From NCBI RefSeq assembly GCF_017168235.1, contig NZ_JABFAO010000004.1:717895-781894 (forward strand): a stretch of DNA of 64,000 nucleotides. The letters run 5' to 3'. Position numbers and translations under genes: made by a program. Below are positions 1 through 64,000 of the stretch, in pieces; the first letter of the stretch is position 1, and every line of letters starts with the position of its first letter. The notes under the pieces are model-generated. The model saw only the letters and a program-made list of their open reading frames with translations. It did not search any database and was not told the origin of the DNA. This DNA is from Rhodococcus sp. KRD197 (GTDB taxonomy: Bacteria > Actinomycetota > Actinomycetes > Mycobacteriales > Mycobacteriaceae).

Positions 1-246
1 GGTATGGACGGATCAGTCGTGGTGAACAAGGTCGCCGAGCTGGCCAAGGGACACGGTTTCAACGCCGCGACCCTCACCTATGGCGACCTGCTCGCTGATG
101 GTGTCGTCGATCCGGTGAAGGTCACTCGTTCGGCAGTGGTCAATGCAGCGTCCGTCGCGCGCATGATCCTGACGACCGAGAGCGCCATCGTCGAAAAGCC
201 TGTCGAAGAAGAAGAGTCGGCGGGCGGGCACGGTCACAACCACTGA
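1..246 (+). CDS. groL1: Chaperonin GroEL1, C-terminal end (partial)
   Basis: The reading frame is open from the first base, so this is the last 81 residues of a gene that begins outside the window. The text [20 protein letters not shown] and [17 protein letters not shown] is the conserved C-terminal part of the GroEL equatorial domain, which binds ATP and forms the ring contacts. The protein ends in an acidic stretch followed by GGHGHNH. A His-rich tail, in place of the usual Gly-Met tail, marks the GroEL1 paralogue of mycobacteria and relatives. The neighbour whiB3 on the opposite strand matches the groEL1-whiB3 order of M. tuberculosis. A strong hairpin follows the stop codon. Confidence 0.95.
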
Positions 247-260
247 CCTGAACTGCCGAG

Positions 261-308
261 AACGAACGAGGACCCCGCCCGAGCAATCGGACGGGGTCCT
301 CGTTCGTT
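261..308. terminator. Strong hairpin between groEL1 and whiB3
   Basis: Perfect 17-bp inverted repeat (261-277 with 292-308) around a 14-nt loop, ending in a short TTT on the + strand. It lies 15 bp after the groEL1 stop and 24 bp from the whiB3 stop, so it can serve both convergent genes. Confidence 0.85.
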
Positions 309-332
309 TGATGTTCTCTTGCGTGTGCCCCG

Positions 333-626
333 TCAGACGGCGATGCGGCGACGGTTGTGCCGTGCGTGCATTTCTCGTTCGGTCTCCGACATTCCGCCCC
401 AGATTCCGTAGGGCTCGGAGACGCTGAGCGCGTGCGACCGGCACTGGGCGAGCACTGGGCAGCTTCGGCACATCTCTTTGGCGCGCATCTCGCGCTGGGC
501 GCGTGCTCGGCCGCGTTCGCCGTCCGGATGGAAGAACATCGACGAGTCGACCCCGCGGCAGAGTCCGTGCATCTGCCAGTCCCAGATATCTGCGTTGGGC
601 CCAGGGAGGTGGTTCGGTTGTGGCAT
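333..626 (-). CDS. whiB3: WhiB3-type iron-sulfur regulator
   Basis: 97-residue WhiB-family (Wbl) protein that would hold a redox-sensitive [4Fe-4S] cluster and act in the cytoplasm with the primary sigma factor. The four cluster cysteines are at positions 23, 53, 56 and 62 (C-x29-C-x2-C-x5-C), followed by the family turn GIWGG at 74-78 and a basic C-terminal tail (HARHNRRR). The N-terminus (MPQPNHLPGPNADIWDWQ) is characteristic of WhiB3, and the position next to groEL1 agrees. WhiB3 in mycobacteria senses redox state and controls lipid synthesis. A Shine-Dalgarno AGGAG lies about 6 nt before the ATG. The assignment to WhiB3 rather than another Wbl class rests on the N-terminus and synteny. 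Confidence 0.93.
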   Translation of the reverse strand: MPQPNHLPGPNADIWDWQMHGLCRGVDSSMFFHPDGERGRARAQREMRAKEMCRSCPVLAQCRSHALSVSEPYGIWGGMSETEREMHARHNRRRIAV

Positions 627-1414
627 GAGAGCTCCTAGGGGTGTGTGCTCGCCGGCTTCGGTTGTGGCGATGTTGCGGCGACGCGTCTGATCGACGCCCG
701 GGATGGGGCTTTGTGTCCTCTGCGGTGAAGACGATGGTGTGGTCTACTCGTTCTGCAAAACCGTCGTGTGACGCCGGTCCGTAGGAACTGAAACAACGTT
801 ATGTGCGGCTGTGAAATGGCGTCAATAGCCCTCCACCGTGGCGTTTTGCATAGGTGAAAACCGAGAAATTAACTCCCGCGACATTTACTTGTACCCCTTT
901 TCGTGCGTGACGTCTGAGCGCTTGCGGATTCCCGGAGACACTGCCTTGGCGATGCGATGAGCATCGCAGTGTCGACCTCGGCGGTTGTCAGGTGCTGACA
1001 AGCGGTTGAGGTGGCGCTCACGTCGAACCGGCTACCGCCGTGAATCGCCTGCTCGCAGAGCTGTCAAGGAGTCATTGCGCGGATTGACGGCGGAGCCGGT
1101 ACACGGCGCGGCCAGGGTAGGAATTCGGGTCCCGCGCCACCGGTCCGAGTCCTCGGACGGGTGCGCCCGGCTCGAAATCGCAACCGGGTGCCTATCGACC
1201 GCAACAGTTCTGCCGAGAAGGCATTAACCTGTTGGATACGAAATGGACAGATTCAGCTCACATCGTGGTTACCGAACGAATTGTTAATTCCGTGAAACAA
1301 AGGGCCGAAGCGTTCATTTATCACCGTCGAGTCCGGGGAAAGTACCGAAACACGCAGTCGAAATGAGATCCGCAACCCCAACGGCTGGGGATCTTCTTAC
1401 GTACTGTTCGACTC
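627..1414. other. Long non-coding region between whiB3 and the TPR-like gene
   Basis: 788 bp with no convincing gene. An open frame at 985-1227 has Arg/Ser-rich composition typical of antisense or random GC-rich frames. It contains AT-rich patches (about 790-905 and 1240-1320) and a small hairpin at 949-967 (GCGATGC, loop GATGA, GCATCGC). It must hold the whiB3 promoter and possibly a small RNA or long leader; nothing specific can be supported. Confidence 0.5.
1402..1407 (+). promoter_or_regulatory. Candidate leaderless -10 (TACTGT)
   Basis: TANNNT hexamer ending 7 nt before the GTG at 1415, which lacks a Shine-Dalgarno. Confidence 0.4.
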
Positions 1415-2233
1415 GTGAACGTGCCGACCGCTTGGGGACCCGATCCGGGCCGGTGGCCGTTATCCTCGGCCACCGATCCGACCGCGAAGTGGCACCGCGC
1501 AGTGGCGCTGGGCGGCCAGGGTAGATACAACGCCGCCGCCGCCGAACTCGACGCGCTCGAGGCCGAAGCAGGTGTGCCGGTAGCGTTGAGATCGCTGATG
1601 GCCTCGACGAGGGCTTCCTGGTCGAGGCAGACCGGAGGTCACGCCGCTGCCGCCGCGCACGATGGAGCCGCCCTCGCGCTGGTAGGCCTGACAGCAGACT
1701 CGGACTCGGCATCGGGGTCGGACTCGGCGGACATCGTCGAGGCGCAGTGCGACGCGTTGACCGGACTGGCCGCAGACATGCTGGGCGTCGGACGTCTTGC
1801 CACCTCGGATGCCTTGCTCACCCGTTGTGGACATCTTCTGGATTTGGGTTGGCCCCCCGAGCGGATGTGGCGCCAGCAGCTGAGGATGCAGTGGGTACGC
1901 GCGGAACTCGCGATGGTCTCGGGTGACGGTCGGACTGCACTTCGACACGCCCTGGATGCACGTGAGCGTTCGACCGATACCATTTCGTTGCGCCACCGGG
2001 TGAAGACGGAGCTGATCACGGCGGCGGCGTACTGCACGACGGGAGAAGTCGGGGATAGTCGCACGATCGCATACAGCGTGGTAGACGTCTGCGCCGAGCA
2101 CGGGTTGGTCCCATTGCGCTGGGCGGCAGCGATGTTGCTGAACGGTCTCGGTGAGGTCACGACAGCACTGCCCATTGCCGACGAATGCGCGGTGATTCTG
2201 CGCCACCGTGGAGCGGTCCTTGCTGGTGCGTGA
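1415..2233 (+). CDS. TPR-like protein, Rv3415c orthologue
   Basis: 272-residue, largely alpha-helical soluble protein. No enzymatic motif is visible. Repeated Ala/Leu-rich helix pairs (for example ALGGQGRYNAAAAELDALEA and later helix blocks around 90-260) resemble degenerate tetratricopeptide repeats, a protein-interaction fold. It lies between whiB3 and sigD exactly as the hypothetical gene Rv3415c does in M. tuberculosis, and its length is close. Function is unknown; proximity to sigD suggests but does not prove a regulatory link. The GTG start has no Shine-Dalgarno but sits 7 nt after a TACTGT hexamer, consistent with a leaderless transcript. Confidence 0.8.
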   Translation: MNVPTAWGPDPGRWPLSSATDPTAKWHRAVALGGQGRYNAAAAELDALEAEAGVPVALRSLMASTRASWSRQTGGHAAAAAHDGAALALVGLTADSDSASGSDSADIVEAQCDALTGLAADMLGVGRLATSDALLTRCGHLLDLGWPPERMWRQQLRMQWVRAELAMVSGDGRTALRHALDARERSTDTISLRHRVKTELITAAAYCTTGEVGDSRTIAYSVVDVCAEHGLVPLRWAAAMLLNGLGEVTTALPIADECAVILRHRGAVLAGA

Positions 2234-2356
2234 ATCCGCGTACCGAGCGGTTCGAATCGGAGGGTGTGAGGTAGCTATTCTTACTAGGTTCCACCTACTG
2301 GTGGAAACGTCGTCGAACTCCGGCGGCGTCACTGTAACGCTGGGAAATCTTGAGCG

Positions 2357-2935
2357 ATGAACAACACGGGTGAGGAGTTGGACTCCTTCGTCGTTGCCGC
2401 AGCGCAGGGCGAACGAGCCGCACTTTCCCGAGTGCTGGAAATCATCCGTCCACTCGTCGTGCGGTACTGCCGCGCGCGAGTGGGGTCTGCTGAGCGCGGT
2501 CAGCTCTCGGCGGACGACGTGGCTCAGGAGGTCTGCTTGGCCGTCATGACCGCCTTGCCGCGTTACCAGGATCAGGGCCGACCGTTCATGGCCTTCGTGT
2601 ACGGAATAGCGGCTCACAAAGTTGCCGACGCGCATCGAAGCGCCTCGCGTAACAAATCGGACCCGGCCGCCGAAGTACCGGATGTCGTATCCACCGAACA
2701 CGGACCCGAGCAGCGTGCGCTCGAATCCGAGTCCAGCAGACAGATGACCGAACTGCTGGGAACGCTTCCGGCGAAGCACCGAGAAATTTTGGTACTCCGT
2801 CTGGTCGTCGGTCTGTCGGCCGAGGAAACGGCGGCAGCAGTGGGCAGTACGGCAGGCGCGGTACGCGTGGCTCAACATCGAGCCCTCGCGAAGTTGAAGA
2901 ACGAAGTTGTGAAAGCGGGTGAAATGTATGGCTAG
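2357..2935 (+). CDS. sigD: RNA polymerase sigma factor SigD (ECF family)
   Basis: 192-residue group IV (ECF) sigma factor. Region 2 lies at about residues 20-95 (DDVAQEVCLAV, then the -10 recognition part ending in AAHKVADAHR) and region 4 at about 135-185 (LPAKHREILVLRLVVGLSAEE, helix-turn-helix). It would direct RNA polymerase to a stress or stationary-phase regulon. The gene overlaps the next one, an RsdA-type anti-sigma factor, by 8 bp, the usual arrangement for translational coupling of a sigma factor with its inhibitor. Synteny with Rv3414c supports the SigD name. Confidence 0.95.
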   Translation: MNNTGEELDSFVVAAAQGERAALSRVLEIIRPLVVRYCRARVGSAERGQLSADDVAQEVCLAVMTALPRYQDQGRPFMAFVYGIAAHKVADAHRSASRNKSDPAAEVPDVVSTEHGPEQRALESESSRQMTELLGTLPAKHREILVLRLVVGLSAEETAAAVGSTAGAVRVAQHRALAKLKNEVVKAGEMYG

Positions 2936-3938
2936 GAACAACGGCCGTGATGGCATTCCCCGTATTGGTCGCCACGATCATTCGGCGCCGAAGCATGCCT
3001 CTGACGGGACTGTCGGCGATCTGTCGACAGAAACCGGTCCAGTAGACATTGCTGCAGTGCGACGAGACGACGAGTTCATCGAGGCGATCCGCGGTGACGG
3101 CCCGGTCGCCACGGACAACGCCGACGAATACCAGCTCGCATTGCTGCTGACGAACTGGCGAGCCGAGATCATCGCTCCAGCACTTCCGTCGGGTCCTGAC
3201 CTGGATGAGGTGGCCGCAGCGGTCGATCACGAGATCGCCGCCGCCGGTTTGTCCCGAAGGGCATCGGTCGGTAGGCGATCGAGTCTGCTCAGGCCAGTGG
3301 CGGGTGCCGCGGCGGCGATTGCCGTCGTCGTGGGCGGCTTGGTTGCCTTCTCGTACGATTCCGCGCCCGGAGATCCGCTGTGGAGTGTGAAGTCTGTCGT
3401 GTTCTCGGAGCAGGCCGATTCCACCGTCGCTCAAATGGAGACGACGTCGAAGCTGGAACAGGCCGAAGAACTGATCGCATCCGGCGATGTCGACGGAGCT
3501 CGGGCTCTCCTCGACGGGGCGGCTGCGAGTACCGGGTCGGTCATCAACCCCGCTCAGCGCTCCGATCTCGAGATCTGGATGCAACGATTGCTCGATCAAG
3601 TGCAGACGTTCGTGCCAACGATCCCGACGATTCCGCCGATTCTCCAGGCCCCCATTCTGCCTGCACCCCCGGTTGGCACCGTGGCACCGGAAGCGATCCC
3701 CGGTGTTCCTGTGACGTCGGTTCCGCAGCAGCCGCTGCCGCCGATCACAACCGAGCCCGCGCTTCCGCCGGTATCGAGTGCGCCGGTATCGCCCGCACCC
3801 TCGGAACCGCCGGTTACCACCACCGTTCCGAATCCGACCATCTTGCGCGAGCCGAGCCCGACGGCAACTGCAAGTGGCTCGACTTCGGGCGGGACATCAC
3901 AGCAACCGCGTGTCGACACGGCCGACAACGGCGGCTGA
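2928..3938 (+). CDS. rsdA: Anti-sigma-D factor RsdA
   Basis: 336-residue membrane anti-sigma factor. The N-terminal cytoplasmic part carries the SigD-binding motif (DDEFIEAIRGD, then YQLALLLTNWRAEI, about residues 46-84). A single membrane segment (AGAAAAIAVVVGGLVAF) spans about residues 122-143. The exported C-terminal half is rich in Pro, Thr and Val, as in actinobacterial RsdA. In M. tuberculosis RsdA is degraded by ClpXP to free SigD; the same is inferred here. The ATG at 2928 overlaps the sigD stop codon and was chosen over a GTG three codons upstream. Confidence 0.92.
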   Translation: MARNNGRDGIPRIGRHDHSAPKHASDGTVGDLSTETGPVDIAAVRRDDEFIEAIRGDGPVATDNADEYQLALLLTNWRAEIIAPALPSGPDLDEVAAAVDHEIAAAGLSRRASVGRRSSLLRPVAGAAAAIAVVVGGLVAFSYDSAPGDPLWSVKSVVFSEQADSTVAQMETTSKLEQAEELIASGDVDGARALLDGAAASTGSVINPAQRSDLEIWMQRLLDQVQTFVPTIPTIPPILQAPILPAPPVGTVAPEAIPGVPVTSVPQQPLPPITTEPALPPVSSAPVSPAPSEPPVTTTVPNPTILREPSPTATASGSTSGGTSQQPRVDTADNGG

Positions 3939-3957
3939 GCAGGATTCAGCCGAGTCA

Positions 3958-4003
3958 CATGCAAAGGTGCCCTCCACGATTTCGTGGAGGGCACCTTTGC
4001 ATG
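3958..4003. terminator. Bidirectional hairpin between rsdA and DUF5319 gene
   Basis: Perfect 22-bp inverted repeat (3958-3979 with 3982-4003) spaced by two bases; the arms carry AGGTGCCCTCCACGA and its complement. It sits between two convergent genes and most likely ends both transcripts. No U-run follows. Confidence 0.85.
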
Positions 4004-4038
4004 TTGGTCCGTACTCAGGGGCGCCGAAGCAGCCTGCG

Positions 4039-4443
4039 TCAGTTGTCGTAACCGTCGCCGTGCAACGCATCGTTCATCGATGCGTCTGCGTAGCCACGGC
4101 AGTAGTCCCACGTGACATACGCGTCCGGCACCGGATCGTATGCGGGCTCGTGAGGACGCACGGTGCCGTCGACGAGCAGCTGGAGAAGATTGGCTCGGAG
4201 CATGTCCCAGTCGTGGTAGTGATCCTGCTGGCAGTCCTCGCAGCACACGACGAGACCGCGGATGCCTCGGTGTCCGAGGAGAGCCTCGTACACGGCAAGG
4301 TCCGCCAAATCTTCCTCTACGGCGAGCCGCTCCTGAGGATCGAGTGGCTGGCCGGGTTCGATCGCGTCGAGGGCGGCCGAGGGGTCGGCGGGGTCACCGG
4401 CGAAGGGATCCGGCGGTAGACCTGGAGGCAATTGATCGCGCAC
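4039..4443 (-). CDS. DUF5319 protein, Rv3412 orthologue
   Basis: 134-residue protein of unknown function, conserved in Actinobacteria (DUF5319). It is acidic, with a Pro-rich N-terminus (LPPGLPPDPFAGDP) and a central VVCCEDCQQDHYHDWDML segment at about 66-83 whose Cys and His residues could bind a metal. No signal peptide or membrane segment is seen. It is convergent with rsdA and divergent from guaB2, as Rv3412 is in M. tuberculosis. The GTG start follows GGAGG and also lies 6 nt from a TACCGT -10-like hexamer. Confidence 0.85.
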   Translation of the reverse strand: MRDQLPPGLPPDPFAGDPADPSAALDAIEPGQPLDPQERLAVEEDLADLAVYEALLGHRGIRGLVVCCEDCQQDHYHDWDMLRANLLQLLVDGTVRPHEPAYDPVPDAYVTWDYCRGYADASMNDALHGDGYDN

Positions 4444-6267
<1,824 letters not shown>

Positions 6268-6319
6268 TCGCCTCGGCATCACAAGCGAATTTCATTGAAC
6301 TCCAAGGAAAGGTGCGCGC

Positions 6320-7459
6320 GTGCGCGACCTCGTTGAAATCGGCATGGGCAGAGAAGCCCGGCGTACCTACCAGCTCGACGATATCGATATCGTGCCTTCG
6401 CGCCGTACGCGGTCGTCGAAGGAGGTGTCGACGGCCTGGCAGCTCGACGCCTATCGCTTCGACATACCGGTACTTGCTCATCCCACGGACGCGCTGGTCT
6501 CGCCGGAGTTCGCCATCGCGTTGGGCAAGCAGGGGGGCCTCGGCGTCGTCAACGGTGAAGGACTGTGGGCGCGCCACACCGATGTTCAGGCGAAGATCGA
6601 CGAGCTGGTCGCCATCGCGGAGAACGACTTCGATGTCGATGCGCCCGTGGCCTTTCTGCAGAAGTTGCATGCCGCTCCGCTGCAGCCGGATCTGCTGGCC
6701 GCCGCGGTCGCTCGGGTTCGTGCGTCGGGAGTGACGGTCGCGGTGCGGGTGAGCCCGCAGAGCGCCAAGTGGTTGACCCCTGCACTGGTGGCGGCCGGTG
6801 TCGATCTGCTGGTCATTCAGGGCACCATCATTTCGGCCGAGCACGTTGCACACAGCGACAGGGAGCCGCTCAACCTCAAGACATTCATCTCGGACCTCGA
6901 CGTGCCCGTCATCGCCGGCGGCGTGAGCGATCACCGCACTGCGCTGCACCTGATGCGTACCGGTGCCGCCGGTGTCATCGTCGGGTACGGCTCGGTCGAG
7001 GGCGGCACGACGTCGGGCGAGGTGCTGGGCATCGGCGTTCCCATGGCCACCGCCATCGCCGATGCTGCTGCTGCACGACGCGATTACATGGACGAGACGG
7101 GTGGACGCTACGTCCACGTCATCGCCGACGGTGACATCACCACCTCGGGTGCTCTTGCGAAGGCCATTGCCTGTGGCGCCGACGCTGCCGTTCTCGGCGC
7201 GCCGCTCGCTGCTGCCGCGGAAGCGCCGGGTGGAGGCTGGTACTGGCCGTCGGCCGCTGCCCACCCCTCGATGCCGCGCGGCGCTCTGCTACCCGTCGCT
7301 GCGGGTGAGCGCCCGTCCTTGGACGAGGTGCTGCACGGTCCGTCGAGTGAGCCCTACGGGTCCATCAACCTTGTGGGAGGTTTGCGTCGTTCCATGGCGA
7401 AATCCGGCTACTCGGATCTGAAGGAGTTCCAGAAGGTGGGCTTGAACGTTCGGGCGTAG
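6320..7459 (+). CDS. guaB3: GuaB3, IMP dehydrogenase-like protein without catalytic Cys
   Basis: 379-residue member of the IMPDH/GMP-reductase superfamily, GuaB3 branch. It lacks the CBS domains. The catalytic loop that reads GPGSxCTT in true IMP dehydrogenases is GYGSVEGGTT at 222-231, so the nucleophilic Cys is absent, as in mycobacterial GuaB3. Phosphate-binding parts (VIADGDITTSG, GADAAVLGAPL) are kept, so it probably still binds a purine nucleotide. A role as a regulator or partner of GuaB2, or a different reaction, is inferred. The GTG at 6320 is preceded at good spacing by AAGGAAAGG. Confidence 0.93.
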   Translation: MRDLVEIGMGREARRTYQLDDIDIVPSRRTRSSKEVSTAWQLDAYRFDIPVLAHPTDALVSPEFAIALGKQGGLGVVNGEGLWARHTDVQAKIDELVAIAENDFDVDAPVAFLQKLHAAPLQPDLLAAAVARVRASGVTVAVRVSPQSAKWLTPALVAAGVDLLVIQGTIISAEHVAHSDREPLNLKTFISDLDVPVIAGGVSDHRTALHLMRTGAAGVIVGYGSVEGGTTSGEVLGIGVPMATAIADAAAARRDYMDETGGRYVHVIADGDITTSGALAKAIACGADAAVLGAPLAAAAEAPGGGWYWPSAAAHPSMPRGALLPVAAGERPSLDEVLHGPSSEPYGSINLVGGLRRSMAKSGYSDLKEFQKVGLNVRA

Positions 7460-7474
7460 CGCCATGGTGCCAGC

Positions 7475-7503
7475 TTGGTGACACTTCGAGTTACAGCTAC
7501 AGT
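7475..7503 (+). promoter_or_regulatory. Candidate promoter of choD
   Basis: TTGGTG (7475-7480), 17-bp spacer, TACAGT (7498-7503). This would give a leader of roughly 120 nt that includes the inverted repeat at 7551-7584. Confidence 0.45.
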
Positions 7504-7550
7504 GGCATGTGTCAACTGTCACAAGCCCGTTGTCACCTCAGCGCGTATGT

Positions 7551-7584
7551 CACATACGATGTGGTCGCCATCACATCGTATGTG
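7551..7584. promoter_or_regulatory. 13-bp inverted repeat upstream of choD, possible operator
   Basis: CACATACGATGTG and CACATCGTATGTG form perfect 13-bp arms around 8 nt. It lies between the candidate promoter and the choD start, where a repressor or an RNA hairpin could act. The surrounding 80 bp also repeat TGTCA/TGTCAC several times. Confidence 0.5.
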
Positions 7585-7632
7585 GGTGTCGATGAGCAAC
7601 GGCTAGCTGCATCACGTACGGCGGAGGTCACC

Positions 7633-9414
7633 ATGAGTGCACAAGCTCGGAGTTCACAGGCTCGCAAGACGGATTACGACGTATTGATCGTCGGATCCGG
7701 GTTCGGCGGCAGCGTCACCGCACTGCGCCTCGTCGAGAAGGGTTACCGGGTCGGCATTCTCGAAGCCGGACGTCGGTACGAGGACGAGGATTTCGCCAAG
7801 ACCAGCTGGGATCTCAAACGCTTCCTGTGGGCGCCGAAGCTCGGTTGCTACGGCATTCAGCGCGTCCACCTGTTGCGCGACTGCCTGATTCTCGCGGGCG
7901 CGGGCGTCGGTGGTGGCTCGCTGAACTACGCGAACACGCTGTACCAGCCGCCGGAGCCGTTCTTCAAGGACAAGCAGTGGGCCCACATCACCGACTGGAG
8001 CAGTGAACTCGCACCGTTCTACGACCAGGCGACTCGCATGCTCGGAGTCGTTCGCAACCCGCACATGACACCCGCCGACGAGGTCATGAAGTCCGTTGCC
8101 GAGGACATGGGCGTCGCTGACACCTTCATCCAAACCCCGGTCGGTGTGTTCTTCGGCGACGAGCCCGGCAAGAAGGTCGACGACCCGTACTTCGGCGGCG
8201 CAGGACCCGAGCGGACAGGCTGCATCGAATGCGGCGAGTGCATGACCGGCTGCCGACACGGCGCCAAGAACACACTGCTCAAGAACTACCTCGCCCTGGC
8301 CGAACGAGCCGGCGCGGAGATCATCCCCATGACGACGGTAACCGGCCTGCGCGCCCTGTCCGACGGCACCTGGGATGTGACGACCGAGCGAACGGGCGCG
8401 TGGGTTCGTAAGGGCCCGAAGACCTTTACCGCCGCGCACGTCGTGCTGGCAGCCGGCACGTGGGGCACGCAGAACTTGCTCCACAAGATGAAGGACGAGG
8501 GCAAGCTGCCGAAGCTGTCCGACAAGCTCGGCGAGCTCACCCGGACCAACTCCGAGTCCATCGTCGGCGCGGCGAAGCTGAAAGTCGATCCGAACGTGGA
8601 TCTGACCAAGGGTGTCGCCATCACCTCCTCGTTCCACCCGTCCTCGAACACGCACATCGAGCCGGTTCGCTACGGCAAGGGCTCGAACGCGATGGGACTG
8701 CTGCAGACGTTGATGACCGATGGCGGAGGCCGCATTCCGCGCTGGCTCAAGTTCTTGATCGCACTCCTGCGGAACCCGGCCGACTTCGTTCGCGTGGTCA
8801 ACGTCAAGAACTGGAGCGAGCGCACCATCATTGCGCTCGTCATGCAGAACCTCGACAACTCCATCACCACGTTCACCAAGCGCGGAATCTTCGGTCGCAA
8901 GGTCTCGAGCAAGCAGGGGCACGGTGAACCGAACCCGACCTGGATTCCCGAGGGGAACGATGCAACTCGGCGGATCGCGAAGAAGATCGGCGGCGTCGCA
9001 GGTGGCACGTGGGGTGAGCTGTTCAACATCCCGCTGACGGCGCACTTCCTGGGTGGATGCGCCATCGCGTCCGATCCCGAACACGGTGTCATCGACCCCT
9101 ACCAGCGTGTTCACGGCTACCCGACGATGTTCGTCGTCGACGGTGCCGCTGTGTCGGCCAACCTGGGCGTCAATCCTTCGCTGACCATCAGCGCCCAGGC
9201 CGAACGCGCCGCAGCACTCTGGCCGAACAAGGGCGAGCAGGATCTTCGGCCGCGACAGGGCTTGCCCTACGAGCGGGTGGATCCGATCGCTCCGAACAGC
9301 CCCGCGGTGCCCGCATCCGCTCCGGCGGCTCTGCGCTTGCCCATCGTCGAGATCCGTACTCCGGACCACAAACCGGATCACAAACCTAAGCCTGCCACCT
9401 CGGGTGCTGCGTAA
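7633..9414 (+). CDS. choD: ChoD-type GMC oxidoreductase (putative cholesterol oxidase)
   Basis: 593-residue FAD enzyme of the GMC family, orthologous by sequence and position to Rv3409c (ChoD). The Rossmann FAD motif VGSGFGGS lies near residue 20, and GAGVGGGSLNYAN follows. An insertion with clustered cysteines (GCIECGECMTGCRHG, about 196-210) looks like an iron-sulfur ligand set and is not typical of classical secreted cholesterol oxidases. The C-terminus has the FAD-closing motif (FVVDGAAVSANLGVNPS). There is no signal peptide. Substrate is uncertain: mycobacterial ChoD is not the main enzyme of cholesterol growth. ATG 7633 was chosen for its GGAGG; the frame stays open upstream to 7507. 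Confidence 0.88.
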   Translation: MSAQARSSQARKTDYDVLIVGSGFGGSVTALRLVEKGYRVGILEAGRRYEDEDFAKTSWDLKRFLWAPKLGCYGIQRVHLLRDCLILAGAGVGGGSLNYANTLYQPPEPFFKDKQWAHITDWSSELAPFYDQATRMLGVVRNPHMTPADEVMKSVAEDMGVADTFIQTPVGVFFGDEPGKKVDDPYFGGAGPERTGCIECGECMTGCRHGAKNTLLKNYLALAERAGAEIIPMTTVTGLRALSDGTWDVTTERTGAWVRKGPKTFTAAHVVLAAGTWGTQNLLHKMKDEGKLPKLSDKLGELTRTNSESIVGAAKLKVDPNVDLTKGVAITSSFHPSSNTHIEPVRYGKGSNAMGLLQTLMTDGGGRIPRWLKFLIALLRNPADFVRVVNVKNWSERTIIALVMQNLDNSITTFTKRGIFGRKVSSKQGHGEPNPTWIPEGNDATRRIAKKIGGVAGGTWGELFNIPLTAHFLGGCAIASDPEHGVIDPYQRVHGYPTMFVVDGAAVSANLGVNPSLTISAQAERAAALWPNKGEQDLRPRQGLPYERVDPIAPNSPAVPASAPAALRLPIVEIRTPDHKPDHKPKPATSGAA

Positions 9415-9435
9415 TTCGCGGGCGGTGACCCCCAC

Positions 9436-9441
9436 TAGACT
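9436..9441 (+). promoter_or_regulatory. Leaderless -10 of guaA (TAGACT)
   Basis: Hexamer ending 6 nt before the GTG at 9448; no Shine-Dalgarno between them. Confidence 0.5.
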
Positions 9442-9447
9442 GACCCG

Positions 9448-11037
9448 GTGACCGCATCGCAGCAGCCCGAAACTGCACTGCCCAGGCCCGTACTCGTCGT
9501 CGACTTCGGTGCTCAGTACGCACAGCTCATCGCAAGGCGTATTCGCGAGGCGAACGTGTTCTCCGAAGTCATCTCGCACACCGCTACGGTCGAGGAGATC
9601 GCCGAGAAGAACCCGGTCGCGTTGGTGCTCTCGGGCGGACCGTCCAGTGTGTACGCCGAGGGCGCTCCCGCTCTCGACAGCAAGGTGTTCGACCTCGACA
9701 TCCCGGTCTTCGGCATCTGCTACGGGTTCCAGGCAATGGCCCAGGCGCTCGGCGGAACGGTCTCGCACACCGGAACACGCGAGTACGGCCGGACGCAGTT
9801 GAGCGTCGACGGCGGTGTGCTGCACAAAGGTCTGCCTGCCACACAGCCGGTGTGGATGTCGCACGGCGACGCCGTCACAGCGGCACCGGACGGGTTCACC
9901 GTCACGGCGACGAGCGCGGGCGCACCCGTGGCAGCGTTCGAGAACACCGAGCGCCGCCTCGCGGGCGTGCAGTACCACCCCGAGGTGATGCACTCGCCGC
10001 ACGGGCAGCAGGTTCTGAGCCGCTTCCTGCACGAGACGGCGGGCATCAAGGCCGAGTGGACGGCCGCGAACATCGCCGACGCTCTCGTCGAGCAGATTCA
10101 GGAGCAGGTCGGCCCCGACGGGCAGGCGATCTGCGGACTGTCGGGCGGCGTCGACTCGGCAGTGGCCGCCGCTCTCGTTCAACGCGCCATCGGCGACCGT
10201 TTGACCTGTGTGTTCGTGGACCACGGTCTGCTGCGCGAGGGTGAACGTGAGCAGGTTCAGCAGGACTTCGTCGCTGCGACCGGCGCCAAGCTCGTCACCG
10301 TGGACGCCGTCGACACCTTCCTCGGGGCACTCGACGGAGTCTCGGACCCCGAGGAGAAGCGCAAGATCATCGGCCGCGAGTTCATTCGCAGCTTCGAAGG
10401 CGCTGTCGCCGAGGTGCTGGGCGAGAACGCCTCGCACGGAGCCGAGGTGGAGTTCCTCGTGCAGGGCACCCTCTACCCCGATGTCGTCGAATCCGGTGGA
10501 GGTTCGGGTACTGCGAACATCAAGAGCCATCACAACGTCGGTGGTCTGCCGGACGACCTCCAGTTCGCGCTGGTGGAGCCGCTGCGGACGCTGTTCAAGG
10601 ACGAGGTTCGTGCCGTCGGTCGTGAACTGGGTCTGCCCGAGGACATCGTCGGTCGCCAGCCGTTCCCCGGACCCGGCCTCGCGATCCGAATCGTCGGTGA
10701 GATCACCCGAGACCGGCTGGCTACGCTGCGTCAGGCCGATTCGATCGTGCGCGAGGAACTGACGGCCGCCGGGCTCGACGAGCAGATCTGGCAGTGCCCG
10801 GTGGTACTGCTCGCCGACGTGCGCAGCGTCGGTGTGCAGGGCGACGGTCGTACCTACGGTCACCCGATCGTGTTGCGTCCCGTGTCGAGCGAGGATGCGA
10901 TGACGGCCGACTGGACCCGTCTGCCCTACGACGTGCTGGAAACGATTTCGACTCGGGTGACCAACGAGGTGTCGGAGGTCAACCGAGTCGTTCTCGATGT
11001 GACGAGCAAGCCACCGGGCACGATCGAGTGGGAGTGA
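9448..11037 (+). CDS. guaA: GMP synthase (glutamine-hydrolysing)
   Basis: 529-residue cytoplasmic enzyme that aminates XMP to GMP with glutamine and ATP. The class I glutamine amidotransferase domain has nucleophile Cys91 in FGICYGF and His177/Glu179 in QYHPEV. The ATP-pyrophosphatase domain has the P-loop LSGGVDS at 231-237. The C-terminal dimerisation domain ends in the usual GTIEWE. It closes the guaB2-guaB3-choD-guaA group. The GTG start is leaderless-like, so guaA can be transcribed separately from choD. It is convergent with the small membrane-protein gene only 4 bp downstream. Confidence 0.98.
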
Positions 11038-11041
11038 GTAG

Positions 11042-11287
11042 CTAGTTTTTCTTGCGGCTCGGAGCCACCAGCAGAGTCAGTCCGATGACGATCGCCGCTA
11101 TGACGAACACCCAGCGGAACTCGACGTTGCCGAGCGCTTCGATGGCCGGTGGCCCGATCAGCGCGCTCACGCTGACGATCATCGCAGCGAGGCCGACGAG
11201 GAAGAGCAGTGCGGACGGGCGGGAGCGGGCCTTGTTCTGTTCGGGGGTGTCCTCGTCGCTGTCGCCGTATTGCCATGTCTCATTCAC
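11042..11287 (-). CDS. Small two-helix membrane protein
   Basis: 81-residue protein with a charged acidic N-terminus (DSDEDTPEQNKARSR) and two membrane segments, about 27-45 (ALLFLVGLAAMIVSVSALI) and 58-75 (WVFVIAAIVIGLTLLVA), ending in SRKKN. No known family is recognised. Its start overlaps the end of the PspC/LiaF-like gene by 8 bp on the same strand, so it is the last gene of that operon and may belong to the envelope-stress module. Confidence 0.75.
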   Translation of the reverse strand: MNETWQYGDSDEDTPEQNKARSRPSALLFLVGLAAMIVSVSALIGPPAIEALGNVEFRWVFVIAAIVIGLTLLVAPSRKKN

Positions 11288-12662
11288 GGATGACCTCCAG
11301 GTTTCCGAATTGTACGTTTCCGTCGATCATCAGGACGTGCGTGTTCTCGGCTGAGTTGCCGCGCTGGCGAACACTTTCGGGCTCGCACGAGGTCGAGCCG
11401 AAGACGGCTGTGCACTCGGTCAGCACGTTCATCGACCACGGGACGATCACGGTGGCGTTGCCCGCAGCGACGGTGATCTCGACCGTGGCGTCCTCGGTGA
11501 GCTCGAGTCCGGAGAGGTCGAGCTGCAGATCACCCACCTGCACGGCGTAGCTCGGCTGCAGTTCGGCCAACGTGGTGGGCGCCACTCGCTGCTCACCCGA
11601 GTTGGCGCCGTCGATCGAAATCGGCCCCACGATCGAGGCGAGGACCACGAACGCCAGCAGGGGCCCGGTTACCACGAGCAACCCGTACCCCCTGCGTAGG
11701 AACGCACCGAGGATGAGTCCGACTGCGACGACGGCGAGAGCTACCGCGCCGATACGCGCGGGCGTCAGCCACGTCGAATCCGAGGCGTACGCGATACCCG
11801 CCGTCACGGCCGCGGCCACCAGTGCCAGTCCGATGAAACTCGTCGTCCACCGTGATCGGTGCTTCTTCTCCGCCGCCTCGGGTACCTGCGCCGACGCCGG
11901 TTCCGGTAGGTCCCAGGCGAATGGTGCGACCCCGAGCGGATCCCAGGACGGGGGTGTCGGCTGATCTGGGATCGCCGACTCGCCGGTGTCCTTCGTCAGA
12001 TTCACCGATGTGGACTCCTCCGGCGGCGCGGCCGGACTCGGGTTCGGGACGTAATTGCTGGGAAGCGTCGTATACGGGGTGTACGGGGGGCGAGTGGCGT
12101 CATAGTTCGGTGGCCGGTAGTTGGCACCTGCCCAGGGGCTGTTCGGCACGCCCACGTTCGGGCCGTACGGGGAGTTGAACGAAATCGGAAAGCCCTGCTG
12201 GAGATAGGCCTGGGCGCCGTCCGGAAGAAACTCGGGAGGTTCGGGCCGGCGTTGATACAACAACCACCACCCAGCCAACAGAGCCACCATGCTGATCAAT
12301 CCGGAACCGCCCATGCCGACTCCGACCGGTCCGATCGTCGAGACCACGATGACCAGAGCGACGATCAGAACCACGACCTTGGTCGTGGAGTCCGAGCTGC
12401 CGCCTTTGCCGATGAGAGATTCCGCGGGCGAGGCGGTGTCGCCTGCTTTGCTGAAGAGAAGCCAGGCCGCGAGGTAGAGGACGATCCCGGCGCCGCCGAA
12501 GATGGTTCCGACGACCAGGGCGACACGAACGAGAACGGGGTCGATGCCGTAGCGGTACCCGATGCCTGCGGCGACTCCCGCAATGTGGCCTCGCTGCGGC
12601 AACCGGTACGGACGAGTTCGCCACATATGTTGTAGCTGGTCGGAGACGGTTGCGTTGCTCAT
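11280..12662 (-). CDS. PspC-domain membrane protein, LiaF-like
   Basis: 460-residue membrane protein. The N-terminal PspC domain (about 18-70) has the family order of a small cytoplasmic part and a membrane helix (IAGVAAGIGYRYGIDPVLVRV, then AGIVLYLAAWLLF). Two further membrane helices lie at about 90-130, followed by a Pro-rich linker and three more helices at about 275-345. The C-terminal 80 residues are beta-rich with DLQLDLSGLELTEDATVEITV, resembling the LiaF C-terminal domain that damps LiaS-type kinases. It is divergent from a PspC-kinase gene, with two identical operators between them. Likely role: sensing or tuning the envelope-stress signal. Confidence 0.85.
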   Translation of the reverse strand: MSNATVSDQLQHMWRTRPYRLPQRGHIAGVAAGIGYRYGIDPVLVRVALVVGTIFGGAGIVLYLAAWLLFSKAGDTASPAESLIGKGGSSDSTTKVVVLIVALVIVVSTIGPVGVGMGGSGLISMVALLAGWWLLYQRRPEPPEFLPDGAQAYLQQGFPISFNSPYGPNVGVPNSPWAGANYRPPNYDATRPPYTPYTTLPSNYVPNPSPAAPPEESTSVNLTKDTGESAIPDQPTPPSWDPLGVAPFAWDLPEPASAQVPEAAEKKHRSRWTTSFIGLALVAAAVTAGIAYASDSTWLTPARIGAVALAVVAVGLILGAFLRRGYGLLVVTGPLLAFVVLASIVGPISIDGANSGEQRVAPTTLAELQPSYAVQVGDLQLDLSGLELTEDATVEITVAAGNATVIVPWSMNVLTECTAVFGSTSCEPESVRQRGNSAENTHVLMIDGNVQFGNLEVIRE

Positions 12663-12695
12663 AGAACCATCGTGGTCCGTCTCGGCAGCAATTGC

Positions 12696-12713
12696 ATCAG
12701 GGATCGCCCTGAT
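12696..12713. promoter_or_regulatory. Operator copy 1: ATCAGGG-N4-CCCTGAT
   Basis: Perfect 7-bp inverted repeat with a 4-bp spacer, 33 bp from the start codon of the PspC/LiaF-like gene. An identical repeat lies at 12780-12797. Dimer-type site for a NarL-family regulator is the simplest reading. Confidence 0.65.
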
Positions 12714-12749
12714 CTTCTCCTGACCGAGTCTCGTCCTCGGTTCGAGTCG

Positions 12750-12781
12750 GTGGGCAGTGGAACATGTGGGCAGTGGAACAT
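12750..12781. repeat. Tandem 16-bp repeat (GTGGGCAGTGGAACAT x2)
   Basis: Two exact adjacent copies (12750-12765 and 12766-12781) in the divergent promoter region, directly next to operator copy 2. Confidence 0.9.
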
Positions 12782-12797
12782 CAGGGGAGACCCTGAT
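12780..12797. promoter_or_regulatory. Operator copy 2: ATCAGGG-N4-CCCTGAT
   Basis: Same arms and spacer length as copy 1, centred 84 bp away (eight helical turns) and 35 bp before the PspC-kinase start. Confidence 0.65.
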
Positions 12798-12832
12798 GCG
12801 GCAGACCTCCGATTCGTGCCAGGATCGGAGAC

Positions 12833-14143
12833 GTGAACCATGTCGAGCTACTGCCCACGTCCGCGGGCCCCGATCCGGTGAAGTTCTACCGGCGGGGTGG
12901 CGGTCGCATCGTGGGTGGGGTGGCCGGCGGCCTGTCGGATCATTTGGGCGTCGACGTGTTCAAGGTCCGGGTGGCGTTCGCGTTGCTCGCCGTCATGGCC
13001 GGTGCCGGCATCTTCGCCTATGGGCTGCTGTGGGTGTTCACACCCGCGGGCACCGATGTGGACCGCCCGAGCGACGCGGAACGCCAGCGGGCGCTCGGAC
13101 TCTCGGCGCTCGGTCTCGGACTCGCCGCCGGATTGGCATGGTTGCTGGACGGCACCGCAGCATCGGTTCTGGTTCCGATCGTGGTGGTCGTGATCGGTGC
13201 GGCGCTGGTATGGCGCGAATTCGATTCCGACGGCCCACGTTCGGTTCTGGGCATGCCGAAGAAGCCGACCGTGCTCAGCTGGGCCCGGGTGGTAGGAGGT
13301 GCGACGCTCATCGTTCTCGGCCTGGGTGTCGTGGTTCTCGCACGTGTCGACATCGCAGCGGTCCGATCGTCGTTGTTGGCCGTCATCGTCACCCTTGTCG
13401 GTGCCGCGTTGCTCACCGTTCCGGTGTGGTTGCGGATGTGGCGCACGTTGAATACGGAGCGCTCGGCCCGTATTCGCAACGACGAACGAGAGGAGATCGC
13501 CTCTCACCTGCACGATTCGGTGTTGCAGACGCTGGCGTTGATTCAGAAGCAGTCCGATCAGCCGCAGGAGGTGATGCGGCTGGCGCGTGGTCAGGAGCGC
13601 GAGCTGCGAAAGTGGTTGTTCGAGGGCGGCGACCCGGACCACTCGTCGCTGTCCGAGGCGCTCAAGACCATCTCCGGCGAGGTCGAGGACCAGCACGGTG
13701 TGACGGTTCGGCCGATCACGGTCGGAGACGTGCAGCTTTCGGCAATCGACTCGGAATCCGGTCTGCCGCGTGAGCATTTCACCGCCTTGCTCGGCGCCAC
13801 GCGTGAAGCATTGGTCAATGCAGCCAAGCATTCGGGGGAGACCAACATCGATTTGTTCGCCGAGACAGAACCGGACAAGGTGACGGTGTTCGTTCGCGAC
13901 CGAGGCGTCGGATTCGACGAGGACCTCGTGCCGGTGGATCGGCAGGGCCTCGCCAAATCGATCCGCGCAAGAATCGAGAGGCGCGGTGGCGAGGTATCTG
14001 TACGCTCCCAGGTGGGCAAGGGAACGGAAGTCCGAATTCTGATGCCCCGCAACCGCACACCAGAGGAGCCTCAGCCAGCGGAACACGTCGATACCGAACA
14101 ACCGATACCGCAGCAGCCGATACCGCAGGAGCAGCCCAGGTGA
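12833..14143 (+). CDS. PspC-domain sensor histidine kinase (LiaS-like)
   Basis: 436-residue kinase that fuses a PspC sensor to a NarL-class transmitter. PspC lies at about 18-72 (RRGGGRIVGGVAGGLSDHLGV, then a helix). More membrane helices lie at about 88-125 and 150-205. The HisKA_3 segment has EIASHLHDSVLQ with phospho-acceptor His227. The HATPase_c domain (about 320-410) has EALVNAAKHSG, DRGVGFD and GKGTEVRI. The C-terminal tail repeats PIPQQPIPQEQP. The next gene, a response regulator, overlaps by 4 bp (GTGA), so the two are translationally coupled. Expected role: autophosphorylate on envelope stress and activate the regulator. Confidence 0.92.
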   Translation: MNHVELLPTSAGPDPVKFYRRGGGRIVGGVAGGLSDHLGVDVFKVRVAFALLAVMAGAGIFAYGLLWVFTPAGTDVDRPSDAERQRALGLSALGLGLAAGLAWLLDGTAASVLVPIVVVVIGAALVWREFDSDGPRSVLGMPKKPTVLSWARVVGGATLIVLGLGVVVLARVDIAAVRSSLLAVIVTLVGAALLTVPVWLRMWRTLNTERSARIRNDEREEIASHLHDSVLQTLALIQKQSDQPQEVMRLARGQERELRKWLFEGGDPDHSSLSEALKTISGEVEDQHGVTVRPITVGDVQLSAIDSESGLPREHFTALLGATREALVNAAKHSGETNIDLFAETEPDKVTVFVRDRGVGFDEDLVPVDRQGLAKSIRARIERRGGEVSVRSQVGKGTEVRILMPRNRTPEEPQPAEHVDTEQPIPQQPIPQEQPR

Positions 14144-14787
14144 CCGACACTCTTCGTGTCTTTCTCGTCGACGACCATGCAGTGTTCCGTTCCGGGGTGC
14201 GCGCCGAACTGGGGCGTGAACCCGATCTCGAAGTGGTCGGTGAGGCAGGTGGCGTCGCTGACGCGGTGGCGGGCATCGAGACCACCAAGCCCGACGTCGT
14301 CCTGCTCGATGTCCACATGCCTGATGGCGGGGGCGTCGCCGTCCTCGGGCGAATATCGGCCGGTCCGGTCTGCCTGGCGCTGTCGGTATCCGACGCGGCC
14401 GAGGACGTCATCGCTGTCATCCGTGCAGGTGCGCGCGGCTATGTCACCAAGACCATCTCCGGGGCCGAACTCGCCGACGGTGTGCGACGCGTCGCCGGGG
14501 GAGACGCGGTGTTCTCCCCTCGCCTCGCCGGGTTCGTGCTCGACTCGTTCACCGGAAAGTCGGCGGCGCCGGAGCCTCCCCTCGATCCCGAACTGGATTC
14601 GTTGACGCCACGCGAGCTCGAGGTGCTTCGGCTCCTCGCGCGTGGCTACACCTACCGAGAGATCGCCGAAGACCTGTTCATCTCGGTCAAGACCGTCGAA
14701 ACCCACGCGTCCAACGTTCTCCGAAAGACGCAGCAGTCGAACAGGAATGCGCTCACGAGGTGGGCGCACAATCGGCGCATCGATTGA
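14140..14787 (+). CDS. NarL/LuxR-type response regulator
   Basis: 215-residue two-component regulator. The receiver domain has acidic pair Asp11-Asp12 and phospho-acceptor Asp57 (VVLLDVHMPD), with Lys at the KTISG position. The C-terminal LuxR-type HTH starts near residue 150 (LTPRELEVLRLLARGYTYREI). It is coupled to the PspC-kinase upstream. The two ATCAGGG-N4-CCCTGAT repeats between the divergent PspC genes are the best candidates for its binding sites, which would make the module autoregulated; this is inferred. Confidence 0.94.
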   Translation: MTDTLRVFLVDDHAVFRSGVRAELGREPDLEVVGEAGGVADAVAGIETTKPDVVLLDVHMPDGGGVAVLGRISAGPVCLALSVSDAAEDVIAVIRAGARGYVTKTISGAELADGVRRVAGGDAVFSPRLAGFVLDSFTGKSAAPEPPLDPELDSLTPRELEVLRLLARGYTYREIAEDLFISVKTVETHASNVLRKTQQSNRNALTRWAHNRRID

Positions 14788-14788
14788 G

Positions 14789-14857
14789 GGCGCTGACGCG
14801 CATGTGAGTGGAAATACATAGTGGGACACGTATTTCCGCTCACATGTGCGAAGCGCC
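14789..14857. repeat. Intergenic palindromic element, copy A
   Basis: Inverted repeat: 14797-14817 pairs with 14830-14850 (19 of 21 bases), flanked by GGCGCT...AGCGCC. The core GTGAGTGGAAATAC...GTATTTCCGCTCAC is shared with copy B at 38,926-38,981. It lies exactly between two convergent stop codons, so it probably also terminates both transcripts. Confidence 0.75.
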
Positions 14858-16071
14858 TACAGGGCGATTGCGAGGATCGACAGTAGAACGATCACCGCGA
14901 CGATTCCGGCCAGGATCACCGCGGGTGAGACGTCGACCTTGTCGCCGACGGCGTCGTCGATGCGGTCCAGGACCACATCGAGCGGATTCTTCTTCCTCGG
15001 GGGGTCGAATGGCGGCGGCGCGTACGGCTTCGGCTCGTGTCCGTCCAGGTTGCCACCGGAACGTACGGCGGGGAGTCCGGCGATGGTCTTGCCGAATTCT
15101 CGCGAGGGGCGGCGGGTTTCGGCGACGGGTGTGGACCGATGAGCCCAGGTGGGCACTGTGCCTTTGGACGAGGTGAGGGGTACACCTCGTAATTGCGCGA
15201 TGCTCCCTCGGCTGTTGATTGCGCCGAGGATCATCTCGTCGCGTGCCTGCGTCATCGACGGTCGGCGCGACGGATCGGGTTCGAGCATGTGCAGCAATGC
15301 CTGGGTCAGATCACCGGACCTGGTGGGGGCGATGATCTGGCCTCGGGCAACTCGGTGGAGCAGTGCGATGGAATCCTGGTCGATGTCGAACGGCGGCTTG
15401 CCTTCGATGGCTGTGTAGAGCGTCGCGCCGAGGGAGAACACATCGCTCGCCTCGGTGGGATCCTGCCCGCGTGCGACCTCGGGGGCGAAGTAGGCCGGCG
15501 TACCGGTGATGACGCTCGAATCCGATTCCTCGACATCGCCTCTCGCGCGCGAGATGCCGAAGTCGCTGATCTTGACGATGCCCAGGGTGCGTCCGCGATC
15601 GGCGATCAGAATGTTGCCGGGCTTGATGTCGCGATGGACGATTCCCGCCTCGTGCGCCTCGATGAGTGCGTCGGCCACCTGCGCTCCGACCTGTGCCACC
15701 TCGTACGGCGGTAGAAAGTCCGTGGTGTTGAGTGCCTGCGCGAGGCTGCGTGAGGGCATGTACTCCATGACCAGCCATGGTTCACCGTCTTCGATCGCGA
15801 CGTCGTACATGGCGATGGCGTGGGGGCTCGACAAGCGGGCGGCGATGCGGCCCTCGCGCATGGCGCGGTTGCGTACCTCGCGAGCCGCTTCGTCGCTCAG
15901 GTGCGCCGTCGAGGTGACCTGTTTGACGGCGACCTTGCGGGCGAGAAGTGTGTCCTGCGCGAGCCAGACCGCGCCCATTCCGCCACCGCCGAGCTTGTAG
16001 GCGAGGCGGTACCTGCCGGCGAGAAGGTAGTCGGGTCCCACAACCCGTGCGGTGCGTTGCTGCTCGGTCAC
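14857..16071 (-). CDS. Hanks-type serine/threonine protein kinase
   Basis: 404-residue membrane-anchored kinase. The glycine loop GGGGMG is at 28-33, ATP-binding Lys50 in AVK, catalytic Asp148 in HRDIKPGN and Asp170 in DFG; the activation segment ends with GTPAYFAPE. The kinase domain covers about 20-275, followed by a basic/Pro-rich linker and one C-terminal membrane helix (VILAGIVAVIVLLSILAI). There is no extracellular sensor domain, so activation probably relies on dimerisation or a partner. The GTG at 16071 was preferred over one at 16077 because it lies 6 nt from a TAACCT -10. Divergent from imuA'. Confidence 0.93.
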   Translation of the reverse strand: MTEQQRTARVVGPDYLLAGRYRLAYKLGGGGMGAVWLAQDTLLARKVAVKQVTSTAHLSDEAAREVRNRAMREGRIAARLSSPHAIAMYDVAIEDGEPWLVMEYMPSRSLAQALNTTDFLPPYEVAQVGAQVADALIEAHEAGIVHRDIKPGNILIADRGRTLGIVKISDFGISRARGDVEESDSSVITGTPAYFAPEVARGQDPTEASDVFSLGATLYTAIEGKPPFDIDQDSIALLHRVARGQIIAPTRSGDLTQALLHMLEPDPSRRPSMTQARDEMILGAINSRGSIAQLRGVPLTSSKGTVPTWAHRSTPVAETRRPSREFGKTIAGLPAVRSGGNLDGHEPKPYAPPPFDPPRKKNPLDVVLDRIDDAVGDKVDVSPAVILAGIVAVIVLLSILAIAL

Positions 16072-16077
16072 GACCAC

Positions 16078-16083
16078 AGGTTA
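16078..16083 (-). promoter_or_regulatory. Leaderless -10 of the protein kinase gene (TAACCT)
   Basis: Minus-strand hexamer ending 6 nt before the GTG at 16071. Confidence 0.4.
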
Positions 16084-16191
16084 GTGGACGGTGAGCATCA
16101 CTGCCCGCAGGAGCCTCGTCATGGTTTCTACCAGCGCAAACGCTGTCGCCTTGACGAGCTGGCACCCGACCGGCTTTACTTGGAACGAGAA

Positions 16192-16207
16192 TCGAAAGTG
16201 TGTTCGA
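16192..16207 (+). promoter_or_regulatory. LexA (SOS) box upstream of imuA'
   Basis: TCGAAAGTGTGTTCGA matches the actinobacterial SOS box TCGAAC-N4-GTTCGA with one mismatch. It lies 69 bp before the imuA' ATG, the place expected for LexA repression of the mutasome operon. Confidence 0.85.
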
Positions 16208-16276
16208 ATGCTCCACTTCCCGTGTGTTCGAGCTCGCGAAATTCATGTGCTGGTTTCAGTGTGCAAGGGGAGTGAC

Positions 16277-17101
16277 ATGTCTGTATCGGATGCTTCCGCT
16301 TCGCCGGATGCGCTGGGTGGCCTGTCCCTGCCCGAGCGGGTTGCGTTGCTGCGTCGACGGATGGCAGAGGTGCCCTCGCGAGGGGAATCGGCGTCGGAGC
16401 GTATCGAGCATCATGAGACACAACCGGTCGAGGAACGATCGACTGCTTCATCCCCGAAAGCGGCCGGGCGCACGCGTTCTGTTCTCCCGGTGCCCGAGGT
16501 CATAGCCGGTGTGCTGCCGCATGGCGGGTTGGTCCGGGGGACTGTGGTCTCGGTGTCGGGCGCAGGCTCGTTGTTGCTCGGTGTGGTGGCTGCGGTGACG
16601 AGTGCCGGAGGGCATGTCGCTGTCATCGGGCTGCCGCGGTTCGGCGTTCTTGCTGCCGTCGAGATGGGGGCGCAGTTGAACAAGTTGGCATTGATTCCCG
16701 ATCCAGGGTCCGATCCGGTGGAGGTCGCGGCCATCCTGCTCGACGGTGTGGACCTGGTCGTGCTCGGTCTCGGTGGTGAATCGGTCGCGCCCACCCGAGC
16801 TCGGGCCGTGGTGGCGAGGGCACGCAGCAAAGGCGCGACGTTGCTGGTCACGGACGGACGCTGGGACGGAGCCGAATTACGACTCGAAGCCTCGGTACAC
16901 GGGTACGACGGGCTCGGGAGCGGCCGAGAGCTGGGGCGAGGGCGGCTTCGATCGATTCGGTTGTCGGTGTCCGCTCGAGGCAAGGCGATGCGTACCCGCA
17001 CTGTTCGGCTCGACCTACGCTCCGTCGGTGGTCGTGTCGAGTGGTTCGCCGACGAGCGCGACGCTGCGCCCGTATCGCTGCCCGTCGCGGTGTCGACATG
17101 A
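16277..17101 (+). CDS. imuA': Mutasome accessory protein ImuA'
   Basis: 274-residue RecA-like protein of SOS mutagenesis, orthologous to Rv3395c. With ImuB it bridges the error-prone polymerase DnaE2 to the beta clamp in lesion bypass. The first 75 residues are charged linker; then a RecA-fold core with [17 protein letters not shown] in the P-loop position, but without a proper GxxxxGK[ST] Walker A, so ATP binding is doubtful. The ATG at 16277 has AGGGGAG before it; the frame is open further upstream but covers the SOS box. Stop and imuB start overlap as ATGA. Confidence 0.9.
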
Positions 17102-18657
17102 GCCGCGTTCTTGCTCTGTGGTGTCCCGATTGGCCTGCGGTTGCTGCGGCCGCTCTGGCGGACCTTCCAGCCACCCACCCGGTGGCTGTCACGTCGGCCA
17201 ATCGCGTCATCGCCTGCTCTGCGACGGCTCGAACGTTCGGCGTCAAGCGTGGTGTGCGGCGGAGGGAAGCTCAGGCACGCTGCCCGGAGATACATATCGC
17301 TCTGGCCGACGCCGATCGAGACGCTCGGGTGTTCGAGCCGGTGGTATCGGCCATCGCGGCGATCGCGCCCGGCGTCGAAGTGCTGCGGCCGGGACTGCTC
17401 GTCCTTGCAGCCCGGGGCGTTGCGCGTTACTTCGGGTCCGAGCATCTGGCCGTGGAACGGCTGATCGACGAGGCCTCGGCAGCGGGCGTCGAATGCCAGG
17501 TCGGGATAGCCGACGAGCTGTCCACCGCAGTGATCGCGGCGCGGCATGCGCAGGTGGTGCCGCGTGGTGGAGGCGCCGGATTTCTGTCACCGCTGCCGGT
17601 GGCCGAGCTTTCTGCCGAACCGAGCATGGCTGCAGCGAATCGTGATGAACTCGTCGACCTACTGCGACGCCTGGGTTTGCGAACCATCGGAGATTTTGCT
17701 GCGCTGACGCCGGGGGATGTGGCGTCGAGGTTCGGTACCGACGCGATCCTGGCGCACCGGAGTGCGCGGGGAGAGCCCGAACGTCCGCCGTCGGCTCGAG
17801 CACTGCCGCCGGATCTCGATGTGGAGTATCTCTGCGATCCGCCGATCGATCGAGTCGATGCGGCTGCCTTCGCCGGTCGCGGAATGGCCGAGCAACTGCA
17901 CACCAAGCTCGCTGCCGCCGCCGTCGCATGTACTCGACTGCTGGTGCACGCAAGTACCGGTAGCGGCGAAAGCCTGTCACGGACATGGCGGTGCGCCGAG
18001 CCGCTCACTCCTGAGGGGACGGCCGATCGAGTTCGTTGGCAGCTCGATGGATGGTTGACAGGACGAAGCGAGAACAAACCGACGTCGGGCATCGTGGTCC
18101 TACGGTTGGAGCCGGTCGAAGTCGTCGCAGCCGAGGAATTGCAACTGGGGCTCTGGGGGAGCGTCGGCGACGAGGACGAGCGGGCGCGTCGAGCGCTCGT
18201 GCGAGTGCAGGGCCTGCTCGGTGGCGACTCGGTACTGGGCGGCGTGCTCAGCGGGGGGCGGGGTCCGGCCGAGCGGATCACGTTGCGTCCCCTCGGCGAC
18301 GAGCTGGTACCGCTGACGGATCCAAGCGCTCCGTGGCCGGGGCGATTGCCCGAACCTGCGCCGGCAGCGGTGATCGTTTCGCGACCGGCAGTGACTCTGA
18401 TGAATCGCGCCGGGTCGGGCGTCGGTGTCACCGAACGCGGCCACTTCGACACTCGACCGGCGCGCATGCGTTGGGGAACGAAGGAGTGGGACCTCGCCGG
18501 GTTGGCCGGGCCATGGCCGGTCGACGAGCGTTGGTGGGACGGCGGTCTCACAGCGACCGGACCGGTGGCTCGTGTGCAGGTGCTGCTCGCGGACGATCGA
18601 GCGTTGTTGCTGGTGTTCGATGGGGGACAGTGGCGGGTGGAAGGCATCTACGAATGA
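17098..18657 (+). CDS. imuB: Catalytically inactive Y-family polymerase ImuB
   Basis: 519-residue Y-family polymerase homologue (Rv3394c). The acidic active-site motifs are missing: the first segment reads [11 protein letters not shown] and the second is [12 protein letters not shown] in place of the Ser-x-Asp-Glu type. It is therefore an adaptor rather than a polymerase, as shown for mycobacterial ImuB, which binds the beta clamp, ImuA' and DnaE2. A helix-hairpin region ([25 protein letters not shown], about 185-212) and the little-finger-like part follow. Coupled to imuA' by a 4-bp overlap. Confidence 0.93.
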
Positions 18658-18664
18658 CAGTGCC

Positions 18665-18694
18665 CGCGCGACAGACACCCCGCGCGACAGACAC
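18665..18694. repeat. Short tandem repeat after imuB
   Basis: CGCGCGACAGACAC occurs twice (18665-18678, 18681-18694), spaced by CC, just after the imuB stop codon. Probably untranslated. Confidence 0.8.
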
Positions 18695-18703
18695 AACGGC
18701 CGC

Positions 18704-18709
18704 TACTGT
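18704..18709 (+). promoter_or_regulatory. Leaderless -10 of the hydrolase gene (TACTGT)
   Basis: Ends 7 nt before the ATG at 18717. It decides this start over the ATG at 18654 that overlaps the imuB stop. Confidence 0.45.
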
Positions 18710-18716
18710 CGAAGCA

Positions 18717-19475
18717 ATGGAGATGACGACGGAGACTGTCGAACTGGATGGCATCGATATTGCGTATCGCTCGTTCACCCCGGCGCTGAAAGCCGATGAC
18801 GTGCCCGTTGTGCTGGTGCACGGGATGGGCGGCGACGGCGGTACATGGGATCGTTTCGCACGGACGCTGACCACCAACGGCCGCCACGCCATCGCCGTCG
18901 ATCTACGCGGACACGGCCGTAGCGCGCACACGCCGACCTACGAATTCGAGTCCTTCGGAGGAGATGTTCTTGCGTTGATCGACCATCTCGGGCTCACCGA
19001 GGTCGACATCGTGGGACATTCGCTCGGCGGTTACGCCGCCACCGTGGTGGCGCAGCGCCGTCCGACGCTCGTACGTCGGCTCGTGGTCGAGGAACTGCCG
19101 ATTCCGATCAGACCGGGTGATGCGCCACCGAAGCTGACCGGGAAGTTTCCGTCGATCACCGAACTCTGGCATGCCGGAACCACCGTCATTCGGCACCCGC
19201 GCGCCGCGCTGGCCTTCGATCGGTCGATGACCGCACCTGCGCTCGAACAGTTCCGCAAGCCCAATGCGCAGTGGTGGAAAGCGCTGTCGGATATCGCTGC
19301 TCCTACTTTGATTCTCCGCGGAGGTCCAGGTGGGATGGTCGATCCGGTACGTCTGGAGCTCATGACAGGTGCGATACGCGATTGCCGAGTCGAGGTGTTT
19401 CGCAGTGGACACAGCATCCACCGCGATGCCTACGCGGCGTTCGAAGCGACAGTTCTGCCGTTCTTGACCTACTAG
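18717..19475 (+). CDS. Alpha/beta hydrolase
   Basis: 252-residue cytoplasmic alpha/beta-hydrolase fold enzyme. Oxyanion motif VHGMGGDGGTWD is near residue 34, nucleophile Ser in GHSLGG near 105, and the catalytic His in SGHSIHRD near 235. It resembles small esterases/haloperoxidase-like hydrolases; substrate is unknown. An alternative ATG at 18654 overlaps the imuB stop and would add 21 low-complexity residues with a Shine-Dalgarno GGAAGG, so translational coupling to the SOS operon cannot be excluded. Confidence 0.85.
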   Translation: MEMTTETVELDGIDIAYRSFTPALKADDVPVVLVHGMGGDGGTWDRFARTLTTNGRHAIAVDLRGHGRSAHTPTYEFESFGGDVLALIDHLGLTEVDIVGHSLGGYAATVVAQRRPTLVRRLVVEELPIPIRPGDAPPKLTGKFPSITELWHAGTTVIRHPRAALAFDRSMTAPALEQFRKPNAQWWKALSDIAAPTLILRGGPGGMVDPVRLELMTGAIRDCRVEVFRSGHSIHRDAYAAFEATVLPFLTY

Positions 19476-19478
19476 GAT
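19473..19478 (+). promoter_or_regulatory. Leaderless -10 (TAGGAT)
   Basis: Overlaps the hydrolase stop codon and ends 6 nt before the ATG at 19485. Confidence 0.45.
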
Positions 19479-19484
19479 TCGGCC

Positions 19485-20012
19485 ATGGCCCTGAGCGTGC
19501 TCGACCGGAAACTGATCGTGTGGTCGGCGTTGTTCGTCGTCTCACAGGCCAACATCGTCCGGCTGCTCGGTCCTGCCGGACCGAAAGTGCTCCAGGTGCA
19601 GACAGCGTGGTCGGAAAGACGCTACCGAGAGATCCTGGCGAGCATGGACGACGCCGAAACCGCGCGGTTCCGCAGCCACTACTTCCCGGATCTCGTCCAC
19701 CCCGCGATCTACGCCATGGCGCTGCGGGCGGGTGCGAGGAGTCTGACCGCCAAGGCATCGCTGAACCCCGAGTCAGTCCCGGGACCCGCCACCGTCAGGG
19801 CGCTGGCAGTCGCGCCGGCGGTATCAGCTGCCTGTGACTACATCGAGAACATCGTCGGGTTGACCCTCGTCGACAATCGAGAACTGATCAGCGACAACGT
19901 CGTTCGAGCCACCACCGTCGTCAGTACCGTCAAGTGGGTCACCGCAGCCGGTTCGCTTGCTTACCTGAGCCAAGGATTCGTGCGTCACTGGCGACGGAAC
20001 CTGTTGGGCTGA
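19485..20012 (+). CDS. Conserved hypothetical protein with membrane segments
   Basis: 175 residues, family not recognised. Hydrophobic stretches at about 10-26 (IVWSALFVVSQANIVRLL) and 105-125 and 145-162 (VSTVKWVTAAGSLAYL) suggest membrane association; the middle has a basic/acidic helix (ERRYREILASMDDAETARFRSHYF). It follows the hydrolase by 9 bp but has its own leaderless-type -10, and converges on the acyl reductase gene 13 bp away. Confidence 0.65.
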   Translation: MALSVLDRKLIVWSALFVVSQANIVRLLGPAGPKVLQVQTAWSERRYREILASMDDAETARFRSHYFPDLVHPAIYAMALRAGARSLTAKASLNPESVPGPATVRALAVAPAVSAACDYIENIVGLTLVDNRELISDNVVRATTVVSTVKWVTAAGSLAYLSQGFVRHWRRNLLG

Positions 20013-20025
20013 CCCGGTCAGCGGA

Positions 20026-22023
20026 TCACCAGTACGTGCCGGGCACGAGCCTGCCTAGCCGGCGGGCGAGTTTCGCTACCCGCGCGGAGGGAGTGGAGGC
20101 GTCGTACACGTCCTTCGGAGCGTAGTCGGCTGGGAGGGAAGTCTCGGTCTTGTCACCCTTGGCGGCAGCAGAATCGGGGAACCGGCGGTAGAACTGGTGC
20201 AATGTCCGATCCTTGCCTTTCGGAGTGAATATGCTGCCGAACTGACCGAGTGTGCCGAGTGGGGTATCGATTCTCTTCGGCTTGTCGATCAGCGCACGCA
20301 TCACCATCGCCGCGGCCTTCTCTGCGGACACCACCGGGCCGACGTTCTTGTCACCGGTCGGAGTGATCATCGGTGTCGCAACAAGAGGCATGTGAATGGT
20401 CGTGAAGGTGATTCCGTCGGACAGTGTTTCCGCTGCAGCGACATCGGCGAACCCGTCGAGGGCCGCCTTGCTCGCCACGTAGGCGGCAAATCGAGGCGTG
20501 TGCCCCTGTACCGCGGCGCTGCTGATGTTGACGATGTGACCGAATCTGCGCTCACGCATGTGCGGCAGCAGAGCCAGCACCAATCGAACCGCGCCGAAGT
20601 AGTTGACGGCCATGGTGCGTTCGAAATCGTGAAGTCTGTCTGTGGACCTGTACAACGAACGACGAATCGACCGGCCCGCATTGTTGACGAGCATGTCCAC
20701 GTGGTCGTGCTCGCTCAGAATGCTCTTCACTGTCTGTTCCACCGACTCGCTGTCGGTTACATCGCACGGATAGCCAGATGCGTCGCCGCCCTTGGCGCGA
20801 ATCCCCGCAACGACTGCCTCGAGCTGTTCAGCACCTCGTGCGAGCAGGATCACGGTGGCACCCTTGCGCGCTGCAGCTTCCGCGCTGGCCTGGCCGATTC
20901 CGGACGAGCCGCCCGTGATGACGATGGTGCGTCCGACCAGCGGTCCACGTGGATCTGTGCGGCGAGCGCGGACGGGATCCAGATGGTCGTGCCAGTACTT
21001 CCACACCGCGTCCGCGTACGACGCGAGCGGGGGCGCGCTGATCTTGCTTCCGCTCAATGCATTTCGCGTTCTCGTGGAGTCGAACGTGGTGGGCAGTGTG
21101 ACGTGGTCGAGCATGACGGGCGGGACGCCGAACCGGGCGAGCAGGGCATCGCGACCTGCTCGAATCGCATCGAACCGAGGTGAGAGAACTGGGGCTGCGA
21201 CGGCCCCGGGCATCTCGACGATTCTGGCTTTCGAGCCCGCGGCCGCGCTGAATGCCGCGTATACCTCACGCATCGACTGCGGCCGCGGATTGACAAGGTG
21301 AAAAACTCTTTGGCCCAACGGGTTGCGGTGCATCAACTCGACGATGGCGGCGGCTACATAGTCGACCGGAACGAGATTTGTCGCGCCGATGTTCGGCACG
21401 GTGATGGGCAGCGCGTCGGGCAGTTTGGCGAGTTCGGCGAAGAATGGAAAGAAGAAGTACGGCCCGTCGATCTTGTCGATCGCTCCGGTTTCGGAATGGC
21501 CGAGTACCGCAGAAGGGCGATACACCCGCCAGTCGGTCGCCGATTCGCGAACGATTTTCTCGGACTCGTACTTGGTCCGGTGATACGGCGTCGGGAATTG
21601 TTGGCCCTTGTCGAAGTCGTCCTCGGTGAACGTTCCGGCATGGTCGCCGGCGACGGCTATCGAGGAGATGTGGTGCAGGCGAGCGCCGAGGCGTACCGCG
21701 AGTTCGGCGACCGATCGGGTGCCGTCGACATTGGTCGAGGCCTGTTCGTCACCGGCTGTGATGTCGTAGATTGCGCCGAGATGAACGATCTGATCGATGT
21801 TCGACGGTGTTTCCTCCAGCCCCAGCCCGGGCTCGGTGAGGTCGCCGATCAGCGGATGCACCCGGTCCTTCCCGCTCAGTGCAGCTACCTGCTGTTCGAG
21901 TTTGGCGACCGACTGTCGACGCACCAGTACGTGTACCTGCGCGGACGGGTCACGCTCCAGTAGCAGTGGCAGCAGATTCTGCCCCAGGAAGCCCGTACCG
22001 CCGGTAACGATGTAGTTCGCCAT
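20026..22023 (-). CDS. acrA1: Two-domain fatty acyl reductase, AcrA1-like
   Basis: 665-residue fusion of two NAD(P)H-dependent reductase domains, orthologous by architecture to Rv3391 (AcrA1). Domain 1 (about 1-340) is an extended SDR / thioester-reductase type with TGGTGFLG at 7-14 and YHRTKYESEK. Domain 2 (about 365-600) is a classical SDR with GGSSGIG near 374, NNAG and the YVASK active site. Such enzymes reduce fatty acyl-CoA to fatty alcohols for waxes or complex lipids; chain length is unknown. The ATG at 22023 lies 6 nt after a TAAGTT -10 that is buried in a palindromic operator, so tight repression is likely. Confidence 0.88.
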   Translation of the reverse strand: MANYIVTGGTGFLGQNLLPLLLERDPSAQVHVLVRRQSVAKLEQQVAALSGKDRVHPLIGDLTEPGLGLEETPSNIDQIVHLGAIYDITAGDEQASTNVDGTRSVAELAVRLGARLHHISSIAVAGDHAGTFTEDDFDKGQQFPTPYHRTKYESEKIVRESATDWRVYRPSAVLGHSETGAIDKIDGPYFFFPFFAELAKLPDALPITVPNIGATNLVPVDYVAAAIVELMHRNPLGQRVFHLVNPRPQSMREVYAAFSAAAGSKARIVEMPGAVAAPVLSPRFDAIRAGRDALLARFGVPPVMLDHVTLPTTFDSTRTRNALSGSKISAPPLASYADAVWKYWHDHLDPVRARRTDPRGPLVGRTIVITGGSSGIGQASAEAAARKGATVILLARGAEQLEAVVAGIRAKGGDASGYPCDVTDSESVEQTVKSILSEHDHVDMLVNNAGRSIRRSLYRSTDRLHDFERTMAVNYFGAVRLVLALLPHMRERRFGHIVNISSAAVQGHTPRFAAYVASKAALDGFADVAAAETLSDGITFTTIHMPLVATPMITPTGDKNVGPVVSAEKAAAMVMRALIDKPKRIDTPLGTLGQFGSIFTPKGKDRTLHQFYRRFPDSAAAKGDKTETSLPADYAPKDVYDASTPSARVAKLARRLGRLVPGTYW

Positions 22024-22028
22024 AAGGT

Positions 22029-22050
22029 GAACTTACTCCAAGGTAAGTTC
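22029..22050. promoter_or_regulatory. Operator overlapping the acrA1 promoter
   Basis: GAACTTAC-TCCAAG-GTAAGTTC, perfect 8-bp arms. The -10 hexamer TAAGTT (minus strand, 22030-22035) is inside the left arm and ends 6 nt before the acrA1 ATG, so a bound repressor would block the promoter. Confidence 0.6.
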
Positions 22051-22066
22051 CGGAACCACCCTCTTG

Positions 22067-22093
22067 GGTGACCGAATGTGACATTCGGTCACC
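22067..22093. promoter_or_regulatory. 13-bp-arm palindrome between mmpL and acrA1
   Basis: GGTGACCGAATGT-G-ACATTCGGTCACC, perfect. The single-base centre favours a protein-binding operator (TetR-type length) over a terminator, but it could also end the mmpL transcript. Confidence 0.6.
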
Positions 22094-22138
22094 GTCGCGG
22101 GTGGACCACGCCCCGAGCCCGCCGAGTGTACGAGGCAT

Positions 22139-24268
22139 CTAGTGTCCGATTCCTACTTTCGAGTGGATTTTCTTCATCCAGGTCGGGGCCCACCAGTTCG
22201 TATCGCCCATCAGCTTCACCAGCGACGGGACGAGCAGCATTCGGATGATCGTGGCGTCGACGATCAGCGCGAAGATCATTCCCAGGCCGAGGAATCGCAT
22301 GATCGACAGGTCCGAGATGGTGAAGGCGCCGGTGACGGCGATGAGAACGAGGGCGGCTGCTGTCACGATGCGTCCGGTGCGTTGTGCGCCGAAGATGACC
22401 GCTTCTTCCGTGGTCGCGCCGGCGGTGCGGGCCTCGACCATCCGGGACATCAGGAACACCTCGTAGTCGGTGGAGAGCCCGAACACGACGGCAAGGATGA
22501 GGACGACGAAGGTTGCTTCGAGTGGTGCCGGGGTGACCCCGATCAATTCGGCGCCGTTGCCTTCCTGGAAAACCCAGGTCAAGACACCGAATGTGGCGCC
22601 GAGGCTCAATCCGGCCATCAGTACCGCCTTGATCGGCAGCACGATCGACCCGAATGCGAGGAACAGCAGGATCAGCGTCGAGACGACCATGATCGCGATC
22701 ATCACGGGCAGCCACTTCGCGATGGCGGCGTTGCCGTCGTCGACGAGGGCTCGGGAGCCACCGACGAGAAGTTCGGTGCCGTCGGGTGGGGTCATCGCGC
22801 GGAGTTCGGCCACCGCATTGCTGGACGATGCCATTTCGGTTTCGCCTTCGGACGGTTCACCGAACGTCGCTTGAATAGCGACGAAATCGTCACTCGAACC
22901 GGTGAATTGGACGCGCGCGATACCGTCCAAGGACTCTGCTTGCCTCGTGATGTCTGCGATTGGGGCACCCTGTGGCTTCTGTCCGTCGAGGCCGCGTAGA
23001 ACAATCGTGGCTCCTTCGCCGGTGGTCGGGAACTCGGTGTTGAGTGTCTCGACAGCGATGCGGGCGGGATCGTCCTGCGGGAGCGCTGTGTAGTCGACTT
23101 CGCCGAGCATGATCTTGAGCACCGGTGCGGACAGCACGAGAAGCGCGGCGATGATGACGGTGGCGACGATTCCAGGTTTGCGCATCACCTTGGCGACGAC
23201 GCCACCCCAGAACTTCTGTGCGCGAGCCTCGCCGCGATCGGACGCGGTCTTGCTCCACGTCAGCGAGTTGATGCGGTGTCCGAGGAGGGCGAGCAGTGCC
23301 GGTACGGCCGTCAGCGACAGGATCGCAGCGCACGCCACTGCCGCCATCGCGCCGAAGCCGAGAGATTTGAGGATGGGTTGAGGAAATACGAGCATCCCGG
23401 CGAAGGCGCAGATCAGTAGCAGGCCCGAGAAAGCGATGGTGCGCCCCGCGGTGAGCACGGTGCGCACGGCTGCGTCGGCGGGTTCGGAGCCCGATCGCAT
23501 TTCCTCGCGGAATCGGCTGACGATGAACAGTCCGTAGTCGATTGCCAATCCCAGCCCGAGTAGTGACGCGACGTTGATCGAGAACGAACTGACCTCGGTG
23601 AAGGAAGTGAGCACTCGAAGTATTGCCAGGGCGCTGAGGACGCTGAGAATGCCGACGAACACCGGCACTGCGGCTGCGACGACACCGCCGAAGATGAAGA
23701 TCAGCAAGACCAGAACGACGGGGATGGCGATTGCCTCGGAGCGAACGAGGTCGCTCTGCAGGGTTGTGCTGAACGAGACGCCGACGACCGAACCGCCGGC
23801 GAACTGAGATGTGACGCCGGGGACTTCGAGCTGTGGCGGTAGGTCACCGAAGGTGGCGAACGTGACACCGGAGTTGGGCCCGAGGGTGACTGTCGCCAGC
23901 GCTTTGGTGCCGTCCTCGGACACGAGAAACGGCTGGGCAGCGGCGTTGGCCGTCCAGTAGGAAGCAACGTTCTGAACCGAGTAGTTGCTCTGGAATTCGT
24001 CCAGGACGGCGGTGACGTCGGGACCGATATCGTCGATCGTCTGTCCCTCGGGCGGAGTGTAGATGGCGACGATGTCCGGGGTTGGCTGACCAAGGTCGGT
24101 GACGAGGGAGCTGACCTCGGCGGCCTCGCTACTCGGGTCGACGAAGCCGCCCTCGCTGAGCTTGCCGAACACGCCCAGGCCCCATACGCCGGTCAGCGCC
24201 ACCACGAGGACGGTGAAGGTAAGAACCCATCTCTTGTGGGAAACAACGAACGAAGCCCAATTTTTCAC
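22139..24268 (-). CDS. MmpL/RND-family transporter
   Basis: 709-residue inner-membrane exporter of the MMPL family, driven by the proton gradient. Membrane helices are grouped in the usual 1+5+1+5 pattern: one near residue 18-35, a block at about 170-330 with FSINVASLLGLGLAIDYGLFI and its Asp-Tyr pair in the proton path, and a second block from about 490 with FGLSTDYEVFLMSRM. Two periplasmic loops lie between. Substrate unknown; location beside acrA1 hints at lipid export. The GTG at 24268 is 6 nt after GGAGA; an ATG two codons upstream is the alternative, and the frame stays open to 24556. Confidence 0.9.
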   Translation of the reverse strand: MKNWASFVVSHKRWVLTFTVLVVALTGVWGLGVFGKLSEGGFVDPSSEAAEVSSLVTDLGQPTPDIVAIYTPPEGQTIDDIGPDVTAVLDEFQSNYSVQNVASYWTANAAAQPFLVSEDGTKALATVTLGPNSGVTFATFGDLPPQLEVPGVTSQFAGGSVVGVSFSTTLQSDLVRSEAIAIPVVLVLLIFIFGGVVAAAVPVFVGILSVLSALAILRVLTSFTEVSSFSINVASLLGLGLAIDYGLFIVSRFREEMRSGSEPADAAVRTVLTAGRTIAFSGLLLICAFAGMLVFPQPILKSLGFGAMAAVACAAILSLTAVPALLALLGHRINSLTWSKTASDRGEARAQKFWGGVVAKVMRKPGIVATVIIAALLVLSAPVLKIMLGEVDYTALPQDDPARIAVETLNTEFPTTGEGATIVLRGLDGQKPQGAPIADITRQAESLDGIARVQFTGSSDDFVAIQATFGEPSEGETEMASSSNAVAELRAMTPPDGTELLVGGSRALVDDGNAAIAKWLPVMIAIMVVSTLILLFLAFGSIVLPIKAVLMAGLSLGATFGVLTWVFQEGNGAELIGVTPAPLEATFVVLILAVVFGLSTDYEVFLMSRMVEARTAGATTEEAVIFGAQRTGRIVTAAALVLIAVTGAFTISDLSIMRFLGLGMIFALIVDATIIRMLLVPSLVKLMGDTNWWAPTWMKKIHSKVGIGH

Positions 24269-24359
24269 GTGCATTCTCCGGCTCTCTCGGTGTGCTACCC
24301 GACGAGCGAGCCTATCGGCTACGTCCCGGTTGAGTTGTGTCGGTGCCGTGCGATCTAAT

Positions 24360-24375
24360 GGGAACACATGTTCGA
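24360..24375 (+). promoter_or_regulatory. LexA (SOS) box upstream of dnaE2
   Basis: GGGAACACATGTTCGA fits TCGAAC-N4-GTTCGA except the first two bases. It lies 59 bp before the dnaE2 ATG, similar to the spacing at imuA'. Confidence 0.8.
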
Positions 24376-24434
24376 ACATTGCCTTCGTCGTCGTTCGAGG
24401 GCAGGGAAGTCGATGGGCAGGAAAGGGGTGAGCG

Positions 24435-27400
24435 ATGGGGTGGAACGAGGGTCCGCCGACGTGGTCGGAGATGGAGCGTGTTCTCTCCGGCCGTCCCGCG
24501 CGCCCGAAACCCGACATCATCGGCGACGGTGGAGACAGTCCGGCATGGTCGCGCAAACGCGGAGCGTACGAGAGAAGTGCGATCTCGACCGAGCCGTCGA
24601 CGGTTGCGTACGCGGAGCTACATGCGCATTCGGCCTTCAGTTTTCTCGACGGTGCCAGTCATCCTGAAGCAATGGTCGAAGAGGCTGTGCGTCTGGGCCT
24701 GGAAGCGATTGCGATCACCGACCACGACGGCTTCTACGGAGTTGTCAGGTTTGCCGAAGCAGCCAAAGCGCTCGGCATCAAGACCGTGTTCGGCGCTGAG
24801 CTGTCGTTGGGAACGGCCAGATCCAGGGCAGGCGAATTGGATCCGGACGGCACGCATCTGCTCGTGCTCGCGCGTGGGCAGGAGGGGTACCGACGGCTCT
24901 CGCGCGAGATCGCGGCAGCGCATCTGGCGGGCGGCGTGAAAGGAAAACCTCGTTACGATTTCGACGCTCTGTCGGAGGCCGCCGGCGGTCACTGGCAGAT
25001 TCTCACCGGTTGTCGAAAAGGGCATGTACGACGCGCTCTGGCGAGGGACGGCCCCGGTGCTGCAGAGGCGGCATTGGCCGATCTCGTCGACAGATTCGGC
25101 GCCGACCGTGTCACCGTGGAGCTCACCGATCACGGGCTACCGGAGGACGACGAACGCAACGACGCGTTGTTCGAGCTCGCGACTCGGTATCGACTGTCGG
25201 TTGTCGCCACCACCGCGGCGCATTACGCCACACCGGACAGCCGCCACCTGGCGATGGCGATGGCGGCGGTGCGGGCGCGAACGAGCTTGGACGAGGCCTC
25301 TGGATGGTTGTCACCCACCGGTGGGACACACCTACGGTCGGGGGAGGAAATGGCTCGGCTGTTCGGGCACTATCCGGGCGTCGTGGGTGCGGCGGCGGAG
25401 CTCGGTCGGGAGTGCGCATTCGATCTTCGTCTGATCGCACCGCAACTTCCCCCGTTCGACGTACCTGCCGGCCACACGGAGATCAGCTACCTTCGTACGC
25501 TCGCGCAGCGGGGTGCGGAGCGGCGGTACGGTTCGCCGGCCGACCACCCATCGGCGTACGCGCAGATCGAGTACGAACTAGACATCATCGAGAGGTTGCA
25601 CTTCCCGGGCTACTTTCTCGTCGTTCACGACATCGTCGCCTTCTGCAAGGACCGTGACATTCTTTGTCAGGGAAGAGGATCGGCAGCCAACTCGGCGGTG
25701 TGTTTTGCCATCGGAATCACCAATGTCGATCCAGTGGCGAACAAGCTCCTTTTCGAACGTTTCCTGGCCCCCGAACGAGACGGGCCACCGGACATCGATG
25801 TCGATATCGAATCGGACAGACGTGAGGAAGCGATTCAGTACGTCTACGAGAAATACGGCCGCACACACGCTGCGCAGGTCGCAAACGTCATCACCTACCG
25901 TGGAAAGTCCTCGGTTCGTGACATGGCTCGCGCCCTCGGATTCTCGCAGGGGCAGCAGGATGCCTGGAGCAAGCAGGTCACCCGTTGGTCCGGTATCGGT
26001 GAGCAAGAAGATAGCGACATCCCCAAGCCCGTTCTCGAACTGGCTCAGCAGATCGAGGGCTTTCCCCGCCATCTCGGTATCCACTCGGGTGGCATGGTGA
26101 TCTGCGACCGTCCTATCGCCGACGTGTGTCCGGTCGAATGGGCGACGATGGCGAACCGGAGCGTATTGCAGTGGGACAAGGACGATTGCGCTGCAGTCGG
26201 GTTGGTCAAATTCGACATGTTGGGCCTGGGCATGCTGTCGGCTCTGCACTACATGATCGATCTGGTGGACGAGCACAAAGGGATCCGAATCGATCTTGCG
26301 GACATCGATCTGGGCGAGAAAGCCGTCTACGACATGTTGCAGCGGGCCGACTCGGTGGGGGTGTTCCAGGTGGAGTCCCGGGCTCAGATGGCAACGTTGC
26401 CGAGGCTCAAACCCCGGGAGTTCTACGATTTGGTCGTCGAGGTGGCGTTGATCAGGCCCGGTCCCATCCAGGGCGGTTCGGTGCATCCATACATCAAGCG
26501 GCGCAACGGAATCGAACCTGTCACGTTCGATCATCCGTCGCTCGAGAAGGCTCTCGACCGCACGCTCGGAGTGCCGCTCTTCCAGGAGCAGCTCATGCAG
26601 ATGGCCATCGACGTCGCGGGATTCAGCGCTGCCGAAGCCGATCGACTACGTCGGGCAATGGGCTCGAAACGATCCCCGGAAAAAATGAACGAGATGCGTG
26701 GTCGTTTCTACGACGGAATGCGCGAACTGCACGGCATCGTCGGTGAGGCTGCAGATCGCATCTTCGAAAAGCTCTTTGCATTTGCGAATTTCGGTTTTCC
26801 CGAAAGTCATTCACAGAGTTTCGCCTCGCTCGTGTTCTACTCGTCCTGGTTCAAGCTGCATCATCCGGCAGCGTTCTGCGCAGGTCTGTTGAGAGCGCAG
26901 CCGATGGGGTTCTACTCGCCTCAGTCCCTGGTCGCCGATGCGCGAAGACACGGCGTTCAGGTCCACGGCCCCGATGTCAACGTGAGTTCGTGGTACGCGG
27001 ATCTCACCGGAGGTGGTCTCGAGATCCGGATGGGTCTCGCGGACGTGCGGCACATCGGCCAGGATTTCGCCGAGCGTATCGTCGAGGAGCGAGTCCTGGG
27101 CGGTGCGTACACATCCTTCGTCGATCTCGCGGGACGGGTGGAGCTCTCGACCGCCCGAGCCGAATCGCTGGCCACTGCAGGCGCGCTGGGTTGCTTCGGC
27201 ATCACTCGGCGGGAAGCGCTGTGGGCGGCCGGGGCGGCAGCCGGTGAGCGATCGCATCTGCTTCCCGGGCTCGGAGCGTCGACGCGTGCACCTGTCCTTC
27301 CAGGCATGAGTGACTTGGATCTGGCATCGGCGGATGTGTGGGCGACAGGTGTGTCGCCGAACTCGTACCCCACCCAGTTCTTTCGTGAGCAGCTCGATGC

Positions 27401-27719
27401 GCTCGGGGTGCTTCCGGCCGATCGGTTGCTGTCGGTTCCGGACGGAGATCGTGTACTCGTCGGTGGCGCGGTGACTCACCGACAGAGACCGGCTACGGCA
27501 GCCGGTGTCACCTTCGTCAACCTGGAGGACGAGACGGGGATGGTCAACGTCGTCTGCTCAGTAGGTCTGTGGGCGAAGTATCGGAAGCTCGCTCTCACTG
27601 CACCTGCTCTGCTGATCCGCGGGAAAGTACAGAACGCCGAGGGGGCAGTGACCGTGGTCGCCGACCACCTGCAGCTCATGGACCTGCGAGTTCGAACCTC
27701 ATCCCGTGACTTTCGATGA
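24435..27719 (+). CDS. dnaE2: Error-prone DNA polymerase DnaE2
   Basis: 1094-residue C-family polymerase used in SOS translesion synthesis, orthologous to Rv3370c. The PHP domain comes first (YAELHAHSAFSFLDGAS near residue 55, AITDHDGFYG). The polymerase palm carries GRGSAANSAVCFAIGIT and the catalytic acidic motif PPDIDVDIESDRREE near 450. Finger and tandem HhH regions follow, with an OB fold near the end (VNVVCSVGLWAKYRKLA). The protein lacks the C-terminal tau-binding region of DnaE1. It works with ImuA'/ImuB, encoded about 6 kb away; both units carry SOS boxes, so they are expected to be induced together. Confidence 0.97.
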   Translation: MGWNEGPPTWSEMERVLSGRPARPKPDIIGDGGDSPAWSRKRGAYERSAISTEPSTVAYAELHAHSAFSFLDGASHPEAMVEEAVRLGLEAIAITDHDGFYGVVRFAEAAKALGIKTVFGAELSLGTARSRAGELDPDGTHLLVLARGQEGYRRLSREIAAAHLAGGVKGKPRYDFDALSEAAGGHWQILTGCRKGHVRRALARDGPGAAEAALADLVDRFGADRVTVELTDHGLPEDDERNDALFELATRYRLSVVATTAAHYATPDSRHLAMAMAAVRARTSLDEASGWLSPTGGTHLRSGEEMARLFGHYPGVVGAAAELGRECAFDLRLIAPQLPPFDVPAGHTEISYLRTLAQRGAERRYGSPADHPSAYAQIEYELDIIERLHFPGYFLVVHDIVAFCKDRDILCQGRGSAANSAVCFAIGITNVDPVANKLLFERFLAPERDGPPDIDVDIESDRREEAIQYVYEKYGRTHAAQVANVITYRGKSSVRDMARALGFSQGQQDAWSKQVTRWSGIGEQEDSDIPKPVLELAQQIEGFPRHLGIHSGGMVICDRPIADVCPVEWATMANRSVLQWDKDDCAAVGLVKFDMLGLGMLSALHYMIDLVDEHKGIRIDLADIDLGEKAVYDMLQRADSVGVFQVESRAQMATLPRLKPREFYDLVVEVALIRPGPIQGGSVHPYIKRRNGIEPVTFDHPSLEKALDRTLGVPLFQEQLMQMAIDVAGFSAAEADRLRRAMGSKRSPEKMNEMRGRFYDGMRELHGIVGEAADRIFEKLFAFANFGFPESHSQSFASLVFYSSWFKLHHPAAFCAGLLRAQPMGFYSPQSLVADARRHGVQVHGPDVNVSSWYADLTGGGLEIRMGLADVRHIGQDFAERIVEERVLGGAYTSFVDLAGRVELSTARAESLATAGALGCFGITRREALWAAGAAAGERSHLLPGLGASTRAPVLPGMSDLDLASADVWATGVSPNSYPTQFFREQLDALGVLPADRLLSVPDGDRVLVGGAVTHRQRPATAAGVTFVNLEDETGMVNVVCSVGLWAKYRKLALTAPALLIRGKVQNAEGAVTVVADHLQLMDLRVRTSSRDFR

Positions 27720-27750
27720 GGGTCGCCGATCTGGTTCTGCGCCAAGGCGC

Positions 27751-27870
27751 GAGAAGCGGATGGCGGCTGCGTATCCGGACACGGACGTGCTCGTCTTCGG
27801 GCACAGCCATATCCCGGGGGACACGTTCGCGGAGAACGGGCTCGAAATTGACCGGCGTCGAAATTCATGA
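27751..27870 (+). pseudogene. 3' remnant of a metallophosphoesterase gene
   Basis: In the frame starting at 27751 the text MAAAYPDTDVLVFGHSHIP (27760-27816) is the last conserved block (GHxH, metal ligands) of calcineurin-like/YfcE phosphoesterases. After it NGLEIDRRR lacks the usual NPGSPT between NGL and DRRR, which suggests an internal deletion. The upstream motifs (DxH, GDxxD, GNHD) cannot fit, as dnaE2 ends at 27719. It overlaps the 3' end of the next gene. Clear decay product. Confidence 0.75.
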
Positions 27871-28884
27871 CCTGCCGCCCAGGTCGTGGGCACCCGCTGT
27901 CAGCGACTTGTCCCGTGCCTGGTTCACGAGGTCGTGGACCAAGCGAATGATGACATCCATGTCGGTCAGGACACCGGCGCGGAGCTCGTCCTGCTCGGTG
28001 GGCGTCATGGGGGGAGCATGGTCGGTGTCGAGCGACATGACTGTATCGATCTTCGCGCGGAGCGCAGACAGAGGCTCTATCAGCTCCTCACCCGCATCGG
28101 TGATGAGCTTGTTCTGGCGCGCACCGGAGGCGGCGAGCGCCTCCAGCATTTCGTTGAAACTCCTGGCAAGTGAGGCGAGTTCGTCGTCACCGGTGACGGG
28201 TATGGGCTCGAGATGCCCGGTGCGGGCCACCTGTTGGGTGGCGTTCGTCAGTCTTTTCACCGGCCGCAGACCGGTTCGGGCAACAGCAGATCCGGCGATA
28301 CCTGCCAGGGCTACGAGGAACGCGCCGATCATCACCAGCGCCAGAGTCAGTTTGCCGAGGAGGGGAGCATTCGTATCGAGTGACTCGGCGACCATCACCG
28401 TTTCACCGGTGATGGTTCGCTTGGCCGAGATCATGTAGCCCCGTACTTCGCGCAGCGACTCGGCGGCTTCACCGTCGACGACCTGTTGCTCGGGCTCGTC
28501 CAGAACTCCCGTCGCTCCGGTGAAGGGTTGAGATTTTGTGGTGAAGGTGACGAATTCGCCCGAAGAAGTCACCAGCGCCACCTTGATGGCCGGGCCATCG
28601 ACGCTACCGACACCGAAGCCGTAGAAGGTCGAGGGAACTCCGAGGGTTGCACCGGCGATCAGTGCATCGGCGTTGCGGGTGACACGATCGGCAAGCTGAT
28701 CGCGGAGCGCCTGCTCGGCGACGAGATAGATGGCCAGGGCACTCACGGCGACCGCAAGCGTTGCCAAGCTGATCGTCAGGACGCGGATCCGTGTGTGAAG
28801 CGAAACGTTGCGACGAAACGCGAACATCATCGGCCTTGCCCACAGTGGTACAGGTGTCGACGGCGCAGGGGTGGACGATGGCAT
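27865..28884 (-). CDS. Degenerate sensor-kinase-like protein: HAMP, no His, no ATPase domain
   Basis: 339-residue membrane protein with the front half of an MprB/PrrB-type sensor kinase: helix at 34-57, extracytoplasmic domain, helix at 178-202, HAMP at about 200-255, then the dimerisation helix. In that helix the usual phospho-acceptor motif (HELRTPL) reads EELIEPL at 266-272, so His is replaced by Glu. The protein stops about 65 residues later, with no N, G1, F or G2 boxes of an ATPase domain. It cannot act as a kinase alone. It may be a decayed kinase or a signal-modulating partner. No response regulator is visible nearby, but the upstream side is cut at the adapter join. Confidence 0.75.
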   Translation of the reverse strand: MPSSTPAPSTPVPLWARPMMFAFRRNVSLHTRIRVLTISLATLAVAVSALAIYLVAEQALRDQLADRVTRNADALIAGATLGVPSTFYGFGVGSVDGPAIKVALVTSSGEFVTFTTKSQPFTGATGVLDEPEQQVVDGEAAESLREVRGYMISAKRTITGETVMVAESLDTNAPLLGKLTLALVMIGAFLVALAGIAGSAVARTGLRPVKRLTNATQQVARTGHLEPIPVTGDDELASLARSFNEMLEALAASGARQNKLITDAGEELIEPLSALRAKIDTVMSLDTDHAPPMTPTEQDELRAGVLTDMDVIIRLVHDLVNQARDKSLTAGAHDLGGRS

Positions 28885-28959
28885 CGGTCGAGTATCGCTT
28901 GCCCTGCTGTGAGAGATCTGAGAGCGATTCGGCCGCGTCCCGACGCCGTTCGGGGCACG

Positions 28960-29136
28960 TTATTTGACGTCGTCGTCCCCGGAGCCTTCGTGGTCGCTGG
29001 TGGCGATGGGTGCCCGGCGTGCCTGTTCGAGGACTTCGGTGCTCTCGCCGCCATGTGTGCCGGGACCGACGTGGGCTTCGGCGCGCATCCGGTCGACCAT
29101 GTGCGGGTAATGCAACTCGAACGCCGGACGCTCGGA
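28960..29136 (-). CDS. 3' fragment of an unidentified gene, cut by the adapter join
   Basis: Minus-strand open frame ending with TAA at 28960-28962. The last ~59 residues ([18 protein letters not shown] and on, ending in a Gly/Asp-rich [12 protein letters not shown] tail) have coding-like composition with varied residues, unlike the Arg/Ser-rich shadow frames here. The N-terminal part is missing because sequence upstream of about 29,137 is adapter. Family not recognised. It would be the upstream neighbour of the degenerate sensor gene, 75 bp away. Confidence 0.5.
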
Positions 29137-29206
29137 ACGGATACCCCATCCTCTAAGATGTCAGCGAGCCTTATCGTCGGCAGCGACAGATGTGTATAAG
29201 CGACAG
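29137..29206 (+). other. Illumina Nextera adapter (P5-like, i5 index, Read-1 end): assembly artefact
   Basis: 29174-29206 matches the Nextera Read-1 adapter with two mismatches: TCGTCGGCAGCG, then AGATGTGTATAAG, then CGACAG where GAGACAG is expected (the Tn5 mosaic end). The 8 bases just before, 29166-29173, are GAGCCTTA, a known Nextera i5 index (S521 as I recall it). The 29 bases before that agree with P5 at 16 of 29 positions, including ATAC and AGAT. This order (P5, index, Read-1) is that of a sequencing library, not of a genome. Sequence on the two sides should be treated as separate pieces. Confidence 0.93.
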
Positions 29207-29454
29207 CGGTAGTAGTCGGCGTTGATGCTCGAGTACGCACTCATCGAGGCGGGTAGTACGTCTGCGGCGTAGACCGCGTCGACCGGGCACGCTTCTTCGC
29301 AGGCCCCACAATCGATGCACCGCGCCGGATCGATGTAGAGCATTTCGGTACTGGCGTAACCGGGTTCGTCCGGGGTGGGGTGGATACACGCGGCCGGACA
29401 CACGTCCGCGCAGGTGGCGTCGTTGCAACAGTTCTGGGTGATCACATACGTCAT
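29207..29454 (-). pseudogene. fprB: FprB-like ferredoxin domain, truncated by the adapter
   Basis: The first 83 codons encode a bacterial ferredoxin: TQNCCNDATCADVCPAACIHP and CIDCGACEEACPVDA give the ligands for two iron-sulfur clusters (7Fe or 8Fe type). The start MTYVITQNCCND and the segment PTPDEPGYASTEMLYIDP closely match the N-terminal domain of ferredoxin-NADP reductase FprB (Rv0886), where an FAD/NADPH domain follows. Here the frame runs into adapter at 29206 and ends at TGA 29161-29163 with 15 adapter-encoded residues. The true gene is probably intact in the organism. ATGA overlap with the oxidoreductase gene upstream indicates one operon. Confidence 0.8.
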
Positions 29455-31601
29455 CGAGCGCTCACCACAACCGGGATTCCGTTGAAGTAGGCGTTCCCCG
29501 ACGGCATGTCGATCTCGCTGGCGTCGGTGGGTGTGAGCTGGTTGTAGCTCACACCGCCCGCGGCCACCGCCGTGGACCAGGTGCCGGCGTGACCCCATCC
29601 CTGGGTGAGGCCCAGGCAGCCGACGAAGACTTCCTCGGTCACCTCGACAGGAACCTCGATGTTCCCCCACGGCGAGGTGATCGATACGACGTCGCGGTCG
29701 TGCACCCCTGCTGCTGCGGCATCGTCCGGATGCATCTTCGCTCGGCACTTGCGTAGCCCGGTCATCAGTTTGGGCACATTGTGCAGCCACGAGTTGTGGG
29801 ATCGCAGTTCCCGGATGCTGAACAGTCGCAATGGATATTCGCTTCCGGACGGGTCGGGGACAGCCAATCGCCGGGCTTCGGAGAGCATTTCCGGCGAGCC
29901 CAACTGGATGCGTCCGTCGCGGGTGTGGATCTTCTTTCCGAGCACGCCGGTGGGGCAATGATCGGCGAGTTTGATCGCGCCCTGATGGTCCAGCAGCTTT
30001 TTGCGGTTGATCCCTCGGGGTCGGAGCCCGAACAGATCGCCATGGCGGCCCACGCGGGTGAGCAGATCTATCGAAAACGAGGGCGGAATCCGCACTCCCA
30101 GCTTGCCCAGCCACTGCGCACCCGGCATCGGGGACGGCACCACGCCCAGTTCGCGCGCGAGCTGATCGATGATCCACCAGTCATCGCGTGCTTGTCCGCG
30201 GGCCGGGACCACCGGGCGCACCCATTGCGCGTTCGGCACCGTGGATTGAGCCTGGGTGAACGCCGGCATCTGTTCGCGTTCGAGCCACAGTGACGGCGGC
30301 AGAATCCAGTGTGCGTGCCGTGAGGTCTCGGTGATGTACGGGTCCAGCGACACCATCAGTTCGAGCGTCTCGAGTGCGGTGGCAGTCTCGACGGTTCCGG
30401 GTCCGCTGGTGACGACGTTGCTGGACATGGCGATCAGCGCCCGCAACTGTCCGCGACCGGGAGTGGTGATTTCCTTGGCCAGGCAAGCCACCGGCGCCTG
30501 CCCGTTGACCTCTGGGGCGCCCTCGACCCGGGTGCGCCATCGGCCACGCCCGGACACTCCGAGCAGCTCGGCGAAACCTTCGATATCGGCCATCGGATCA
30601 CCCAGGACCATGCCGCCGCGTCGATCGACGTTGCCGGTGACGACCGACAGGGCGTCGAGCAGGAATTTGGTCAATGTCGAGAACTTGCCGAGCGATGCCC
30701 CGCAACGCCCGTACGCGCAGGCAGTGGGCGCTGCGGCCATGTCGCGCGCAAGCTGTGTGATGGTCGCGGCGTCGATGCCCGTGCGCGCGGCAGCGGTTTC
30801 GAGGTCGAACAACCGGGCCAGCTCACGTAACCCGTCGATGCCGGCGGTCTGTGTGCGCACCGCGTGCTGATCGATCAGGTCCTCCCGGAACATCACGTCC
30901 AGCATCGCTCCCAGCAGCCATGGGTCCGCGCCCGGGCGAATCGGAACATGCTCGAACAGTGTGGCTGTTTCGGTGCGGCGCGGATCCACGACCACGACCT
31001 GGCCTCCGCGTGCGGGGATGTCGAGCAATACGTCGCGGATCCGTCCGGTCGTCACCAGACTTCCGTGCGACACAACCGGATTGGCGCCGAGGATGAGCGC
31101 GAAATGGGTGTCGGCGAAATCGGGCAGTAGGTTGATCGCCGTTGCGCCGTACATGATGTGCGCAGCGGCCCAGTAATTGTTGACATCGATCGATGCCGAC
31201 GAGTAGTGGTGCTTGGTTCCCAACGCCGCGGCGAGACCCACCGTGGTGACTGCGGCGGCGTAGTTCCAGGCGATGGGATTGCCCCACAGCACACCGATGG
31301 CTTCGTTGCCGTGCTCGCGCTGCTCCCGGCGCAGCCTCGCGCCGATGTCGTCGAACGCCTCGCGCCAGCTCGCGCGCGCGAAGGTGCCGTCGGGCAGTCG
31401 TCGCATCGGATACAGAACTCGGTCCGGATCGGTGACCACGTTGTGGAACTGGACGCCCTTGGAACACGCAAAACCCCGTGACGCCGGGTGATCGGGATCG
31501 GGCCGTAGCTCCAGCACACGATCGGCCTGGACCGTTGCGATCAACCCGCACGACGCTTCGCAGATTCCGCAGAAGGTCTTCTTCTCCACTGTCGCGGTCA
31601 T
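29451..31601 (-). CDS. Molybdopterin-dependent oxidoreductase (formate dehydrogenase/nitrate reductase family)
   Basis: 716-residue cytoplasmic enzyme of the DMSO-reductase/formate-dehydrogenase superfamily. N-terminal [4Fe-4S] ligands are Cys11, Cys14, Cys18 and Cys46 (CGICEASC...GFACSKG). The molybdopterin-binding domains follow (GVLWGNPIAWNYAAAV, ILGANPVVSHG, VVVDPRRTETA), with a GRCGASLG segment at the position near the metal ligand. The C-terminal domain has SHNSWLHN and NQLTPTDASEIDMPSGNA. No Tat signal. The FprB-like gene overlaps its 3' end by 4 bp and probably supplies electrons from or to NADP(H). Substrate cannot be told from sequence. Divergent from a TetR regulator. Confidence 0.88.
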   Translation of the reverse strand: MTATVEKKTFCGICEASCGLIATVQADRVLELRPDPDHPASRGFACSKGVQFHNVVTDPDRVLYPMRRLPDGTFARASWREAFDDIGARLRREQREHGNEAIGVLWGNPIAWNYAAAVTTVGLAAALGTKHHYSSASIDVNNYWAAAHIMYGATAINLLPDFADTHFALILGANPVVSHGSLVTTGRIRDVLLDIPARGGQVVVVDPRRTETATLFEHVPIRPGADPWLLGAMLDVMFREDLIDQHAVRTQTAGIDGLRELARLFDLETAAARTGIDAATITQLARDMAAAPTACAYGRCGASLGKFSTLTKFLLDALSVVTGNVDRRGGMVLGDPMADIEGFAELLGVSGRGRWRTRVEGAPEVNGQAPVACLAKEITTPGRGQLRALIAMSSNVVTSGPGTVETATALETLELMVSLDPYITETSRHAHWILPPSLWLEREQMPAFTQAQSTVPNAQWVRPVVPARGQARDDWWIIDQLARELGVVPSPMPGAQWLGKLGVRIPPSFSIDLLTRVGRHGDLFGLRPRGINRKKLLDHQGAIKLADHCPTGVLGKKIHTRDGRIQLGSPEMLSEARRLAVPDPSGSEYPLRLFSIRELRSHNSWLHNVPKLMTGLRKCRAKMHPDDAAAAGVHDRDVVSITSPWGNIEVPVEVTEEVFVGCLGLTQGWGHAGTWSTAVAAGGVSYNQLTPTDASEIDMPSGNAYFNGIPVVVSAR

Positions 31602-31620
31602 TGGGCCACACTCACCCTTC

Positions 31621-31645
31621 TTATTCGAACTAGGTGTTCGATTAA
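31621..31645. promoter_or_regulatory. Operator between the oxidoreductase and TetR genes
   Basis: TTATTCGAAC-TAGGT-GTTCGATTAA: 10-bp arms, one mismatch. It covers the -35 region of the tetR promoter and lies 20 bp before the oxidoreductase start, so one repressor could control both. Its 5-bp centre makes it one base too long for a LexA box. Confidence 0.6.
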
Positions 31646-31661
31646 TGGTTCGGACAGTATG

Positions 31662-31667
31662 TACGAT
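31662..31667 (+). promoter_or_regulatory. Candidate -10 of tetR (TACGAT)
   Basis: Ends 8 nt before the GTG at 31676; the operator at 31621-31645 overlaps the -35 position. Confidence 0.4.
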
Positions 31668-31675
31668 CAACGACT

Positions 31676-32287
31676 GTGACCGCAACGCCCCAACGTCGCC
31701 GCACAAGCACCGAAGCAAGAATCCTGCAGGCGACTACCACGCTGCTGAGCGACGGGCAACGCTACGCGGAGCTGCCAGTGGAACGAATCCTGCAGCTGGC
31801 CAAAGTGTCTCGATCCACCTTCTACCAATGGTTCCCGGACAAGACCGCTTTGATCCAGCGCGTCGCCCAGCCCGGAGTGGAGGAGTTCCTCGCCGCTTCG
31901 GACTCGTGGTGGACCCGCAGCGACGGAGGGTCCGCGGATACCCTGGCCGACATCGTCACCCAGATGCTGGCCCTGGCCAGGGCCAGCGCGCCCATCTGGC
32001 GTGCCTATCTGGAAACCGCGTCCTCCGACAGCGAGTTCGGCGCCACCCTGCGCGAAGCCACCGAGACCTACACCCGCAAGATGGCCGCCCGCCTCGACCG
32101 CGAACGACACGACGGGCTCGTCCCGGCCGAGGTCGACACGAGCCAGACGGCACGATTCATCGTCACCACCATGCGCGCGAGCTTCATCGAGGCCCTCACC
32201 GCCGGTCACACCACCGAGGACGAGCGCTTCGCGCGCACCCTGGGCAGAGTGTTCTGGTTGTCGATGTATCGCCCGATCGCACCGTAG
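31676..32287 (+). CDS. TetR-family regulator, divergent from molybdopterin oxidoreductase
   Basis: 203-residue TetR repressor. The N-terminal HTH (about 12-60) has ILQATTTLLSDG, LAKVSRSTFYQWFPDKTALI, the typical recognition helix with FYxxF. The C-terminal ligand domain is all-helical with no ligand clue. It is divergently transcribed from the oxidoreductase operon with a palindrome between, the classic layout of a local repressor that also controls itself. GTG start, leaderless-like. Confidence 0.9.
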   Translation: MTATPQRRRTSTEARILQATTTLLSDGQRYAELPVERILQLAKVSRSTFYQWFPDKTALIQRVAQPGVEEFLAASDSWWTRSDGGSADTLADIVTQMLALARASAPIWRAYLETASSDSEFGATLREATETYTRKMAARLDRERHDGLVPAEVDTSQTARFIVTTMRASFIEALTAGHTTEDERFARTLGRVFWLSMYRPIAP

Positions 32288-32309
32288 CTGCCGAGCGAGG
32301 CGGCGCACA

Positions 32310-32852
32310 TCAAACAGGTTCGCTTCTGGGTTCGAGCACCACCACGGCAGTCTGTGATCGGCGACGGGCGTAGCCGTCGAGATTCTTGTCCACTGCCCGC
32401 CATCGGTCCCACAGCCGGGCCCGCTCCTCGCCGGTCGCGGCGTGGGCGACGACCTCGCGCGTCCCGTCCGCGAGCTGGACCCGGACCTGCGGGTGCGCCT
32501 GGAGGTTCAGCCACCATGCCGGCTCTCCTTCGCCCCAGCCATTCATCGCCAGGGTCACCAGGTTCGGGCCGTCCTCGATGTAACCGAGGATCACCGACCG
32601 CGCCTGACCGCTGCGGCGTCCGGTTGTGGTCAATCGCATTGCGCCCCAACGCTGGGCGCGCGCGGGCCACAAGCCAAGACGGCCACCGGTGACCCGGAAC
32701 AGAGCTCGGTGCACCTTCCAGAAGAGCACGATGAACCACCGCGGTTGCAGCCGCGGTGTCCTCTCGCTCCCTCCTGGCTTGTGTTCCCCTGCCCCGGCCG
32801 ACATGACCAGTGCCACCGACATGGACAGAACCGGAACCAGTTTCTTCCTCAT
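32310..32852 (-). CDS. Ddn-type deazaflavin (F420)-dependent nitroreductase-family protein
   Basis: 180-residue protein of the F420H2-dependent quinone/nitroreductase family (Ddn, Rv3547-like; FDOR-B). The split-barrel core has MRLTTTGRRSGQARSVILGY, NLVTLAMNGWGEGEPAWWLNLQAHP and VQLADGTREVVAH, the phosphate/F420 binding segments of this family. The first 25 residues (KKLVPVLSMSVALVMSAGAG) are hydrophobic and may anchor it to the membrane. Such enzymes reduce quinones or xenobiotics. AGGAGGG lies 9 nt before the ATG. A DosR-like box is found about 100 bp upstream. Confidence 0.87.
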   Translation of the reverse strand: MRKKLVPVLSMSVALVMSAGAGEHKPGGSERTPRLQPRWFIVLFWKVHRALFRVTGGRLGLWPARAQRWGAMRLTTTGRRSGQARSVILGYIEDGPNLVTLAMNGWGEGEPAWWLNLQAHPQVRVQLADGTREVVAHAATGEERARLWDRWRAVDKNLDGYARRRSQTAVVVLEPRSEPV

Positions 32853-32952
32853 GGTGCATTCCCTCCTCACGATGAGGCGCTCTATGGCGGGTGTGGTGTT
32901 GGAACGCGCCTGTGCATCTACCACCTTCGGATCTGTCGGGACCTGGCCGCTA

Positions 32953-32966
32953 GGGCCCAAAGTCCC
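32953..32966 (-). promoter_or_regulatory. Possible DosR/DevR-like box upstream of the Ddn-type gene
   Basis: GGGCCCAAAGTCCC agrees at 12 of 14 positions with the core of the DosR motif (GGGACTTAAGTCCC type). A half-site GGGACC lies at 32938-32943. The outer bases of the 20-bp consensus agree poorly. Confidence 0.35.
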
Positions 32967-33027
32967 TGTACAGCACTCGCTCAGCAGGCGCCCGGGTCTC
33001 GTCGCGCCTTGCGGGGGAATGGTTGGT

Positions 33028-33660
33028 TCAGGCGGTATCGGTACCCGCGATCCGGTCCGCGAGGGCGACTCCGGCTTCGATGAACTTGGCGCGGCCCAGG
33101 GTCTTGAAGGACCGATCCTCCGACAGGAACGCGGAGGCGAAGATCTCGAACTCGGCGATGAGCGCCGAAGCAATCACGCCGGCCTCGGCGGCCGACACTT
33201 TGCCGCGCGCCTTTTTGGCAGCTCGGCCGAGGATGGGAATCAACACCAGCGCGTTCGCACGCCTGATCGCCTCGACCTGCTGGCTCGCTCCCCGTGATTG
33301 GACGAAGTAGACCGATGCGCGGGTCCGGTTGTCGGCGAGCCATCGAACGAACGGTTCGATCATTGCCCCCATGCGCGCCGCCGGCACCACTTCCTCCGCG
33401 GCCAGGCGTTCGATCTCTCCGACATACGACTCGGCGAACTCGCGGAGTCCTTCGAGCAGGATCTCCTCGCGTGAAGGGTAGTGATAATAAATTGCGGCCG
33501 AGGTCATCTCCGCGGCAGCTGCAATATCGGCAACGGTGACCGTGTCGACAGGGCTCGAGGCGAACAACTCGAAGGCGGTCTCCACGATGACACCGCGCCG
33601 CGACGGTCGGTGCGCGGGACGCTTTGCTGCTGGCACTGATCTCTCCTCGGTTTCGATCAT
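33028..33660 (-). CDS. TetR-family regulator
   Basis: 210-residue TetR protein. HTH at about 20-66: RGVIVETAFELFASS, VADIAAAAEMTSAAIYYHYPSREEIL. The C-terminal domain is helical, ending VALADRIAGTDTA. It lies upstream of the Ddn-type gene on the same strand with a 175-bp gap, and is divergent from another TetR gene only 41 bp away. It could control one or both; no clear palindrome is seen in the 41 bp. Confidence 0.88.
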   Translation of the reverse strand: MIETEERSVPAAKRPAHRPSRRGVIVETAFELFASSPVDTVTVADIAAAAEMTSAAIYYHYPSREEILLEGLREFAESYVGEIERLAAEEVVPAARMGAMIEPFVRWLADNRTRASVYFVQSRGASQQVEAIRRANALVLIPILGRAAKKARGKVSAAEAGVIASALIAEFEIFASAFLSEDRSFKTLGRAKFIEAGVALADRIAGTDTA

Positions 33661-33701
33661 GCAAGACTAGTGTCCGATGGATCTACTACTGGTGAGGATG
33701 C

Positions 33702-34349
33702 ATGGTTAGCGACCAAGGGGCCGGCGATCCGGTGCAGAAGAAGTCACCGCATCGGCCCTCCCGTAGGGAGGACATCGTCAGCGCGGCTATCCGCGTCTTT
33801 GCCGCCAAGAGCTTCTCCGACGCCAGCATCCACGACGTGGCACTCGAGGCCAACGTCGTGTCATCGGCCGTCTACTACCACTTCGCGGGCAAGGACGAAC
33901 TGTTCGAATTGGCCATGCGACGTGTTCTCGACATGATCAACGAGGTCGTCGCCGACGTCCGTGCCGGGGAGGACCCCGCCGAGCAACCCTCGCTCGAGGC
34001 CGTCATCGTTGCCGTGTGGGACTGGGTGGAAGCTCACCCTCACGAGTCGCGGTTGCTGCACTATCACTTGCCCGGTGCCACGGCCGAGGCGTCGGCGCTG
34101 CGTCGCGAGTTCGAGGAAACGCACGTCCAACGCGCTTTCGATTATCTTCCGCCGGGGCCGGTGCCCGCGAGCAGGAAGGCGGCTGCGAACGAGCATGCGA
34201 CACGTACGCTGTCGACCCGGACACTCATCGAGCTGTTGATGACCATCCAGGCGTTGCGTATGGACGAGGGCCCATTGAGCAGACATGCATCGAAGAGTCT
34301 GCGGCGCGCCGTCGTGGCGGTGGGGGAGCGGATCGTCGTCGGAGGGTGA
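33702..34349 (+). CDS. TetR-family regulator
   Basis: 215-residue TetR protein, more like the DNA-binding type with IYYHF motif: REDIVSAAIRVFAAKSFSDASIHDVALEANVVSSAVYYHFAGKDELF at about 22-68, here described by its key words VVSSAVYYHFAGKDEL. The ligand domain is unremarkable. GAGGATGC precedes the ATG. Convergent with the DUF5313 gene; divergent from the other TetR. Target unknown. Confidence 0.88.
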   Translation: MVSDQGAGDPVQKKSPHRPSRREDIVSAAIRVFAAKSFSDASIHDVALEANVVSSAVYYHFAGKDELFELAMRRVLDMINEVVADVRAGEDPAEQPSLEAVIVAVWDWVEAHPHESRLLHYHLPGATAEASALRREFEETHVQRAFDYLPPGPVPASRKAAANEHATRTLSTRTLIELLMTIQALRMDEGPLSRHASKSLRRAVVAVGERIVVGG

Positions 34350-34358
34350 CCTCCGGAA

Positions 34359-34748
34359 TCACTTTCGGGGGTGTTGGCTCTCGTATCGCGTCCGCTCGTC
34401 CTGTGCGGCGGCGCGTTTGCGTGCGCTCTGCAGATCCGGTGGCAGACCGTTGAGTTCGAGCCTGCGTGCGCGGTTGGGCTCCATGTAGGCGAGTGTGAAG
34501 AACATCGCCAGGAGAAAGCCCAGCAGAAACATCGACCCTCGCAACCAGAGCGGTCCTGGAAAGAGAACGAAGAAGCCGATGAAGATCGGTAGGAACGGAA
34601 TCATTGCCCGGAACAGGTGTTTGGGTACCGCGCCTCGTCCGACCAGATCGTTCTCGACCCACCCGCGCATCGAGGCGGGTAGTGGTCGGCCGGCGGTGTA
34701 TTTGAGCCACTGAACGAGATTCGGACTGGTTCGTTCGAGGTCGGTCAT
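34359..34748 (-). CDS. DUF5313 membrane protein
   Basis: 129-residue protein of an actinobacterial family of unknown function (DUF5313). The N-terminus NLVQWLKYTAGRPLPASMRGWVENDL is typical; two membrane helices follow at about 47-65 (AMIPFLPIFIGFFVLFPGP) and 70-88 (SMFLLGFLLAMFFTLAYM). The C-terminal tail is basic. Its start overlaps the stop of the MarR gene (ATGA), so the two are coupled and probably co-regulated. Confidence 0.85.
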   Translation of the reverse strand: MTDLERTSPNLVQWLKYTAGRPLPASMRGWVENDLVGRGAVPKHLFRAMIPFLPIFIGFFVLFPGPLWLRGSMFLLGFLLAMFFTLAYMEPNRARRLELNGLPPDLQSARKRAAAQDERTRYESQHPRK

Positions 34749-35191
34749 CGTATGGCTCCTGCTTCGATTGCTGCCCGGTTGATTCGACCGAGCACGGTGT
34801 GTAGCTCCTCCAGCTCGGCGATGTCGACGCCCAGTGCGGCGACAACGGCCGGGGGGATCTTCTCGGCTTCACGACGCAGCGCGATGCCATCCTCGGTGAG
34901 GTGCACGTCGAGTTGGCGTTCGTCGCTCGTGCTCCTGGTGCGGACGAGAAGGCCGCCCGCTTCGAGCCGCTTGAGCAGCGGGGAGAGGGTCGGGGAGTCG
35001 AGCTGAAGCGCCGCGCCGATCTCCTTCACCGACATCGGCGAGTTCTCCCACAACGCGAGCATCACCAGGTACTGCGGGTGAGTCAGGCCCATGGGTTCGA
35101 GAAGTGGCCGATAGACGCTCAGCACCGCGCGATTGGCGACTGCGAGCGCAAAGCACACTTGCCGGTCCAGCGCGAGTGGATCACCGTTCAT
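34745..35191 (-). CDS. MarR/OhrR-type regulator
   Basis: 148-residue winged-helix regulator. The N-terminus RQVCFALAVANRAVLSVYRPLLEPMGLTHPQYLVML, here with key Cys13, matches the organic-peroxide sensor OhrR, where this Cys is oxidised to release DNA. The wing and recognition helix lie at about 55-95 (SVKEIGAALQLDSPTLSPLLKRLE). The usual partner ohr (organic hydroperoxide resistance) is not adjacent; the coupled gene is a DUF5313 protein. A perfect 12-bp palindrome lies upstream near the -35. Confidence 0.87.
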   Translation of the reverse strand: MNGDPLALDRQVCFALAVANRAVLSVYRPLLEPMGLTHPQYLVMLALWENSPMSVKEIGAALQLDSPTLSPLLKRLEAGGLLVRTRSTSDERQLDVHLTEDGIALRREAEKIPPAVVAALGVDIAELEELHTVLGRINRAAIEAGAIR

Positions 35192-35199
35192 AAATTTGA

Positions 35200-35205
35200 A
35201 GCGTA
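35200..35205 (-). promoter_or_regulatory. Candidate -10 of the MarR gene (TACGCT)
   Basis: Minus-strand hexamer ending 8 nt before the ATG at 35191. Confidence 0.35.
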
Positions 35206-35214
35206 CACGAATGG

Positions 35215-35226
35215 TTAGTGCACTAA
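35215..35226. promoter_or_regulatory. Palindrome TTAGTGCACTAA upstream of the MarR gene
   Basis: Perfect 12-bp palindrome between the MarR promoter -10 and -35; it also overlaps the lysE stop codon. Likely MarR operator (autoregulation). Confidence 0.55.
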
Positions 35227-35843
35227 CTAATTGCCTGGACGGCGAGTGTCAGCGCAAGGCACAGCATGAACACGGCGATCGCTCCGTCGAACACGCGCCA
35301 CGAGGTAGGCCTCGAAAACAGGGGGCGTAGGAACTGGGCGCCGTATCCCAATGCGCTGAACCAGGCGAGGCTGGCGCCTGCGGCACCCACGCCGAACCAC
35401 AACCGAGTCGTGTCGTAGGTAGCCGCAACGGAACCCAGCAGAACCACGGTGTCCAGGTAGACGTGCGGGTTCAGCCAGGTCAATGCGAGTGCAGTGACGA
35501 TGGCCGTTCCGAGTTGCTTTGTGTGCGCTGTGTTTTCCACTTCCAGAGATGTGTTTCGCATTGCTCGCCGGGCGGACAACGCGGCGTAGGTGAGCAGGAA
35601 GGCCGCTCCGCCCCAGTAGGCGAACTGCAGAAGGCCCGGATTGGTTCGGACGACCAATCCGGCGCCCGCCACTCCGGCGGTGATGAGGATGACGTCCGAT
35701 GTCGCGCAGACCGTCACGACCGCAAGCACGTGTCGCCGAGCGATTCCCTGACGGAGCACGAACGCATTCTGGGCGCCGATCGCAACGATCAACGACAGGC
35801 CGAAGGCGAAACCCGCCATGGACGGCGTCAGTGCTGGATGCAT
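35223..35843 (-). CDS. lysE: LysE-family amino-acid exporter
   Basis: 206-residue membrane exporter of the LysE/ArgO family, which expels lysine/arginine. Family motif GFAFGLSLIVAIGAQNAFVLRQG (key: GAQNAFVLRQGI) lies at about 10-33; the second repeat has TWLNPHVYLDTVVLLG (about 118-135). Six membrane helices. The ATG at 35843 has TAGGTT 7 nt upstream and fits the family length; the longer frame to 35894 is less likely. Divergent from lysG, its LysR-type activator. Confidence 0.92.
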   Translation of the reverse strand: MHPALTPSMAGFAFGLSLIVAIGAQNAFVLRQGIARRHVLAVVTVCATSDVILITAGVAGAGLVVRTNPGLLQFAYWGGAAFLLTYAALSARRAMRNTSLEVENTAHTKQLGTAIVTALALTWLNPHVYLDTVVLLGSVAATYDTTRLWFGVGAAGASLAWFSALGYGAQFLRPLFSRPTSWRVFDGAIAVFMLCLALTLAVQAIS

Positions 35844-35850
35844 GCGATCG

Positions 35851-35856
35851 AACCTA
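35851..35856 (-). promoter_or_regulatory. Leaderless -10 of lysE (TAGGTT)
   Basis: Ends 7 nt before the lysE ATG. Confidence 0.45.
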
Positions 35857-35901
35857 TGCAACCTGGTGGCTACAGTACAGCGAATGATTTTCACGACACG
35901 T

Positions 35902-35907
35902 TAGTAT
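35902..35907 (+). promoter_or_regulatory. Leaderless -10 of lysG (TAGTAT)
   Basis: Ends 5 nt before the lysG ATG. The 69-bp lysE-lysG gap therefore holds two back-to-back promoters. Confidence 0.45.
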
Positions 35908-35912
35908 CTCTT

Positions 35913-36788
35913 ATGACGAACTTCGACCTCGCGCAACTGGAGGCGCTCGCTGCCGTCGTCGAGGAGGGAACGTTCGACGCGGCGGCCCGCAGGCTGCACG
36001 TGACCCCTTCCGCAATCAGCCAGCGCGTCAAGGGCTTCGAAGCCGCTGCAGGAGCAGTGTTGCTGCAGCGGTCGAAACCGGCCCGGATCACCGAAGCCGG
36101 CGTCGCGTATCTTCGCCTGGCTCATCAAGTTCGAGCGTTGATTGCCGAGGTATCGCTCGAGACCGGGGGAGAGGGCGCCGTCACGGTACCGATCGCCGTC
36201 AACGGAGACTCGCTCAACACGTGGGTGCTCCCGGCATTGGCATCGCTGTCCGGGGCGATGACCTTCGACGTACGCCGCGTCGATCAGGACCATTCCGCCG
36301 ACCTGCTGCGTCAGGGAATCGTGATGGCCGCGGTGACCGCGTCGGCCGAACCGGTGCAAGGCTGCTCGGTGACGCGGCTCGGCCTCATGCGCTACCGACC
36401 GATGTGCTCACCGGAGTTCGGAGAAAGGTGGTTTCGGGACGGGACCACATCCGATTCGTTGGCCCACGCCCCGATGCTCGTGTTCGATCGCTCCGATGAT
36501 CTACAGGATCGGTACCTGGTGGAAACGACGGGTGAGCGATGTCGAGCGCGTAGGCACTACGTTCCGTCCTCGGCGGACTTCGCCGAAGCGGTACGTCTGG
36601 GAATCGGGTGGGCGGTGCTGCCGCGGCAGCAGAGCGAACGCTGGGAAGCCACCGGCGAGTTGATCGACATGTTCCCGGGGACCGGCGTCGATGTGACGCT
36701 GTACTGGCAGCAATGGAGTGTGCGGACCGCGGCATTGGAGCGACTGTCGAACGCGATCATCGCCGCGGCATCGACCGAACTCGACTGA
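35913..36788 (+). CDS. lysG: LysR-family regulator LysG/ArgP
   Basis: 291-residue LysR-type regulator. The HTH is at about 3-60 (LAQLEALAAVVEEGTFDAAARRLHVTPSAISQRV), the ArgP/LysG variant with SQRVKGFE. The C-terminal effector domain would bind basic amino acids and activate lysE when they accumulate. Divergent lysE-lysG arrangement as in corynebacteria and mycobacteria (Rv1985c/Rv1986). Confidence 0.93.
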   Translation: MTNFDLAQLEALAAVVEEGTFDAAARRLHVTPSAISQRVKGFEAAAGAVLLQRSKPARITEAGVAYLRLAHQVRALIAEVSLETGGEGAVTVPIAVNGDSLNTWVLPALASLSGAMTFDVRRVDQDHSADLLRQGIVMAAVTASAEPVQGCSVTRLGLMRYRPMCSPEFGERWFRDGTTSDSLAHAPMLVFDRSDDLQDRYLVETTGERCRARRHYVPSSADFAEAVRLGIGWAVLPRQQSERWEATGELIDMFPGTGVDVTLYWQQWSVRTAALERLSNAIIAAASTELD

Positions 36789-36800
36789 CGCGCCAGTGCA

Positions 36801-37718
36801 TCAGCGTGATGCGACCAACGCCCGCCCCAGATCGGTTCCGGAGCGCCACGCACTCTCGATTCTCGGGGCACCACTCGGACACCATTGATCTCCAGCGAAA
36901 CCTATCCGCCGACCCGATGATTCGGTGAGGTGATAGCTGGCGGCGTGGACGGACGACGGCTTGGCGAACGTCCAGCGGTGTGCATACGACCAGACGGGTT
37001 CGGTGGATCCGACGAGAGCGTGAACTGCGGTGACGACCGGCGCAACAGCACGGTTCGGCTCGTCGAGATGGTCTTTGGCCATCTCCGCGGTGGTATGCAC
37101 GACGAGCACAGGAGCGCCGTCACCGCGCCGTGCACCGTCGTCGGCGACGAACTCGAGCACCGGGTGGTCGTTGACGAAAGCGGCGTGCCGAAACGGCAGC
37201 TCCAGCGAATCGAATCCACACACGACAGTGACGACGGGTTGGTACTCGACCGGGTCCGCGACAGCGGACAACCTGGCTGCCTGAGGATCTGGCATGGCCA
37301 ACACGACATCGCCATCCGGCAAGTGGTCGACATTCACCGTCTCGGTGTCGATCTCGGACAGCAGGTTCTGCACCAGCGAGCGAAGACCGTTCGGTGTCGC
37401 CCACCGCATCGGTCCGGTACTCGTCGCCGGTGCCGTGTCGGGTGAGAGGACACCGAACGTGTCCGTCCACGGCCGAGCGATGCCGGCGGCTTCCCATCGC
37501 TGGACCACAGCCTCGAATTCCGGATCGCGAACGGTGAAGTACCCGGCCCCGATATCGACGCGCCGATCGTGCAACAGAGGCGAGGCCATGCGTCCGCCGA
37601 CCGCGCGCCCGCGGTCGAGTACACGGAAGGCAAGGCCGGCGTCACGCAGCACATTTGCGCAGGCGGCGCCGGCGACACCTGCGCCGATGATGGTGATGGC
37701 ATTCGATCGCGTGGTCAC
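36801..37718 (-). CDS. FAD-dependent renalase-like amine oxidoreductase
   Basis: 305-residue flavoprotein. The N-terminal dinucleotide motif is IIGAGVAGAACANVLRDAG at about 8-26, followed by RGRAVGGRMAS and the C-terminal FAD-closing segment GFAGDQWCPSGAPRIESAWRSG (key: FAGDQW...IESAWRSG). This is the NAD(P)/FAD renalase-like family (Rv1432-like/PHA01747-unlike), often of unknown substrate. GTG 37718 was chosen: it lies 6 nt after TACGGT and directly before the Rossmann motif. The gene ends 12 bp from lysG (convergent). Confidence 0.82.
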   Translation of the reverse strand: MTTRSNAITIIGAGVAGAACANVLRDAGLAFRVLDRGRAVGGRMASPLLHDRRVDIGAGYFTVRDPEFEAVVQRWEAAGIARPWTDTFGVLSPDTAPATSTGPMRWATPNGLRSLVQNLLSEIDTETVNVDHLPDGDVVLAMPDPQAARLSAVADPVEYQPVVTVVCGFDSLELPFRHAAFVNDHPVLEFVADDGARRGDGAPVLVVHTTAEMAKDHLDEPNRAVAPVVTAVHALVGSTEPVWSYAHRWTFAKPSSVHAASYHLTESSGRRIGFAGDQWCPSGAPRIESAWRSGTDLGRALVASR

Positions 37719-37724
37719 CTGTTC

Positions 37725-37730
37725 ACCGTA
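37725..37730 (-). promoter_or_regulatory. Leaderless -10 of the renalase-like gene (TACGGT)
   Basis: Ends 6 nt before GTG 37718 and decides that start. Confidence 0.45.
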
Positions 37731-37750
37731 GGCCGCCGACACAACTCGCG

Positions 37751-38908
37751 TCAGAACACCTTTCGGTACAGTTCGGCGATCTCCTCGGCAGTCGGAACGA
37801 CCGGGTTGTTGGACGGGGAACCGGATGCCAGAGCCTGCTGGGCCATCAGCGGGATCAACTCCTCCCAGCGGGAGGCGTCGATTCCATAGGTGCTCGGTGT
37901 CGGTACCTCGACGTCCGCGCACAAGGTGTCGATGAACTCGATCAGCTTCGCCGCCGCGGCCTCGTCGCTGTCCTGACGTTCGGCCGCCCCCAACTGGCGT
38001 GCGCAATCGGCATAGCGGCCGGGCGCACCGGATATCGAGAACCGAGTGACTGCCGGAAGCAACATGGCATTCGAAAGACCGTGTGCCACATGAAAGTGCG
38101 CCCCGATCGGCCGGCTCATTCCATGTACGAGGCACACGCTTGCGTTGGAGAACGCCATACCGGCCTGGGTCGACGCGGTCATCATTGCATCGCGGGCCTC
38201 ACGGTCGGAACCGTCGCGATACGCACGCAGGAGGTATTTCCCGATGGTCTTCATCGCCGACAACGCGAGACCGTCCGAGATCGGATTTGCCTTCGCACTG
38301 ACGTACGCCTCGATCGCATGGGTCAACGCGTCCACGCCGGTGTCCGCGGTGAGTCTGGGCGGCATCGACATCGTGAGTTCGGAGTCGACGATCGATGCGA
38401 TCGGCAGGAACGACAACCCCGGACACAGCATCTTCTCGTCCGTCGCTACATCGGTGATGATGGTGAACTGCGTTGCTTCCGAGCCACTTCCGGCAGTAGT
38501 GGGAATTGCGATGATCGGGAGCGCTGGGCCCGCGTACACGCGCGGAGCCTTGAAGTCGCGCATGACGCCGCCCTGCTCGGACAGCACGGCCAGCGCCTTG
38601 GCTGTATCCATCGGGCTACCGCCTCCGAAACCGATGATCGCGTCGGCGGCGTGGGCTTTGACGGCGTCGATACCCGCGCTCAGTGATTCGGTCGTCGGGT
38701 CCGGGACGGTTTTCGAGAACAACGCAGCCTTCTTGCCGGCTGCCTCCATGATTTTCATCAATCGCTCGGCGCTTCCGTTGCCCACCATGAAAGCGTCGGT
38801 GACCAGAAGTGGACGCTCGACTTTCAGGTCGTTCAATACCGACCCGAGCTCTTCGACGGCGCCTGGTCCGAGTTTCAGGAATCGCGGAAACGAGATGTTG
38901 GCAACCAT
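37751..38908 (-). CDS. Iron-containing alcohol dehydrogenase
   Basis: 385-residue group III (Fe-ADH) dehydrogenase. NAD-binding FGGGSPMDTAKA near 94 and PTTAGSGSEAT near 138 are typical. Metal ligands are the Asp in DTGVDALTHAIEAYV, its following His, and the His residues of HGMSRPIGAHFHVAHG. Likely oxidises primary alcohols or a related lactaldehyde/1,3-propanediol-type substrate with NAD+; substrate not determinable. Preceded by AAAGGAG. It probably forms a catabolic unit with the downstream-encoded aldehyde dehydrogenase neighbour, although a palindromic element separates them. Confidence 0.93.
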   Translation of the reverse strand: MVANISFPRFLKLGPGAVEELGSVLNDLKVERPLLVTDAFMVGNGSAERLMKIMEAAGKKAALFSKTVPDPTTESLSAGIDAVKAHAADAIIGFGGGSPMDTAKALAVLSEQGGVMRDFKAPRVYAGPALPIIAIPTTAGSGSEATQFTIITDVATDEKMLCPGLSFLPIASIVDSELTMSMPPRLTADTGVDALTHAIEAYVSAKANPISDGLALSAMKTIGKYLLRAYRDGSDREARDAMMTASTQAGMAFSNASVCLVHGMSRPIGAHFHVAHGLSNAMLLPAVTRFSISGAPGRYADCARQLGAAERQDSDEAAAAKLIEFIDTLCADVEVPTPSTYGIDASRWEELIPLMAQQALASGSPSNNPVVPTAEEIAELYRKVF

Positions 38909-38925
38909 GCACTACTCCTTTGTAG

Positions 38926-38981
38926 GGCGCTTCGCGCTTGTGCGTGGAAATACGTGGCCTGCCACGTATTTCCACGCACAT
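38926..38981. repeat. Intergenic palindromic element, copy B
   Basis: Perfect 20-bp inverted repeat (38939-38958 with 38961-38980, loop CT), core GTGCGTGGAAATACGTGGC. Flank GGGCGCTTCGCGC at 38925-38937 matches the outer arm of copy A (14,789-14,857). Here it lies between two genes on the same strand (mmsA end, Fe-ADH start), so it would act as a terminator or transcript-stabilising hairpin. Confidence 0.8.
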
Positions 38982-38986
38982 AGGGG

Positions 38987-40477
38987 TCAGGTGTTCTGGG
39001 GGAAGCCGAGGTTGATGCCGCCGTGGCTGGGGTCCAGCCAGCGGCTGGTGACGGCTTTGCCGCGGGTGAAGAAGTGGATGCCTTCGGTGCCGTGGGCGTG
39101 ACTGTCGCCGAAGAGACTGTTCTTCCAACCACCGAAGCTGTAGTAGGCCATGGGGACGGGGATCGGGACGTTGATGCCGATCATGCCGACCTCGACCTCG
39201 TTCTGAAAGCGTCGCGCTGCGCCACCGTCGTTGGTGAAGATGGCGGTGCCGTTGCCGTAGGGGTTCGAGTTGATGAGCTCGAGCGCCTCGTCGTAGGTGT
39301 CGACGCGGACGACGGAGAGGACGGGGCCGAATATCTCGTCGGTGTAGATGGACATGTCCGTCTTCACATGGTCGATGAGGGTGGGTCCTAGCCAGAATCC
39401 GTCAGCTGCGCCGTCGGCCTGAACCGTGCGTCCGTCGACGACGATGGTGGCGCCGTCGGCTTCACCGGCGTCGACGTAGGAGGCGACCTTGTCGCGGTGT
39501 GCCTTGGTGACCAGCGGGCCCATGTCCGAGCCCTTGGTTCCGTCACCGGTTACCAGCGGGATGGTGCGCTCGACGATCTTGGCTACCAGTTCGTCGGCGA
39601 TGTCGCCGACGGCGACGAGTGCGGAGATGGCCATGCAACGCTCACCCGCGGAGCCGAAACCGGCATTCACCATGGCGTCGGCGGCGAGGTCGAGGTCGGC
39701 GTCGGGGAGGACGATGGCGTGGTTCTTGGCACCGCCGAGGGCCTGGACTCGTTTTCCGTGGCTTGTGCCGGTGGAGTACACGTACTGCGCGATGGGGGTG
39801 GAGCCGACGAAGCTGATGGACTTGATCGACTTGTGCTCGAGCAGTTCGTCGACGGCGAGCTTGTCGCCCTGCAGGACGTTGAAGACACCGTCGGGCAGCC
39901 CGGCCTCCTTCCACAGCTCGGCCATCCAGATGGAGGCGGTGGGGTCTTTCTCGCTGGGTTTGAGGACCACGGTGTTCCCGGCGGCGATGGCGATGGGGAA
40001 GAACCACATCGGCACCATGGCGGGGAAATTGAACGGGGAGATGATGCCGACGGGGCCGAGGGGTTGGCGGATGGAGTAGATATCGACGTTGGTGGAGGCG
40101 TTCTCGGTGTAGCCGCCCTTGAGGAGGTGGGGAATGCCGCAGGCGAATTCGACGACTTCTTGGCCGCGGCTGATTTCACCGAGGGCGTCGGAGAGCACCT
40201 TGCCGTGCTCGGCGGTGATGATCTCAGCGAGCTCGCCCTTTTTGGCATTGAGCAGTTCGCGGAAGGTGAACAGCACCGCGGTGCGCTTGGCCAGTGAGGT
40301 GTCGCGCCACGCTGGGAATGCGGCTGCGGCGGAGTCGATGACCGCGCGGGCGTCCTCGACGGTGGCCAACGCCACCTGTCCGGTGACTTCGCCGGTGGCG
40401 GGGTTGGTGACGGGGGCTGTGCGGTCGGAGGTGCCGGCGAACGGCTTCCCGTCCAGCCAGTGAGCGATAGTTGTCAC
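38987..40477 (-). CDS. mmsA: Methylmalonate-semialdehyde dehydrogenase (CoA-acylating)
   Basis: 496-residue aldehyde dehydrogenase. The nucleophile is Cys281 in GERCMAIS. The usual general-base Glu motif is replaced by QALGGAKN at 245-252, the signature of CoA-acylating MMSDH (also IolA). It converts methylmalonate semialdehyde or malonate semialdehyde to propionyl- or acetyl-CoA, in valine, beta-alanine or inositol breakdown. The GTG at 40477 is 6 nt after AAAGGAC; the frame is open to 40534. Divergent from a LysR regulator with a palindrome between, so local control is likely. No mmsB or iol genes are adjacent. Confidence 0.93.
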   Translation of the reverse strand: MTTIAHWLDGKPFAGTSDRTAPVTNPATGEVTGQVALATVEDARAVIDSAAAAFPAWRDTSLAKRTAVLFTFRELLNAKKGELAEIITAEHGKVLSDALGEISRGQEVVEFACGIPHLLKGGYTENASTNVDIYSIRQPLGPVGIISPFNFPAMVPMWFFPIAIAAGNTVVLKPSEKDPTASIWMAELWKEAGLPDGVFNVLQGDKLAVDELLEHKSIKSISFVGSTPIAQYVYSTGTSHGKRVQALGGAKNHAIVLPDADLDLAADAMVNAGFGSAGERCMAISALVAVGDIADELVAKIVERTIPLVTGDGTKGSDMGPLVTKAHRDKVASYVDAGEADGATIVVDGRTVQADGAADGFWLGPTLIDHVKTDMSIYTDEIFGPVLSVVRVDTYDEALELINSNPYGNGTAIFTNDGGAARRFQNEVEVGMIGINVPIPVPMAYYSFGGWKNSLFGDSHAHGTEGIHFFTRGKAVTSRWLDPSHGGINLGFPQNT

Positions 40478-40545
40478 GGTTGTCCTTTGCTCGTGGTGTG
40501 ACCCCAGTCTCGTTCGCATTGTTGTATGTGTCAAAGGTCAAAATC

Positions 40546-40576
40546 GCACTTTCGCGTGCATAAATGCACGCAGTGC
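40546..40576. promoter_or_regulatory. Compound palindrome between mmsA and lysR: likely LysR operator
   Basis: GCACT-TTC-GCGTGCAT-AA-ATGCACGC-AGTGC: inner 8-bp and outer 5-bp arms. It abuts the lysR -10 hexamer (40577-40582), so it covers the -35, fitting negative autoregulation. Confidence 0.6.
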
Positions 40577-40582
40577 TACGGT
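40577..40582 (+). promoter_or_regulatory. Leaderless -10 of the LysR gene (TACGGT)
   Basis: Ends 7 nt before GTG 40590. Confidence 0.45.
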
Positions 40583-40589
40583 TGGTCAC

Positions 40590-41483
40590 GTGTTCAGTGC
40601 CGACCACCTCAGGTTCTTTCTCGAAGTGTCGCGACACGGTCGGCTCAACGAGGCGTCCCGTGCGCTCGGCGTCGACCACACCACGGTGGGCCGTCGCATC
40701 ACCAGCCTCGAGAAATCGGTGGGCGGCAGGTTGTTCGATCGAACCCCCACCGGATGGCGACTCACCGAATCCGGACGACGCCTGGTCGGCTACGCCGAGA
40801 AGGTCGAGTCCACCCTCATCGCAGCTTTCGAGGACCAGACCTCGACGATGGGCTCGTTGACGGGGTCGGTTCGAATAGCCGCGCCCGATGGTTTCGGAGC
40901 CTTCGTGCTCACGCCCAACCTGACACGGTTGCGGCGCATGCATCCCGATCTCGATGTCGAACTCGTCACCGCAACGGAACACAACTCGCTCAGCACAAGG
41001 GAATTCGACGTTGCCGTGACCCTGGAGCAACCGTCGCCGAGGCTCGTGTCGTTTCGCAAACTGGCCACGTACTCCCTACACCTCTACGCGACACGGGCGT
41101 ATCTCGATGCCGCCCCGACGATCACGAAGCTGGACGACCTACGCGCGCACACACTGATCTGGTACGTAGCCGCGCTCCTCGACGTCGAGCCGCTGCGCAT
41201 ACTCGATTCGATCCTCGCCGACGGTCGGGCGCAAATCCAGACCAACAACATCACCGGGCACTGGCTCGCGGCGCGCAGCGGTCTCGGAATCGCCCCGTTG
41301 CCGAGCTACATCGGTGAACCGGACGACTCCCTCGTGCGGGTTGTGCCCGAGCAGTTCTCGATCGAAAGGACCTACTGGGTCGCGGTTCCGCGTGAACTCA
41401 CCGGGCTCGCGCGGGTGAAGGCGGTGAACGACGTGCTGACCGACATCGTCGCCGATGCGCCGCATCTGACGCCCGGCCGTTGA
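40590..41483 (+). CDS. LysR-family regulator beside mmsA
   Basis: 297-residue LysR-type regulator. HTH at about 3-60: HLRFFLEVSRHGRLNEASRALGVDHTTVGRRI (key: GVDHTTVGRRITSLE). The effector domain spans about 90-290. Divergent from mmsA, with an interrupted palindrome that overlaps its own promoter. Probably an activator of mmsA responding to a semialdehyde or related catabolite; this is inferred from position. Confidence 0.9.
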   Translation: MFSADHLRFFLEVSRHGRLNEASRALGVDHTTVGRRITSLEKSVGGRLFDRTPTGWRLTESGRRLVGYAEKVESTLIAAFEDQTSTMGSLTGSVRIAAPDGFGAFVLTPNLTRLRRMHPDLDVELVTATEHNSLSTREFDVAVTLEQPSPRLVSFRKLATYSLHLYATRAYLDAAPTITKLDDLRAHTLIWYVAALLDVEPLRILDSILADGRAQIQTNNITGHWLAARSGLGIAPLPSYIGEPDDSLVRVVPEQFSIERTYWVAVPRELTGLARVKAVNDVLTDIVADAPHLTPGR

Positions 41484-41536
41484 CCTGGTCACCGATCCGT
41501 CAAGGGCGAGCGAGCGAAAACCGGTACCATCTCGCC

Positions 41537-41542
41537 TACGGT
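41537..41542 (+). promoter_or_regulatory. Leaderless -10 (TACGGT)
   Basis: Ends 6 nt before ATG 41549. Confidence 0.45.
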
Positions 41543-41548
41543 GGTGAC

Positions 41549-41797
41549 ATGACTGTGGAAGATTTCGGTGGCCGACGCACACTCTCGGCCGAGGAGCTGC
41601 TCGTGTTGGTCGGGGACTATGCGCTCGTGAACGACATGGGTGAACAGCGTGGGCGTATCGAATCGGTGGCCCAGGAGGGCATGTCGGTGGTGGTGACGGT
41701 GGCGGAAGAAACAGGTCCCGCCGTGATGACGTTCGCGCCCGAGACGCAGGTCACGGTCGAGCCGTACGACGGCGGGAAAGCACCCGTAGTTCCCTGA
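41549..41797 (+). CDS. Small conserved hypothetical protein
   Basis: 82-residue soluble protein, mostly beta strands (ALVNDMGEQRGRIESVAQEGMSVVVTVAEETGPAVMTF), which could form a small barrel. No family recognised. The ATG at 41549 with its own -10 was preferred to the GTG-like start at 41480 that would overlap the LysR gene. Converges on a membrane-protein gene 11 bp away. Confidence 0.65.
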   Translation: MTVEDFGGRRTLSAEELLVLVGDYALVNDMGEQRGRIESVAQEGMSVVVTVAEETGPAVMTFAPETQVTVEPYDGGKAPVVP

Positions 41798-41808
41798 TTC
41801 CCACGCAC

Positions 41809-42366
41809 CTACTGACCACTTCCCGCCGCGTCGATTGTCGTTGCGTCGAGCCGTTTCTGGGCCCGTCGGCGCCGCGCGCGGACGATGACGAAGGTCAAGA
41901 ACGCGAACAACGCAATCGCGAGAACAAACCCCAGGGCGGTTGCCCCGCGGAATCCTGGCGCCTCGGTGTCGAGCGTTCGCTCGCCGGCGTGCGCCGCGTT
42001 GTTGCTACCGAGGACGATCGACAGGGTCAGCAGGTTCGGGGCGGCCACAAGCAAAGCCAGTATCGACAACACGATCGCGCCGATCTTGCCGCCTCGGCGC
42101 TTGCGCACCAGCCACGCTGCTGCGAACAACGCGAGCGGGATCACGGTGCAGACGATGCCGAATGTCAGGCCCCAGAAGATTCCTCTGGTGAACGTCTGGT
42201 CGGCCAGGTTCGCCACACGAATACTCCACCAGCGCGGTAGGAACGCAGACAGGATCAAGTACGCGATCACCAGAGCGACCACGCCGATGGCGATGACGAT
42301 CGCCTTGTTCACCCACCGCGGCCTACCTGTGGTGGAAGGAGCGGGGGAGGTTCCGTCGACTGTCAT
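41809..42366 (-). CDS. Four-helix membrane protein, unknown
   Basis: 185 residues with membrane helices at about 20-41 (AIVIAIGVVALVIAYLILSA), 60-82, 92-113 and 135-158, ending in a strongly basic tail (RARRRRAQKRLD). No family recognised. The ATG at 42366 has TAGGAT 7 nt upstream; the frame is open to 42459. Confidence 0.7.
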   Translation of the reverse strand: MTVDGTSPAPSTTGRPRWVNKAIVIAIGVVALVIAYLILSAFLPRWWSIRVANLADQTFTRGIFWGLTFGIVCTVIPLALFAAAWLVRKRRGGKIGAIVLSILALLVAAPNLLTLSIVLGSNNAAHAGERTLDTEAPGFRGATALGFVLAIALFAFLTFVIVRARRRRAQKRLDATTIDAAGSGQ

Positions 42367-42373
42367 GAGAACG

Positions 42374-42379
42374 ATCCTA
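42374..42379 (-). promoter_or_regulatory. Leaderless -10 (TAGGAT)
   Basis: Ends 7 nt before ATG 42366. Confidence 0.45.
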
Positions 42380-42512
42380 GACGCGTGACTCGTCGTGACA
42401 GCCGCCACATGTGATGGCGCACTCATCTGCATTTCCATCCACGGACGCGTCGGTGACAATCAAGATCATCAGGGCCGGTATGCAGGCCCACGACACCTTT
42501 TCGGGGGAAATC

Positions 42513-42638
42513 ATGGCAATGTTTCTGATGGCAACGGTCGGATTCTTCGGTATCGCTGTGGCGATGCTCAACTCGGGTCGCGACCTCGAGTTCAACAATC
42601 GTCAAATGGCGGGCGTGTATCGGTCTCGCTGGGCGTGA
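42513..42638 (+). CDS. Possible small single-helix membrane protein
   Basis: 41 residues: MAMFLMATVGFFGIAVAML forms one membrane helix, followed by a polar tail (NSGRDLEFNNRQMAG). GGGGGAAA lies 4-10 nt before the ATG, a good ribosome site. The frame is also open upstream to 42411. No homologue is recalled; the hydrophobic helix with a good ribosome site argues for a real small protein. Confidence 0.4.
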   Translation: MAMFLMATVGFFGIAVAMLNSGRDLEFNNRQMAGVYRSRWA

Positions 42639-42678
42639 TCGCGCGCACCCGCCGAGTGGCCACGCAGTCGCAGGTGTC

Positions 42679-42684
42679 TACCGT
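42679..42684 (+). promoter_or_regulatory. Leaderless -10 of cobD (TACCGT)
   Basis: Ends 6 nt before ATG 42691. Confidence 0.45.
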
Positions 42685-42690
42685 CTGGTC

Positions 42691-43689
42691 ATGCACATCG
42701 GCAGGATGACGGGCTCGGGAACGAGATTCCACGCTCGGGCTGCGGGACTGGTCCTCGGGCTTGCGTTGGATCGGATAGTGGGCGATCCCCGCAGGTGGCA
42801 TCCCGTCGCCGGTTTCGGTCTCATCGCTGCGCGCGCCGAGCGCAGTCTTTATCGGGATTCCAGGTGGGCCGGTGTACTGCACACGAGCGCGCTGGTCGGC
42901 GGCACGGTCACCGCGGGTGTGGTGGCCACCGGCATCGCGCGGCGTAGTGGGCTGATCGCCGAGACAGCATTGACCGCCTCGGCAGTGTGGGCGTGCCTCG
43001 GCGGAACGTCGCTCTCGCGAACCGGTGCACGCATGTCCGGCCACCTGACCGACGGTGACATGGCAGCGGCAAGGGCGCTTCTGCCTTCGCTGTGTGGGCG
43101 CGACCCGGACGTACTCGACGCGCAGGGGATCGCGCGTGCGGCGCTCGAATCGGTGGCCGAGAACACCTCCGACGCGACCGTCGGCGTTGTGCTGTGGGGA
43201 GCTGTTGCAGGTGTTCCCGGCGTGGTCGGGTACCGCGCCGTCAACACACTCGACGCGATGATCGGATACCGATCCGAGCGGTACCGGCAGTTCGGGTGGT
43301 GCGCGGCGCGACTCGACGACGTCGTCAACCTGGCCCCCGCGCGCCTGACCGGCGCACTCACCGTGGCACTCGCGCCAGCGGTAGGTGGCAGGCCGTCGGA
43401 CTCGATTCGAGCGTGGCGGGACGACGCGGCACGTCATCCCAGTCCCAACGCCGGTGTCGCCGAAGCCACCGCGGCGGGAGCGCTGGGGGTTCGTCTCGGC
43501 GGGAGAACCGAATACGCCCACGGAATCGAGATCAGACCGACGCTCGGATCCGGCCGTACACCGACACCCTCGGACCTCGACCGCGCAGCGGCGCTGTCCG
43601 TTCTGGTGCAGGTCTCCGCGACGGTGGTCTCAGCGCTTCTTGCCGTAGCGATCGGCCAGGCGGACATCGTTCGCCGTGCTCGGGACTGA
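42691..43689 (+). CDS. cobD: Adenosylcobinamide-phosphate synthase CobD/CbiB
   Basis: 332-residue membrane enzyme of cobalamin synthesis; it joins cobyric acid to the aminopropanol(-phosphate) arm. Family motifs: LDRIVGDPRRWHPV at about 27-40, VAENTSDATVGVVLWGAVAGVPG at about 151-173, YRAVNTLDAMIGY near 177 and a DDVVNLAPARLT segment. Several membrane helices. Orthologous in place to Rv2236c. Its 3' end overlaps the convergent SURF1 gene by 60 bp. Confidence 0.94.
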   Translation: MHIGRMTGSGTRFHARAAGLVLGLALDRIVGDPRRWHPVAGFGLIAARAERSLYRDSRWAGVLHTSALVGGTVTAGVVATGIARRSGLIAETALTASAVWACLGGTSLSRTGARMSGHLTDGDMAAARALLPSLCGRDPDVLDAQGIARAALESVAENTSDATVGVVLWGAVAGVPGVVGYRAVNTLDAMIGYRSERYRQFGWCAARLDDVVNLAPARLTGALTVALAPAVGGRPSDSIRAWRDDAARHPSPNAGVAEATAAGALGVRLGGRTEYAHGIEIRPTLGSGRTPTPSDLDRAAALSVLVQVSATVVSALLAVAIGQADIVRRARD

Positions 43690-44571
43690 TGTGTTCTTCG
43701 ATTTCGACTTGCGCTGCTTGCGCGTCGGCAGGGTGAACTCCGGTTCTGCCGCAACAGGATCCGACTCGGTCGGCAGGGGCAAGGTGACGTCCTCAGGTGC
43801 GGTGTCCTCGGGCTCACCGGCGGCTTTGCGTCGCTCACGCAACTCTGCCCGCACGAAGTAGGCGAGCCCGAGCGGCGCCATGATGCCGAATGCGAGCCAC
43901 TGCAGCCCGTACCCCAGATACGGGCCGGAATCGGTCTGGGGAAGTGCGATGACACCGAGGCCGCCTGGCTGATCGCTCTCGAGCTGAAGGTAGCCGTCGA
44001 TTGCGCTCACCCCCACCACCGAACCGATCTGCTCGGGATCGATGTTGTAGACCTGCACATGGCCGGCTTCTTCGATCGATGCGCGAGAGCCATCTTCGGC
44101 TTGCCGGAGGTGGGCGCCGAGAGTGACTTCTCCGGCGGGTGCCGCCTCGAACGGCGGTGGTGCAGTTCCCTGCTCAGGCAACACGTACCCGCGGTTGACC
44201 AGCACGATCGGGCCGTCGGTGAGCTGAAACGGGGTGACGACCTCGTAGGCCGGCAACTGCTGCACGACCCGCAGACGAACGAGTACTTCCTGGTCCTGGA
44301 GGTACGTGCCAGTGGCAGTGACGCGACGCCATTCGTCCTGGGCGGCGAAACTCGGCTCTCCAGTTGCGGGATCGGTCGAGGTGAGGAGCTCACCGATCGC
44401 GACCGGCTCGGACTCCGTCGACTGATTGATCAGTTCGTTGCGCTCGGCAGTCGAAGTGTTCTTGCCGAGCTGCCAGGGGGCGAGAACGGAGAAACACAGA
44501 AACGCGAACAATGCGACGACAGCAGCCAGCGCCAGCCACTGGGGGCGTAAGAGGAATTTGAGCCTTCGCAC
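43630..44571 (-). CDS. SURF1-family cytochrome oxidase assembly protein
   Basis: 313-residue membrane protein of the SURF1/Shy1 family (Rv2235), which helps haem a insertion in cytochrome c oxidase. N-terminal helix at about 12-32 (WLALAAVVALFAFLCFSVL), then the PWQLGK motif; periplasmic domain with PAYEVVTPFQL and VLVNRGYVLP; second helix near 225-245 (YGLQWLAFGIMAPLGLAYF). A long charged tail (to KSKSKNT...DRYGKKR) is specific to this lineage and its last part overlaps cobD on the other strand. The GTG at 44571 has TACCGT 7 nt upstream. Confidence 0.9.
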   Translation of the reverse strand: MRRLKFLLRPQWLALAAVVALFAFLCFSVLAPWQLGKNTSTAERNELINQSTESEPVAIGELLTSTDPATGEPSFAAQDEWRRVTATGTYLQDQEVLVRLRVVQQLPAYEVVTPFQLTDGPIVLVNRGYVLPEQGTAPPPFEAAPAGEVTLGAHLRQAEDGSRASIEEAGHVQVYNIDPEQIGSVVGVSAIDGYLQLESDQPGGLGVIALPQTDSGPYLGYGLQWLAFGIMAPLGLAYFVRAELRERRKAAGEPEDTAPEDVTLPLPTESDPVAAEPEFTLPTRKQRKSKSKNTSVPSTANDVRLADRYGKKR

Positions 44572-44578
44572 GACATCT

Positions 44579-44584
44579 ACGGTA
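44579..44584 (-). promoter_or_regulatory. Leaderless -10 of the SURF1 gene (TACCGT)
   Basis: Ends 7 nt before GTG 44571. Confidence 0.45.
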
Positions 44585-44603
44585 GCGGTTGACTCGAAGT
44601 GAC

Positions 44604-45101
44604 CTACGACGCCTCGTCGGAGAGCTTGTTCTCGAGCCACCGCACGAGGCCGGGGACTGCCGCTTCGATCTGTTCTCGCACCTCGGTGAAGGCGTCGTCC
44701 GTCGAGTAGTACGGGTCTGCCACCGACTCCGAATCGGCTGCGTCGTCGAATGCGCGCAGCAGCACGACTCGATCTTTCGGGACGCCGAGTCGATGCAGCT
44801 CGGTGGCGTGCGAGGAATCGAGAGCGACGAGCAGGTCCGCGGCGAGGTGGTCCGCGCCCACCTGAGTGGCCTCGTGCTCGCTGCTGTACCCGTGGGCGTC
44901 CAGTTCGGCGACGGTGCGGGAGTCTGCCGGTTCTCCTTCGTGCCAACCGTCGATGCCTGCGCTCGATATCCGCACGCTCGAGACGAGTCCGGCTTCGCGA
45001 ACGTAGGTCTCGAAGACTTTCTCGGCCATGGGGGAACGGCAGATGTTGCCGGTGCAGATGAACGTGATGTGCAGGGTTGCTCGGTCAGCGGGTGAGTTCA
45101 T
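44604..45101 (-). CDS. ptpA: Low-molecular-weight protein tyrosine phosphatase PtpA
   Basis: 165-residue phosphatase. The P-loop CTGNICRS has Cys16 (nucleophile) and Arg22; the general acid is Asp129 in DPYY. It removes phosphate from Tyr residues; the M. tuberculosis orthologue Rv2234 is secreted into the host cell, but here a housekeeping role is more likely. Its first 17 bp overlap the end of the HAD gene (ptkA-like), so kinase and phosphatase are translated together. Confidence 0.94.
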   Translation of the reverse strand: MNSPADRATLHITFICTGNICRSPMAEKVFETYVREAGLVSSVRISSAGIDGWHEGEPADSRTVAELDAHGYSSEHEATQVGADHLAADLLVALDSSHATELHRLGVPKDRVVLLRAFDDAADSESVADPYYSTDDAFTEVREQIEAAVPGLVRWLENKLSDEAS

Positions 45102-45783
45102 CGAGCACCTTCTTCAACTCCTCCATCGTCGCAACAGTGAAGGCGGCCTCGTCGTCCTCACCTGTGATGCCGTATCCCCAGTCCACGTAGACCGCCGGTA
45201 TCGCGAATCGCGCGGCGCCGTGGACGTCGTGGTCACGATCGCCGACCATCACTACACCGGCCGTTCCACCGGCACTTACCTCGCGGGGAACAAGTTCGAG
45301 ATTGCGCAGTGAGTGCGCAATGACGTCTGGCTTGGCGCGTCGAACACCGTCGTTGCTCGCGCCGCCGATGAACTCGAAATACCGCGACAGCCCGAAGTGG
45401 TCGAGGATGCGATGGGCGAATCGCTCCGACTTCGAGGTAGCGACAGCCAGGCGAATACCCCGAGCTTGCAGGCCTTCGAGGACCTCTTCGATGCCCTCGA
45501 ACACAGTGTTCTCGGCCCAGCCGGTGGCGTCGTAGCGCTCGAAGTACGCGCTCAGGGCCTGCTGCGCGCGGTCCTCCGGCAAGCCCATCATCCTGAGCGT
45601 GTCGATGAGCGGTGGCCCGATGACACCTTCGAGCTGGGCCGGTGTGGGTTCGGGGGCGCCGATGGTCTCCAGCGCGTGGCGAAATCCGGCGAAGATTCCC
45701 GGTGCAGAATCGGTGAGCGTTCCATCGAGATCGAAGAGCACAACCGTGGCACCCGGGCGGTCCGGTGCAGCTGGGTTTGTCAT
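45085..45783 (-). CDS. ptkA: HAD-family hydrolase, PtkA-like
   Basis: 232-residue HAD-fold protein. Motif I is LFDLDGTLTDS (about 15-25), motif II ATSKS near 115, motif III Lys in RRAKPD, motif IV GDRDHD near 180. By sequence it reads as phosphoglycolate phosphatase; by position and length it is the orthologue of Rv2232 (PtkA), reported as a tyrosine kinase acting on PtpA. Both activities should be considered. TATGGT lies 6 nt before the ATG. Operon: ptkA-ptpA-SURF1 order on the minus strand. Confidence 0.88.
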   Translation of the reverse strand: MTNPAAPDRPGATVVLFDLDGTLTDSAPGIFAGFRHALETIGAPEPTPAQLEGVIGPPLIDTLRMMGLPEDRAQQALSAYFERYDATGWAENTVFEGIEEVLEGLQARGIRLAVATSKSERFAHRILDHFGLSRYFEFIGGASNDGVRRAKPDVIAHSLRNLELVPREVSAGGTAGVVMVGDRDHDVHGAARFAIPAVYVDWGYGITGEDDEAAFTVATMEELKKVLDELTR

Positions 45784-45789
45784 GACAAA

Positions 45790-45795
45790 ACCATA
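45790..45795 (-). promoter_or_regulatory. Leaderless -10 of ptkA-like gene (TATGGT)
   Basis: Ends 6 nt before ATG 45783. Confidence 0.45.
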
Positions 45796-45846
45796 TCGGT
45801 GACGGCGGCGACTACGCTCATCGGCAACGAAAGGATCCTGAGCGCA

Positions 45847-46896
45847 GTGGACTCGATGGCGCTTCTCCGTCACCACGGTGACGTCGAAGTTGGCGACGGA
45901 CTGATGGATTTCGCGGTCAACGTTCAAGGGCTCGCGCCACCGGACTGGCTCACCGCCAGGATCGCCGCGGCTCTGACGTCGTTGGGTTCCTATCCCAGCG
46001 CAGCTGCCGATCTGAATGCACGCGAGGCCATCGCTCGCAGACACCGGCGCTCTCCCGACGAGGTATTGCTGCTCTCCGGCGGAGCAGAGGGATTTGCGAT
46101 GCTGCCAAGACTGCGTCCCCGTCTCGCGGCCGTCGTGCATCCCTCGTTCACCGAACCCGAGGTGTCGCTGCGGGAAGCGTCCGTGCCCATCGTGCAGGTG
46201 ATGTTGGCGCCGCCGTACACACTCGACACAGCCTCGGTTCCAGAAGAGGCAGACCTGGTCGTCATCGGAAATCCCACCAACCCGACATCGGTTCTGCACG
46301 AGCGGAGTGCAATTCTCGCGCTGCGACGGCCCGGCCGTGTGCTCGTCGTCGACGAGGCATTCGCCGATGCTGTTCCCGGTGAACGCGAGTCGGTGGCCGG
46401 CGACACGTTCGACGACATTGTGGTGCTGCGCAGTCTCACCAAGACATGGGCGCTCGCGGGGCTGCGGTGCGGCTACGCCCTGGGCCACCCGGACGTGTTG
46501 GCCGCCCTGACTCGCGGCCGCGCCCACTGGCCGGTCGGAACATTGCAGATCGAAGCGATCGCGGCCTGTAGCGAACCCCGTGCGCTCGAGATCGCCGCTG
46601 CCAAAGCGGAAGCAATCGGCGCGGACAGACGGTCGATGGCCGCCCGTTTGGAGAGCCTGGGCATCGAGATCTGCGGGAAACCGCAGGCACCGTTCCTACT
46701 GTTGAAGATTCCGGCCGCCGAGCAGGTCAGGTCGAGGCTCCGAGCCGACGGCGTCGCGGTGCGTCGATGCGACACGTTTCCAGGGTTGGCCCCGGGGCAC
46801 CTTCGCGTCGCGGTCCGGGCACCGGATCAGGTCGACGTGCTCATAGAAGGACTACAGCGAGCGCTGAATCGAGCTCTACCGAGGAGACGAATGTGA
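45847..46896 (+). CDS. cobC: PLP aminotransferase CobC-like (Rv2231c)
   Basis: 349-residue class I/II aminotransferase fold. PLP motifs: [12 protein letters not shown] near 80, NPTNPTSVL near 147, VDEAFAD near 173 and the Schiff-base Lys in [15 protein letters not shown] near 199. Annotated in mycobacteria as cobalamin-synthesis CobC (threonine-phosphate decarboxylase type, making aminopropanol phosphate), or histidinol-phosphate aminotransferase-like; cobD nearby supports the cobalamin role. GTG 45847 chosen; ATG at 45856 is an alternative. Overlaps the next gene by 4 bp. Confidence 0.88.
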
Positions 46897-48050
46897 CCGA
46901 ACATCCCGTGACGCTCGCCGAGATCATCGATGTTCTCGACGATGCGTACCCGCCGCGCCTGGCCGAGAGCTGGGATTCGGTGGGCCTTGTCGCGGGCGAT
47001 CCGCAAGCCCGAATCGGCGCCGTGATGTTCGCGGTCGATGCCACCGCCGACGTCGTCGACGAGGCCATCGAATGGGGCGCCGACCTACTCGTCGTGCACC
47101 ACCCGCTGCTTCTCCGTGGCGTCGATACGGTCGCTGCCGACACCCCCAAGGGCGCGTTGATTCACCGACTCATCAGAGCGGGCTGCGCACTGTTCACCGC
47201 GCACACCAATGCCGACAGCGCCGATCCCGGGGTGTCCGACGCGTTGGCGAAGGCGCTCGGGGTGACGGCAACTCGCCCCATCGCGCCCATCGATACACCG
47301 CGGATCGACAAGTGGTCCGTGTTGGTCCCGACAGCCGCCGGCGACGCCGTGCGCCGAGCGTTGTTCGATGCAGGTGCCGGCTCGATCGGGCGTTACCGCG
47401 ACTGCAGCTGGACCGTCCGCGGCCTGGGCCGGTTCCTGCCCGAGATCGGCGCTCAACCTGCCATCGGCCGGATCGGGGAACTCGAAGAGGTCGAGGAGGA
47501 CCGGATCGAAGTGGTCGCCCCGGTCTCGGCGCGTGCAGAGATCCTGGCGGCTCTGCGTCGAGCCCATCCCTACGAGGAGCCGGCGTTCGACGTGTTCGAA
47601 GAAGCACCGTTGCCGACCTCGACCGGCCTCGGGCGAGTTGGCACGCTCGACGAACCGTCGACGCTGCGGGACTTCACCGAGCGCGTGCGGGCGGCTCTGC
47701 CGGAGACCGTGTGGGGCGTCCGGGCGGCGGGCGACCCCGACTCGATCGTGTCCACGGTGGCGCTGTGTGGAGGGTCGGGTGACTCATTCCTCGGAGTCGT
47801 CGGTTCGTTGGGTGTCGATGTGTTCGTGACGGCCGATCTCCGGCACCACCCCGTCGACGAGCACCTGCGTGCCGGCGGGCCTGCCGTCATCGATGTCGCA
47901 CACTGGGCCTCGGAGTGGCCGTGGTGTGAACAGGCACGCGGTGTTCTGGACTCACGGTTCTCGCGGTATCCGAGATGGACGAGTCGTGTCAGCGTCCGTC
48001 GTACCGATCCGTGGACAGTGGGATCGGTCCACGCGAGCGGTGAACGCTAG
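46893..48050 (+). CDS. Nif3/YbgI-family metal-binding protein
   Basis: 385-residue member of the Nif3-like (NGG1p-interacting) family, orthologous to Rv2230c. Two conserved blocks hold the dinuclear metal site: [12 protein letters not shown] near 66-77 and TAHTNAD near 105, with the C-terminal GDVA-like [10 protein letters not shown] near 342-351. A middle insertion (about 135-260) is the extra domain (PII-like/CutA-like) found in long Nif3 proteins. Proposed GTP cyclohydrolase-like or hydrolase; function not settled. GTGA overlap with cobC. Confidence 0.9.
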
Positions 48051-48108
48051 CCGCCGCACCCGGTAGGCTTGACCGAATCAACTTCCATAGTCGCAGGAGT
48101 CATCACGC

Positions 48109-48846
48109 GTGAATGTCGACCCCCGAGTACAGGCCTCCCTTCTCGAACTGGCCGCAGTGGACACCGAGCTGACGCAGATCGCACATCGCCGTAAAACTCT
48201 GCCCGAGCAGGCCGAGTTGGAGAAACTCGAGGCGGAGCGCGTAGCGCGCAAAGACGCTGCCGTCAGCGTGCAGATCGCCATGGACGATCTCGACCGGGAC
48301 ATCAAGAAGCTCGAGGGCGAGGTGGACGCCGTCCGCCAGCGAGAGGACCGCGACCGAAAGCTCCTCGAAGGCGGCACCGTCGCTGCCAAGCAGATGTCGG
48401 AGCTGCAGCACGAGCTCGGCAGTCTGGAACGTCGGCAGGGAATTCTCGAAGAGGAACTGCTCGAGGTCATGGAAAGACGTGAGGCATCCGAGACCGACTA
48501 CAACCATGCTGGAGCGCAGCTCACCCAGATCGAGGACGAGTTGATCGACGCCGGCCGCCGCCGCGACGACGCGGTCGCGGACGTGGAGAGCGCCGAGCAG
48601 CGAGCGACTGCACGACGGTCGGAACTCGCAACGACATTCTCGGCTGAACTTCTTGCGATCTACGAGAAGCAGCGCTCGCTCACCGGCCGCGGTGCCGCGC
48701 TGCTTCAGGCCAGGCGCTGTGGTGCCTGCCGTATCGAACTCGACCGGGGCGAGATCTCCAGAATCGCCGCGAAGCCTGCCGACGAGCTCATTCGATGCTC
48801 CGAGTGCAACGCGATTCTGGTGCGAACCAAAGAATCGGGTCTGTGA
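48109..48846 (+). CDS. Coiled-coil / C4 zinc-ribbon protein (Rv2229c type)
   Basis: 245 residues. A long antiparallel coiled coil covers about 15-185 (for example ELAAVDTELTQIAHRRKTL, LEKLEAERVARKDA). A C-terminal zinc ribbon has CGAC near 205 and CSEC near 228 (two CxxC pairs, PF02591). This family binds nucleic acid or forms a flagella/pilus-like chaperone in other bacteria; here it always sits before the RNase H gene, so a nucleic-acid role is likely. GGAGTC precedes the GTG. Stop overlaps the RNase H start (GTGA). Confidence 0.9.
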   Translation: MNVDPRVQASLLELAAVDTELTQIAHRRKTLPEQAELEKLEAERVARKDAAVSVQIAMDDLDRDIKKLEGEVDAVRQREDRDRKLLEGGTVAAKQMSELQHELGSLERRQGILEEELLEVMERREASETDYNHAGAQLTQIEDELIDAGRRRDDAVADVESAEQRATARRSELATTFSAELLAIYEKQRSLTGRGAALLQARRCGACRIELDRGEISRIAAKPADELIRCSECNAILVRTKESGL

Positions 48847-49961
48847 GCGCAGTGGCAAGGGTCGTCGTCGAAGCAGACGGCGGCTCGCGCGGAAACCCCG
48901 GTCCCGCCGGTTACGGGGCTGTCGTCTTCACCTCGGACCGTTCGACGGTGCTGGCGGAACGACGGTCCGCCCTGGGCGTTGCCACCAACAACGTGGCCGA
49001 ATACCGCGGGCTCATCGCAGGGCTCACGGCTGCGGCCGACGTGGGAGCCCGCGAGGTCGAGGTCCGCATGGATTCGAAATTGGTGGTGGAGCAGATGTCT
49101 GGGCGCTGGAAGGTCAAGCACCCGGACATGATTCCTCTGAACAAGGAAGCTGCAGAAGTAGCTCGCGGCTTCGATCGCGTCACCTACACGTGGATACCGC
49201 GCGCTGAGAACTCGCACGCGGACCGACTCGCCAACGAAGCGATGGATGCTGCCGCGACCGGTGCGAAGCTCGAAAAGACTCCACCGAAGGTGCTGCAGAA
49301 ATCGGCGGGCTCATCTGCTGCGCCGGGATGGACCGGGGCGGTGGGCGCCCCCACGAGGCTGCTGCTCCTGCGGCACGGCCAGACACCGTTGTCGGTGGAG
49401 CGACGCTATTCCGGCCGAGGCAATCCAGTACTCACCGACCTCGGTGAGCGGCAGGCCACGGCTGCTGCGGCTCACCTTGCCGACACCGCCGACATCGCTG
49501 CTGTGGTGGCATCGCCTCTCGATCGGGCGCAACACACTGCCCGGGCTCTGGCAGATCGAGTGAGCCTCCCCGTGACCACCATGGACGAACTCGTCGAAAC
49601 CGATTTCGGCAACTGGGAAGGGTTGACCTTCGCCGAGGCATCCGAGAGGTACCCGGACGTGCACCGTAAGTGGCTCGGCGACACCTCCGTCGCCCCGCCT
49701 GGTGGCGAAGCATTCGACACGGTGCTGGGACGAGTCACGACGGCCCGCGACAAACTGATCACGGCGTATGCCGGATCCACGGTGGTCGTCGTCACCCACG
49801 TCACGCCGATCAAGATGTTGCTTCAGCTGGCTCTCGACGTCGGTCCGTCCCTTCTGTACAGACTGCATCTCGATCTGGCCTCGCTCAGCGTCGCCGAGTT
49901 CTACCCGGACGGCGGTGCGTCGGTGCGTCTGGTCAACGACACGTCATATCTGAGCTCCTAA
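48843..49961 (+). CDS. Bifunctional RNase H / acid phosphatase
   Basis: 372-residue fusion, orthologous to Rv2228c. Residues about 5-135 are an RNase HI domain (EADGGSRGNPGPAGYG with catalytic Asp, NVAEYRGL, MDSKLVVEQMSGRWK, HADRLAN), which cuts RNA in RNA-DNA hybrids. Residues about 175-372 are a histidine-phosphatase domain (LLLRHGQTPLS with the phospho-His, VVTHVTPI), similar to alpha-ribazole phosphatase CobC of cobalamin synthesis. Both activities are known for the mycobacterial protein. It lies in a cobalamin/RNA neighbourhood. Confidence 0.95.
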   Translation: MSAVARVVVEADGGSRGNPGPAGYGAVVFTSDRSTVLAERRSALGVATNNVAEYRGLIAGLTAAADVGAREVEVRMDSKLVVEQMSGRWKVKHPDMIPLNKEAAEVARGFDRVTYTWIPRAENSHADRLANEAMDAAATGAKLEKTPPKVLQKSAGSSAAPGWTGAVGAPTRLLLLRHGQTPLSVERRYSGRGNPVLTDLGERQATAAAAHLADTADIAAVVASPLDRAQHTARALADRVSLPVTTMDELVETDFGNWEGLTFAEASERYPDVHRKWLGDTSVAPPGGEAFDTVLGRVTTARDKLITAYAGSTVVVVTHVTPIKMLLQLALDVGPSLLYRLHLDLASLSVAEFYPDGGASVRLVNDTSYLSS

Positions 49962-51230
49962 CGCCAACCACAATGCTGCCACGGATCCCAGGATCGTCAG
50001 CGGAGTCGTGATCGAACCGAGCAGGGTGAACGTGCCGAGCGATGCAGGTTCACCGTTGTTCGAGGTCACTCTGCGCCACAGCATGATCGCCAGCGATCCG
50101 ACATAGGTCAGGTTGGGTCCCAGGTTCACCCCGATGATCATCGCCAGGACGAGGCCAGGCGGCGCCGATGGCCCCAATGCGGCAAGCAACAACAATGTCG
50201 CAGGCAGATTGTTGACGATGTTCGACGCGGCCGCGCCGATCAGCGCGGTGACCAGCAGACCGGTCAGCGATGTGTCGGTCGGCAGGACCCCGGTGAGCCA
50301 GTCACCGATCGGCCCGGATGTGACGCCGAGGACGACCACACCCAGCAACAGCACGAAGCCGCAGAACATCGGGTCGGCGGCGCTGAGAACCCTGGTCGGT
50401 GCGGTGTACCCGTGCCGCAGTGCGTACGCCGCGAGAACGCCGGCGCCTGCCGCAGCCACCCAGAACGGTTCGATGCCGACGAATCCGGCAGCGCCGAACC
50501 CGAGCAACGTCGTCGCCAGAACTGCGAGGGCGAGCTTCGGAGCAGGCTGCCCGGTCCGCGAAAACGCCGGCCTCCTGTCCGGCGCCGCTTCGGTCGGACT
50601 CCCATCCGGCCCAACTGCACCCTGTCGAGCGAGGTCGCGTCGGAAGAAGATCCGGAATACGACAAATTCGATAGCAATCGCCACCGCCCACGGCAGTGCC
50701 ATCAACGTTGCGAAATGAGCGAAGGTGAGCCCGGTCGCGGCGAATGCCAACAGGTTCGTCAGGTTCGACACCGGTAGCAGCGTGGACGCGGAGTTCGCGA
50801 GGTGAGCAGTTGCGTAGCTGTACGGCCGTGCCGGTGTGCGCAGCACCCGCGCCGCACCGATGACCGCCGGTGTCAACAACACGACCGTGGCATCGAGACT
50901 CAGCACAGCAGTGGTAAGCGAAGCTGCCGCAAAAACGGCCGCCAGGAGCCGCCGCGGGCTGCTCTGCGAGACATCGATCGCCGTGGCTGCCACCCACGAG
51001 AACACACCGAGTGTGTCGGCCAGGTAGGCGATCATCAGCACGAACGCCAGGAAGATCACCGTCGGCAACAATTCGAGCACCTGTGCTTGCGCAGCGTCGA
51101 CAGTGACCAGCCCCAGCGCGAGCGCTGCGGCTGCGGCGGGCCCGGCGACGACGATCTCCGGCAGGCCTCGAGGACGCGCGATCGCGAAGAGCAACACTGC
51201 GCCGACAAGGGACGCAGCGAGGACGGTCAC
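49944..51230 (-). CDS. SLC13/ArsB-like ion transporter
   Basis: 428-residue membrane protein with about 11 helices, of the ion-transporter superfamily that includes ArsB arsenite exporters and Na+/dicarboxylate carriers. Typical segments: SLDATVVLLTPAVIG near 118, ANSASTLLPVSNLTNLLAF near 145 and the second half repeat NIVNNLPATLLLLAAL near 345 followed by GVNLGPNLTYVGSLA. No ars regulator or reductase is adjacent, so arsenite specificity is uncertain. Coupled to the DUF1697 gene (4-bp overlap) and overlaps the RNase H gene end by 18 bp (convergent). Confidence 0.87.
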   Translation of the reverse strand: MTVLAASLVGAVLLFAIARPRGLPEIVVAGPAAAAALALGLVTVDAAQAQVLELLPTVIFLAFVLMIAYLADTLGVFSWVAATAIDVSQSSPRRLLAAVFAAASLTTAVLSLDATVVLLTPAVIGAARVLRTPARPYSYATAHLANSASTLLPVSNLTNLLAFAATGLTFAHFATLMALPWAVAIAIEFVVFRIFFRRDLARQGAVGPDGSPTEAAPDRRPAFSRTGQPAPKLALAVLATTLLGFGAAGFVGIEPFWVAAAGAGVLAAYALRHGYTAPTRVLSAADPMFCGFVLLLGVVVLGVTSGPIGDWLTGVLPTDTSLTGLLVTALIGAAASNIVNNLPATLLLLAALGPSAPPGLVLAMIIGVNLGPNLTYVGSLAIMLWRRVTSNNGEPASLGTFTLLGSITTPLTILGSVAALWLALGAQI

Positions 51231-51748
51231 GAGAGCATCTTGCCGAGTGTTCGCAGATTTCTCGTGGTGATGGTGGGCTTGTACCTGTTCTTGGCCGTCG
51301 ACTTCCCGAACGGACTGTCGGTGGTCCGCCCTTTCACGACCTCCCAGTACACGACGCCCTCGCCTCTCTCGACACGTTCGACGGCGGGGTCGAGGGCGTC
51401 CGCCGCGTCGAGGAGTTCGGCGAGGTGACGAGCGTCGCTACCGAAAATCACGTATGGATGCCACCCGTCGCGCTCAGGATCGAACGGATATCGCTGGACC
51501 ACGGATCGAAGCGCCGGGGGCGTGAGCACGATGACCCACGCCTCGTACCCGAAGCGGGCGGCGAGAGTCTTCTCGATCCGCGCCTTCGTTTCCGGTCCGG
51601 TGAGCCCGGATTCGAGCAGCACGTTGCCCGTCGCCAACACCGTGCGGACATCCCGAAACCCGGCTGAAATCAGCGCCTCTCGCAGGTCCGCCATCTTGAT
51701 GTTGATTCCACCGACGTTGATTCCGCGCAGCAGGACGGCGTAATTCAT
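51227..51748 (-). CDS. DUF1697 protein
   Basis: 173-residue protein of the DUF1697 family: YAVLLRGINVGGINIKMADLRE at the N-terminus, GNVLLES near 42, and the C-terminal TTRNLRTLGKMLS (typical of the family's T-x-R-N-x-x-T motif). Two alpha-beta repeats; function unknown. TACAGT lies 7 nt before the ATG. The transporter gene starts within its stop codon, so both are co-translated. Confidence 0.9.
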   Translation of the reverse strand: MNYAVLLRGINVGGINIKMADLREALISAGFRDVRTVLATGNVLLESGLTGPETKARIEKTLAARFGYEAWVIVLTPPALRSVVQRYPFDPERDGWHPYVIFGSDARHLAELLDAADALDPAVERVERGEGVVYWEVVKGRTTDSPFGKSTAKNRYKPTITTRNLRTLGKMLS

Positions 51749-51755
51749 GAGGTGA

Positions 51756-51761
51756 ACTGTA
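51756..51761 (-). promoter_or_regulatory. Leaderless -10 of the DUF1697 gene (TACAGT)
   Basis: Ends 7 nt before ATG 51748. Confidence 0.45.
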
Positions 51762-51780
51762 GTTCGCGGGTACGACGCAG

Positions 51781-51786
51781 TAGAGT
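51781..51786 (+). promoter_or_regulatory. -10 of rnpB (TAGAGT)
   Basis: Ends 8 nt before the predicted 5' end of RNase P RNA at about 51,795. Confidence 0.5.
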
Positions 51787-51794
51787 TTCAACCT

Positions 51795-52261
<467 letters not shown>

Positions 52262-52301
52262 ACCCATTCTCCTAGCGCGCCGATTCGGGCAGACTGGCAC
52301 C

Positions 52302-52484
52302 ATGAGCAACGACGAAGCGTGGTACTACGACGTACGAACCAAGACGGTCTCGCAGGGCAAGGAGTCGGGTGCGCTGGATCGGATGGGGCCGTACCCAGAC
52401 CGGGAGAGCGCCGAGCGCGCAATCCAGATCGCGGCTGAACGCAACAAGGCCGCCGACAAGGCCGACGAGGATTGGAACAACTGA
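52302..52484 (+). CDS. Small SPOR-like conserved protein
   Basis: 60-residue acidic protein: WYYDVRTKTVSQGKESGALDRMGPYPDRESAERAIQIAAERN, in key words YYDVRT...GPYPDRESAE. This small family is widespread in actinobacteria and annotated as SPOR-domain-containing, although the domain is only half size. Function unknown. The next gene (RNB ribonuclease) starts within a few bases, so they form one unit. Confidence 0.8.
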   Translation: MSNDEAWYYDVRTKTVSQGKESGALDRMGPYPDRESAERAIQIAAERNKAADKADEDWNN

Positions 52485-52486
52485 CG

Positions 52487-53929
52487 GTGGTTCTGGCGCA
52501 CCTGTCGGCAAAAGCGTTCGACTTCCATTCCATCAAGTCCGAATTCGATCTGCACGATGCGTTCTCGGCGGACGTTCTCGCAGAAGCTCGTTCGGCAACC
52601 GATCGCCATGCGTCCGATCGCCGCGACCGCACCGACATTCCCTTCGTGACCATCGACCCTCCAGGGTCGATGGATCTCGATCAGGCCGTGCACATCGAAA
52701 AGCTGGCGGCTGGATACCTACTGCATTACGCGATTGCAGACGTCGGCGCATTCGTTGCGCCGGAGGGCGCACTGGACATGCAGGCCCGTCAGCGAGGTCA
52801 GACGTTCTATCTTCCGGACGGTTCGATTCCGTTGCATCCTCGCGTGATGTCGGAGGGCTCGGCGAGTCTGCTTCCCGGCGAGAGCCGACCGGCGGCACTC
52901 TGGCGGATCGAGTTGGACGAAGCAGGTGAGCCAGTCTCCTGGAAGGTGACCAGGGCAACCGTCCGGTCGGTGGCGCGCTTCGATTACGCGCGGGTACAGG
53001 CTGATTTCGAGCAGGGGACGCCACACACGTCCATCGCGGCTCTCGGTGAGTTCGGTGCACTGCGAGCGCAGTCGGCGATCCGGCGCGGGGCGATCGACCT
53101 GACGTTGCCCGAGCAGGACGTGGTGAAAAACGGGAAGTCCTGGCACATCGAGCTACAGGCACGAACCGATGTCGACGCCTGGAACGCCGATGTTTCACTG
53201 CTGACGGGTATGTGTGCGGCGCGCACCATGCTCGACGCCGGTGTCGGACTTCTCCGGACGCTGCCGGCGGCGTCGGATGAGGCGGTCGAGACGCTGAAGT
53301 ACACCGCGGCGATCCTGGGAATCGGTTGGCCGGAGGGAGCGTCCGCCGGCGCTGTGCTTGCGTCGTTGCCGCGCGATGCACCCACCACGCTGGCGCTGAT
53401 GACGCGGGCGACCACTCTGCTGCGCGGAGCGGACTACGCAGCATTCGACGGCGATGTCCCCGAGCGCATCGAGCATTCAGGTATTGCCGCCCCCTACGCG
53501 CACGTGACGGCGCCGTTGCGCCGGCTCTCGGACCGCTTCGCGACAGAGATATGCCTCGCAGTCGGAGCAGGTGTGGACATCCCCGACTGGGTTCGGCGTG
53601 CGTTACCCGACCTCCCCGCAGCCATGCGGCGGTCGGATTCGACGGCGTCGAAAGTCGACAGGGCATGTATCGATCTGACCGAGGCGGTGATTCTGCACGA
53701 GCGCGTCGGTGAGCGCTTCTCGGCGGTGGTGCTGCGCGGCGCCGAGGGCAAACGGCCGGCGGAAGTATTCGTCGAATCACCCATCGTCATGGGCAAGTGC
53801 AACGGAGGGCCCCCGGAGGGGGAGCGGGTAACGGTGACGTTGACCGCGGCAGATATGGAGACCCGGCGGATCGAGTTCGGCTACGAGTCGGACGCCGACG
53901 CACAGCGGTCGGTTGCCTCGACCAAGTGA
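52487..53929 (+). CDS. RNB-domain ribonuclease
   Basis: 480-residue exoribonuclease of the RNase II/R superfamily with only the RNB catalytic domain and a short C-terminal S1-like part, no N-terminal cold-shock domains. Metal/catalytic motif: FVTIDPPGSMDLDQAVH near 47-63 (Asp residues), HYAIADVGAFV near 74, and SRPAALWRIEL near 128; the RNA-end motif HVTAPLRRLSDRFA near 340. Degrades RNA 3' to 5'. Start uncertain: GTG 52487 or TTG 52472 (after GAGGA). Overlaps the convergent iminopeptidase gene by 49 bp. Confidence 0.88.
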   Translation: MVLAHLSAKAFDFHSIKSEFDLHDAFSADVLAEARSATDRHASDRRDRTDIPFVTIDPPGSMDLDQAVHIEKLAAGYLLHYAIADVGAFVAPEGALDMQARQRGQTFYLPDGSIPLHPRVMSEGSASLLPGESRPAALWRIELDEAGEPVSWKVTRATVRSVARFDYARVQADFEQGTPHTSIAALGEFGALRAQSAIRRGAIDLTLPEQDVVKNGKSWHIELQARTDVDAWNADVSLLTGMCAARTMLDAGVGLLRTLPAASDEAVETLKYTAAILGIGWPEGASAGAVLASLPRDAPTTLALMTRATTLLRGADYAAFDGDVPERIEHSGIAAPYAHVTAPLRRLSDRFATEICLAVGAGVDIPDWVRRALPDLPAAMRRSDSTASKVDRACIDLTEAVILHERVGERFSAVVLRGAEGKRPAEVFVESPIVMGKCNGGPPEGERVTVTLTAADMETRRIEFGYESDADAQRSVASTK

Positions 53930-54864
53930 TGGACGATGCCGGGCTCGGAAGCGGAGTGCCCGGCGTCGTCGACCACGATCAACTCCGAGGACGGCCACGC
54001 CTTGTGCAGCTCCCACGCACTCGTTGCCGGACACACCACGTCATACCGACCCTGGACGATGACGCCGGGGATATCGGCCAGTAGGTGGGCGTCCGCGAGC
54101 AACTGGTTCTCGCGCAGAAATCCACTGTTGCGGAAATAGTGATTCTCGATTCCCGCGAAAGCCAACGCGAAACGTGGATCGGCGTTCTCCGCGATCTGAT
54201 CCGGCTGTGGTAGCAGGTAACTCGTCGCTGCCTCCCATGACGACCACGCGATCGCGGCCTCGGTCGCAACGTCACGGTCGTGGGAGTGCAACAGGCGGTG
54301 ATATGCCTCGACCAGATCGCCGTCTCGTTCCGTCTCGGGCACCGGTGCGAGGAACTTGTCCCACAGTTCTGGGAACATGTGGCCTGCTCCGCCGTTGTAG
54401 TACCAGTCGATCTCGCTGCGACGAAGCAGGAAGATGCCCCGCAGAATCAGATGCGTGACGCGATGTCGGTGGCTCTGGGCGTACACGAGGGACAGCGTCG
54501 ACCCCCAGGATCCGCCGAACACCAGCCAGCGTTCGACCGTGAGGAACTCCCGCAGTCTTTCGATATCGGCCACCAGATCAGCAGTGGTGTTGACCGTCAG
54601 ATCCGCTCCATCGGCAATGTGCGGAGTCGATCGTCCACAACCGCGCTGGTCGAACAGCACGATTCGATATCTGTCGGGATCGAAATAGCGACGCTGCGCC
54701 GGCCCGGTTCCGCCCCCGGGGCCGCCGTGCACGAACACAACTGGCTTACCGGCAGGATTCCCACTGGTTTCCCAGTAGATGCGTTGACCGTCGCCGACGT
54801 CGAGATGGCCCGCGTCGTACGGTTCGATCGGCGGATAGAGCTTGCGCGAGTAGCCTTCGGACAT
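53881..54864 (-). CDS. pip: Proline iminopeptidase
   Basis: 327-residue alpha/beta-hydrolase peptidase (S33) that removes N-terminal Pro. Oxyanion loop VFVHGGPGGGTGP near 41, DQRGCGRSTPH near 71, nucleophile Ser in FGGSWGSTLSL near 108, and catalytic His in DDAGHSASEPG near 300. Typical length and C-terminus. It is followed upstream by a lipoprotein gene, 2 bp away on the same strand, so they are likely co-transcribed. Confidence 0.95.
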   Translation of the reverse strand: MSEGYSRKLYPPIEPYDAGHLDVGDGQRIYWETSGNPAGKPVVFVHGGPGGGTGPAQRRYFDPDRYRIVLFDQRGCGRSTPHIADGADLTVNTTADLVADIERLREFLTVERWLVFGGSWGSTLSLVYAQSHRHRVTHLILRGIFLLRRSEIDWYYNGGAGHMFPELWDKFLAPVPETERDGDLVEAYHRLLHSHDRDVATEAAIAWSSWEAATSYLLPQPDQIAENADPRFALAFAGIENHYFRNSGFLRENQLLADAHLLADIPGVIVQGRYDVVCPATSAWELHKAWPSSELIVVDDAGHSASEPGIVHHLVEATDRCASASDS

Positions 54865-54866
54865 CC

Positions 54867-55322
54867 TCAGAACCCGACCAGTCCCGACGCGAGATCGGGA
54901 ATGTCGAGCGAACGCATCGCCTCTTCGCGAACCTCGGGGCACTGCGCCACCGTGATCTCGTCGACGATCGACCTGTCCTGCACGATCCGCAGGTTGATGA
55001 CCCCGCTCTGCGCAGCCCAGGTCTGAACGACGATGTTGAGGCCGCCGCGACCCAGCGTCGGGCCCTGAATCCGCCATTCCTGAAGCTGCTCTTCGAGATC
55101 GGAGCACAGCTGCAAGCGTTGCTGATCGGTGATCGTGTCGGCAGCAGCAGGAGCGGTGGTCACCGGCGACGCAGAGGCGGTGGTCGGCGTCGACGACTGC
55201 CCTGTGTTCGTGGTGTCGGTTCCGCATGCGCCGACGGTGACCGCGAGCGCGGCCACGCCCACGATGGAGACAACTGTGCGGGTGTACCTCTGGGGGGCTG
55301 GTTTGATGGCACCGAAGTTCAT
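54867..55322 (-). CDS. Putative lipoprotein
   Basis: 151-residue secreted lipoprotein: signal with basic start (RYTRT), hydrophobic VVSIVGVAALAVTV and lipobox VGAC (Cys33). A Thr/Ser/Pro-rich linker follows (TTNTGQSSTPTTASASPVTTAP), then a folded domain with two Cys (QLCSDL, AQCPEV) likely forming a disulfide. No family recognised. It precedes pip on the same strand. Confidence 0.8.
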   Translation of the reverse strand: MNFGAIKPAPQRYTRTVVSIVGVAALAVTVGACGTDTTNTGQSSTPTTASASPVTTAPAAADTITDQQRLQLCSDLEEQLQEWRIQGPTLGRGGLNIVVQTWAAQSGVINLRIVQDRSIVDEITVAQCPEVREEAMRSLDIPDLASGLVGF

Positions 55323-55343
55323 GCCGACGAGTGTGCCATCAGG

Positions 55344-56186
55344 TCAGTAGCTGTGCTCCGGGCCGGGGAATACACCGGTTCGGACCTCGGCGAGATACGC
55401 CGCAGCGGCGCTGCGCAACTCGTCGCCGACGTTGCCGAACTTCTTGACGAACTTCGCGGTCTTGCCGTTGGTGTAGCCCGCCATGTCCTGCCACACGAGC
55501 ACCTGGGCGTCGGTTTCGTTTCCGGCACCGATGCCGACGGTCGGAATGGTGAGCTTGCGGGTGACCTGTCCGGCGATGTCTGCGGGCACCATCTCCATGA
55601 CCACGGAGAACGCGCCGGCCTCCTGGACGGCAATGGCGTCGGCGACGAGCTGCTCCGAACCGTCGCCGCGGCCCTGCACTCGGAATCCGCCCAATCCGTT
55701 GACGCTCTGCGGGGTGAAGCCGATGTGCGCCATCACCGGGATGCCGGCAGCTGTGATGGCTGCGATCTGATCTGCCACACGCTCGCCTCCCTCCAGCTTC
55801 ACGGCGTTCGCGAGCCCCTCCTTCATGAAGCGCGTCGCGGTTGCCAGAGCCTGCTGCGGCGAGGATTCGTAGGTGCCGAACGGGAGATCTGCGATGACGA
55901 GAGCGTTGGGGGCGCCTCGTACGACGCCGCGGACCAGGGGCAGCAGCTCGTCGATGGTGATGGGCACGGTGGTGTCGTATCCGTAGACCACATTGGCTGC
56001 GGAGTCGCCCACCAGCAGAACAGGGACGCCGGCCTCCTCGAAGATGCGGGCGCTCGAATAGTCGTATGCAGTGAGCATTGCCCAGCGCTCACCCTCGGCT
56101 TTCATCTGCAGCAAATGATGCGTGCGTGTCTTGCGAGTGAGGGCGGAGACGGGCGCGTCGGTCGAACCGTAGACAGAATCGGACAT
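55344..56186 (-). CDS. panB: 3-methyl-2-oxobutanoate hydroxymethyltransferase
   Basis: 280-residue ketopantoate hydroxymethyltransferase, first step of pantothenate (CoA) synthesis from alpha-ketoisovalerate and methylene-tetrahydrofolate. Family motifs: [17 protein letters not shown] near 34, [16 protein letters not shown] near 54 (Mg2+ ligand Asp), LPFGTYE near 101, VKLEGG near 129 with the active Lys, and HIGFTPQS near 153. Orthologous in place to Rv2225. AAAGGGAC precedes the ATG. Confidence 0.97.
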
Positions 56187-56306
56187 CTTTGTCCCTTTCG
56201 GTTCCTCGAGGCCCGCCGTGCGGGTCCCCGGGATGTGGGGTTGATGACGTCACCCAGTCTGCCAGCCCCGCTCCTCTCGTCGATGGTGAGTTGGACGTGC
56301 AATTGG

Positions 56307-58031
56307 TCACACTTGCTGTGTGCCGACGCGCCAGTGGTTCGTGACTGGCATCCGTCGGTCCCGACCGAACGCCCGAGAAGTGATCTTGGTGCCGATGGGA
56401 TATTGCCTGCGCTTGTATTCGGCCGCGTCGACCTTGCGAACGATGTCCTCGACCGTGCCTCGATCGAAGCCCGCGGCGACGATGTCTTCGACGCTGCGAT
56501 CGAAGTCGACGTAGCGAGACAGGATGGCATCCAACACGTCGTAATCGGGCAGAGAATCGGTGTCGAGCTGATCGGGCCGTAATTCGGCCGACGGTGGTTT
56601 GTCGATGCTGCCCGCGGGAATCGGTGGCACTTCGCCGCGGTGCACTGCTTCGTTGTTTCGCCATCGAGCAAGTGCCCAGACCATCGATTTCGGGACGTCC
56701 TTGATCGGGGCGAAGCCGCCCACCGCGTCGCCGTAGATGGTCGAGTAGCCGACCGCCAACTCGGACTTGTTGCCGGTCGCGAGGACGAGGTGGCCTGCCG
56801 AATTGGACAGGGCCATCAATGTCATTCCGCGGCAGCGGGCCTGAATGTTCTCCTCGGCGAGGCCCTCGAGTGTCAGCTGGTCGACGAAGGCATCGACCAT
56901 GGCAGCGATGGGCTCCGTTCTGAAGTGAATACCGGTGCTGCGAGCAAGTTCATCGGCGTCGGTGCGTGAATGGTCCGAGGAGTACTTCGACGGCATCGAC
57001 ACTCCGTGCACCGCGTCGCTGCCGAGTGCGTCGACGGCGACGGCAGCGACCACCGCGGAGTCGATTCCACCGGACAGGCCGAGGGCCACCGAGGTGAAAC
57101 CGTTCTTGTGCACATAGTCCCGAAGGCCTGTGACGAGGGCGCTCCAAACCAGGTCCTCGTCCGGACGCGGCGGCGCCACAGACATCGGGGTTCGGTCCCA
57201 TCCACGGACGATCAGATCGGGCAGGGTGTGTCGATCGACGCTCCAGCCGGGAACGTGATCCTGGTTCGATCCTGGAGCCCCCCGCGGGGCGACGTCGACA
57301 CAGAGCAGGTGTTCGGCGAATTCCGGGGCACGTCCGAGCAGCGTGCCGTCTGCTGCGAGGACGAGGCTTCCGCCGTCGAAGACGAGTTCGTCCTGTCCGC
57401 CGACAAGGTTGGTGTACGCGATGGGCACACCGGCCTCGGCTGCGCGCCGTTCGACGATGGACCGACGAACGGCACTCTTGCCGCGTTCGTACGGGCTGGC
57501 GTTCAAACACAACAACAGGTCGACTCCGGCAGCCGCATACGCAGGCACCGGGCCACCGGGCTGCCAGATGTCCTCGCATACCACCACGCCCAGGCGGAAC
57601 CCGTTCACCTCGGTGATGCTCAGGCGCGAACCGGGTGCGAAGTACCGCAGTTCGTCGAAGACTCGATACGTGGGCAAAGCGTGCTTGTCGTATCGGGAGA
57701 GAACAGCGCCGCCGAACAGTACGGCGGCGCTGTTCCGCGAGCCGGCCTGGTCGCGATCGAGATATCCGACGACGACGACCGTGTCACCGCAGCCGGAACG
57801 GTCGAGCGTGATCGCGAGTTCCTCGAGAGCCTGCTTCGAAGCTCGGGCGAACGACGGGCGCAAAGCGAGATCCTCGACGGGGTAGCCCGTCACCGCCATC
57901 TCGGGGAACAAGACGACCTGGGCGCCTTCCTGTGCGGCGCGCGAGGCCCACGAGGCGATGAGCGCGCAATTGCCGGGCAGGTCGCCGACGGTGGAATTGA
58001 TCTGGGCGAGGGCGACTCTCAATGCCTGCAC
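56307..58031 (-). CDS. nadE: Glutamine-dependent NAD+ synthetase
   Basis: 574-residue cytoplasmic enzyme making NAD+ from deamido-NAD+, ATP and glutamine. The N-terminal carbon-nitrogen hydrolase domain has the catalytic Glu in VVLFPEMAVTGYP, Lys in RYDKHALP and Cys in VVCEDIWQPGGP. The C-terminal synthetase domain has the ATP pyrophosphatase loop LGLSGGIDSAVV near 295. It is about 100 residues shorter than the M. tuberculosis enzyme (679) and belongs to the shorter class. GTG 58031 is fixed by TAGGCT 7 nt upstream; the open frame beyond (to 59627) is the antisense of the neighbour. Confidence 0.95.
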   Translation of the reverse strand: MQALRVALAQINSTVGDLPGNCALIASWASRAAQEGAQVVLFPEMAVTGYPVEDLALRPSFARASKQALEELAITLDRSGCGDTVVVVGYLDRDQAGSRNSAAVLFGGAVLSRYDKHALPTYRVFDELRYFAPGSRLSITEVNGFRLGVVVCEDIWQPGGPVPAYAAAGVDLLLCLNASPYERGKSAVRRSIVERRAAEAGVPIAYTNLVGGQDELVFDGGSLVLAADGTLLGRAPEFAEHLLCVDVAPRGAPGSNQDHVPGWSVDRHTLPDLIVRGWDRTPMSVAPPRPDEDLVWSALVTGLRDYVHKNGFTSVALGLSGGIDSAVVAAVAVDALGSDAVHGVSMPSKYSSDHSRTDADELARSTGIHFRTEPIAAMVDAFVDQLTLEGLAEENIQARCRGMTLMALSNSAGHLVLATGNKSELAVGYSTIYGDAVGGFAPIKDVPKSMVWALARWRNNEAVHRGEVPPIPAGSIDKPPSAELRPDQLDTDSLPDYDVLDAILSRYVDFDRSVEDIVAAGFDRGTVEDIVRKVDAAEYKRRQYPIGTKITSRAFGRDRRMPVTNHWRVGTQQV

Positions 58032-58038
58032 GAATCGA

Positions 58039-58044
58039 AGCCTA
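58039..58044 (-). promoter_or_regulatory. Leaderless -10 of nadE (TAGGCT)
   Basis: Ends 7 nt before GTG 58031. Confidence 0.5.
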
Positions 58045-58142
58045 GCGTGGGTGGGCCAGAGCAGAGTTGTGGACGCTCGTGCCTCCACCTCTGGCACCAT
58101 CACCTGCATGAGATGTACGCGCAGAGTGCGGTGGCAGCGGAG

Positions 58143-59720
58143 ATGATCGCGTTCGCACGGGCGAGGGTGACGACGCGATTGGTGGCGGTGCTCGGCGCCG
58201 CGGCGTTGGCAGCGACGGGATGTGCCGTCGACCGAACGATCGAGGGCGTGGCCGAGTCGGAGGCGGGTGCCGAGTTCCCGCCGGGAGCGGGCGTCGTACC
58301 CGACGGCCTGGAACAGTTCTACACACAGGAACTCGACTGGGGGTCGTGCGAGAGCTTCAGCACCGACGGCACCGTCCTGCCGTCCTCGGTCTCCTGCGCG
58401 TACGTGAGCGTTCCGCTCGATTACGAGGACCCGGCCGGCGAGACGGCGAGCATCGCCATCTCGCGGTCGGAAGCGGCAGGGAAGAAGATCGGTTCGATCT
58501 TGTTCAACCCCGGCGGCCCCGGGTCGTCGGGGCTCTATCTCGCCACCCAGGCCGAGAGCTCGGACATTTCCGACCGGTTCGATCGGATCGGCTTCGACCC
58601 TCGCGGTATCGGCGCGTCGACACCCGCCATTCGGTGTCTTACCGCGGAGGAGATCGACCGGGAACGTCGCGAACCCGAAGTCGACCTCTCGCCCGAGGGC
58701 ATCGCCGAGCAGGAAACGGACCACCGCGAGTACGTCGAGCAGTGTGTGGAACGGACCGGCGCCGAGGTTCTCGAGCATGTGGGCACCCGCGAGGTCGTGC
58801 GCGATATGGACGTCATCAGGTCTGTCCTCGGCGATGAGAAATTGACTTACGTGGGGTACTCGTACGGCACCCGGATCGGCACCGCCTACGCGGAGGCGTT
58901 CGGTGGCAATGTCCGCGCGATGGTGCTCGACGGCGCACTCGACCCCGAGCAGAGCCCCGTCGACGAGGCCATCGACCAGGGGGCGGCGTTTCAAGCGGCC
59001 TTCGATGCTTTCGCAGAAGATTGCGTTCTCACCGGCCGATGCCCGCTCGGAAACGATCCGGCCGATGCGAGCAGCAGCTTCCGAGAGCTCGTCGACCCTC
59101 TGATCGAGACGCCCGCCGCCACCACTGATCCGCGCGGCCTCAGTTACGACGACGCGATAACCGGGGTGCAGCAGGCGTTGTATTCGCAGAGTCTGTGGCG
59201 GCTTCTGCGCGCGGGCCTCAACGAACTGAGTGAGGGGCGCGGTGACACCTTGCTCCGCCTCGCGGACACGTACCAGGGCCGACTCGAAGATGGCACTTAC
59301 TCCAATCTCGACGACGCGTTCAACGCCATTCGCTGCGTCGACGATCCGCCGACGACCGATCGAGCCGAGGCCGGGGAAGCGGACCGTCGCTACCGCGAGG
59401 CGGCACCGTTCCTGGACGACGGACTCGGCACGGGAGCGGCGCCCCTCGATGTCTGCGCGTTCTGGCCGGTGCCCAACACCGGAAGCCCGGGGACAGTCAC
59501 GGTCTCTGGTCTTCCGACGCTCGTGGTGGTCTCGACGACATTCGACCCTGCCACGCCCTACCAAGCCGGCGTCGAGCTGGCACGGCAGCTCGACGCAGAC
59601 CTGGTGACATTCGACGGCACACAGCACACCGTGGCGTTCTCCGGAGTGGCGTGCATAGACGGACCAGTGGTCGAGTACCTCGTGAATCTGACCCCGCCAG
59701 GTAACGATTTGGTGTGCTGA
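58143..59720 (+). CDS. caeA: Hip1/CaeA-like lipoprotein serine protease (alpha/beta hydrolase)
   Basis: 525-residue cell-envelope protease of the tripeptidyl-aminopeptidase type, similar to Rv2224c (Hip1/CaeA), and in the same place next to glnA2. Signal peptide with lipobox AATGC (Cys27). Catalytic Ser240 in VGYSYGTRIG; Asp in TTFDPATPYQ; His in DGTQHTVAF near 500; oxyanion segment LFNPGGPGSSG near 120-130. Disulfide Cys pairs are typical of the exported protein. In mycobacteria it cleaves GroEL2 and affects the envelope. ATG 58143; GTG 58167 is an alternative giving a shorter signal peptide. Confidence 0.92.
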   Translation: MIAFARARVTTRLVAVLGAAALAATGCAVDRTIEGVAESEAGAEFPPGAGVVPDGLEQFYTQELDWGSCESFSTDGTVLPSSVSCAYVSVPLDYEDPAGETASIAISRSEAAGKKIGSILFNPGGPGSSGLYLATQAESSDISDRFDRIGFDPRGIGASTPAIRCLTAEEIDRERREPEVDLSPEGIAEQETDHREYVEQCVERTGAEVLEHVGTREVVRDMDVIRSVLGDEKLTYVGYSYGTRIGTAYAEAFGGNVRAMVLDGALDPEQSPVDEAIDQGAAFQAAFDAFAEDCVLTGRCPLGNDPADASSSFRELVDPLIETPAATTDPRGLSYDDAITGVQQALYSQSLWRLLRAGLNELSEGRGDTLLRLADTYQGRLEDGTYSNLDDAFNAIRCVDDPPTTDRAEAGEADRRYREAAPFLDDGLGTGAAPLDVCAFWPVPNTGSPGTVTVSGLPTLVVVSTTFDPATPYQAGVELARQLDADLVTFDGTQHTVAFSGVACIDGPVVEYLVNLTPPGNDLVC

Positions 59721-59781
59721 AGGTGCTCACACCGGCGTTGGACCTGGTGAGACATGTCGGAAGTGAGACCGAATTCACCAT

Positions 59782-59797
59782 GTAACACAGATTTAAC
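59782..59797 (+). promoter_or_regulatory. Possible GlnR box upstream of glnA2
   Basis: GTAAC-N6-TTAAC resembles the actinobacterial GlnR motif GTNAC-N6-GAAAC with one to two mismatches and overlaps the -35 zone of the glnA2 promoter. Confidence 0.35.
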
Positions 59798-59807
59798 GCC
59801 GTTTGCT

Positions 59808-59813
59808 TACTCT
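59808..59813 (+). promoter_or_regulatory. Leaderless -10 of glnA2 (TACTCT)
   Basis: Ends 7 nt before ATG 59821. Confidence 0.5.
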
Positions 59814-59820
59814 CGCGGAC

Positions 59821-61161
59821 ATGGATCGCCAAAAGGAATTCGTGCTCCGGACTCTGGAGGAGCGCGACATCCGCTTCGTCCGCCTGTGGTTCACCGATGT
59901 CCTCGGTTACCTGAAATCGGTGGCCATCGCGCCGGCCGAACTCGAGGGTGCCTTCGACGAGGGCATCGGCTTCGATGGCAGCGCGATCGAGGGGTTCTCG
60001 CGTGTTTCGGAAGCGGACACCGTCGCGAAACCCGACCCGTCGACGTTCCAGATCCTGCCGTGGGCCACGAGCAAGGGCCACCAGCACTCCGCGCGCATGT
60101 TCTGCGATATCGCGATGCCCGACGGCTCGCCGTCCTGGGCCGACTCGCGCCACGTTCTGCGTCGCCAGCTGAGCAAGGCAGCCGACCTCGGTTTCAGCTG
60201 CTACGTCCATCCGGAGATCGAGTTCTTCCTGCTCAAGGACAGCCCCGAGGACGGCACACCGCCGACGCCGGCAGACAACGGTGGCTACTTCGACCAGGCC
60301 GTCCACGACTCGGCGCCCAACTTCCGCCGTCACGCGATCGACGCACTCGAGTCGATGGGCATCTCCGTGGAATTCAGTCACCACGAGACTGCGCCCGGAC
60401 AACAGGAGATCGATCTTCGGTACGCCGACGCCTTGTCGATGGCGGACAACATCATGACTTTCCGCTACGTGGTCAAGGAAGTCGCGATCGAGGAGGGTGT
60501 GCGGGCAACGTTCATGCCCAAACCCTTCAGCGACCAGGCGGGGTCGGCGATGCACACCCATATGAGCCTGTTCGAGGGCGACACCAACGCCTTCCACAAC
60601 CCGGACGACCCGATGCAACTGTCGGAGACCGGCAAATCGTTCATCGCAGGCATTCTCGAGCACGCCAACGAGATCAGTGCCGTGACCAACCAGTGGGTCA
60701 ACTCCTACAAGCGGCTCGTTCGCGGCGGCGAGGCACCCACGGCTGCGTCCTGGGGCCCGGCCAACCGCTCTGCCCTGATCCGCGTACCGATGTACACCCC
60801 GAACAAGGCCTCCTCGCGGCGCGTGGAAATCCGCAGTCCTGACTCCGCCTGCAACCCGTACCTCGCGTTCGCGGTACTGCTGGCAGCCGGCTTGCGCGGA
60901 ATCGAGAAGGGCTACACGCTTCCTCCCGAGGCCGAGGAAGACGTGTGGGCTCTGACCACTGCGGAGCGGCGCGCAATGGGTTACAAGGAACTTCCCGGCA
61001 GCCTCGATCAGGCCCTGAACGCGATGGAGAATTCCGAACTCGTCGCTGAAGCGCTGGGTGAGCATGTCTTCGACTTCTTCCTGCGCAACAAGCGTCGCGA
61101 GTGGGAGGAATACCGCAGCCACGTCACCCCGTACGAGCTCAAGGCCTACCTGGGGTTGTGA
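59821..61161 (+). CDS. glnA2: Glutamine synthetase family enzyme GlnA2
   Basis: 446 residues, the same length as Rv2222c. Glutamine synthetase fold: N-terminal beta-Grasp with GIGFDGSAIEGFS near 47, catalytic domain with YVHPEIEFFL near 133 (Glu metal ligands), SHHETAPGQQEID near 184 and KPFSDQAGSAMHTHMSL near 236, ATP site ANRSALIRVPMY near 310, and RSPDSACNPYLA near 338. It is the GlnA2 subtype; the adenylylation Tyr motif of GlnA1 is absent. May make glutamine or gamma-glutamyl-polyamines. Its own leaderless-type promoter and a GlnR-like site lie upstream; glnE follows. Confidence 0.95.
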   Translation: MDRQKEFVLRTLEERDIRFVRLWFTDVLGYLKSVAIAPAELEGAFDEGIGFDGSAIEGFSRVSEADTVAKPDPSTFQILPWATSKGHQHSARMFCDIAMPDGSPSWADSRHVLRRQLSKAADLGFSCYVHPEIEFFLLKDSPEDGTPPTPADNGGYFDQAVHDSAPNFRRHAIDALESMGISVEFSHHETAPGQQEIDLRYADALSMADNIMTFRYVVKEVAIEEGVRATFMPKPFSDQAGSAMHTHMSLFEGDTNAFHNPDDPMQLSETGKSFIAGILEHANEISAVTNQWVNSYKRLVRGGEAPTAASWGPANRSALIRVPMYTPNKASSRRVEIRSPDSACNPYLAFAVLLAAGLRGIEKGYTLPPEAEEDVWALTTAERRAMGYKELPGSLDQALNAMENSELVAEALGEHVFDFFLRNKRREWEEYRSHVTPYELKAYLGL

Positions 61162-61265
61162 CGATTGCACACCTCGATGGGTTAGGTTCTACCTCGATCG
61201 GTTCGAGGAATTCACACCCGCGATAAGGTGAAATCTGTGTCACGTCAGAGTCCGGGGGTGCGCTG

Positions 61266-64000
61266 ATGGTGCGCCCACCCACGTCACGGTCCATTGTCCC
61301 AGGGGCAGGTCGGTTGGGCCTGGTGGAATCGTCGGCCCCCGGCGATCTTCAGCAGCTGGGATGGGTCGGCGAGGACAGCCTCGAACTGCTGTGGTCGCTC
61401 TCTCGTGCTGCCAACGCTGACCTTGCCCTCCGGACGGTCGTTCGATTGGCCGAAACTCTTGGCGATCGGTATGCGCAACTGGACTCCGCCCTGCGGACGG
61501 ACCGAGGTCTCCGCGGGAGACTGTTCGGTCTGACGGGTGCATCGAGCGCCTTGGCCGACCACCTCGTGTCCGATCCCGAGTCGTGGCGGCTGCTCAGCAC
61601 TCCGCCCGGCAGATCGGCCGGAGCCAACGCGCAGATCGAACTGCCCAGCAAGGCGCAGCTCACCAAGGAACTGCTCGACGCGGTCGACGCGGTTCCCGAG
61701 ACCGGCGAGAACGCGGCACCGAATCTGTATCGGGCCGGGGTGATCGGGCCCGAGGCCGTCGCAGCGCTGAGAAAGACCTACCGCGATCAAGTGATGGTGT
61801 TGGCGGCAGCCGACCTCGCCGCCACCGTCGAAAACGAGCCGGTGCTCCCGTACCAGCTGGTGGGAAACCAGCTCTCCGACATGGCCGACGCCGCGTTGAC
61901 TGCTGCCCTCGCCGTTGCCGTCGCCACCGCGTGCCCCGACAGGCCGTGTCCCACCCGTCTCGCGGTGATCGCGATGGGCAAGTGCGGTGCACGGGAACTC
62001 AACTACGTCTCCGACGTGGACGTGGTGTTCGTAGCCGAGCCCGCCGACTCGGTCGCCAGCCGGATTGCCGGTGAGCTGATGCGAGTGGGCTCCTCGGCCT
62101 TCTTCGAGGTCGATGCCGCGCTGCGACCGGAGGGTAAGAGGGGCGAACTCGTCCGTACCCTCGATTCACACATCGCCTACTACAAGCGGTGGGCGAAGAC
62201 CTGGGAGTTCCAGGCCCTGCTCAAGGCACGTCCGATGACCGGAGACCTCGAACTCGGTCACGACTACGTCGCCGCGCTGAACCCGATGGTGTGGCTCGCC
62301 TCCCAACGCGAGGATTTCGTTCCCGAGGTGCGAGCGATGCGTCGCCGCGTCGAGGAGATGGTTCCACCCGAACTACGGGAGCGGGAGATCAAGCTCGGAC
62401 GCGGAAGTCTGCGCGACGTCGAGTTCGCCGTCCAGCTGCTGCAGCTCGTGCACGGCCGCACCGACGAAACTCTCCGTGTGTTGGGCACCGTCGATGCCCT
62501 CGCCGCGCTCACCGAGGGTGGATACATCGGCCGCGACGACGCAGCCAACCTCACCGCCTCGTACGAGTTCTTGCGACTGCTCGAGCATCGTTTGCAGCTG
62601 CAGCGGATGAAGCGAACGCACACCCTTCCGCCGGCGGACGACGAAGAAGCGCTGCGCTGGCTGGCGCGGGCCGCGCACATGCGTCCCGACGGCAACCGCG
62701 ACGCACTGGGTGTGCTGAACGCCGAAATCAAACGCAACGCCCAGCGCATTCGCCGTCTGCACGCGAAGTTGTTCTATCGACCGTTGCTCGATTCGGTGGT
62801 GCGCTTCGATTCCGACACCGTGCGGCTGACGCCGGATGCCGCCAAACGCCAGCTCGCCGCACTCGGCTTCGCAACGCCCGAGAATGCCCTCGGGCACCTT
62901 CGGGCCCTGGTCGGCGGAGGTGCCCGGCGGGGGCAGATCCAGGCGGTACTGCTGCCGACCCTGCTCGAATGGCTCGCCGATACCCCCGACCCCGATGCCG
63001 GTCTGCTCAACTACCGCAGGTTGTCCGAGGCCGCAGTCGATCAGACCTGGTTCCTGCGCACACTCCGCGACGAAGGCGCCGTCGCGCAGCGGCTGATGAT
63101 CGTGCTCGGATCCTCGGCCTACGTGCCGGATCTGCTGATCAAAGCGCCTGAAGTGATTCGCTTGTTCGCCGACGGTCCGACGGGCCCGCGACTGCTCGAC
63201 GTCGAGCCGGAGGAGACGTACCGCGCAATCCTGTCCTCGTCCGGCCGCTACGAGGACCCGGCCAGGGCCATCAACGCGGCACGTTCGTTGCGCCGACACG
63301 AGTTGGCTCGGGTGGCATCGGCGGACATCCTGGGCATGCTCGAAGTGCCGCAGGTGTGCCGCGCGTTGTCCTCGGTGTGGGCTGCCGTCATCAATGCCGC
63401 GCTGGATGCTGCGATCAGGGCCAGTACCGCCGAGCGCGGGGAACCGGCTCCCGCAACCTTGGCGGTCATCGGAATGGGGCGTCTCGGCGGCGGCGAACTC
63501 GGCTACGGCAGCGACGCGGACGTGCTGTTCGTGTGCGAGCCGACCGGCGACGCCGACGACACTGTCGCCCTCAAATGGGCGAACGGAATCGCAGACAGGA
63601 TCCGCAAGATGCTCGGTGCGCCGAGTACCGATCCGCCGCTCGAAGTCGACACCGGACTGCGCCCGGAGGGGCGCAACGGGCCCGTGGTCCGCACGCTCGC
63701 CTCCTACGAGGCGTATTACGCGCAGTGGGCGCAAGCATGGGAGGTGCAGGCGCTCCTTCGTGCACACCAGGTGGCCGGAGACCAGGATCTCGGGATTCGC
63801 TTCCTGCTGATGGCCGACAAGGTGCGCTATCCGGAAGGCGGCGTCTCGCAGGACGCTGTTCGCGAGATACGTCGCATCAAGGCACGGATCGATTCGGAGC
63901 GATTGCCGAAGGGCGCGGACCCGGCCACCCACACGAAGCTGGGCCGCGGCGGACTCGCCGACATCGAATGGACGGTCCAGCTGATTCAGCTGCAACATGC
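61266..64000 (+). CDS. glnE: Bifunctional glutamine synthetase adenylyltransferase/deadenylase GlnE (partial)
   Basis: The frame is open to the window edge: 911 codons of a family with about 990-1000 residues, so some 85 residues are missing. Two homologous nucleotidyltransferase domains are visible: deadenylase-type [19 protein letters not shown] near 238-256 and adenylylase-type [19 protein letters not shown] near 738-756, each with the G-x-x-G/A...SDxD metal site, and each followed by a helical domain ([41 protein letters not shown]). It switches GlnA1 off and on by AMP transfer. GGGGGTG precedes the ATG. Follows glnA2 with a 104-bp gap. Confidence 0.95.

Follow-up and report, generated by a model that had tools for sequence, protein, structure and literature searches.

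The window, a stretch of 64,000 nucleotides, corresponds to C36:717895-781894 of a draft assembly of 5,564,651 bases in 100 contigs. In its middle part, two blocks of genes meet at a short piece of sequencing-library DNA (Table 1). The left block contains a gene of the DNA polymerase III alpha family, which we take to be dnaE2, followed by a HAMP-domain sensor-like gene and by the end of a cytochrome c oxidase subunit I gene, ctaD2. The right block begins with the N-terminal part of a reductase gene, presumably FprB-like (we keep the name used in the initial annotation), and continues with a molybdopterin oxidoreductase gene. Both genes that face the library DNA are cut, ctaD2 on the left and the FprB-like gene on the right, exactly as the initial annotation had claimed.

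The two gene pieces are short. A Pfam search with the 63-amino-acid ctaD end gave no match, and neither Pfam nor NCBIfam returned a match for the 82-amino-acid ferredoxin piece; hence, the names were taken from longer copies. The name ctaD comes from the copy on contig C9 of the same draft, which passes the NCBIfam cut-offs both for aa3-type oxidase subunit I and for CtaD, and the end present in the window matches the ctaD of related genomes from residue 4 of the 63-amino-acid query onward. The whole FprB-like protein of the related genome G042 carries the Fer4 and Pyr_redox_2 domains, and the piece found on contig C1 of the draft carries Pyr_redox_2 without Fer4.

Table 1. Features on the two sides of the library DNA in the window, with the basis of each assignment.
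Feature	Position	Strand	Basis
dnaE2-like gene, apparently genuine left block	24435..27719	+	Pfam DNA_pol3_alpha and others
HAMP-domain sensor-like gene, apparently genuine left block	27865..28884	-	Pfam HAMP
Final 60 codons of ctaD2 with its stop codon, cut at the 5' side	28960..29143	-	match to ctaD of relatives
127-mer of the window that recurs at the end of C9 and in C5; likely assembly-graph branch point	29017..29143	-	exact match
22 bases, perhaps a degraded P5 tail (11/22)	29144..29165	+	comparison with P5
i5 index GAGCCTTA (primer S521)	29166..29173	+	exact match and published primer list
Nextera Read-1/Tn5 mosaic-end adapter	29174..29206	+	31/33 bases; oligo published
Ferredoxin-like N-terminal part of FprB-like reductase, cut at the 3' side	29207..29452	-	orthologues whole in G042 and G037
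Molybdopterin oxidoreductase gene, genuine right block	29451..31718	-	Pfam Molybdopterin

Library DNA at the site and elsewhere in the draft

The bases 29174-29206 are identical to the Nextera Read-1/Tn5 mosaic-end oligonucleotide at 31 of 33 positions, with two mismatches, as the initial annotation had stated, and this is the sole match to the 33-base oligonucleotide in the window at up to three mismatches. None of 100 dinucleotide shuffles contained such a match at the same threshold. The matching stretch comprises both the Read-1 tail and the 19-base mosaic end, and a library index lies directly outside the tail: the standard i5 index that had been noticed in front of the adapter is indeed present, as an exact GAGCCTTA at 29166-29173, and does not recur exactly anywhere else in the window, whether on the forward or on the reverse strand. 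The Read-1 oligonucleotide is given as Tn5ME-A in PMC4248319, and the primer list of PMC11620474 gives the layout of S521 as P5, then GAGCCTTA, then TCGTCGGCAGCGTC. The order at the site, with the index followed by the Read-1 oligonucleotide, agrees with the S521 primer as listed there. Since both the letters and the order of 29166-29206 match the S521 and Read-1 oligonucleotides as these sources give them, the site agrees with a known library oligonucleotide. Two library parts, the index and the Read-1 adapter, are certain at the site. Other adapters were found to be absent: the best window matches had 13 mismatches in 33 bases for both TruSeq adapters, 7 in 24 for P7, 21 in 45 for SMRTbell and 11 in 28 for the ONT adapter.

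The same cannot be said of P5. The initial annotation had read 29137-29165 as a blurred P5; its count of 16 identical bases out of 29 is correct, but the identification is doubtful, because 7 or 8 of these 29 bases belong to ctaD. Positions 29137-29143 lie inside the ctaD 127-mer that recurs letter for letter in C5 and at the end of C9, and position 29144 is additionally common to the window and C9. The count is also weak evidence in itself: 0.096% of the ungapped window positions, counted over both strands, score as high as 29137-29165 or higher against P5, and the gapped score of 4 is equalled by 33% of 3000 random stretches. A clean P5 was thus not upheld, with the gapped score at background and part of the stretch being ctaD. 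The bases outside the shared ctaD sequence agree with P5 at 11 of 22 positions (29144-29165, binomial p ~0.01) or at 10 of 21 (29145-29165, p ~0.02), and 29144-29165 perhaps stem from a degraded read of P5 or from other spurious sequence. In the argument that three library parts stand here in library order, two parts therefore hold and the third was overstated, since the supposed P5 is partly ctaD; P5 as a third part is doubtful.

The 19-base mosaic end, searched for at up to two mismatches, occurs six times in the draft, and the backward-read control sequence does not occur in it. The adapter reading of the window is strengthened by the five copies outside it, of which two again follow this i5 index. 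Three of the six copies lie at most 18 bases from a 100-base N gap, at 1501-1519 of each of the extracted loci L001 (C2), L002 (C5) and L004 (C14), and the one on C14 is accompanied by the Read-2 tail. The remaining three, that of the window included, are joined without N, have 14, 13 and 14 of the 14 bases of the Read-1 tail, and follow the same i5 index, which is exact in two cases and has one mismatch in the third. Taken together, the six copies, their tails and the index indicate that a single library left adapter at several places in the draft. A conserved feature of the genus is ruled out, and the occurrence in related genomes that the initial annotation had asked about was not observed: at up to three mismatches, the 33-base adapter is found in none of the 36 other genomes of the genus and is present only in this one of the 37.

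Two of the N-free copies lie outside the window. On C5 (C5:1182-1214, L003 1182-1214), the Read-1 adapter with one mismatch stands behind GAGCCTTA without N, and the frame to its left, which we take to be peptide-synthetase-like, stops at the adapter. On C25 (C25:53059-53091, L006 1487-1519), the Read-1 adapter with two mismatches stands behind GGGCCTTA, again without N; the left frame has presumably a signal-peptide-like start and the right frame a membrane-anchor-like end, and the two may be one surface-protein gene. These readings of L003 and L006 suggest that adapter in this draft may mark false joins as well as filled gaps.

Neighbours of the two cut genes

Relatives possess two ctaD genes. 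One of them, ctaD1, adjoins serB (named via NCBIfam) in all four fetched loci (G017, G001, G006 and G004), and the other, ctaD2, adjoins the HAMP gene and dnaE2 in all five (G001, G004, G006, G003 and G010), a count that is kept apart from a sixth candidate, G018:C636. The left block of the window is this second ctaD locus and appears genuine up to 29143. Contig C9 terminates inside ctaD; its final 127 bases are identical to window positions 29017-29143 and to C5:551380-551506, and between the window and C9 the identity extends to 128 bases. De Bruijn assemblers run with k = 127 produce exact overlaps of this length, 127 bases, where the graph branches. The genes that lie upstream of ctaD on C9 have their counterparts upstream of ctaD2 in G001, G004 and G006, and the comparison of these genes with the four ctaD1 loci gave no match except ctaD itself (E <= 1e-20, >55% identity). 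From the 128-bp overlap and the matches of the upstream genes, C9 is likely the true neighbour of window position 29143.

Contigs of two relatives, G003 and G010, likewise begin inside ctaD2. The two copies of ctaD in G006, a single contig, show 99.7% identity over 1671 bases and include an uninterrupted identical stretch of 1112 bases. Such near-identity is not general, since the two copies of G001, also a single contig, are only 93.1% identical and their longest exact run is 125 bases.

On the right, the molybdopterin oxidoreductase gene was found in two of the 36 other genomes of the genus, G037 and G042, at E <= 1e-150, and in both of them a whole FprB-like gene adjoins it. With the G042 FprB-like protein as a query, the window covers residues 1-86, the last few of which reach into the adapter. 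The best match in the genome under study itself is C1:475989-477326, which covers residues 99-539 at 64% identity; two full-length FprB-like paralogues, on C91 (50%) and C36 (46%), are weaker matches. C1 is 477,333 bases long, so that the FprB-like piece reaches the contig end. Approximately 15 FprB-like residues are on neither the window nor C1, an estimate that assumes equal loop length. As the best match to the missing part reaches the end of C1, this contig is likely the true neighbour of window position 29207. The genes of C1 beyond the FprB-like piece gave no match to the fetched G042 and G037 loci at E <= 1e-20, and the FprB-like gene is consequently the one link to C1.

Interpretation of the join

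For both cut genes, the remainder is located at a contig end elsewhere in the draft, on C9 for ctaD2 and on C1 for the FprB-like gene, and the join between the left and right blocks is therefore likely false. Both flanks have different neighbours in relatives and elsewhere in the draft. The doubt of the initial annotation about the adjacency of the two blocks is in this way supported, and the comparison with relatives that it had suggested showed each gene to be whole there and in other surroundings. We regard it as nearly certain that 29166-29206 is Nextera library DNA left in the draft, situated at what is likely a false join of two stretches of the chromosome. The site is an ordinary assembly artefact rather than a biological feature.

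The adapter letters, the common 127-mer and the presence of the remaining gene parts at other contig ends can be read directly from the assembly, and the most likely course of events may be proposed as follows. Short inserts would have been sequenced through into adapter that was not trimmed, by which the contig that stops within the FprB-like gene would have gained the Read-1 sequence, the index and perhaps a P5 tail at its end. The other contig would have started at a graph branch in ctaD, which the genome likely has in two nearly identical copies, and scaffolding or gap closing would then have fused the adapter-tailed end to it. We infer the part played by the joining program and by the reads responsible, and likewise that C9 and C1 are the true neighbours.

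A real rearrangement or exchange between ctaD2 and the FprB-like gene, splitting both, with the adapter filling a true breakpoint that was hard to assemble, would likewise put the remainders of both cut genes on C9 and C1. The flanks at L006, which may be one gene, suggest moreover that adapter can stand in a gap between correctly ordered sequences. However, the left cut coincides exactly with the start of the 127-mer that two other contigs also contain, which resembles a graph branch, public contigs of two relatives also begin inside ctaD2, and the draft has five more adapter places, which together make such an exchange very improbable. Slightly less probable still is a true adjacency of the two blocks, in the correct order, in which only an intervening stretch was lost, with the adapter in its place. 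Gaps beside adapter do occur elsewhere in the draft, but this explanation would require the whole of C9 and C1 to be inserted between the blocks; C9 genes, not the FprB-like gene, precede ctaD2 in all three of the relatives' loci that reach upstream, and the FprB-like gene is whole in both G042 and G037. The mosaic end of 19 bases is derived from the ends of Tn5, as described in PMC4248319, yet a natural Tn5/IS50-type or engineered mini-Tn5 insertion has a negligible probability and was rejected: instead of an end free of synthetic library tail, the mosaic end follows 14 bases of synthetic Read-1 tail, which themselves follow the 8 bases of a library index, a Read-2 tail is present at another place in the draft, and there is no transposon body at the site.

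Comparable artefacts and use of the record

The false join proposed here can be set beside two known kinds of artefact. The first is untrimmed Nextera adapter in public drafts, where the same oligonucleotide has at least 126 exact matches in at least 120 stretches of a species-representative collection. Among the matches listed, it lies at most 100 bases from a contig end in 121 of 126, and the largest distance to a contig end is 466 bases. Unlike in those cases, the adapter here lies ~747 kb inside a contig of 1.21 Mb, as expected of a bad join. The second is short-read misassembly at a near-identical repeat. The likeness consists in contigs that meet at ctaD with an exact 127-mer, in the contigs of G003 and G010 that start in ctaD2, and in the near-identical copies of G006; in contrast, the wrong partner was joined here via adapter and not via the repeat itself, and the ctaD copies of G001 are merely 93% identical.

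For users of the record, the gene order across 29143-29207 is likely not biology, and gene neighbourhoods drawn across this point are unreliable. Open reading frames that cross the adapter are spurious, such as the one of 338 amino acids at 29161-30177. Both ctaD2 and the FprB-like gene look truncated in the record, though fitting parts of both sit on other contigs. Those who use it for synteny, operons or gene loss should split the record here and inspect the other five adapter sites.

The serB-linked ctaD end on C5 (L037 9840-10010; C5:551339-551509) is cut at the same 127-mer without adapter and is preceded by an HNH-endonuclease-like gene; this cut is likely another bad join. The serB-linked ctaD of G004 (L042 9552-10699; G004:C5) aligns with the C9 protein over residues 22-219 and 435-578 only, and its missing middle is perhaps another collapsed repeat.
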